29,185 bases of DNA. It comes from a virus. The stretch's first letter is position 1, and each line of letters starts with the position of its first letter. The notes under the pieces were generated by a model that saw only the letters and a list, made by a program, of their open reading frames with translations, ran no database searches and was not told the origin of the DNA. Location: the IMG/VR virus record IMGVR_UViG_3300029309_000239, positions 1-29,185 of that record, one strand, 5' to 3'. Made by a program: the position numbers and the translations under genes. Shown piece after piece: positions 1 through 29,185 of this stretch.

Positions 1-147
1 GGAATGACTTTATTTGGAATTGGCAATACATTTACAATTAAAACAGTTCTTGATGATTTTTACATTGGAGAGATAATGTTATTAATTATTGGCTTTTATT
101 TTGGTGGAGGCCTAGCTGAATCAATAAAAAGGAAACCAAAAGAATGA
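1..147 (+). CDS. Small membrane protein, 3' part (possible holin)
   Basis: The frame is open from the left edge and ends in TGA at 145-147. An ATG at 4-6 is in frame, but the real start may lie outside the window. The visible 48 residues contain one strongly hydrophobic stretch (about residues 25-37, MLLIIGFYFGGG) and a basic C-terminus (SIKRKPKE), as in a membrane segment followed by a cytoplasmic tail. The stop overlaps the start of the M15 peptidase gene by 4 bases (ATGA), so the two are translationally coupled. Small membrane proteins directly before an endolysin are commonly holins. That role is inferred from position only, and an unrelated inner-membrane protein is possible. Confidence 0.6.
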   Translation, partial: GMTLFGIGNTFTIKTVLDDFYIGEIMLLIIGFYFGGGLAESIKRKPKE

Positions 148-593
148 TGCTTTCAGAAAATTTTTCTTTAGAAGAACTTACCAAAAGTCAAACAGCTATT
201 CGTAAAGGTATTGATAATAATCCAAATGCAGACCATATAGCGGCTTTAGGTCATTTAGCTATGAACATACTACAACCTGTTCGTAATCATTTTGGTAAGC
301 CTTATACGCCTAGTAGTGGGTATCGTAGTGTTGAGTTATGTTTAGCAATAGGAAGCTCAGAAAAAAGTCAGCACGCAAAAGGTGAAGCGGCTGACTTTGA
401 AGTTCCTAATGTATCTAATATGGAGCTTGCTCAATGGATTGTATCTAACCTTGATTTTGACCAGCTTATATTAGAATATTATACTGGTGGTAATACTGGT
501 TGGGTTCATTGTAGTTACAAAGAATTTGGTAATCGTAAGGAAGTTCTTACATTAAGTAAAGCAAATGGATACAGAGAAGGATTGCATGATTAG
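144..593 (+). CDS. M15-type peptidase, putative endolysin
   Basis: A 149-residue protein of the peptidase M15 (D-Ala-D-Ala carboxypeptidase-like) type, which cleaves peptide bonds in peptidoglycan. The zinc-site pattern is visible: H77 and D84 in SQHAKGEAADFE and H122 in GWVH. The N-terminal NFSLEELTKSQTA and the central SSGYRS are typical of the phage and bacterial M15_3 group, and the length suits a single catalytic domain with no separate binding domain. There is no signal peptide, so release would need a holin, which fits the coupled upstream membrane protein. A second ATG directly follows the first. The gene converges on the leftward gene 590-787, with the two stops overlapping. The alternative is a tail-associated peptidase, but the holin-like neighbour favours lysis. 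Confidence 0.85.
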   Translation: MMLSENFSLEELTKSQTAIRKGIDNNPNADHIAALGHLAMNILQPVRNHFGKPYTPSSGYRSVELCLAIGSSEKSQHAKGEAADFEVPNVSNMELAQWIVSNLDFDQLILEYYTGGNTGWVHCSYKEFGNRKEVLTLSKANGYREGLHD

Positions 594-787
594 GTTTGTA
601 TCTTCCATATATACCAACCTTTAGAAGTTTTTCTTTGAGCAGTTTTAAATCCATGCCATGTAATAGCTCTTCGAGCATTATCACATTCACGTTCTGTTTC
701 AAATAATAATGACTTATTAAATGGCAAGCTTGGTATAAAGTTCCATTTGCCTCTGGTTTTTTCTGGTGTGTAATCTACTATTTTCAT
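590..787 (-). CDS. Hypothetical protein, 65 aa
   Basis: A small protein of 65 residues that I do not recognise. It is mixed in charge and rich in Lys, Arg and Trp (WHGF, GWYIW), with no membrane segment or clear motif. The start is well supported by the leader AGGAGAACCAAATG, which is shared with many other leftward genes. Its ATG overlaps the TGA of the upstream gene 784-945 (ATGA), so it is the last gene of that leftward unit. Its stop overlaps that of the convergent peptidase gene. Confidence 0.7.
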   Translation of the reverse strand: MKIVDYTPEKTRGKWNFIPSLPFNKSLLFETERECDNARRAITWHGFKTAQRKTSKGWYIWKIQT

Positions 788-945
788 TTGGTTCTCCTGT
801 TATTTAAATTATTAAGATTATTTCCTTCAAAGTTTCCTCTTGCTCTGGTCTTTGCTCTATCTTGTCTTGATGGTGCTTTGACAGGAATGTGTAAAGTTCT
901 TTCATTTAGTTCTTTAAGTTGTTGTTTTAATTCATCTATTGTCAT
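784..945 (-). CDS. Hypothetical small protein, 53 aa
   Basis: Reading leftward, ATG at 945-943 opens 53 residues ending in TGA at 786-784. The protein begins MTIDELKQQLKELNERT, which looks like a short amphipathic or coiled-coil helix, and continues with a basic, Asn-rich tail (RQDRAKTRARGN, NNLNNLNNRRTK). A GGAGAT ribosome site lies 4-5 bases before the start, and the stop overlaps the next start by four bases. The perfect parS palindrome lies two bases upstream of this ribosome site, so a protein bound there could affect the gene. I do not recognise the family. Confidence 0.7.
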   Translation of the reverse strand: MTIDELKQQLKELNERTLHIPVKAPSRQDRAKTRARGNFEGNNLNNLNNRRTK

Positions 946-957
946 ATTTATCTCCAA

Positions 958-973
958 TGTTTCACGTGAAACA
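958..973. promoter_or_regulatory. Perfect parS-type site (ParB-binding palindrome)
   Basis: TGTTTCACGTGAAACA is a perfect 16-bp palindrome, extended to 18 bp by the flanking A and T. It equals the consensus parS site bound by chromosomal ParB/Spo0J proteins (TGTTNCACGTGAAACA in Bacillus, with near-identical sites in alphaproteobacteria). It lies in the short gap between a leftward terminator and gene 784-945. I see no ParA- or ParB-like protein in the window, so the binding protein would have to come from the host or from elsewhere in the phage. Confidence 0.8.
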
Positions 974-978
974 TAAAT

Positions 979-1010
979 AAAAAAGGGCAGAGACGCCTAA
1001 ACTCTGCCCT
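979..1010 (-). terminator. Rho-independent terminator (leftward)
   Basis: AGGGCAGAG (984-992) pairs perfectly with CTCTGCCCT (1002-1010) around a 9-base loop. Read on the minus strand, the stem is followed by a run of T residues (984-979), the classic intrinsic terminator arrangement. It lies just after the stop of gene 1049-1447 and so ends the recombination-gene transcript. Confidence 0.9.
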
Positions 1011-1048
1011 CCTACCTATGTTGGAGAACCACTTCTTCCATAGGTATA

Positions 1049-1447
1049 TTAGAAAGGAATGTCTTCAATATCTATTTCAGATTGTGGTTCTTGTATTTGA
1101 GGTTGTTGTTGTTCGAGTTGTAAAGACATCCAAGCTTTTGTGTTACCATTATCATCTTGTTTTATTTTTTTCCAACCAGCAATTCTTTTTGGTTTTATAA
1201 TTTCGCTTGCTTCTATTGTTCCACCATAGTCTGGTTTGGTTGAGCCTTCTTCTTTTTGGTTTTCATACATGATACCTACTTTGTGATATACGTGTATAAC
1301 TTTTCTTCCATCTTTTAATTGTCCTGCAATTAGAGCAATGTTTTCATTATCGCCATCTACATTTAGATTGCCTTGCAAAATAAATTTTTGTTCTGGGAAA
1401 GGTGGATGTACGCTACCACGATTTGTATTATCAAATTCATTGTTCAT
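1049..1447 (-). CDS. Putative single-stranded-DNA-binding-like protein with DIPF tip
   Basis: A 132-residue protein ending in the acidic tail EIDIEDIPF, which closely resembles the C-terminal tip of bacterial SSB (DDDIPF). SSB uses this tip to recruit repair and replication proteins. The body alternates short beta-like stretches (KFILQGNLNV, NIALIAGQL, KVIHVYHKVGIMY), and a Gln-rich linker (LEQQQPQIQEPQ) precedes the tip, as in SSB. I cannot recognise a standard OB-fold by eye. The start at 1447 is chosen for its upstream GGAGAA; an in-frame ATG at 1474 lacks this support. The gene follows ERF and YqaJ genes, a setting where SSBs are common, and is followed by a terminator. An SSB role is inference. 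Confidence 0.7.
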   Translation of the reverse strand: MNNEFDNTNRGSVHPPFPEQKFILQGNLNVDGDNENIALIAGQLKDGRKVIHVYHKVGIMYENQKEEGSTKPDYGGTIEASEIIKPKRIAGWKKIKQDDNGNTKAWMSLQLEQQQPQIQEPQSEIDIEDIPF

Positions 1448-1529
1448 TATTTTTTTTCTCCATAAGTTTTTCAATATTATAATTTATTCTTTTGAGTTCT
1501 GTAAGAATCTCTCTAAGTAAAGTAAGCAT
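1437..1529 (-). CDS. Possible 30-aa peptide between ERF and SSB-like genes
   Basis: ATG at 1529-1527 overlaps the TAA stop of the ERF gene (TAATG) and opens 30 codons ending in TGA at 1439-1437. The peptide is helical and charged (LLREILTELKRINYN, then IEKLMEKKNNEQ). It overlaps the next gene by 11 bases. It has no strong ribosome site and may only serve for translational coupling, so it could be chance. Confidence 0.35.
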   Translation of the reverse strand: MLTLLREILTELKRINYNIEKLMEKKNNEQ

Positions 1530-2017
1530 TACCAAGTTCCATCTTCACCAACATGAGTTGGGCCTAATGCTTCAGCTAATGTTTGTACTTTTGGTGATGG
1601 CTTTGATGCTTCATTACCATCATCATCTTCTGATGGCAGACCTAGCATTGATTGAAGACCATATCGTTTGGCATAGGTAATACCGCTACCCATTTTCTGT
1701 GGGTCTGTTGGGTCTTTTGATCGTATCAATACTCTTGATGAACGACTATCACCAGATGGTACATGTATAAGTGTTGTGCGTACAAAAGTAATACCATTGC
1801 CTTCATGCCACTCAAAATCAATCTCTTGTGTAAAGCATATACCAAACTCTTGTGCTTTTGATGCGGCTTCGATAACTGCTTCTAGGCTTGCATAGTTGGA
1901 CTTGAAGTGTGGATTTTTGCTATCTTTCTTTGCAGATACAGCAAGCTTTTGAAAGTGTAGCAATGCATTGTTAAGCGAATTGTTATTTGTTTTTGGTGTT
2001 TGTTTTTTAGTAGTCAT
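1529..2017 (-). CDS. ERF-family single-strand annealing protein
   Basis: A 162-residue protein of the ERF (essential recombination function, as in phage P22) family. It would bind single-stranded DNA and anneal complementary strands during phage recombination or genome circularisation. The family signatures are clear: SKNPHFKSNYASLEAVIEA near residues 33-51, and GSGITYAKRYGLQSMLGL followed by EDDDGNEA near residues 110-135. The leader AGGAGAACC precedes the ATG. It lies directly downstream of the YqaJ-type exonuclease, forming the exonuclease plus annealing-protein pair known from lambda Red and RecET. At 162 residues it is close to the conserved core, with only a short Pro/Ser-containing tail. 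Confidence 0.9.
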   Translation of the reverse strand: MTTKKQTPKTNNNSLNNALLHFQKLAVSAKKDSKNPHFKSNYASLEAVIEAASKAQEFGICFTQEIDFEWHEGNGITFVRTTLIHVPSGDSRSSRVLIRSKDPTDPQKMGSGITYAKRYGLQSMLGLPSEDDDGNEASKPSPKVQTLAEALGPTHVGEDGTW

Positions 2018-2026
2018 AAGGTTCTC

Positions 2027-2806
2027 CTATGTTTGTTTTGTTGTAATGCGTAATGAGCCACGCTTATCACGCTTGATTGATAGTAGGTCACAATATACTT
2101 CTCGTTCATTGTCTCCTACCATTTCTTTCAAGTAAGACTTAGCACTATTAAATGCTTCTGCTCCTTCTTGATATTGAATATAGTCGTGACATGCGGATAT
2201 AAATTCATTGTCTCCTGTTGCATCTCTTCTAACCATATTATCTACAGGTATTGTGTCTATTGATACAGGTAATGGTGTTTGATATGGCGTTGAAGATGTT
2301 GTTACGCATAGCCAAAACCGTTTTAGTTTTTGTTGCATTACTTTCAAATAATCTTCATCAAATGATACATGAACACATTCCCACTTTTTGTTACCAAATA
2401 TAACTGACAAGTAACATGCATTTGATTGTGCCAACCACATATAAAATTGTATTTGTGGCATATACTGACGCAAACAACTTTCCATAGTTGAGTATTCATT
2501 TGTATGTTTGCATTCTAAGATAGCATGGTCTGGTTTTACTATGGCATCGACAGTACCTTTGAGTGGTATGTCTTGCCATAGCATTTTGAACTCTTCTTGT
2601 TGATTTACAACATTAATTAACATTGGGTGGTTTTTCTTAAACCAATCAACATTAAACTGTTCTGTGTATGAGCCTAGTTGTACTGCAAGATTATTAGATA
2701 AATCTTCTGGTTCTTTTTTACCAGTCTTGACTAGCCAAAGTTCATGCCAGTCTTTATTCATAATGACGTTCATATCTGAACCGCCAATAAATCCTTTTCT
2801 ATTCAT
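2027..2806 (-). CDS. YqaJ-type viral recombinase exonuclease
   Basis: A 259-residue protein of the YqaJ/lambda-exonuclease superfamily (PD-(D/E)xK fold), expected to resect double-stranded DNA ends and supply single strands to the ERF protein. Visible features are the N-terminal GGSDMNVIM, LWLVKTGKK, the G45-x3-E49 motif (GSYTE), the catalytic D87 in GTVDAIV, and E98-x-K100 in LECKH. The C-terminal third is less conserved and charged. AGGAGAACCAAATG marks the start. A strong leftward promoter with an operator in its spacer lies at 2831-2859, so this gene heads the recombination transcript (exonuclease, ERF, SSB-like). Confidence 0.9.
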   Translation of the reverse strand: MNRKGFIGGSDMNVIMNKDWHELWLVKTGKKEPEDLSNNLAVQLGSYTEQFNVDWFKKNHPMLINVVNQQEEFKMLWQDIPLKGTVDAIVKPDHAILECKHTNEYSTMESCLRQYMPQIQFYMWLAQSNACYLSVIFGNKKWECVHVSFDEDYLKVMQQKLKRFWLCVTTSSTPYQTPLPVSIDTIPVDNMVRRDATGDNEFISACHDYIQYQEGAEAFNSAKSYLKEMVGDNEREVYCDLLSIKRDKRGSLRITTKQT

Positions 2807-2830
2807 TTGGTTCTCCTTTTTGATAGTATA

Positions 2831-2859
2831 ATATTACTGCTACTACGCAGTAAAGTCAA
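2831..2859 (-). promoter_or_regulatory. Leftward sigma70-type promoter for recombination genes
   Basis: On the minus strand TTGACT (2859-2854) and TAATAT (2836-2831) are separated by exactly 17 bp, giving near-consensus -35 and -10 boxes. Transcription would start near 2824, 18 bases before the exonuclease ATG. The operator fills the spacer. The promoter overlaps the last codons of gene 2843-3385. Confidence 0.75.
2835..2852. promoter_or_regulatory. Operator copy 1: TACTGC-N6-GCAGTA
   Basis: A perfect inverted repeat of TACTGC and GCAGTA with a 6-base centre, extended by one further T/A pair to 2834-2853. It lies between the -35 and -10 boxes of the promoter at 2831-2859, where a bound dimer would block RNA polymerase. 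The same arrangement recurs near 4220 and the palindrome again at 6580. Confidence 0.75.
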
Positions 2860-3385
2860 CCATTTTAGAAGTCAAAGCATCGAACAATCTGGTTCTTAGT
2901 TTGATTCTCCAAAGTATATGGTCACAAAATTCTTTGTATGCAGGAAAGAATGTGCATGTCTCTGCAACTCTAGCTATAGCTGTAGCTACAATATCAGCAG
3001 GGAAAACTGATAGTTGAAGAGCCATTGCTTTTCTTTTCTTAGAATACTGTTGGTCGTTGATACCTGCTGGTTTGACAACAAGATTAGCAAGTAAATCTAA
3101 CTGTGCTTCAATCTGATTTACTGGCAAAGGTAACATGGATAATTTTACCATCTCTACAATTTTTATAGCGGTAGCCTTGTTAGGTATTTCAATATCAAAT
3201 CCCTGAAATATCTCTTCATATCCATGTGGCCCAAACTTTTCTTTTGTTTTGAACTCTAGCTTGACGTTTGGTATCTCTCGAATCTTTGCAACTAAGTTTA
3301 TGTCAACTTGATTTGGATCGTTGACAGCTAGTAATCTGCGAACAGATTCAGTCTCGATTGTTGTGAGTTCTTTTTTTGTTTCCAT
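2843..3385 (-). CDS. Phage protein of unknown function, possibly replication-linked
   Basis: A 180-residue protein. The first third is charged (KIREIPNVKLEFKTKEKFGPHGYEE). The C-terminal half, with LLANLVVKPAG, a run ending LSVFPADIVATAI, and FFPAYKEF, resembles a helical domain I have seen in many unassigned phage proteins near recombination or replication genes. A replisome-organiser or loader role is only a guess. The start has AGGAGAACCAAAATG and overlaps the end of the resolvase-like gene by 38 bases. The stop codon lies inside operator copy 1, so the promoter for the next unit is embedded in its 3' end. Confidence 0.75.
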   Translation of the reverse strand: METKKELTTIETESVRRLLAVNDPNQVDINLVAKIREIPNVKLEFKTKEKFGPHGYEEIFQGFDIEIPNKATAIKIVEMVKLSMLPLPVNQIEAQLDLLANLVVKPAGINDQQYSKKRKAMALQLSVFPADIVATAIARVAETCTFFPAYKEFCDHILWRIKLRTRLFDALTSKMVDFTA

Positions 3386-3710
3386 TTTGGTTCTCCTTTA
3401 TCAATGGTATAATTACTTTTTCAAACACATCACCATCAAACATTATGATTGTTTTTGGTGTGCCAACTTTACGTTTATAGATAAGCATATCACGTATTAC
3501 AGTAAATGGATTAGGAAAGTTTGACTTATCTCTATACTTTACTTCTGCCACCAATCTATTTTTTCCGATGTTGATGACGATATCTCCGCTATATTCTCCT
3601 CCCAACGATCCAGAAAGCGGTTGTCTTTTCGCTTTGATGCCGATTTCTTGTAGCCATTTTGTGATTTGCCTTTCGTGATAGTCTCCTTTTCTGCGATTTT
3701 TTCCTGCCAT
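3348..3710 (-). CDS. Holliday-junction-resolvase-like nuclease
   Basis: A 120-residue protein with the pattern of the restriction-endonuclease-like fold found in archaeal-type Hjc and VRR-NUC-type resolvases. N-terminal KGDYHERQITKWLQ gives a helix with E13. D43 in SGDIVI and E56-V-K58 in AEVKYR form the PD-(D/E)xK metal site. It would cut branched DNA, removing recombination junctions before packaging. The start is preceded by GAGAG. It overlaps the upstream zinc-ribbon gene by 172 bases in another frame, which is unusual and means one of the two may end or start differently. The core motifs make this frame the safer call. Confidence 0.8.
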   Translation of the reverse strand: MAGKNRRKGDYHERQITKWLQEIGIKAKRQPLSGSLGGEYSGDIVINIGKNRLVAEVKYRDKSNFPNPFTVIRDMLIYKRKVGTPKTIIMFDGDVFEKVIIPLIKENQNGNKKRTHNNRD

Positions 3711-3877
3711 ATGTCTCTCTCATAACAGTTTGCACATATTGTATAATGTGTTGGTGGCTCGATTGTAGCTATAATACAAACATACCAATGAGTTACGTAT
3801 CCACACGCATCACAGGGATACGGAACTCCTTGGTGGTTTTGTAATCTCTTTCTTATTGATTTGGATCTCAAGGCCAA
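3539..3877 (-). CDS. Putative zinc-ribbon protein
   Basis: A frame of 112 residues from a TTG start carries CDAC at about residues 22-25 and CANC at about 48-51, a treble-clef or zinc-ribbon pair, followed by YERDIWQEK and a basic Lys/Ser-rich tail. It lies between the XRE gene (68-base overlap) and the resolvase-like gene (172-base overlap). The zinc-ribbon part is outside the longer overlap, and the basic tail is inside it. No ATG is available before the cysteines and no strong ribosome site is visible, so the start is uncertain. It may be a small DNA-binding or nuclease-accessory protein. Confidence 0.5.
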   Translation of the reverse strand: MALRSKSIRKRLQNHQGVPYPCDACGYVTHWYVCIIATIEPPTHYTICANCYERDIWQEKIAEKETITKGKSQNGYKKSASKRKDNRFLDRWEENIAEISSSTSEKIDWWQK

Positions 3878-4097
3878 GTGAATCTACCCAACAACAAAAC
3901 ATAAATGGTGATGGCAATCTATCGAAGTTCTCCCATTTGCTAATGAGAGAGTTAGCAACGCCAATCTTATCTGCTAACTCTTCTTGTGTAAGGTTCATCT
4001 CCTTACGATAGTAAACGAGTTCACGTACTAAGTTTTGAAAGTCTTTCAATTTCTTTCTCAACTTTCTGTGCTGTTTCGTATCGTAAATCTTTACCAT
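3810..4097 (-). CDS. XRE-family helix-turn-helix regulator
   Basis: About 95 residues. The helix-turn-helix is clear in the second half: MNLTQEELADKIGVANSLIS followed by KWENFDRLPSPFMF, the Cro/C1-type pattern with recognition helix VANSLISKWE. A basic, possibly coiled segment precedes it (KQHRKLRKKLKDFQ). I place the start at ATG 4097; a GTG at 4106 is in frame, neither has a clear ribosome site, and both lie inside the upstream gene 4021-4209. It is probably translated from the same transcript as that gene, whose promoter carries an operator. It is one of two candidates for the repressor that reads TACTGC-N6-GCAGTA. Confidence 0.75.
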   Translation of the reverse strand: MVKIYDTKQHRKLRKKLKDFQNLVRELVYYRKEMNLTQEELADKIGVANSLISKWENFDRLPSPFMFCCWVDSLGLEIQINKKEITKPPRSSVSL

Positions 4098-4209
4098 GCT
4101 TTGCACGATAATAGGTAGAGTCTCTTACACCAGCAGACACAAATGCCTTTTTGAGGTAGACATTTGCGTCTGCTGATTTCTTTTCTAATATCTTCATGTA
4201 ACTATTCAT
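4021..4209 (-). CDS. Small HTH protein, candidate repressor, probably leaderless
   Basis: A 62-residue protein with a compact helix-turn-helix: VYLKKAFVSAGVRDSTYYRA then HGKDLRYETAQKVEKEIERL. The form resembles small phage Cro/C1-type regulators, with DSTYYRA as recognition helix. The ATG lies only six bases after the predicted -10 box (4216-4221 on the plus strand), so transcription should begin at or next to the start codon. No ribosome site exists, which implies a leaderless mRNA as known for lambda cI from PRM. An operator half-site pair sits in the promoter spacer, suggesting autoregulation. The XRE gene overlaps its end by at least 77 bases. Confidence 0.7.
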   Translation of the reverse strand: MNSYMKILEKKSADANVYLKKAFVSAGVRDSTYYRAKHGKDLRYETAQKVEKEIERLSKLST

Positions 4210-4215
4210 TCATCT

Positions 4216-4244
4216 AATATGATGCAACTATGCAGTACTGTCAA
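4216..4244 (-). promoter_or_regulatory. Leftward promoter of the regulator unit
   Basis: On the minus strand TTGACA (4244-4239), a perfect -35, and CATATT (4221-4216), a fair -10, are 17 bp apart. The expected start is near 4209, the first base of the ATG of gene 4021-4209. The promoter overlaps the 3' end of gene 4228-4416. Confidence 0.75.
4220..4237. promoter_or_regulatory. Operator copy 2 (one imperfect half)
   Basis: TGATGC-N6-GCAGTA: the right half is perfect, and the left half matches TACTGC at four of six bases. Its place within the promoter spacer is identical to copy 1 relative to the -35 box. The weaker half could make this a lower-affinity site, as expected for an autoregulated repressor promoter. 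Confidence 0.6.
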
Positions 4245-4416
4245 CTGTCATTTTGTTTGCATACATTTCTTTGTCAATTTCAGCTAATGATGTGTGTGGT
4301 ATTTGTATTTTGAGATGAATGAATCCACCTTGCATAGATGAAATAGTATAATGGAAAGGACAACTCTCTATCCATTCTAGTGTTTTTTTTAAGTTATCAG
4401 TTTGTATTGTAATCAT
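4228..4416 (-). CDS. Hypothetical protein, 62 aa
   Basis: A small protein of 62 residues with an alpha/beta look (MITIQTDNLKKTLEWIES, then HYTISSMQGGFIHLKIQIP). I do not recognise it. The start is supported by GGAGAACTAAATG. Its 3' end carries the promoter and operator of the regulator unit. A stem-loop lies in its leader at 4438-4476. Confidence 0.65.
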   Translation of the reverse strand: MITIQTDNLKKTLEWIESCPFHYTISSMQGGFIHLKIQIPHTSLAEIDKEMYANKMTVDSTA

Positions 4417-4437
4417 TTAGTTCTCCATATTTTAAGA

Positions 4438-4476
4438 AGCGGTAGCCAAACGAAAGGAAAAAACATGGCTACCGCT
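4438..4476 (-). other. Stem-loop in leader of gene 4228-4416
   Basis: AGCGGTAGCC (4438-4447) pairs perfectly with GGCTACCGCT (4467-4476) around a 19-base loop that is T-rich on the minus strand. There is no good T-run after the stem in either direction, so it could be a weak terminator for gene 4581-4946 or an attenuator. The remaining gap up to 4580 is AT-rich; I see only a weak TATACT box with no fitting -35. Confidence 0.6.
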
Positions 4477-4580
4477 AATATGAAATGATTCATTTTTATA
4501 GCAGAGTCTTATTGAACCACTTCATACTATTAGTATATCATCACTTGTCAGTATAATTGACGTAATGGGATAAAAATAAT

Positions 4581-4946
4581 TTAATTAATTTTTGGTCGAT
4601 ATCCTGCTTCTAATACCTGATACTTATCAGCAGGATAGTGTACATCTGCAATCATAATCAATTGCTCTGTTCCAGACCTACCTTTTCGTTTGTTACCATC
4701 TCTAATTATTTTTCCTGCTTCTTCAAGAGGTTTGTATCTGGGTGTTATACTATGAAAGCTCACATTACCTTCAACAGCGAGTATTTGTATAACATCATCT
4801 GATATACATCCTCTGCGTCCAAAGCTTGCAATAACATTGTATACACGTTCAAGTAGTTTAGAGGTCTTAACTTTCTTTGCAGACTCTTTGCTTGTTTCTG
4901 GGTCAGTAGTTCGAGCGTAGGCTGGTGTATCGTTACTATTCATCAT
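4581..4946 (-). CDS. Winged-helix-like phage protein
   Basis: A 121-residue protein. It begins DTPAYARTTDPETSKESAKK, then a helical region with LLERVYNVIASFGRRGCISD and DDVIQ, SITPRYKPLEEAGKI and a basic turn GNKRKGRSGTEQLI. This matches a phage family I recall whose pattern (DPETS, GxxGxTSDE, ITPRxxxL, GKRKGRSG) suggests a winged helix-turn-helix binding DNA. The function is unknown. AGGAGAACTATGATG allows start at 4946 or 4943. It overlaps the end of the zinc-ribbon gene 4936-5100 by 11 bases. Confidence 0.7.
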   Translation of the reverse strand: MMNSNDTPAYARTTDPETSKESAKKVKTSKLLERVYNVIASFGRRGCISDDVIQILAVEGNVSFHSITPRYKPLEEAGKIIRDGNKRKGRSGTEQLIMIADVHYPADKYQVLEAGYRPKIN

Positions 4947-5100
4947 AGTTCTCCTTTTGTTTTAAGTTGTCAGAGCCACAGGCACATACTGTGCCGTAGC
5001 CCTCACATGGTTCACAAAGTTGTGATTCAAATGTTTCCATTTCACAATCTTGACATACGAATAATACGTCAAGATACTCTGAGGTGTGGTATTTCATCAT
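4936..5100 (-). CDS. Small Cys-rich zinc-binding protein, 54 aa
   Basis: Starting from ATG-ATG at 5100-5095 it encodes 54 residues with CQDC, CEPC and CAC-G spaced like a small zinc ribbon (cysteines at about residues 16, 19, 29, 32, 39 and 41). The frame is open further upstream, but that part lies inside gene 5069-5290, so the short form is preferred. The ribosome site is weak (GAG), and coupling to the upstream gene is likely. The role is unknown. Confidence 0.6.
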   Translation of the reverse strand: MMKYHTSEYLDVLFVCQDCEMETFESQLCEPCEGYGTVCACGSDNLKQKENYDE

Positions 5101-5290
5101 CAATCTCTGGTTCTTTGTTGTTTGATTCTTCCCATGCTTGTGTTGCTTTAGATACAAACCGATTGTAATCAAATTTAGGGTTATCTTCTTGAAGTTTTTT
5201 TGCAATCACATGTACTTTATCAGCCCAACTTACGTGTGGCATAAATTCTTCTGCAAGAAACTCATAATGTTTGCGTTGAAATAATGGCAT
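5069..5290 (-). CDS. Small conserved phage protein, 73 aa
   Basis: Starts MPLFQRKHYEFLAEEF and continues with WADKVHVIAKKLQEDNPKFD and FVSKATQAWEE. I recognise this as a common but unassigned phage early protein: helical, acidic at the C-terminus, no membrane segment. AGGAGAAAAACTGATG marks the start. The end overlaps the zinc-ribbon gene by about 30 bases, consistent with a tightly packed operon. Confidence 0.75.
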   Translation of the reverse strand: MPLFQRKHYEFLAEEFMPHVSWADKVHVIAKKLQEDNPKFDYNRFVSKATQAWEESNNKEPEIDDEIPHLRVS

Positions 5291-5301
5291 CAGTTTTTCT
5301 C

Positions 5302-5511
5302 CTAATTTTTTCGTACAACATATGGATAATCATTTTCGATATCCATCCCAATGCATTCATCTATTGTTTTCTGAATATCTTTCATTGAACCTAGAGCCGC
5401 ATTGATTTTGAATCTGAAGCTTGAATCTTCTTTCTCAGCTTGTTTAGCTAATTTATTCATTGCAGAATATGCATCTTGAAATAGTGGTAAAAATGTTTTA
5501 GTATTAGTCAT
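5302..5511 (-). CDS. Hypothetical helical protein, 69 aa
   Basis: I start this protein at ATG 5511 because AGGAGAACTATAATG lies there; the in-frame ATG at 5556 has no such leader and falls in a stem-loop. The 69 residues (MTNTKTFLPLFQDAY, NKLAKQAEKE, GSMKDIQKTIDECIG) look all-helical. I do not recognise the family. Confidence 0.65.
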   Translation of the reverse strand: MTNTKTFLPLFQDAYSAMNKLAKQAEKEDSSFRFKINAALGSMKDIQKTIDECIGMDIENDYPYVVRKN

Positions 5512-5547
5512 TATAGTTCTCCTTTGTGAGGTCATGATGTGATAATG

Positions 5548-5575
5548 ATACCCCAAGCGTGATTGCTTGGGGTAT
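5548..5575. other. Strong stem-loop between DUF932-like gene and next gene
   Basis: ATACCCCAAGC pairs perfectly with GCTTGGGGTAT (11 bp) around a 6-base loop. On the minus strand it follows the DUF932-like gene but has no T-run after it. On the plus strand it is followed by TGTTTTA. It may be a transcript-end stabiliser, an RNase III site or a partial terminator. Confidence 0.7.
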
Positions 5576-5586
5576 TGTTTTATGGG

Positions 5587-6426
5587 TTATCCTCCTATTG
5601 TAACCCAATCTGTGCGTGACAATGCTTTGGCAAAGTCTCTTTCTTTGTTAAGCGTTGTCACAATATTATCGTTGTGTGTTACCCAATGTGTGAAGGCATT
5701 GTATAAAGCCCACTTGGTTTTACCAAGGCTGATTGAATAACGATACCAGTGTCCAATAAGTTCATCATGTTTTTTCTGATTGTACTTATCATTTCCGTTT
5801 AGGTCTGTACCTGTATATGAAAATCTTTTGATGAACTCATATGCATCTTCGTTATCAACTCTATGGTCTGTCCATCGTTTCCATAACCTACTTTCGTCAA
5901 AGAATGCAGTAAGACCTAGTTTCATTAGTCCAGTTGCATGAGATAAATTTATACCTAATGCATTACCTCTGGTATGTTTGTATTTTGTTTTAGTAATGGT
6001 ATCTGCTGTTGTCATACCATTCATACAAACTCTTCTTCTGCCTTTAGATTCCTGTAAGAAAGCCCAGCTACCATCATATGAATTGTAGAATAGTATTTCA
6101 AATCGTACATGGTCGCCAACAACAGGCTCAACTGTAAGGTCATCGAATATAATCTTGCCGAACATCTTTGCACCGTTGTCAAATGTTTTGATATCAGTTG
6201 TGTAATCTTTTGATATGTCAGATTGATTGACAGCATCTAGCATACTATTCACAACGTCATCATGCAGAATATATTCATACTTTGATCCATGTACACCAAG
6301 AGGTTCACCAGTATCAGTTCGTACTAATGCTCTTGCCATAGTGCTAGGGATATTAATATCACCAGCACGTATATGTTTCATTGCAACTGGGAATGCATAG
6401 TCTTTTGTTTTAGTCATGTCGTTCAT
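5587..6426 (-). CDS. DUF932 / phage-plasmid-like protein
   Basis: A 279-residue protein of the DUF932 type (also described as phage/plasmid-like protein TIGR03299), widespread on phages and plasmids with no settled function. Supporting segments are the opening beta-rich part with EPLGVHGSKYEYILHDD, FDNGAKMFGKIIFD, VGDHVRFEILFYNSYDGSWA, then RRRVCMNGMTTAD and the HTRGN region before a helical C-terminal half. The length is near the usual 250-350. AGGAGAACCAAATG marks the start. It follows a tiny membrane-protein gene, and operator copy 3 lies upstream of that gene. Confidence 0.85.
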   Translation of the reverse strand: MNDMTKTKDYAFPVAMKHIRAGDINIPSTMARALVRTDTGEPLGVHGSKYEYILHDDVVNSMLDAVNQSDISKDYTTDIKTFDNGAKMFGKIIFDDLTVEPVVGDHVRFEILFYNSYDGSWAFLQESKGRRRVCMNGMTTADTITKTKYKHTRGNALGINLSHATGLMKLGLTAFFDESRLWKRWTDHRVDNEDAYEFIKRFSYTGTDLNGNDKYNQKKHDELIGHWYRYSISLGKTKWALYNAFTHWVTHNDNIVTTLNKERDFAKALSRTDWVTIGG

Positions 6427-6440
6427 TTGGTTCTCCTTTA

Positions 6441-6560
6441 TTAACTAAAAATGATTAGAATTGACCAGACAACAAAAGTTATCGTGCCAAAAAACAAAAT
6501 TGTTGCCACAAGTTCAGAAATGAATTCAGTTCGTGACGTACCTTTGAAGATTTCAAACAT
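6441..6560 (-). CDS. Single-span membrane protein, 39 aa
   Basis: ATG at 6560-6558 opens 39 codons ending in TAA at 6443-6441. After a charged start (MFEIFKGTSRTEFISELV) the rest is one hydrophobic segment (ATILFFGTITFVVWSILIIF), a typical single transmembrane helix. AAAGG lies about 9 bases before the start. It is the first gene after operator copy 3 and ends just before the ribosome site of the DUF932-like gene. The role is unknown; small early membrane peptides of phages often act on host envelope processes. Confidence 0.7.
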   Translation of the reverse strand: MFEIFKGTSRTEFISELVATILFFGTITFVVWSILIIFS

Positions 6561-6579
6561 TTTGTCTGCCTTTCGTTAG

Positions 6580-6597
6580 TACTGCATGTATGCAGTA
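6580..6597. promoter_or_regulatory. Operator copy 3: TACTGC-N6-GCAGTA
   Basis: A perfect copy of the palindrome in the gap between the terminator at 6627-6662 and gene 6441-6560. Unlike copies 1 and 2, I see no good -35/-10 pair in the same register on the minus strand. A weak TTGTAC / CATACT pair with 17-bp spacing overlaps its right edge. A separate CTTGTA / TACAAG inverted repeat lies at 6608-6623. Confidence 0.7.
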
Positions 6598-6626
6598 TGA
6601 CATAGAACTTGTATCTGTACAAGCAC

Positions 6627-6662
6627 AAAAAAATAGTCCCTGTGCCGAAGGCACAGGGACTA
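6627..6662 (-). terminator. Rho-independent terminator (leftward)
   Basis: A 13-bp perfect stem, TAGTCCCTGTGCC (6634-6646) with its complement at 6650-6662, has a tiny loop that reads TTC inside C-G on the minus strand. It is followed on that strand by seven T residues (6633-6627). It ends the transcript of gene 6671-7228 and isolates it from the operator-controlled unit downstream. Confidence 0.93.
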
Positions 6663-6670
6663 CTGGGAGG

Positions 6671-7228
6671 TTAGTGCATTTGTACGATATTGTTCTTGAT
6701 TCTGGCTTTACGTTCTGCCATGCGTTGGGCAATCTCGTCTGATGTTGGAGCTTGAGGTGACAAGACCTTGCGCTCCATGATTTTGTCGCATTGCATGGAA
6801 TACCAATCTACGCCAAGGTCTTCTGTCACCTTGCCATCGTTCCAAGCCATGTGGTCTACCATGACGTTGAAGAGACTGACATCTACAGTCCAGAGCCACT
6901 TGGCTGTGGCTAACTCGGCTTCCGCTTTGCGTAAGCCTTTACGTAAGCCAATCAGCTTGCTTGACTCTGGACCATTGTTTTCCTCTTCGGAGGCTATCTT
7001 GGCCTCCAAGGTGTCGAGGTAATCTTGCTTCTTGATTACCTCGCGTGCGCTTTTCCGCGCACGTCCACCGAAGAGGAAGATTGCTGATGCTTGGTATTTG
7101 GGGTTCTCTTCCCCAGATACTGGATTCTGGTGAGCCTCTGGCTCATCCAGCATCAGCAAGTCGCAACCATCTACTAAGTGGTCAATTGTATCTTCTAAGT
7201 TTGTAGTTTTTACAGTTTTCTTACTCAT
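6671..7228 (-). CDS. Hypothetical protein, 185 aa, in a structure-rich stretch
   Basis: A 185-residue frame with a good ribosome site (AAGGAG, then 7 bases, then ATG) and a strong terminator right after the stop, so it is very probably a gene. I recognise no family. It begins MSKKTVKTTNLEDTIDHLVD, has LLMLDEPEAHQNP, a basic patch GGRARKSAREVIKK, a probable coiled coil (LDTLEAKIASEEEN to LRKGLRKAEAELATAKWLW) and a basic C-terminus (AERKARIKNN). No membrane or signal segment is seen. Its G+C looks higher than its leftward neighbours, and its DNA holds several long inverted repeats like those in the adjoining non-coding region. It may be an acquired pair with that region. Confidence 0.75.
   Translation of the reverse strand: MSKKTVKTTNLEDTIDHLVDGCDLLMLDEPEAHQNPVSGEENPKYQASAIFLFGGRARKSAREVIKKQDYLDTLEAKIASEEENNGPESSKLIGLRKGLRKAEAELATAKWLWTVDVSLFNVMVDHMAWNDGKVTEDLGVDWYSMQCDKIMERKVLSPQAPTSDEIAQRMAERKARIKNNIVQMH
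6756..6830 (+). other. Long-range inverted repeat inside gene 6671-7228
   Basis: GGTGACA (6756-6762) pairs with TGTCACC (6824-6830), and GACCTTG (6764-6770) with CAAGGTC (6814-6820), separated by a small 1x3 internal loop. An inner CCATG/CATGG hairpin is also possible. Fourteen matched pairs over 75 bases inside coding DNA is unusual. Confidence 0.55.
7015..7063 (+). other. Two adjacent hairpins inside gene 6671-7228
   Basis: CGAGGTAATC (7015-7024) pairs perfectly with GATTACCTCG (7034-7043) around 9 bases. Next to it, CGTGCGC (7044-7050) pairs with GCGCACG (7057-7063) around 6 bases; the two stems share no base. A third hairpin, GGAGGC/GCCTCC, lies just upstream at 6989-7007. Confidence 0.6.
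7081..7159 (+). other. Three-way-junction fold inside gene 6671-7228
   Basis: TTGCTGATG (7081-7089) pairs with CATCAGCAA (7151-7159) and encloses two arms. Arm one is TATTTGGGG (7095-7103) with CCCCAGATA (7111-7119), nine pairs including one T-G (7098/7116). Arm two is CTGGAT (7120-7125) with ATCCAG (7145-7150), capped by GAGCC/GGCTC (7132-7136/7140-7144). The wobble pair works only in a plus-strand RNA, the antisense of the gene. Confidence 0.6.
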
Positions 7229-7236
7229 AATATAAC
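7209..7236 (+). promoter_or_regulatory. Candidate rightward promoter for the structured RNA
   Basis: TTTACA (7209-7214) and TATAAC (7231-7236), each matching the sigma70 consensus at five of six bases, are 16 bp apart. Transcription would start near 7243, about 20 bases before the first helix of the structured region. The promoter overlaps the 5' end of the divergent gene 6671-7228. Confidence 0.55.
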
Positions 7237-7261
7237 TCCTTGTATTTCTAATGAGTGTTTA

Positions 7262-7504
7262 CAATATGCCCACACACCATGTGCAAGCATCGTATTCTGA
7301 GCCATAGTGGGCGATAGGTTAGTCAAGAGCGAAGTCAGCGTACCGCTGATGCCGCAGGGAACAAGAAAGTTTTGGTATCGCAAGGCAAAGCCTTGTCGAA
7401 ACTTTCTTGCACTCTTGACGAACCTGCACACTCTGGCACGCCCCTGATCAAGCTGTGCTTGGTCAGGGGTGTGATACGATTGCACTTGGTGTGTGTGTAT
7501 GTTG
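7262..7504 (+). other. Structured domain 1 (three-way junction)
   Basis: The closing helix pairs 7262-7269 with 7497-7504, 7271-7279 with 7487-7495, 7281-7285 with 7481-7485, and 7289-7295 with 7474-7480, 29 pairs in all with small internal loops. Arm B closes with 7301-7312/7426-7437, continues with AGGTT/AACCT and TCAAGAG (7323-7329)/CTCTTGA (7412-7418), and forks into TCAGCG/CGCTGA (7335-7349) and CAAGAAAGTTT/AAACTTTCTTG (7362-7409), the latter capped by CAAGGC-AAA-GCCTTG. Arm C is a continuous 15-bp hairpin, 7438-7452 with 7458-7472, including two wobbles. Confidence 0.7.
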
Positions 7505-7508
7505 ATAC

Positions 7509-7543
7509 ATGACAAGCAATCCCTCGATGGGTTTGCTTGTCAT
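7509..7543 (+). other. Structured hairpin 2
   Basis: ATGACAAGCAA (7509-7519) pairs with TTGCTTGTCAT (7533-7543). After one T/T mismatch, CCC/GGG continues to a 5-base loop. Fourteen pairs in total. A short GCGCA/TGCGC hairpin follows at 7564-7577. Confidence 0.7.
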
Positions 7544-7577
7544 TTGCTTAAGTCAGCACTATCGCGCAGACTTGCGC

Positions 7578-7706
7578 TTGCCAGAATCGAAACGTCCGTC
7601 AATCTGACGAATTGAAACTATGACAGGTGACACGCTGACCAAGCAAAGCTTGGTAGTGTCTTGTCATAGTTTCCGTCCAGATTGTCGCAACGGCCTATTC
7701 TGGCAA
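7578..7706 (+). other. Structured domain 3 (long compound helix)
   Basis: From outside in: TTGCCAGAAT (7578-7587) with ATTCTGGCAA (7697-7706); CAATCT and GACG (7600-7609) with CGTC and AGATTG (7674-7684, one bulged base); GAAACTATGACA (7614-7625) with TGTCATAGTTTC (7662-7673); GACAC/GTGTC (7629-7633/7656-7660); ACCAAGC (7638-7644) with GCTTGGT (7648-7654), capped by AAA. That makes 44 pairs in 129 bases. Confidence 0.75.
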
Positions 7707-7710
7707 CTTA

Positions 7711-7745
7711 GGGTGCAACACACATAGTGATGCTATACGTCACCC
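7711..7745 (+). other. Structured hairpin 4
   Basis: GGGTG (7711-7715) pairs with CACCC (7741-7745), and inside it ATAG (7724-7727) with CTAT (7733-7736). Its last two bases compete with the closing pairs of the next domain, so the two may be alternatives. Confidence 0.45.
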
Positions 7746-7905
7746 ACTTGCATACTATTTTGCCTCTTGTGTCGGCATTGCTTGGCGAAGCAATGACACG
7801 ACATGAGAATCCACAACAGCCACGGATGAACAGATGTTCATCATTCCCTCCCTGTTGCACAGGTTCGGCCTGCTTGTGGATTCTTACAAAATAGAATGCT
7901 AGTGG
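7744..7905 (+). other. Structured domain 5 (branched)
   Basis: The closing helix 7744-7762 pairs with 7887-7905 (17 of 19 positions, T/T and A/A mismatches). Inside are arm one, GTGT and CATTGCTT (7776-7783) with AAGCAATG (7788-7795) and ACAC, loop GGCG; and arm two, GAATCCACAA (7807-7816) with TTGTGGATTC (7874-7883), which encloses GATGAAC/GTTCATC (7825-7842) and CCTGT/ACAGG (7851-7863). Confidence 0.7.
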
Positions 7906-7923
7906 AATTGTGAAACACAATTC
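7905..7923 (+). other. Terminal hairpin with AAA loop
   Basis: GAATTGTG (7905-7912) and CACAATTC (7916-7923) form a perfect 8-bp stem closed by AAA. A further copy of GAATTGTG follows at 7925-7932 and could displace the first copy. No T-run follows, so it is not a standard terminator. Confidence 0.65.
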
Positions 7924-7965
7924 AGAATTGTGACTTGACAAGGTGTTATCTTCTGGTTCACAAAA

Positions 7966-7997
7966 GGGGGGGAACACAAGGGGGGGTTGAGAAAGGG
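7966..7997 (+). other. G-tract cluster upstream of small terminase
   Basis: Two runs of seven G (7966-7972 and 7980-7986) and one of three (7995-7997) lie within 32 bases, directly before the small terminase start. Such runs are rare in this AT-rich window. They could form a G-quadruplex in RNA or single-stranded DNA. The last run, in GAAAGGG, probably also serves as the ribosome site. Confidence 0.6.
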
Positions 7998-8003
7998 TAT
8001 TGT

Positions 8004-8381
8004 ATGAGTAACGTGGCAACGAAGCAATTAACCGCAAGACAGACGCGGCTTGTTGATACACTCGTAGCAAATGGATGTAGCGTGACTGAAGCCGCTGGTC
8101 TTGCAGGTTATGCTTCTGGTGAAGCAGGGAGAGTGACAGCCAGTAAGACTTTGCGGTTGCCACATGTGCAATCGTACATGATGCAGAGGATAGCTGAGAC
8201 AATGGGTGTATCTGCTACGTTAGCCTCTGCGAAGCTTGTGCAACTTGCTCGTGGAGCTAAGTCGGAGTACGTTCAGCTAGAAGCAAGTAAGGATATCCTA
8301 GACCGCGCAGGATTCAAAGCTCCCGAGCGTCACATGCACATGCACGCAGGAGACATAACTGTGCAGATTGACTTGACATAG
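8004..8381 (+). CDS. terS: Terminase small subunit (predicted)
   Basis: A 125-residue protein with the architecture of phage small terminases: an N-terminal helix-turn-helix segment (LTARQTRLVDTLVANGCSVT, then EAAGLAGYASGEAGRVTASK), a link to LPHVQSYMMQRI, and a helical C-terminal part with a His-rich end (ERHMHMHAGD). It would bind the packaging site on phage DNA and load the large subunit. I choose ATG 8004 because AAAGGG precedes it; the frame is open back to 7935, but that extension encodes the G-tracts. It directly follows the structured region, and the large subunit lies about 2 kb downstream. G+C looks higher than in the following genes. Confidence 0.75.
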   Translation: MSNVATKQLTARQTRLVDTLVANGCSVTEAAGLAGYASGEAGRVTASKTLRLPHVQSYMMQRIAETMGVSATLASAKLVQLARGAKSEYVQLEASKDILDRAGFKAPERHMHMHAGDITVQIDLT

Positions 8382-8441
8382 TGGGGTGGGGGTCAAAAGT
8401 CGGTCTATGTTCTACTCGACTCCACCTTCACTAGCATTTTT
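8380..8441 (+). terminator. Possible rightward terminator after small terminase
   Basis: Bases 8380-8394 pair with 8418-8432 in 13 of 15 positions, three of them G-T wobbles, followed a few bases later by TTTTT (8437-8441). It starts at the stop codon. The inner loop can form GTCG/CGAC. Leaky termination here would separate the small terminase from the later genes. Confidence 0.45.
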
Positions 8442-8488
8442 CTTCAAAAGGTATTTTAAAATATATTTTTTTACTGTAAGGTTTGGTT

Positions 8489-8794
8489 ATGGCAAAGACA
8501 CCAGCATGGCAGAGAAAAGAAGGCAAGAATCCCAAAGGTGGATTGAATGCAAAGGGTCGTGCGTCTTATAAGCAAGGAACACTCAAAGCTCCAGTAAAGA
8601 GTGGAGACAATCCTCGCAGAGCAAGTTTCCTTGCTCGAATGGCTGGTAATGATGGACCAGAGCGTGATTCTAAAGGAAGACCTACACGATTACTTTTAAG
8701 CTTACGTGCATGGGGTGCAAGTAGTAAAGCTGATGCAAGAGCAAAGGCTAGAGCTATTACAAAACGAAACAAAGCAAAAAAGGCTAGAGCATAA
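8489..8794 (+). CDS. Small basic phage protein (DUF6321-like)
   Basis: A 101-residue, Lys/Arg/Ala-rich protein starting MAKTPAWQRKEGKNPKGGLN followed by AKGRASYKQG and RRASFLARMAG. This WxRKEGKxPxGGLNxKGRxSY pattern belongs to a small phage family that I recall as DUF6321; the function is unknown, but the charge suggests DNA contact. The ATG at 8489 has TAAGG eight bases upstream; an in-frame TTG at 8483 is less likely. It is the first of eight small basic genes placed between the terminase genes. The stop overlaps the next start. Confidence 0.75.
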   Translation: MAKTPAWQRKEGKNPKGGLNAKGRASYKQGTLKAPVKSGDNPRRASFLARMAGNDGPERDSKGRPTRLLLSLRAWGASSKADARAKARAITKRNKAKKARA

Positions 8795-8943
8795 TGGAAC
8801 TTACTAAGCGACAGCGTTCAACATTAGCAAAACATAAAAAACATCATACAAAAAAACATATGAACTCTATGATTAAGGATATGAAGTCTGGGATGTCATT
8901 TTCTGCATCTCATAAAAAAGCTATGAAAAAAGTTGGTAGATAA
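8794..8943 (+). CDS. Small basic protein, 49 aa
   Basis: ATG at 8794 overlaps the previous TAA and opens 49 codons to TAA at 8941. The sequence MELTKRQRSTLAKHKKHHTK then KHMNSMIKDMKSGMSFSASH matches a small phage protein I have seen often (LTxRQxxTLxxHxxHHTxKHM), helical and strongly basic. The function is unknown; DNA binding or a capsid-internal role is plausible from charge alone. Confidence 0.7.
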   Translation: MELTKRQRSTLAKHKKHHTKKHMNSMIKDMKSGMSFSASHKKAMKKVGR

Positions 8944-8954
8944 AGGACAGTATA

Positions 8955-9215
8955 ATGAAAAAAGTTCCGAGTCTTCTTAAGATAAAAGAAGGGGTTACAA
9001 AAGAAATTAAAAAGCGTGACCCTAAAGCAAAACCTAAACTAACAAAGGTTGGTCTTATAGATTTGATGCCAGAAAGAGATGCAAGCAAAATTAAAGACAT
9101 TGCAGGATTTACCGCAGATAGAACTACAGAGTTTGCAGGTGATCCAAATTATTACAATAAAATAATAAAACGTATGGCGATTGAATGGTTTAAAAAGCAA
9201 AGAAAGGGAGATTAA
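8955..9215 (+). CDS. Hypothetical basic protein, 86 aa
   Basis: An 86-residue protein rich in Lys (KEIKKRDPKAKPKLTKVG), ending in IIKRMAIEWFKKQRKGD. I do not recognise it. AAAGGA lies before the ATG. It lies in the cluster of small basic genes between the terminase subunits, with an 11-base gap before it and one base after. Confidence 0.65.
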   Translation: MKKVPSLLKIKEGVTKEIKKRDPKAKPKLTKVGLIDLMPERDASKIKDIAGFTADRTTEFAGDPNYYNKIIKRMAIEWFKKQRKGD

Positions 9216-9216
9216 T

Positions 9217-9363
9217 ATGCCTATGGGAAAAGGAACTTATGGTTCACAAGTTGGAAGACCAACAGCAAAAAAGAAAGCGGCTAAGAAGTCAATGTTAACT
9301 GCAAAGCAAAAGACACTTCCAAAAGCATTACAACAAAGAATTATGAAAGCGAAAATGAAATGA
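9217..9363 (+). CDS. Small basic protein, 48 aa
   Basis: Starts MPMGKGTYGSQVGRP and continues AKKKAAKKSMLTAKQKTLPK. AGGGAG lies about six bases before the ATG, which favours this start over the in-frame upstream ATG at 9181 inside the previous gene. M-GKGTYG-VGRP openings are common in small phage proteins. Strongly basic, function unknown. Confidence 0.65.
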   Translation: MPMGKGTYGSQVGRPTAKKKAAKKSMLTAKQKTLPKALQQRIMKAKMK

Positions 9364-9449
9364 TGCAAAAGAAACGTACACCATCTAAAGCTAAAAAGAA
9401 AAAACCAGCAAAACCAATACCTGCTGGAAAATATTCTAGGGGATACTAA
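9363..9449 (+). CDS. Tiny basic peptide, 28 aa
   Basis: ATG at 9363 overlaps the previous TGA (TGATG), and TAA at 9447-9449 overlaps the next ATG. The 28 residues are MQKKRTPSKAKKKKPAKPI plus AGKYSRGY. The overlaps on both sides and the same extreme basic character as its neighbours make it a likely gene despite its size. Confidence 0.55.
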   Translation: MQKKRTPSKAKKKKPAKPIPAGKYSRGY

Positions 9450-9772
9450 TGAATACTAAAGGTCAAATGGGTAGAGATAAAAAAGCACCAAACCCACCAA
9501 GTCGTGCTTCTTTATTGAAACTTGCAAGGTCTGTTGTTGCAGAAGTTTCTGATACAAAAGAAACAAGACCTCAACAACATTATACAAAAGAAGTTAAACT
9601 TTTAAGAAAAAAATTAAAAGAACTTGGATTTAAGCACACAATGACAGATGGAAAAACTGGAACAAACACAGTTACATTAGCTCAAAGTTTATTAAAACAA
9701 ATACCATCAAGTGCAACAAGTGATGTATTAAAGTCTGCAAAAAAACAATATGGGTCTTTAAATGGCAGTTAA
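9449..9772 (+). CDS. Hypothetical basic protein, 107 aa
   Basis: A 107-residue protein. Its centre has KEVKLLRKKLKELGFKHTM and DGKTGTNTVTLAQSLLKQ, recalling a peptidoglycan-binding-like or small helical repeat (LRKKLKELGF.....DGKxGxxT), but the match is short and I would not name it. ATG overlaps the previous stop. It overlaps the next gene by 11 bases. Confidence 0.65.
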   Translation: MNTKGQMGRDKKAPNPPSRASLLKLARSVVAEVSDTKETRPQQHYTKEVKLLRKKLKELGFKHTMTDGKTGTNTVTLAQSLLKQIPSSATSDVLKSAKKQYGSLNGS

Positions 9773-9929
9773 TGCGGCTGGAAATTATACTAAACCTGCA
9801 ATGAGAAGAAGAATCTTTCAACGCATTAAAGCAGGTAACAAAGGTGGTGCTAGTGGTCAATGGTCTGCTCGTAAAGCGCAGATGCTTGCCAAAGCCTACA
9901 AGAAAGCAGGAGGAGGATATACTTCGTGA
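9762..9929 (+). CDS. Small GQWSARKAQ-motif protein, 55 aa
   Basis: ATG at 9762 opens 55 codons to TGA at 9927. The pattern NYTKPAMRRRIFQRIKAGNK, then GGASGQWSARKAQMLAKAY and KKAGGGY, belongs to a family I recall in phages, bacteria and giant viruses (possibly DUF5872), where it forms the first half of a longer protein. The function is unknown; basic and probably helical. The next gene encodes what is usually the second half. Confidence 0.7.
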   Translation: MAVNAAGNYTKPAMRRRIFQRIKAGNKGGASGQWSARKAQMLAKAYKKAGGGYTS

Positions 9930-10171
9930 AAGCTCCTCAACGCTCATTAGTAAACTGGACAAAACAGAAATGGCGCACCAAGTCAGGCAAGCCTTCTACT
10001 CAAGGCTCGAAAGCAACAGGTGAACGCTATCTCCCAGAGGCGGCAATTAAAGCTCTATCCTCCTCAGAGTATGCCGCCTCTACTGCCGCCAAACGCAAAG
10101 CAATAAGAAAAGGCAAGCAGTTTAGCAAGCAACCTAAAAATATAGCTAAGAAAACAAAGGCATATCGATGA
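9926..10171 (+). CDS. Small basic protein, RYLPEAA-motif, 81 aa
   Basis: GTG at 9926 overlaps the stop of the previous gene (GTGA) and opens 81 codons. The sequence has SLVNWTKQKWRTKSGKPST, TGERYLPEAAIKALSSSEY and RKAIRKGKQFSKQPK. This WxTKSGKxxxxGxRYLPxxAxxxLxxxEYxxT pattern is often the C-terminal half of proteins that begin with the GQWSARKxQ motif; here the two are separate, overlapping genes. AGGAGGAT lies upstream within the previous gene. Strongly basic; possibly DNA-binding. Confidence 0.75.
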   Translation: MKAPQRSLVNWTKQKWRTKSGKPSTQGSKATGERYLPEAAIKALSSSEYAASTAAKRKAIRKGKQFSKQPKNIAKKTKAYR

Positions 10172-10362
10172 GTTATTTTCTACATTCTTTAAAAAAAGAA
10201 GATAGAGATATTCTAAGACAGGTTGTTAAGAAGGTACATTTAATACACCATCCAGAAGAATTTTGTACTGATACAGAAGCTGATAAAGTTATTAATACTA
10301 TTGGGCCAGAGGTTGTAGAACGTATGATTAGGTTTGGAATAGACAATCGTGACAAACTTTAA
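10168..10362 (+). CDS. Hypothetical protein, 64 aa
   Basis: ATG overlaps the previous TGA (ATGA). The 64 residues (LKKEDRDILRQVVKKVHLI, TDTEADKVINTIGPEVVERM) look helical with balanced charge, unlike the basic genes before it. It overlaps the large terminase gene by 14 bases. Small proteins at this position are common next to podovirus terminases, but I recognise no family. Confidence 0.65.
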   Translation: MSYFLHSLKKEDRDILRQVVKKVHLIHHPEEFCTDTEADKVINTIGPEVVERMIRFGIDNRDKL

Positions 10363-11869
10363 ATACAAACCTGATGGAAAAATAATTAAAGATTTTATGA
10401 AAGATAATAGTTTCTTTCGTGGCATTCGTGGCCCAGTTGGAAGTGGTAAATCTGTTGCTTGTTGTGTTGAAATATTTAGAAGAGCATTAGCTCAAGAGCC
10501 AAATGCTGATGGAATAAGACGTTCAAGATGGGCAATCATACGTAATACCAATCCACAATTAAGAACTACCACAATAAAAACATGGCTTGATTGGTTTCCA
10601 GAACATGTCTGGGGGAAGTTCAACTGGTCTGTTCCTTATACACACAAGATACAAACACATGATTTAGATGTTGAAGTTATATTTTTAGCTCTTGATAGGC
10701 CAGAAGATGTAAAGAAACTATTATCATTAGAGGTAACTGGTGTGTGGATAAATGAAGCAAGAGAAGTAAGTAAGAGCATTATTGATGCGGCTTCTATGCG
10801 TGTAGGTCGTTTCCCTTCTATGAAAGATGGTGGGTGTACTTGGACAGGTTTAATCTGTGATACTAATGCACCAGAAGAAGACCATTGGTGGCCTATTATG
10901 TCAGGTGAAGTACCAGTTCCAGACCACATTGCAAAAGAAGAAGCAAAGATGTTAGTAAAGCCAAGTAACTGGCAGTTCTTTACACAACCTTCTGGAATGA
11001 TAGAAAAGAAAGATAATGAAGGCAATGTATTAGAATATATACGAAATATTAAAGCTGAAAACATAGCAAACATGAGAGAAGATTATTATCCTAACATTGT
11101 ACAAGGCAAAACAAAAAGCTGGATTGATGTATATGTAATGAATAAGTTAGGGAGTATTCAAGATGGCAAACCCATTTATCCCATGTTTGCACCTGATGTC
11201 CATGTTGCCAAAGAAGAAATACCCGTTGCCGCCTCCATACCTGTTTATATTGGTATTGATTTTGGTCTTACTCCTGCTTGTGTATTTGGACAAAAGATAA
11301 GAGGTAGATGGCTTATCTTACAAGAAATAGTTGCTTTTGATATGGGCATTGTAAAGTTTTCTGAAATACTAAGACAAGAACTAGCAACACGATATAGTTT
11401 TTGTGAAGCTATTATATTTGGTGACCCTGCTGGTGATTTCCGTGCGCAAACTGATGAATCTACACCATTTCAGATTTTGCGTGGAGCTGGTTTGGTTGCT
11501 AGACCTGCGCCTTCTAATGATGTATCTTTAAGACTTGAATCTGTGCAGTCTCCGTTAAATAGAATGATAGAAGGGCAGTCTGGTCTTCTTATAGACCCAA
11601 GATGTCGTAATATCATAAAAGGTTTTGAAGGTGGTTATCAATATAGAAGGTTGCAGGTTTCTGGAGAAAGATTTGATGACAAGCCAGAAAAAAATCATTA
11701 CTCTCATATACATGATGCTTTGCAATATCTTATGTTAGGAGCAGGTGAAGGCAGACAGGTTATGCATAATACGAATATAACAAAGGGTGCTTTTCAAGCA
11801 AAAAGAGAATACGATGTCTTTACAAGACAACCTAGAAAGCGTAGACAAGGATTATGGGCTAGAATGTAA
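10349..11869 (+). CDS. terL: Terminase large subunit
   Basis: A 506-residue packaging motor: an ATPase that pumps DNA into the prohead plus a nuclease that cuts the concatemer. The N-terminal ATPase has Walker A GPVGSGKS at residues 28-35 and a Walker B-like GVWINEAREV near 130-140. The RNase H-like nuclease part has D304 (IGIDFG), D359 (FGDPAGD) and H455-D456 (IHDALQYL), fitting the three acidic metal ligands. The start is GTG at 10349 inside the end of the previous gene; no closer ATG exists before the Walker A. The length is normal. The family is that of T7-like and related marine podoviruses. Confidence 0.95.
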   Translation: MTNFKYKPDGKIIKDFMKDNSFFRGIRGPVGSGKSVACCVEIFRRALAQEPNADGIRRSRWAIIRNTNPQLRTTTIKTWLDWFPEHVWGKFNWSVPYTHKIQTHDLDVEVIFLALDRPEDVKKLLSLEVTGVWINEAREVSKSIIDAASMRVGRFPSMKDGGCTWTGLICDTNAPEEDHWWPIMSGEVPVPDHIAKEEAKMLVKPSNWQFFTQPSGMIEKKDNEGNVLEYIRNIKAENIANMREDYYPNIVQGKTKSWIDVYVMNKLGSIQDGKPIYPMFAPDVHVAKEEIPVAASIPVYIGIDFGLTPACVFGQKIRGRWLILQEIVAFDMGIVKFSEILRQELATRYSFCEAIIFGDPAGDFRAQTDESTPFQILRGAGLVARPAPSNDVSLRLESVQSPLNRMIEGQSGLLIDPRCRNIIKGFEGGYQYRRLQVSGERFDDKPEKNHYSHIHDALQYLMLGAGEGRQVMHNTNITKGAFQAKREYDVFTRQPRKRRQGLWARM

Positions 11870-11880
11870 AGGAGCTTAAT

Positions 11881-12099
11881 ATGTGTTTATCAAGGTCAAG
11901 AGGGCCATCAAGACCAGCAGTCGACCCAAATGTTGAAGCAATGAGAAGAGACCAAGAAGCGGCTGAACGTAGGAAGATTGCAGATAATAAAGCTGAAGCA
12001 TTAGAGCAAAGAGTAAGAAGGATGCGTGGTGGTGCTGGATTACGTTCTTTATTAACGAGTAATCGTGGTGGTCTTGGATATTATAGCGATACATTATAA
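11881..12099 (+). CDS. Small protein between terminase and portal, 72 aa
   Basis: Starts MCLSRSRGPSRPAVDPN and ends GGAGLRSLLTSNRGGLGYY. The middle is a charged helix (EAMRRDQEAAERRKIADNKA). The position between large terminase and portal and the Gly-rich end recall a small podovirus protein often found here, comparable in place to T7 gp7.3, but the sequence does not prove that. AAGGAGCTTAATATG marks the start. The stop overlaps the portal ATG. Confidence 0.7.
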   Translation: MCLSRSRGPSRPAVDPNVEAMRRDQEAAERRKIADNKAEALEQRVRRMRGGAGLRSLLTSNRGGLGYYSDTL

Positions 12100-13643
12100 T
12101 GGATAAATTAGCTGAAAACATGTTGCAAAAATACGAACGTGCTAAAACGCATCGTTCTTATTTTGAGCCTTTATATGAAGAATGTTATGAATTTGCTTTA
12201 CCTATGCGTAAGAGTTTTTTTACAGAAGCAATAGGTCAAAGAAGAGATGATAAGATATTTGATGAAACAGCAGTTGTTGGTACACAAGAGTTTGCATCTC
12301 GTTTGCAATCTGGTCTTGTTCCTAACTTTGCTCGTTGGGCTGACTTTATTGCTGGTTCAGAAGTTCCAAAAGAAGAGCAAGATGCAGTAAATAATCAGCT
12401 AGATGAGGTTACAGAATATGTATTCGAAGTTATTCAAAACTCTAATTTTGGTCAGGAAATACATGAAAGCTTTATGGATTTGGCTGTTGGCACAGGCATC
12501 TTACTTGTTCAAGAGGGCAACGCAATTAATCCAGTCCGTTTTAATGCAATCCCATTACCATCTGTTATGCTGGATACTGGGCCTGATGATAACATTGACC
12601 ACGTTTATAGGGAACGTGAACTTAAATATGTCGACATACCTATCGCATACCCGAAGGCAGATTTACTTGAAAAAGTACGTAAAGCAGTCGAATCAACGCC
12701 AGAAGAAAAAGCAAAAATCCTAGAAGTTGTTTGCAGAAACTATCAACAAAAAAATGAAGAAAGATATGATTACTTTGTTATTGATAGAATGAAGCAAGAA
12801 TTAATACATCAAGAACAATTTACTGGAACAGGTTCTAATCCGTTTGTATGTTTTCGCTGGTCTAAAGCCGCAGGTGAAATTTATGGAAGAGGCCCTTTAA
12901 TTAACGCATTAAGTGCGATTAAAACTACCAACCTGACAATCGAGCTTGTATTAGAAAATGCACAGATGGCTATCTCAGGCATTTATCAAATGGATGATGA
13001 TGGGGTTATAAACACAGATACGATAAACCTTGTTCCCGGAACTATAATACCTAAAGCTCAAGGTTCACAAGGATTACAACCAATAAGACCTGCTGGTAGT
13101 TTTGATGTTGCCAATCTTGTTTTAGGTGATATGAGAAATAATATTAAACGTGCATTATACAATGATATGCTTGGCGATCCAAATAAAACACCTGCATCTG
13201 CAACAGAAGTAGCTGAACGTATGGCTGACTTATCAAGACGCATTGGCTCTGCCTTTGGACGATTACAAGCTGAAATGGTACAGCCTGTATTACAACGAGT
13301 TGTACATATATTAAAGAAACAAGGGCGTATAGAAATACCTACTATCAATGGAAGAGAGGTTAAAATACGTTCTGTATCTCCATTAGCACAAGCACAAGCC
13401 AATCAAGATATATCAAATGTATCACGTTATTTAGGTTTAGTTGGGCAAACATTTGGCCCAGAGTTGTTAAATTTACTTGTTTCATCTGAAGATACTGCTG
13501 TGTATCTTGCCAAAAAGTTTGGTGTGCCTGATTCTTTAATAAGGGATGATGCTCAAAGACAACAAATAATTATGGCGGCTCAACAACAAATGGCAATGCA
13601 ACAGCAACAAGGTATGATGAATGACCCAACATCTGGGAATTGA
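12099..13643 (+). CDS. Portal (head-to-tail connector) protein
   Basis: A 514-residue podovirus-type portal, T7 gp8 family, which forms the dodecameric ring at one capsid vertex through which DNA enters and leaves. Typical segments are the N-terminal RSYFEPLYEECYEFALP, KIFDETAVVGTQEFASRLQS, LAVGTGILLVQEG, RWSKAAGEIYGRGPL and a C-terminal SATEVAERMADLSRRIGSAF. The last 35 residues are rich in Gln and Met. The length is close to T7 gp8 (536). It is followed by a 23-base overlap with gene 13621-13878. Confidence 0.95.
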   Translation: MDKLAENMLQKYERAKTHRSYFEPLYEECYEFALPMRKSFFTEAIGQRRDDKIFDETAVVGTQEFASRLQSGLVPNFARWADFIAGSEVPKEEQDAVNNQLDEVTEYVFEVIQNSNFGQEIHESFMDLAVGTGILLVQEGNAINPVRFNAIPLPSVMLDTGPDDNIDHVYRERELKYVDIPIAYPKADLLEKVRKAVESTPEEKAKILEVVCRNYQQKNEERYDYFVIDRMKQELIHQEQFTGTGSNPFVCFRWSKAAGEIYGRGPLINALSAIKTTNLTIELVLENAQMAISGIYQMDDDGVINTDTINLVPGTIIPKAQGSQGLQPIRPAGSFDVANLVLGDMRNNIKRALYNDMLGDPNKTPASATEVAERMADLSRRIGSAFGRLQAEMVQPVLQRVVHILKKQGRIEIPTINGREVKIRSVSPLAQAQANQDISNVSRYLGLVGQTFGPELLNLLVSSEDTAVYLAKKFGVPDSLIRDDAQRQQIIMAAQQQMAMQQQQGMMNDPTSGN

Positions 13644-13878
13644 TGGCTTTCCACGCAGTAAAGAAAATGATGAAATCATTTCTAAAAATTTTCAAAGTTT
13701 ATTTAATACACCATCTGGTAAGGCAGTATTAGCTTATTTGCGTTCTGTTACTCTTGATTTAGTATCAGGGCCAAATACATCTGATGGCGAACTACGTCAC
13801 AGAGAAGGGCAACGATTTATTGTTGCTATTATTGAAAAACGAATTGAACATGCACAAAGGATAAAAAATAATGAATGA
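13621..13878 (+). CDS. Small Bbp19-like phage protein, 85 aa
   Basis: The 85 residues contain FQSLFNTPSGKAVLAYLRSV, then GPNTSDGELRHREGQRFIVA and a basic end. The pattern F..LF.TP.G..VL.YL...T and LRHxEGxRxIVxxI is the Bbp19-like phage protein family found just after portals. The role is unknown, perhaps capsid assembly. It begins in another frame inside the portal gene and overlaps the scaffold gene by 8 bases. Confidence 0.8.
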   Translation: MTQHLGIDGFPRSKENDEIISKNFQSLFNTPSGKAVLAYLRSVTLDLVSGPNTSDGELRHREGQRFIVAIIEKRIEHAQRIKNNE

Positions 13879-14566
13879 AGTTGTAGATAATGTGGAAGCA
13901 CCAGCAGAAGCACCTACTGATTCAAGACCAGAATGGTTACCAGAAAAATTTAAAACACCAGAAGATTTAGTTAATTCTTATTCAAATCTTGAAAGTAAAC
14001 TTGGCACAAGCCAAGAAGAAATAAAAGCAAATCTACTTCAAGAACTAGAAACAGAAGCATTGTCATCACGACCTGCTACTGTTGGTGATTATCAAATTCC
14101 AGAAACAGTAGATGAATCTTTAGTAAATGATAATGACCTATTTCAATGGTGGGCTAATCATGCATTTGAAAATGGATATAGTCAGGAAGAGTTTGAATCT
14201 GGTATTGCTAAGTATGCACAGTTTGCAGATAGCTTTCAGCCTAATCTGGAAGAAGAAAAGCAACAACTTGGCGATAATGCGGATGCACGTATTGAAGCAG
14301 TTGACTTATGGGCTAATAAGTTTTTTCCAGAAGAATTAGGTGATGCAATACTTTTACTTGGGCAATCTGCTAAAGGAATACAAGCTCTTGAATTTATAAT
14401 GGATAAAGTAGGAGATTCTTCTATGGCATCTAATAGTCAACCAGCGCAGTCTGTAACAGTTGAAGATTTGCAAAGTATGATGAGAGATGAACGATATTGG
14501 AATCCTGCAAAACGTGATAAAGCTTTTATAAAACAGGTTGATGATGGGTTTTCCAAACTCTACTAA
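13871..14566 (+). CDS. Capsid assembly scaffolding protein
   Basis: A 231-residue acidic protein fitting the T7 gp9-like scaffold: SRPEWLPEKFKTPEDLVNSY near the N-terminus, long acidic helices in the middle (QEEIKANLLQELETEA) and a basic C-terminal helix-loop segment (YWNPAKRDKAFIKQVDDGF) that would touch the coat protein. It is removed from the prohead before or during packaging. The position between portal and capsid fits. Its end overlaps the next gene by 29 bases. Confidence 0.88.
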   Translation: MNEVVDNVEAPAEAPTDSRPEWLPEKFKTPEDLVNSYSNLESKLGTSQEEIKANLLQELETEALSSRPATVGDYQIPETVDESLVNDNDLFQWWANHAFENGYSQEEFESGIAKYAQFADSFQPNLEEEKQQLGDNADARIEAVDLWANKFFPEELGDAILLLGQSAKGIQALEFIMDKVGDSSMASNSQPAQSVTVEDLQSMMRDERYWNPAKRDKAFIKQVDDGFSKLY

Positions 14567-15056
14567 AAACTGTTTTCATAAAAAAGGGCATGTTTCTATT
14601 ATTTCCTCCCAACATGAACATGCCCAATATCTTCAAGATAAGTTACGAAAAGAAGATTTATATGAATGTTTTATTCATAGAGTTACTCCTTTTATGGCAT
14701 TACATCAGCCTATAAAAGAAAAAGACGGATATGTGTTTACTGCATTATTTAAAGATGAACCTGTTGCTATGTTTGGAGTTGCAGATGTTAAGAATGATTT
14801 AGATATAAATGCAGGTACAGTTTGGATGTTAGGAAGTAAAGAATTATATAAATGTCAGTTATCATTAACAAAAACAAGCAAACAAATTGTTGATTGGTTA
14901 ATGACAGAGTATGATATGCTTGAGAATATTGTTCCTGCTAAAAATAAAAAAACAATAAATTGGTTAAAATTTTTAGGGTTTACAGTAAAAAATACCCCAA
15001 TAAATGTAAATAATTATGATTGTTTTCATTTTGTACGTTGCCATTCTCTAAAATAA
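14538..15056 (+). CDS. T7 gp13-like protein (GNAT-like fold)
   Basis: A 172-residue protein with the layout of the T7 gp13 family, which resembles GNAT acetyltransferases: ALFKDEPVAMFGVADVKN, GTVWMLGSKELYK, a helical stretch KTSKQIVDWLMTEYDM, and NKKTINWLKFLGFTVKN near the end. T7 gp13 is needed for proper virion assembly. Here the gene precedes the capsid gene instead of following tail tubular B. ATG-ATG-ATG at the start lies inside the scaffold gene, so the exact start is open; the N-terminal 15 residues look irregular. Confidence 0.75.
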   Translation: MMMGFPNSTKNCFHKKGHVSIISSQHEHAQYLQDKLRKEDLYECFIHRVTPFMALHQPIKEKDGYVFTALFKDEPVAMFGVADVKNDLDINAGTVWMLGSKELYKCQLSLTKTSKQIVDWLMTEYDMLENIVPAKNKKTINWLKFLGFTVKNTPINVNNYDCFHFVRCHSLK

Positions 15057-15164
15057 ATGGCAAATAGATAGTATGACCCTCTGTAGCTGACAGCCCTAAT
15101 GGATAACTGGATGAAGCGAAAAGTGGATAATCTGTTAAATGTAAACTTTTAATAGGAGCTTAAA
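15057..15164 (+). other. 108-base leader of the major capsid gene
   Basis: This is the longest gap in the late region after the terminase genes. It contains ATGGATAACTGGATGAAGCG, which opens a 17-codon frame ending TAA, and near-repeats TAATGGATAAC and AGTGGATAATC. It ends in AGGAGCTTAAAATG, a strong ribosome site. No clear promoter or terminator is visible. It may hold capsid expression signals. Confidence 0.5.
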
Positions 15165-15980
15165 ATGGCGAATACAATAGATGTCGCTTTTATTAAGCAG
15201 TTCGAGTCTGAAGTTCACATGGCTTATCAGCGTATGGGTTCTAAGTTAAGAAATACTGTACGTAGTGTTGGTAATGTTCGTGGTAGCGTTGTACGCTTTC
15301 AGAAAATAGGAACTGGTTCTGCTTCAACTAAGTCACGCAATGGTGACGTTACCCCTATGGAACTTGCACATACAACTGTGGAAGCAACAATGTCCGATTT
15401 TTATGCGGCTGAATATATAGACAAGCTGGATGAATTAAAGACAAACATCGATGAGCGTCAAGCAGTAGCACAATCTGCCGCCGCCGCTTTAGGACGTAAA
15501 ACAGATGAATTGTTGATTACTGCTATGGATGCAGGTGCAAACTCAACTCAAATACATAACACAAGTAGTGCTGTTGAAAAAGCAGATTTACTTACTTTAT
15601 TTGAGACTTTTGGAACTGCAAACATTCCAGAAGATGGTGGTCGTTATCTTGCAATGCATCCAAAAGGATATGCTGATTTATTTGCAATAACAGAATTTGC
15701 ATCATCAGATTTTGTTGGTGAGCAAAACTTACCATTTGCAGGTGGTATGACTATGAAAGAATTTCTTGGATTTAAGATATTCTCAACTGCCGCAGTAGCC
15801 GCAGGTAAGAGTATGGCATATCATACTTCTGCTGTTGGTTTAGGAGTAAACTCAGATGTTTCTACAGAACTTAACTATGTTCCGCAGAAAGCATCACATC
15901 TTGCAACCTCTATGATGTCAATGGGTGCTGTTGTTATTGATAACAATGGTATCTATGAAGTCTTAGATAACAATACATAG
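15165..15980 (+). CDS. Major capsid protein
   Basis: A 271-residue coat protein of the podovirus type, probably with the HK97 fold. Recognisable parts are the N-terminal DVAFIKQFESEVHMAYQR, the ATMSDFYAAEYIDKLDELK region, AAAALGRKTDELLITAMD, GGRYLAMHPKGYADL and a C-terminal MMSMGAVVIDNNGIYEV. Shorter than T7 gp10A (345). The ribosome site AGGAGCTTAAAATG is one of the strongest in the window, as expected for the most abundant virion protein. It follows a 108-base leader and precedes a small decoration-like gene by 9 bases. Confidence 0.9.
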   Translation: MANTIDVAFIKQFESEVHMAYQRMGSKLRNTVRSVGNVRGSVVRFQKIGTGSASTKSRNGDVTPMELAHTTVEATMSDFYAAEYIDKLDELKTNIDERQAVAQSAAAALGRKTDELLITAMDAGANSTQIHNTSSAVEKADLLTLFETFGTANIPEDGGRYLAMHPKGYADLFAITEFASSDFVGEQNLPFAGGMTMKEFLGFKIFSTAAVAAGKSMAYHTSAVGLGVNSDVSTELNYVPQKASHLATSMMSMGAVVIDNNGIYEVLDNNT

Positions 15981-15989
15981 GAGGATTAA

Positions 15990-16256
15990 ATGGCTTATTC
16001 AGCAAGTGGTCTTCATAGAATTGGTGGTGCTAGTGGTGTAAATCTTTGGATTTATCAAACAACAGACGCAATTGCAACTGTAAATAGTGCTGGTTATTTT
16101 ACTGGTGAATCAGTTAATATGATGAATGTTCGTGATTTGGTAATTGTTCAAGACACTAACACACCAACAACAAACTTTGTTACTGTATTGTCAAACAATG
16201 GTACGACTGTCGATGTAAGTGATGGTACGGCTGTTGCAGAGACAGATGGTGACTAA
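15990..16256 (+). CDS. Small capsid-associated (decoration-like) protein
   Basis: An 88-residue beta-rich protein: SASGLHRIGGASGVNLWIYQ, TTDAIATVNSAGYFTGES, and a Thr/Asp-rich acidic end (DVSDGTAVAETDGD). The pattern LxRIGGxxGxxLWxYxTTDxxATVxxxGYF is common in proteins right after phage coat genes and in domains of head-fibre-like proteins. A decoration or head-fibre role is inferred. The ribosome site is GGAGG. A stem-loop follows. Confidence 0.75.
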   Translation: MAYSASGLHRIGGASGVNLWIYQTTDAIATVNSAGYFTGESVNMMNVRDLVIVQDTNTPTTNFVTVLSNNGTTVDVSDGTAVAETDGD

Positions 16257-16264
16257 TTAGGGAT

Positions 16265-16298
16265 AGGGAGATGTCAAGGTATCAACTTACATCTCTCT
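16265..16298 (+). other. Stem-loop between capsid block and tail block
   Basis: Bases 16265-16274 (AGGGAGATGT) pair with 16289-16298 in 10 positions, one a G-T wobble, with a possible AAG/CTT inside the loop. No T-run follows, so it may be an RNA processing or stabilising element that lets capsid mRNA accumulate more than tail mRNA. Confidence 0.6.
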
Positions 16299-16306
16299 AA
16301 CATAAT

Positions 16307-16894
16307 ATGGCTCCAACAAGCGCATCATCCTCATTAGATATAGCAAATCGTGCATTAATTCTTGTAGGTGCAAATACCATTTCATCTTTTGATGAAGATA
16401 GTGAAGAGGGTCGTGTATCAAATTCTATGTATGAAGATATGATACGCACATTACTTATATCTTCACGATGGAGATTTGCAACAAAACAAGCTCAACTAAA
16501 TCTTTTATCTGGAACACCTCTTGGTAGATATACAAGAAAATATCAGTTACCAGCAGATTATTTAATGCTTCATGCTGTTACTGTAAATGATTTAGCAATT
16601 GAATATAACGTATATGAAGATGAAGTATATGCAGATACAGATTCAGCAGATGCTTTGATTGCTGATTATGCATTCAGAGTATCAGAAGCAAACTTTCCTT
16701 CTTATTTTATAATGCTTGCTGAATATAGAATGGCAACTATCCTTGCAACTGCATTAGCAAGAGATGAGCAAATGGCATCATTGTTTGATGCACAAACAGC
16801 CGTTATGGCACAGCAAGCTAAAACATTAGACTCACAACAACAAACAACACGTAAACTGGTGACATCGAGATTTATTACTGACAGGAGAAGTTAA
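16307..16894 (+). CDS. Tail tubular protein A (gp11-like)
   Basis: A 195-residue protein matching T7 gp11 in type and length (196). It forms the gatekeeper ring between portal and tail nozzle. Segments SSSLDIANRALILVGANTI, a run ending MIRTLLISSRWRFATKQ, RYTRKYQLPADYLML and DYAFRVSEANFPSYF are typical. The stop overlaps the start of the tail tubular B gene (TTAATGG), so both are made together. Confidence 0.9.
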   Translation: MAPTSASSSLDIANRALILVGANTISSFDEDSEEGRVSNSMYEDMIRTLLISSRWRFATKQAQLNLLSGTPLGRYTRKYQLPADYLMLHAVTVNDLAIEYNVYEDEVYADTDSADALIADYAFRVSEANFPSYFIMLAEYRMATILATALARDEQMASLFDAQTAVMAQQAKTLDSQQQTTRKLVTSRFITDRRS

Positions 16895-19800
16895 TGGCAA
16901 GGGTGCGAATACCTTTAAATAATTTTTCTTTTGGTGAAGTAAATCCCTCTCTTTCAAGCAGAACAGATAATGCGGTATATGCTCAATCTGGTGAGACTGT
17001 AGAAAATTTTTACATAAGACCTGAAGGTGGTTTAAAAAAACGTGCTGGTACATGGTTGCATGATGCAATACCACATGTAGGTGTTTCTTCTTCTACATCT
17101 CATATGGATGTAAGACTTGAACCTTTTGCTTTTTCTGATGATGAACAATATATTATAGCTTTTGATGATGGTGGATTTACACCATATCGTGTTGAACCAA
17201 ATGACTTTGATGCAATAGATAATACTTTTGGTGATAGTCTTGGTGTTTCTCAATTAGAAAGAATAAGAGCAACACTTCAATATATGAATCAACCAAACAC
17301 TAAAGCTAGAGGTCCTAGTGGTGATAATACTACATCTCTTGTAAAATATAAGATTACATTAGACCCTGACCATGCATATCCAACAACTTTTAATGCAGGT
17401 TCTACAATGCCTATAAGGCGTGGTGTAAATCTTATGTGTATTGACCAAGATACAAGCAAAGTATTTTATGCGGCTAATAATGTATTCTTATATGATGAAA
17501 CATATACTGGCAGTATAACAGAAACAGATGTTGGTAAAACAGGTCTTGATGTAACTGTAACTGAAATAAAATCTGGTGTGAATGCAGGTACTTCAAAATA
17601 TAATATTAAGTTTACAAATAATAGTGATATTTGTCTTAAACCAGAAATATCTGGCTCTGAAATATCTTTAAATCCAAGTCAATCTTTTGAGCTATTTGCT
17701 CAGTCTACATCTAACTGGGAAGTTATATTTAGAGAAGATGATGTAAAAGAAATATGGACAGCAGGATTTGGTGATACTGATGGTGTGTTAGAAGCTTTTT
17801 CTGATCCAGATAAATTACAAGATAATGTTGGTACAGAAATTGGCCCTGTTACTGCTATAAGAAATTATACGCAAACAGTAGAAGAAGTATCTGTATCACA
17901 AGCAGTACCAAGTAGTAATGCAACATATACAAACTTTGGTGGGGTAAATGGGCTTACACTTGTGCGTAGCGCAACAGCTACAGAAATACAAGAACTTTTT
18001 CGTTTACAATCAGGTAGTACTACAAAAGCTACCTCTATTGATTCAATAATAGGTATTGGTGGAAGAGGAAGAGAAGAAAATGGCACAATAACAATAACAG
18101 GTACTTCTGGAACAGCGACAGTAAGTTTTGGAACTGGTGGAACAATTCCATATGGAACTGGTGGTAATACTGTTGGGAACGGAACATTTACAATATCAAC
18201 AAATCAAGATGTTGATATAAGATTAAGATACTCAAGAGCAGGAGTTCGTTATAGATTTACAAATAATACTGGAAATCCTGTTGTAGTTGAGGGAGTTACT
18301 ATTGCTATAGATGCAACAGCAGATATATCACCAACTGGTGATTTTAATATTACACATACATCAACAGTTATAGGTTCTGAATATGTTGCTTGTCCGTGGA
18401 CTAGCTCAACTTTAAATCAATTTACATATACTCATCGTGGTGATTTTATGATTGTATGCCATGATTCATGGTCGCCTATGATGATTGTAAGAACAGCATT
18501 AAATAGATTTGAATTACGAAATTTTAGTTTTGATCAATCTTTAGATGGCAATAGAATATTTCAACCATACTATAATTTTCAAGATTCAAGTACAACGCTT
18601 ACACCATCTGGAACAACTGGTTCTGTAACACTTACAACATCAGTAGATTATTTTACTTCTCAACATGTTGGAATAACTCTTTTGATTGGTCAAACAGAAG
18701 CCTTAATTACAGCATTTACTAATGCAAAAAATGTAACAGCTTCTTTGCAAGGAAATTTAACTTTTCAATTAGATAGAGATGCTTTGAAAACTGCTAATGG
18801 GTCAAGTAAGGTTGAAGTAACACATGCACTTCATGGATTACAAGCAGGAGCTTCTATTGTTATATCTGACGCTGGTGGTGTTGGCGGAATAAGTTCTGGC
18901 AATATAAATGGTACAAGAACTATTTCTGAAGTAATAGATGAAAATACTTATAAGTTTACCGCAGGTGCGGCCGCATCTTCTACAGTAGATGGTGGTGGTT
19001 CTCCTACTATTTCTGGAACTGCTTCTACAACAAACTGGTTTGAACAATCTTATTCTGCTTATAGAGGATATCCTCAAGCTGTTACATTCCATGAAGATAG
19101 ACTTTGGTTTGCTGGTTCACCATCACAACCATTAGGTATCTGGGGTTCTCGAACTGGATTATATTTTAACTTTGATATTGGAGATGGTGAAGATGATGAT
19201 GCTTTAGATATTGAAGCAAATATTGGAACTCAATCACAAATACGTCATTTAGTAAGTAATAGAGACTTACAAATTTTTGCATCTTCATTTGAGTTTTTTG
19301 TTCCTGCGTTTACAGACCAAGCAGTAACACCAGCTAATGCAAAGATATCTTCACAAACACCTTTTGGTACAGGTTTTACAAAACCATTACCTTTTGATGG
19401 CGTATCTATATTTGCACAAGCAGATGGCAAAACAATACGAGACTATGTGTATTCTGATACAGAGGGTGCATATGTTTCAAATCCAATATCATTGTTGTCT
19501 TCACATATGACAACCAATGTGTATCAGTCTGCTGTACTTAAAGGTGGATTGAATCAATCTGGTTCTTATTTATTTTTAATGAGAAGTAAGTCTGATAGTG
19601 TTGATTTTACAAATACAGAGTTGCTTGTTTATTATCAAATAAGAGGAGATAGAAGGGCTGGTTGGGTAAGATGGGCAACAGATTTTGGGTATATGCAATC
19701 TATTTGTGTTCTTGGCAATCGATTGTTTGTTGCGTGTAACAGGCGTTCCGATACTACAAAAAGATTTGTATTAGAAGAATTTACAAATGCTGTTAATGCA

Positions 19801-20316
19801 GAACATTGTGCATCTCCACATATGGTAAATGATAGTACAGCAGGAACATACCTTGCTAGTAAATCATCAGCACAGTTTCCAAATGCAGGTACTTCGAAAG
19901 TAGCCATGTTTACATCAACAAATATTTTACTTGATGAATATACTTTGTCTTCTGGTAAAATAGATGTTGGTGATTATAGCGTTGATTATTCTGGTGGTTA
20001 TATTGGGTTTCCATTTACAGCAACAGCAAAAACACAAAGTCTTGATGCTCTTGTACAAGGAGGTCCATTGACTGGAAGACCAAGACGAATTACAAAAGTT
20101 GTTGCTGACTTACAAGATACAAAAAGTGTTGTTATAAATGGAACAAAGATGTTGCCTAAATATGTAAATAATAGTCCAGCGCAAGGAATTATTGCTGTAT
20201 CTGAAAGAAAAGAATTTTTTGTAAGAGGTGTGACCAAAGACCCTAAAGTTGAGATTACACAAGATAAATCTCTTCCTTGTCAGGTTGATGGTATAGTTGT
20301 AGAGGTAGCATTCTGA
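16894..20316 (+). CDS. Tail tubular protein B (gp12-like, nozzle), enlarged
   Basis: An 1140-residue nozzle protein. The N-terminal signature FSFGEVNPSLSSRTDNAVY with YIRPEGGLKKRAGTW is the usual opening of T7 gp12-like proteins, and RGYPQAVTFHEDRLWFAG (near residue 725) and VNAEHCASPHM mark the body. It is about 350 residues longer than T7 gp12 (794). Extra Gly/Thr/Ser-rich beta segments lie near residues 385-480 and 630-710 and look like inserted surface domains. It forms the tail tip and contacts the fibres. The stop overlaps the next start. Confidence 0.92.
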   Translation: MARVRIPLNNFSFGEVNPSLSSRTDNAVYAQSGETVENFYIRPEGGLKKRAGTWLHDAIPHVGVSSSTSHMDVRLEPFAFSDDEQYIIAFDDGGFTPYRVEPNDFDAIDNTFGDSLGVSQLERIRATLQYMNQPNTKARGPSGDNTTSLVKYKITLDPDHAYPTTFNAGSTMPIRRGVNLMCIDQDTSKVFYAANNVFLYDETYTGSITETDVGKTGLDVTVTEIKSGVNAGTSKYNIKFTNNSDICLKPEISGSEISLNPSQSFELFAQSTSNWEVIFREDDVKEIWTAGFGDTDGVLEAFSDPDKLQDNVGTEIGPVTAIRNYTQTVEEVSVSQAVPSSNATYTNFGGVNGLTLVRSATATEIQELFRLQSGSTTKATSIDSIIGIGGRGREENGTITITGTSGTATVSFGTGGTIPYGTGGNTVGNGTFTISTNQDVDIRLRYSRAGVRYRFTNNTGNPVVVEGVTIAIDATADISPTGDFNITHTSTVIGSEYVACPWTSSTLNQFTYTHRGDFMIVCHDSWSPMMIVRTALNRFELRNFSFDQSLDGNRIFQPYYNFQDSSTTLTPSGTTGSVTLTTSVDYFTSQHVGITLLIGQTEALITAFTNAKNVTASLQGNLTFQLDRDALKTANGSSKVEVTHALHGLQAGASIVISDAGGVGGISSGNINGTRTISEVIDENTYKFTAGAAASSTVDGGGSPTISGTASTTNWFEQSYSAYRGYPQAVTFHEDRLWFAGSPSQPLGIWGSRTGLYFNFDIGDGEDDDALDIEANIGTQSQIRHLVSNRDLQIFASSFEFFVPAFTDQAVTPANAKISSQTPFGTGFTKPLPFDGVSIFAQADGKTIRDYVYSDTEGAYVSNPISLLSSHMTTNVYQSAVLKGGLNQSGSYLFLMRSKSDSVDFTNTELLVYYQIRGDRRAGWVRWATDFGYMQSICVLGNRLFVACNRRSDTTKRFVLEEFTNAVNAEHCASPHMVNDSTAGTYLASKSSAQFPNAGTSKVAMFTSTNILLDEYTLSSGKIDVGDYSVDYSGGYIGFPFTATAKTQSLDALVQGGPLTGRPRRITKVVADLQDTKSVVINGTKMLPKYVNNSPAQGIIAVSERKEFFVRGVTKDPKVEITQDKSLPCQVDGIVVEVAF

Positions 20317-20762
20317 TGAGTCCATTTACTCCTTTAATAGTTGCTTCAACTTTTTTGCAAATGCAATCTCAAAGTCAGGCGGCACGAGCAGAAGCATATA
20401 GACAAAAATCTCTTGCCGCTCAATATGAGCAAAATGCTGACTTCCAAAGGTTACAAGGATTACAAGAACATAATGCGCGTGTTGATGCCTTTAATTCCTT
20501 TATAAGACAAGCAAGTGTTGCAAGAGCCGCTAATAATAGAACAACTTCTGATAGAAGTTATAATGCTATTTTAAAAGCTTCTAGAGAAAAGAGTATAGAT
20601 GAATTAAGAAGAGCAAAAACACAAAATTTATTTCAGCAATCTCGTTCTCGTTTTGCATCTGCTGATGCAAGATTTTCTGCTGAATCTGCTTTATATCAAG
20701 GACGCATTGCAGGTTTTCAAACAATGCTAAGTGGCGCAATGAAACTAAGTGATATTGGATAA
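20316..20762 (+). CDS. Internal virion protein, gp14-like
   Basis: A 148-residue protein: a short hydrophobic start (FTPLIVASTFLQM) followed by a long, Ala/Gln/Arg-rich helical body (QSQAARAEAYRQKSLAAQYE). The position directly after tail tubular B and the size and helix content fit T7 gp14 (196), which is ejected first and forms the outer-membrane pore. Sequence similarity alone is weak. Start and stop overlap the neighbours. Confidence 0.75.
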   Translation: MSPFTPLIVASTFLQMQSQSQAARAEAYRQKSLAAQYEQNADFQRLQGLQEHNARVDAFNSFIRQASVARAANNRTTSDRSYNAILKASREKSIDELRRAKTQNLFQQSRSRFASADARFSAESALYQGRIAGFQTMLSGAMKLSDIG

Positions 20763-22957
20763 TGGCTGAGATAAAAGTATATAATCCCCAATCTGTATTT
20801 AATAAACCAATTGGTGTTGTAACTCCTTCAACAGCAGGTGTGCAATCTGCACAGGCTACTGCACAACTATTTGGTAATTTAACAAACCTATTCTATGACC
20901 GAGCAGTAGAATCTGAAGAAAAAAAAGGCACACAGTTTGCTGAGAACGTACGCACCTTAGATAAAGACCAAAATGTAACAATACAAAAAGTACCTAATTC
21001 TTTTTCTAAAATAGCAACAGAAACAGCAGAGCCTTTATTACGAAAAAGATTTACGATTGCTATAGGTGAAAGCCTTAAAAGAAAAGCACAAAGTATAAGA
21101 AGAAGTGGAATAGAAGACCCAGAAGAATTTAAAAAATTAATGGGTAATTATATTGACCAGCAAGCTAAATTAAATCCAGAATATTTAGGTGTTATTCAAG
21201 ATTTGGGAGGCTCACTTCAAGAAGATAATTATAATGATTTATTTATTAAAGAATTAAATAAGCAAGAAGATAGAGATTTTAATTTTGAAATAACAAATCT
21301 TGATAATAATATTGGTGAATTAAGTGCTGATATTATTGCGGCAAATGAAGCAAATATTGCTACAATTATTGCAGGTCAAACAACGATTGAAGAAAATATT
21401 TATGCAATAGCTGAAGAATATCCAGAAAAAATACCTTCGACATTTGTAATTACTCAATTAAGTAAATTAGAATTAGAAGTTAATTCTGCATTAGTAGATA
21501 GGTTTGTATCAAGAGGAAATAATGTTTTACAAGAGCTATCACCTGCTAGATTTGCAGAACAAAAACTAAGTCTTTTAAATTATATGAATTTAGCTTTGCG
21601 TAATGGTTCTGTATCTCAAACACCCATACCAGAGAATATTAAATCAACATTAGCTAAAATAGGTTTTAATGATTCGTTTGTAGATAGAAATAATATTTCA
21701 AGAACAAATGCAGATGCCATAGCATCAAAACTTGCAGTTGACCAAGGAACATTATCTGAAGAATTAAGTGCAAATTCAAGCAAAATTCTTTTTCAAGAAC
21801 AAACAAACTATATGAAGGCTGGGGGTTCGTTGAATGCAGGTGATGCAAAAGATTATTTAGAGCATGTTAATATACAATCTTCATTTGATATTACATCAAA
21901 CATGGCTCTACATTTTCCATTTAACCCAGATACAAATAATCTAAGCTTAACTGATTCTGCTGTAGGTTTATTAATTAGAAGTAATAGTCAATTACCATCT
22001 CAGATATCTAATGTATTTACACCAGAAGGCATTGCAGATATTGCAGTTAACAGCCCAGAGTATTTAAATATTGCTCTTGATATTTACAATCAAGCAACAA
22101 GAACATTTATAAGAGACGATACAGGAAACCTTGTGCAAATAACTCAATCAAGGGGTCTTTCTCAAAAGAATCATACATTTATGAGAACTCTAGATGCGTA
22201 TAAAGGTTCTATAAAACCTGAGACATTACCTCAGTTTTTAGAAAGCCTTACTAAGTTTGAAAACATGACAGCTGTAGAGAAGTCAGACAGATTAAAATCT
22301 GCATTGAATGTTCCAGAAAATGCAAGAGCTACATATGAATATGAGAATTTTTTGAAGAAAGCTTTAGATAATGATGCAAGTGCTGAAGAAAGAGAATACT
22401 TTAGATTATTTGCAGATGAGCTTCTTATTATACATGGTCGAGACAAAGCTGAAGAAATTTTAAAAGCAAATAAAAAGCTATTTGTAAATTCCAAATATAT
22501 GGCAGGTCGTTCACGCTTTGCACCAGAGCGTAATTTCCTATCAGATGAATTACAAACATTAGATAAAGAAATTAATTCTGTTCTAAATAAAATAAATATT
22601 GAAGATAAAAAAATAGGAGAAGATGTTTTTCTTGTTGCTGATGAAGCAATGGGAGATATTTTTCCTCGTTATTTTCTTACTGATAAAAATGGCAGAGCTT
22701 TATTATATGAAGATGGTCAGTATGCAATGATTTCAACAGATGTAATTCTAAAAGAAAGAATGAGGGAAAAAAATCAAAAACAGCTTGAACTTATAGAAGA
22801 AGCTAAAAAAGCAAGAGATTTATATATGGCTGGACCTCAAGCTATTTTAGAAGAAGCTCAAGAACGTAAGGATATGGAAATAATTATACCTTCTGCTACT
22901 AAAGCGCTTACACCTGCACAACAAGAAATGTTTGAAAAACGTCAGAGCGAGTATTAA
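20762..22957 (+). CDS. Internal virion protein, gp15-like
   Basis: A 731-residue, mostly helical, charged protein, close in size to T7 gp15 (747), which forms the periplasmic tunnel during DNA ejection. It starts IKVYNPQSVFNKPIGVVTPS, followed by SAQATAQLFGNLTN; the body is rich in Glu, Lys and Asn, with a Gln/Glu/Lys-rich C-terminal coiled segment (KNQKQLELIEEAKKARDLYM). Its place between gp14-like and gp16-like genes supports the role. No catalytic motif is visible. Confidence 0.85.
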   Translation: MAEIKVYNPQSVFNKPIGVVTPSTAGVQSAQATAQLFGNLTNLFYDRAVESEEKKGTQFAENVRTLDKDQNVTIQKVPNSFSKIATETAEPLLRKRFTIAIGESLKRKAQSIRRSGIEDPEEFKKLMGNYIDQQAKLNPEYLGVIQDLGGSLQEDNYNDLFIKELNKQEDRDFNFEITNLDNNIGELSADIIAANEANIATIIAGQTTIEENIYAIAEEYPEKIPSTFVITQLSKLELEVNSALVDRFVSRGNNVLQELSPARFAEQKLSLLNYMNLALRNGSVSQTPIPENIKSTLAKIGFNDSFVDRNNISRTNADAIASKLAVDQGTLSEELSANSSKILFQEQTNYMKAGGSLNAGDAKDYLEHVNIQSSFDITSNMALHFPFNPDTNNLSLTDSAVGLLIRSNSQLPSQISNVFTPEGIADIAVNSPEYLNIALDIYNQATRTFIRDDTGNLVQITQSRGLSQKNHTFMRTLDAYKGSIKPETLPQFLESLTKFENMTAVEKSDRLKSALNVPENARATYEYENFLKKALDNDASAEEREYFRLFADELLIIHGRDKAEEILKANKKLFVNSKYMAGRSRFAPERNFLSDELQTLDKEINSVLNKINIEDKKIGEDVFLVADEAMGDIFPRYFLTDKNGRALLYEDGQYAMISTDVILKERMREKNQKQLELIEEAKKARDLYMAGPQAILEEAQERKDMEIIIPSATKALTPAQQEMFEKRQSEY

Positions 22958-25900
22958 TGTCTTCAAGAGCAATCGATATATTCCTAGGAAGATTACCAGA
23001 ATATGAAGGTACGTTTTACCATAAAGATATAACAGGAATTGAAACTGCACCTTTGGGTATTGTTATTGGCAATCGTCAAAATCAATCTATTGCAAAATTA
23101 ATTGGTGTTACATTAGATAAAAATACATCTGTGAATGACGCTGAAAAAATAGCAAGAGTAAGAGCAGAACAAGACTTTACAAATTTAACTAAATCTATTG
23201 GAGATAATTTTACACAATTAAAACCAGAGTATCAGGCTATTGTTCTTGATGCTAAGTTTAATACTGGTGTTAATTATTCTGGTCTTGCTAAAAACTTAAA
23301 TACTTTTCAAAGCTTTCCAACCTCAGATAATAGAACTGCTGTTATAAACGAATCTAGAAGAGTTGTTGACGGAAAACCTGTTAGAGGCTTAGACAATAGA
23401 GTTTTTAAAGTCTTATTTGATTCTGGTGTTGTATCATCTTTAGATGAAGTTAAACCTAAACTAACACTTGCTAATACAACTGACAGACAGCCTAGAGCTA
23501 TTGATATAGCTAAACAGGCTAGAGATGATACACTTGAAAGTTTAACATTCGCAGAATCTGCAACAGGTACAGTAAGACCACCAGTACCAGAAACAATGAA
23601 ACCTGTTGGTGATCCTAAATTTGTTGGCACATCAGAAGCGCAACCAGAAATTATAACTGAAAGAAAACAACAAACAAGACCACCTTTACCAGATGCGCCA
23701 ATGCCAGTTGGTAGTATGCGTTTTACTGGTACATCAGAAGCTGACCCAAGTTTTGTTCCAGATATTATAAATAAACCTGTGCAAGCAGAGACTAACCTAG
23801 ATATATTATCGAATCGTGTAACTCAAGAACCTGTAGTTACAAAACCTGTACCTGTGATTGAGAACAATCCACAGATAAAAAATAATATTCAAAATACAAA
23901 AGTAAAAAAACCACCAGTTACATATAACTATGGCAGAGATGAGTTATTTATAACTGTTCCAAATGATATGATGATGAATCCAGAACAATCTTGGGTTGAT
24001 GGATTTAAAGCATCTGTTGCTGAAATAAACATGCCTTTATTAGAAACTTTGCAAGAGCATCGTTTGTTTGGCGATTCAGAAATAGATGTTAAATATGATG
24101 TTGTGCAAGACATAATTGATGATGGATTACTGCCTTACTATCCAGATTTAATTCATGCAAAAACGCCTATGCATTATGACTTTCTAAAAAAGAGAGTACG
24201 TAAAGCATTAGATAGAGATTTAACAGCAGGTAATGCGCCTTTAACAGCGCAGTTAGCGGCAGGTATTTTAGGCGATCCATTATTTCTAACAACGTTTATT
24301 CCTATTATTGGCAATATAAAACTGGGTACAACTATAAGTAAATCAGCTTTAAAGTTTGGTGCAATAGGCGCAGGGTTTGGTGTAGCCTCTGAATTACGAA
24401 GAGCACCTTTTGCTGTTGCTGAAGCAGAAAATGAATCTGCTTTTAATGTAGCGGCTACAACAGCTCTATCAGCCCTTACAGGCGGTGTTGTTAAACTTGG
24501 TGCTGATAACTTGCTACCTTTTGCTAAAGCGTCTTCTAGGAAGGCTATAGGCTTTGTAAAGGGTGATGTAGATTATGTTAAACAAACAGGTGGTGACTTC
24601 GACCCTGTGTTTGGAAATCCACTAGCATCACCTGCTTATAGAGTAATGAATGACCCTGATGCATCACCAGTTGTTAAAAAGATATTAGCTGGTATGACCT
24701 ATAATTCTTCTATTCCATTGCAAGGACAAAGAACACAATCATTAGGGCAATCTGTCTCACAAAGAGCGGCAATCTATCGTGGTCTTGCAAGAAAACATGA
24801 AGAAAGAATGCGTGACTTACATGCTCAAGCAACTAAAGGAAATGCAAAAGCAACACAAATATTTGGAGCTTATGTTGCTAAACCTTTTAGCAGAGAGTTC
24901 GATGAGTTTTATAAAGAAACAGTAAAAAAATATATTCTTACTTCCCACCCAACAAAAGGTAAAAGAATATTAGCTGAAGCATCTGATACTGAAAAACAGG
25001 CATTTGTAGAAATAAAAAGTTTTTTTGATGATATGGATATCAATGCAAGAGATGTAAAGCTGGAAGGTTTTTTAAATGATGCTGATATAAAAAGCCAGAT
25101 TGTTGCATTAGAAAATCAAATCGCTGCAAAGTCTGAACAACTTGCAAGCCTCGAAGCAACTGAAAGAAAAACTCAAGGACTTACATCTAAGCAACGTAAG
25201 TTTGAAAGTGACCTTGATTTAGAAATAAATAAGCTCAGAGATAGAATAGAAGATTTAAGATTTATGTTAGATAGTCCTACTCGTAAGTCTTATATGTTTC
25301 CAATATTTTATAATAAAATTCTTCTCAAAGATAATAGTCAAAGAGAAGAATTAACAAAAATATTTGAACAACATTACCAACAACAAGGCGCAAAGAATCC
25401 AAGAGAAACAGCAGAAACAACATTATCTAGAATAATGGAAGAGGATGCAGAAGAACTTGGTATCTCTAGAGGTGGTAAACAAGGTCGTGTAAAACATATG
25501 ATGCATCGTAAAACAGATGTAGATGAGTGGATGGTATCTGACTATATGGATTTAAGTATAGAAACTATTTACACATATGCTGAACGTATGGGTTTGCGTA
25601 TAGAATTTAAAAGAAAGTTTGGCTCTAATTCAATAGATGATTTGCTTGATACAGTTGAGTTAGAAGGACGTAAAGCAAAACTTTCAGATAAAAAAATATC
25701 TAAACATAAACAAGCTGTTGCAGGTGAGTATGACAGGTTGATGGGTTCTATTATTAGAAACCCAGATAGATTAGATAATCAAATTGTTCAAGTAGCAAAG
25801 TCATGGACAGGCTGGGTTTATCTTCCATTATCAGGTGTAGCGGCTATGACAGACCATGCCAATATGGTTTTTGCTCATGGTACACAAAAGTATTTAGAAG

Positions 25901-27111
25901 CTGGTCTTACAGCTATGACAGATGCTAACTTTAGTAATTTATCGAAAGCTAATATGCGAGGTATTGGTGAAGGTCTTGATGTTGCTAAAAACTTTGCAGT
26001 CAGAAAAATGCTGAACGATTCTCTTAGAAGGTATCAGCCAAATAAACTAGAAAGATTTCAACAAGCAGGTAATCAGTTTTTTTATACAGTTAATGGTCTT
26101 GGTCCTATGACTGTGTATGCTAAGTTTTTAGACCATATGCTTATCAATGATAAGTTTATAAAGTCTGCAAGAAGATTAAGAGATGGTACAATAGATAAAT
26201 TTGATAGAGAATATCTTTATCGATATGGAATAAGTGATGAATTAGCAAGATACCTTGCAGATGTACCAACACAAAAAAGTTCTACTTCTAGTCTTGAATT
26301 AGCTAATACAGATGACTGGGCTATTAATACACCTCAACAAAGAGAGTTTTTAAAACAATATCAATCTGCTACTGCGGCTCATGCTAACAATACTATTGTT
26401 TATGGTCAGGCATTTGATAAACCTTTAATAGCAGATGGCGTAACATACATAAAAGACAATCCATTCTTTGCATCTATGAGAGCTATCTATCCAAGGTTAT
26501 TTGCAATAGATGAGAAGGTTTCTTCTGGTAGTGTAAAAATGGTACGTGTTGAAAGTCAGCTTATGACTGTACCATTTACATTTATGAATTTTGCATTTGG
26601 TGCAAACAATAAAATACTTGGTGCAATAAGAGATCCTAATAGAAAATTTAGATTGCAAGGAGCATTGGCAATATTAGGACTTGCCTATCTATCACTTGAA
26701 ATTAGAGAAAAACTTAAAGGTAATAAAAGTTTCCTTGGTAAACCATATAGAACAACTCTTGATGAAACAGCACGTATTATAGACTTTTCTGGTTTGTTAG
26801 GTGTGTATTCTGAGCTTGGTTATATGGGCTTATCTATGGCGGCAAACTTTGGTGCTGACCCAGAGTTCTTACCTTTATCACCAAAGTATTTAAATCCTGA
26901 TGAAGACCAAAGAATGGCTGATGGTTTAACAGAGCCTTTTGGTGCGCCAACAGGTCTAGCTTTATCTTACTATAGAGCTATGAGTGCTTATCTTAGTGGC
27001 GATATAGAAGAAGGTAATGAAGAATTATTTTATAGTATGCCATTTATAGGTCATCCTCTTGTAAGAGGTGATGTTAAAGACATGATGGTTGGTGAGAGAT
27101 ATAGATATTAA
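22957..27111 (+). CDS. Internal virion protein, gp16-like, with lysozyme-like N-terminus
   Basis: A 1384-residue protein similar in size to T7 gp16 (1318), the core protein that crosses the inner membrane at ejection. Residues 1-165 look like a GH24 (T4-type) lysozyme: E15, D24 and T30 have the spacing of the T4 lysozyme triad, followed by AIVLDAKFNTGVN and a GLDNRVFKVLF end. A Pro-rich linker (about 190-320, PPVPETMKPVGDP repeated as PPLPDAPMPVGSM) follows. A hydrophobic stretch near 425-480 (GILGDPLFLTTFIPIIGNI) may insert in the membrane, and a coiled coil lies near 715-775. T7 gp16 has a different, SLT-type enzyme at this place. Confidence 0.88.
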   Translation: MSSRAIDIFLGRLPEYEGTFYHKDITGIETAPLGIVIGNRQNQSIAKLIGVTLDKNTSVNDAEKIARVRAEQDFTNLTKSIGDNFTQLKPEYQAIVLDAKFNTGVNYSGLAKNLNTFQSFPTSDNRTAVINESRRVVDGKPVRGLDNRVFKVLFDSGVVSSLDEVKPKLTLANTTDRQPRAIDIAKQARDDTLESLTFAESATGTVRPPVPETMKPVGDPKFVGTSEAQPEIITERKQQTRPPLPDAPMPVGSMRFTGTSEADPSFVPDIINKPVQAETNLDILSNRVTQEPVVTKPVPVIENNPQIKNNIQNTKVKKPPVTYNYGRDELFITVPNDMMMNPEQSWVDGFKASVAEINMPLLETLQEHRLFGDSEIDVKYDVVQDIIDDGLLPYYPDLIHAKTPMHYDFLKKRVRKALDRDLTAGNAPLTAQLAAGILGDPLFLTTFIPIIGNIKLGTTISKSALKFGAIGAGFGVASELRRAPFAVAEAENESAFNVAATTALSALTGGVVKLGADNLLPFAKASSRKAIGFVKGDVDYVKQTGGDFDPVFGNPLASPAYRVMNDPDASPVVKKILAGMTYNSSIPLQGQRTQSLGQSVSQRAAIYRGLARKHEERMRDLHAQATKGNAKATQIFGAYVAKPFSREFDEFYKETVKKYILTSHPTKGKRILAEASDTEKQAFVEIKSFFDDMDINARDVKLEGFLNDADIKSQIVALENQIAAKSEQLASLEATERKTQGLTSKQRKFESDLDLEINKLRDRIEDLRFMLDSPTRKSYMFPIFYNKILLKDNSQREELTKIFEQHYQQQGAKNPRETAETTLSRIMEEDAEELGISRGGKQGRVKHMMHRKTDVDEWMVSDYMDLSIETIYTYAERMGLRIEFKRKFGSNSIDDLLDTVELEGRKAKLSDKKISKHKQAVAGEYDRLMGSIIRNPDRLDNQIVQVAKSWTGWVYLPLSGVAAMTDHANMVFAHGTQKYLEAGLTAMTDANFSNLSKANMRGIGEGLDVAKNFAVRKMLNDSLRRYQPNKLERFQQAGNQFFYTVNGLGPMTVYAKFLDHMLINDKFIKSARRLRDGTIDKFDREYLYRYGISDELARYLADVPTQKSSTSSLELANTDDWAINTPQQREFLKQYQSATAAHANNTIVYGQAFDKPLIADGVTYIKDNPFFASMRAIYPRLFAIDEKVSSGSVKMVRVESQLMTVPFTFMNFAFGANNKILGAIRDPNRKFRLQGALAILGLAYLSLEIREKLKGNKSFLGKPYRTTLDETARIIDFSGLLGVYSELGYMGLSMAANFGADPEFLPLSPKYLNPDEDQRMADGLTEPFGAPTGLALSYYRAMSAYLSGDIEEGNEELFYSMPFIGHPLVRGDVKDMMVGERYRY

Positions 27112-27153
27112 ATGTACATTGAGTATTTGTTTTATACATGATAGGAAAATTAT

Positions 27154-29185
27154 ATGACTATTTCATCAGGTAACAATATACCAAGAAAACATTACACAGT
27201 ATCGCAAGGTGTAACACAGACTACTTTTGCCGTAACTTTTGAATTTAATAGTCATACAGAATTACTTTTTTATGTAGATGGTACATTAACTTCACTTAGT
27301 TCGAGTGAAGTATCTGGTGGTAGTGGTTCAACAGGAACTATTACAAAATCTGTTACAGGCGCAACTGGTGGTTCTTCTGTTGTTATATTACGCAATACAG
27401 CATTAGCACGTACAACAGATTTTCCATCTACAGGCGCATTTGATATTTCACAATTAAATACAGACTTAGATACATTTTTGTATTTGTCAGCAGATGTAGA
27501 TGATACAGCTACACGATCATTAAGACTTGTTGACCACGATACAGAGATAAGTACATTATTGCCACTTGCATCTGCAAGAGCAGACAAAGTATTAGGATTT
27601 AGTTCTACTGGTGTTCCAGAAGCAAAGCCATCATTAGATAATGCTTCAATGACAACTGCTACTGGTAATGCAGGAACAAGTGCATCTGTAAGTTATACAG
27701 CAAATACCAATACATTTTTATTTACAATACCTAGAGGTAATACTGGAGTCACAGGACCCACAGGGCCAACTGGTCCTACAGGAGCAGATTCAACTGTAGC
27801 TGGACCTACAGGGCCAACTGGTCCTGCTGGACCAACAGGTCCATCTGGCCCAACTGGGCCAACAGGTTCTACAGGTCCTACTGGTCCAACAGGAGCAGAC
27901 TCTACAGTAGCTGGACCAACTGGTCCAACAGGGCCTACTGGACCAACAGGTAATACAGGACCTACTGGACCTACTGGTCCGACAGGTAACACTGGTTCAA
28001 CAGGCCCAACTGGTCCAACAGGTTCTGCGGCAACTATTGCTGTTGGCTCTACGACAACAGGTCCTGCTGGTAGTAGTGCATCTGTTACTAATTCTGGTTC
28101 ATCATCATCGGCAACATTTGATTTTACAATACCTACTGGTGCTACTGGTTCAACAGGACCTACAGGACCGACAGGTCCAACTGGACCAACTGGACCAACA
28201 GGAGCAGATAGTACTGTTGCAGGACCAACTGGCCCAACAGGATTGACAGGACCAACTGGTCCTACTGGGCCTACAGGACCTGCTGGTGCAGATGGCAATG
28301 ACGGCTCAACAGGTCCTACTGGACCGACTGGGCCTACAGGACTGACAGGCTCTACTGGCCCTACTGGTCCTGCTGGTGCGGATGGTAATGATGGTTCAAC
28401 AGGCCCAACAGGACCTACAGGACCTGCAGGACCTGCTGGTTCTACTGGCCCTACTGGTCCTACTGGCCCTACTGGTGATGGTTTTACAGGTGGTTCATAT
28501 AATTCATCAAATGGTAAAGTAACTTTTACAAGTAATGATGGTCTTGGTTTTTTAACTGGAGATTTGCGAGGAGCAACAGGACCAATTGGCCCTACTGGTT
28601 CTACTGGTCCAACTGGGCCTACAGGTCCTACAGGACCTACTGGCGCTGATTCAACTGTTGCTGGACCAACTGGTCCTGCAGGTTCAACTGGTCCGACAGG
28701 CCCTACTGGTCCTGCAGGGCCAAGTGGTTCAGATGGCTCAGATGGTGCAGATGGTTCAACTGGTCCTACGGGTCCAGCAGGTCCAGCAGGAAGTACAGGT
28801 CCAGCAGGAAGTACGGGACCAACAGGACCTACAGGTCCAACAGGTGATGGTTTCACTGGAGGCTCATACGCTCCGTCGACTGGTAAAATCACGTTTACTT
28901 CAGATGATGGTTTAGGTTTTGTTACAGCAGATTTAAGAGGTGCAACAGGACCCACAGGTCCTGCAGGAAGTACAGGTCCAGCAGGTCCTGCAGGTCCAGC
29001 AGGTCCTGCAGGAAGTGACGGTAATGATGGTTCTACAGGTCCTGCAGGTCCAGCAGGTCCAACTGGCCCAACAGGTCCAACTGGTCCGTCAGGAAGCGAT
29101 GGTAGTGATGGGGGTACAGGTCCTACAGGACCTACAGGACCTACTGGTCCTAGTGGTTCAGCAGGGTCTGCTGGTCCAACTGGAC
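27154..29185 (+). CDS. Tail fibre, T7-type anchor plus collagen-like shaft (3' truncated)
   Basis: The frame runs from ATG 27154 through the right edge with no stop (677 codons seen). Residues 1-150 fit the T7 gp17 N-terminal anchor domain ([57 protein letters not shown]), which attaches fibres to the tail. From about residue 195 the protein is a Gly-X-Y repeat (GPTGPTGPA and variants), a collagen-like trimeric shaft, with several non-repeat interruptions. The receptor-binding tip lies outside the window. AGGAAAATTATATG gives the start. It follows the internal core gene, as in T7. Confidence 0.92.
28477..28581 (+). repeat. 35-aa shaft interruption module, copy 1
   Basis: [21 protein letters not shown] and DLRGATG form a non-collagen module of 35 residues. 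A second copy of equal length lies at 28846-28950, differing at few positions. It is probably a beta-structured knob or hinge between collagen-like segments. Confidence 0.85.
28846..28950 (+). repeat. 35-aa shaft interruption module, copy 2
   Basis: The second copy keeps [21 protein letters not shown] and DLRGATG. The bases differ at many silent positions, so the duplication is not very recent or has been under selection to diverge. Confidence 0.85.

Follow-up and report, generated by a model that had tools for sequence, protein, structure and literature searches.

Between the early and late blocks of this virus record, 5′ of the gene for the terminase small subunit (TerS), lies a stretch of about 690 bases without a gene, and the locus raises the question of what such a stretch is and what it does beside a packaging gene. 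The window, by which we mean the whole stretch of DNA analysed, is a virus record of 29,185 bases. Its early block is on the minus strand and includes the recombination genes RusA, ERF and YqaJ and a DUF932 gene. The late block is on the plus strand in the order TerS (from 8004), TerL, portal, capsid and tail. No tRNA was found within the window. The closest isolate is Pelagibacter phage EXVC031P Hodr (OQ414635), with identities of 59% in TerS and 66% in TerL. This isolate infects SAR11, and the source phage is a relative of SAR11-infecting phages. An open frame at 27145–29185 on the plus strand, which encodes collagen-like Gly-Pro-Thr repeats and runs off the end of the window, belongs to a probable tail fibre.

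Fold and extent of the region upstream of TerS

The features of the region are the following:
6632–6664, minus strand: intrinsic terminator of the gene 6671–7228, from a terminator scan
6671–7228, minus strand: divergent accessory gene of 185 aa and no known family, with an unusually structured coding sequence
7244–7930, plus strand: large multi-domain structured element, probable noncoding RNA, z about −16, no Rfam or PHROG match
7262–7504, plus strand: 5′ domain, closed by the arms 7262–7286/7480–7504, with a GTGTGTGTGTA run from 7489
7509–7543, plus strand: hairpin separating the 5′ domain from the T1 domain, from the arm search
7578–7706, plus strand: T1 domain, made of an outer stem, a conserved internal loop and a long capping hairpin, −63.4 kcal/mol, z −9.1
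7744–7905, plus strand: 3′ domain, arms 7744–7762/7887–7905 around two hairpins, from the fold and the arm search
8004–8381, plus strand: TerS, first gene of the late block (Terminase_2, PHROG 51)

The plus strand of positions 7244–7932 (689 bases) folds at −320.1 kcal/mol, and 20 dinucleotide shuffles fold much worse, with a mean of −203.8 and a standard deviation of 7.3 (z −15.9). The dense structure that an earlier note on this DNA had claimed from the letters is therefore real, and all the helices that it named are present. The arms of these helices lie at 7578–7606/7678–7706 (29 nt, 72%), 7509–7523/7529–7543 (15), 7437–7453/7457–7473 (17), 7262–7286/7480–7504 (25) and 7744–7762/7887–7905 (19). 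Within the 5′ domain, the helix GTCAAGAG/CTCTTGAC (7316–7329/7412–7425, 14) closes hairpins and is accompanied by the hairpin 7437–7473. Minus-strand open reading frames crossing the element have no match in PHROG.

Searching IMG/VR with TerS retrieved 80 related loci; loci are referred to here by L-numbers. Raw folding energy per length looks uniformly extreme over all TerS-upstream regions, mostly owing to base composition. Compared with shuffles, many of these regions prove unremarkable and the window stands out as the most extreme. Its noncoding stretch, from the upstream gene to 7928, exceeds shuffles by 53%, which is among the highest values of 33 TerS-upstream regions.

The element of about 690 bases stands as the earlier note had drawn it, but the limits given for the structured zone do not, since the adjoining gene 6671–7228 is structured too. 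Relatives of this gene occur in group E, comprising L009–L013 and their relatives (43%), and weakly in group F (23–25%). Single-sequence search returned no relatives, and profile search returned group E only. Homologues are confined to the groups with a large structured element (E and F). Measured against synonymous-codon shuffles, the gene and its relatives are far more structured (z −7 to −13). The extreme structure of the coding sequence is present on both strands and is common to the homologues in L009, L013, L026 and L034, whereas unrelated genes that occupy this position in other phages mostly lack it. The neighbouring gene is the best argument that the structure of the zone goes beyond a noncoding RNA.

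The T1 internal loop is kept while its stems are replaced yet complementary

A blastn search of the element against phage records found no relative. The structured part likewise found none among the 80 TerS contigs, where the matches were the last 79 nt and short G-tract stretches. These last 79 bases before TerS (7925–8003) are 100% identical in L005 and 87% identical in L004. Group E keeps the order of parts of the window despite an identity undetectable by blastn: GTCAAGAG/CTCTTGAC around hairpins are followed by the GTGTGTGTGTA run and by a domain with AACGTCCGTCA and CGCAACGGCC. Collinear 8-mers shared by the window and L009 form a chain of 67 letters, compared to a mean of 32 in shuffled sequences, of which one in 300 reached as high. 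The collinear 8-mers and the same topology support homology of the window element and group E over the whole length.

The domain 7578–7706 of the window contains a two-part motif, AACGTCCGTY...RWCGCAACGGMC, which we call T1:
7591–7600, plus strand: 5′ strand of the T1 motif, AACGTCCGTC, near-invariant in 20 diverse sequences
7684–7695, plus strand: 3′ strand of the T1 motif, GTCGCAACGGCC, near-invariant in 20 diverse sequences

The T1 family is defined here by the paired motif between complementary stems and by a position 5′ of TerS on the same strand, both of which are found in the window. The paired-motif search detected T1 in further TerS groups too, and two pattern scans of IMG/VR gave 81 distinct T1-matching stretches. 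Of these, 51 include TerS, always downstream of the motif and on its strand (matches read by eye). Four stretches contain the same element in a contig or stretch without TerS, and 26 have neither stems nor TerS and were taken as chance matches. The T1 clades include TerS proteins only 38–41% identical to that of the window. When 20 records were scanned whole, T1 was present once each in seven and absent anywhere in the other 13. The search found no T1 in a cultured phage. A prophage or host origin of T1 was considered and rejected: the 18 matches found across 84,980 bacterial and archaeal genomes lack both the stems and TerS and are thus due to chance.

The compact form of T1 is about 100 nt long, and the extensive 5′ and 3′ domains present in the window would be add-ons to the T1 core. 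The loci L042 and L040 have, upstream of TerS, a variant of the core, AACGTCC/GAAACGG in L042 and GACGTCC/GAAACGG in L040; its inner stem is altered, the hairpin around it is that of T1 in L043, and it is apparently an intermediate form. In a distant clade (L154, L159, L169 and L172), a conserved GTGTGTGTGTG lies 5′ of the T1 core, the inner hairpin has a CCUACYGGA-type loop, and a downstream hairpin CACYCCGAGAAGGRGACAA shows a compensatory change in L172.

The stems around T1 differ between loci to the point of unrelated sequence and retain their complementarity. The core was read as stem, internal loop (N)AA / G(M), CGU/ACG, C / CA, CG/CG, U.W, Y-R, stem. In 26 non-redundant cores, inner arms fold with their own partners at −13.2 kcal/mol and with swapped partners, drawn from loci with a different arm, at −3.7 kcal/mol; the corresponding values of the outer arms are −9.3 and −3.2 kcal/mol. 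A covariation alignment of 20 cores (A4) was also prepared. Its pair counts, which lean toward the proposed stems because the alignment was built ungapped from motif-adjacent arms, include standard pairs in 92% of cells, changes on both sides in 10 of 16 pairs, and 66 doubly changed cells, where shuffles give 18.9; the swap test is free of this weakness. The covariation score is 0.50 and averages 0.14 in shuffles, none of 500 shuffles reached 0.50, and sliding the partner strands abolishes the score. One position of the core changes from C-G to U-A and U-G. The compensatory changes that the earlier note had proposed to look for in homologous phage regions are thus present.

A covariance model derived from A4 (R1) scores true loci mostly at 44–64 bits, these loci or close copies of them being themselves in the model, and chance loci at 23 bits or less. 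The window, itself among the 20 sequences from which the model was built, scores 44.5 bits (E 6e-11). Group E reaches only 15–22 bits because of a long inserted hairpin.

Rfam 15 gave no match at the gathering score on either strand of the window, and a search of 7100–8050 up to E = 5 returned two chance matches only, far below gathering. There was no match at gathering in L050, L009 and L043, or up to E = 2 in the regions of L104, L159 and Hodr. The element very probably gives rise to a heavily folded RNA and belongs to an undescribed, Rfam-unmatched family upstream of TerS, present in dozens of virus sequences. A large-scale prediction of structured RNAs in viruses was reportedly made by Fremin and Kyrpides in 2023, and its unnamed candidates could include T1. 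We are highly confident that the region is a structured homologous element under selection.

Exchange of cores and the junction with the late operon

A second core, T2, was found at the same locus as T1. It consists of CAACACGG-hairpin-GTGGNGCGGGCAG between variable stems and was first read from the alignment of group A, on which RNAalifold was uninformative owing to too little alignability. T2 is carried by group A, L015, L029, L199 and others, and by the isolate EXVC031P. The T2 core of the isolate is at 5724–5749 of L084, equal to 12261–12286 of OQ414635. Among the T2 scan matches that include TerS, TerS is downstream on the same strand in 11 of 11.

On well-supported branches of the TerS tree, the label T1 changes at least 8 times, T2 at least 5 times and the absence of both at least 11 times; these counts are rough, as T1 itself served in part to select the loci and a degenerate T1 is present in some loci labelled as having neither. 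Clear T1 variants were seen among the latter in L042 and L040 alone, so that this label is slightly overcounted. In three sets, the TerS proteins are identical while the labels (T1, T2 or none) differ, which marks the element as an exchangeable module and makes a dedicated packaging RNA less likely. L005 has a TerS 95% identical to that of the window and a short unstructured region instead of the element (z −0.9). Because L005 shares 7925–8003 but not the element, the element appears to be exchangeable, and its boundary would lie near 7925. T1 is thus gained, lost or exchanged with T2 as a module, at a fixed position and orientation relative to TerS.

Two sites flank the element:
7209–7236, plus strand: weak promoter-like site TTTACA-N16-TATAAC, which could start the transcript of the element, unproven
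7935–7986, plus strand: TTGACA (7935–7940) and tandem G7 tracts (7966–7972 and 7980–7986), conserved in close relatives

The plus promoter that had seemed plausible ahead of the element is weak: a stricter promoter scan does not list it, and no conserved plus promoter was found upstream of the element in relatives. The element ends at 7930, and TerS begins at 8004. The downstream site is probably the promoter region of TerS and the late genes. In close relatives, TTGACA is followed at 23–25 nt by two G7 tracts (GGGGGGG-AACACAA-GGGGGGG) before TerS, an arrangement that might represent a late promoter dependent on a factor. Each of the 26 T1 and T2 loci checked has a TTGACA box separating the element from TerS. 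In distant T1 clades, G tracts are missing here and TATAAT-type −10 boxes stand in their place, completing the TTGACA box to a consensus promoter (TTGACA-N17-TATAAT type). A C6 tract (TATAYCCCCCC), which could pair with the downstream G7 tracts, is located 5′ of the compact T1 in L104, L113, L119, L108, L125 and L148; the window has no C6 tract.

Given the box between the element and TerS, the element is not just a TerS mRNA leader. A polymerase starting at the box would never carry the element, and the transcript of the element must therefore start further upstream. None of the 26 loci contains a run of five or more T between the core and TerS, and thus an intrinsic terminator is absent there. 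Such a transcript would accordingly read into the late operon.

Candidate roles of the element

Two groups of phage RNAs resemble the element in part. GOLLD and ROOL are large ornate RNAs of phages and prophages (PMC12286853). Like them, the element is phage-encoded, multi-branched and hundreds of nucleotides long. However, neither covariance model matches it, nor does that of any Rfam family, and the statement of the earlier note that it could not be assigned to GOLLD or ROOL holds. GOLLD and ROOL are often, though not always, near tRNA genes, whereas the window element has no tRNA nearby, is linked to TerS and has a single internal loop that alone is conserved in sequence. An RNA cage, as in homo-oligomers of GOLLD and ROOL, is among the candidate roles that the earlier note proposed. 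The phi29-type pRNA combines a conserved fold with very variable sequence (PMC12670572). It is the RNA component of a prohead/portal motor. The element likewise keeps its fold over variable sequence, comes like the pRNA from a phage of the short-tailed type and is close to a packaging gene, but it has no Rfam match, differs in architecture and is exchanged independently of TerS. Furthermore, the source phage is not of the phi29 kind, as it has TerS and TerL packaging genes. The isolate EXVC031P Hodr shares with the window the divergent early/late layout and a structured region upstream of TerS; this region carries T2 rather than T1, is about 260 nt long and is unannotated.

The antitermination RNAs put of HK022 and nut of lambda, which are part of the transcript that they control and make RNA polymerase resistant to termination, are short stem-loops with conserved unpaired bases before long operons. 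The compact T1 of about 100 nt is similarly a short stem-loop with conserved unpaired bases ahead of an operon. It differs from put and nut in having no sequence or model match to them and in the promoter-like box between T1 and the late operon.

The functional molecule is probably a plus-strand RNA, as judged from wobble pairs. Folding energy gives no strand, since the minus strand of 7244–7932 folds nearly equally (−305.7 kcal/mol, z −16.8). The directional wobble described in the earlier note is upheld in the T1 core, where 14 G-U cells are spread over 7 columns; the core has just 3 A-C cells, which all fall on the final pair of the model, where the helix of those sequences ends or has already ended. 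The wobble evidence is thin within this sequence alone: the strand-neutral helices contain 2 single G-T mismatches and no A-C one. A wider automatic count gave 47 G-U versus 34 A-C columns (p = 0.09), and group E is neutral (69 G-T versus 71 A-C) in an automatic count of the whole cluster, which is poorly aligned and includes coding sequence. The similar folding of both strands, the lack of a G-U bias in group E and the structure of the neighbouring coding gene on both strands would suit inverted repeats that act as double- or single-stranded DNA, such as a packaging or replication site or a divergent operator. We nevertheless consider a DNA-level element unlikely. In the T1 core, G-U pairs occur without A-C inside helices and one pair changes from C-G to both U-A and U-G, and a site in DNA would have no need of long imperfect stems with an asymmetric internal loop. 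It is very improbable that the structure is an unselected by-product of mutation in a hypervariable accessory locus, through template switching or hairpin homogenisation. The locus is indeed hypervariable, structure extends into the coding gene, and L005 manages without the element, but the loop stays near-identical while all flanking stems change yet stay paired, and a neutral process is not expected to fix position and orientation upstream of TerS.

Among RNA functions, our best explanation, which we hold tentatively and at somewhat less than even confidence, is an expanded member of a new TerS-upstream RNA family of marine-type podovirus-like phages, serving as a late leader in cis. It is opposed by the finding that a near-identical TerS and downstream region can occur without any structure, in L005. 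Rather less probable is a free noncoding plus-strand RNA that acts in trans, as a scaffold, decoy, regulator or packaging RNA, and is adjacent to the late operon incidentally. Its size, its ornate fold and the retention of structure over unrelated sequence recall GOLLD, ROOL and pRNA, and the consensus promoter between the RNA and TerS in distant clades would allow separate units. However, a terminator was looked for after the RNA and none was found, and an obligate partner of TerS, as expected of a packaging RNA, is at odds with identical TerS proteins accompanied by T1, T2 or neither and with the repeated changes of the T1 label. The tandem G7 tracts directly downstream, conserved in close relatives, bring to mind a replication pre-primer similar to RNA II of ColE1, in which the transcript enters the G7 tracts, forms an R-loop and primes the host DNA polymerase. 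The scanned genes of the window include no recognisable polymerase or primase, which would fit, but the scan covered only part of the genes and the window may be an incomplete genome. The absence of the G tracts from distant T1 clades speaks against such a role, which we rate as very improbable.

For the late leader in cis, the following mechanism can be proposed from the arrangement of the locus. The transcript of the element would start in the divergent region between the early and late blocks. Kept rigid by the stems around it, whichever these are, the invariant internal loop may dock a protein or the RNA polymerase. Lacking an intrinsic terminator before TerS, the transcript would continue into the late operon, and the RNA could modify late transcription in cis, in the antitermination manner of put and nut, or contribute to an early–late switch. 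That the element acts as such a leader is, taken separately, possible but somewhat doubtful.

Few large structured phage RNAs are known, and no known family matches the element. Its conserved loop is a precise target for mutation and binding work, and natural comparisons are offered by identical TerS genes that have T1, T2 or neither next to them. The isolate on record with a T2 core makes a first transcript test practical. We speculate that the element may exemplify a new RNA design rule, in which an invariant core, T1 or T2, is set in stems and domains that close relatives rewrite completely or swap, and is linked in certain phages to a divergent accessory gene with a folded coding sequence. 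It might then be an exchangeable module of the early/late junction of abundant aquatic phages, with a mechanism that has no known counterpart.
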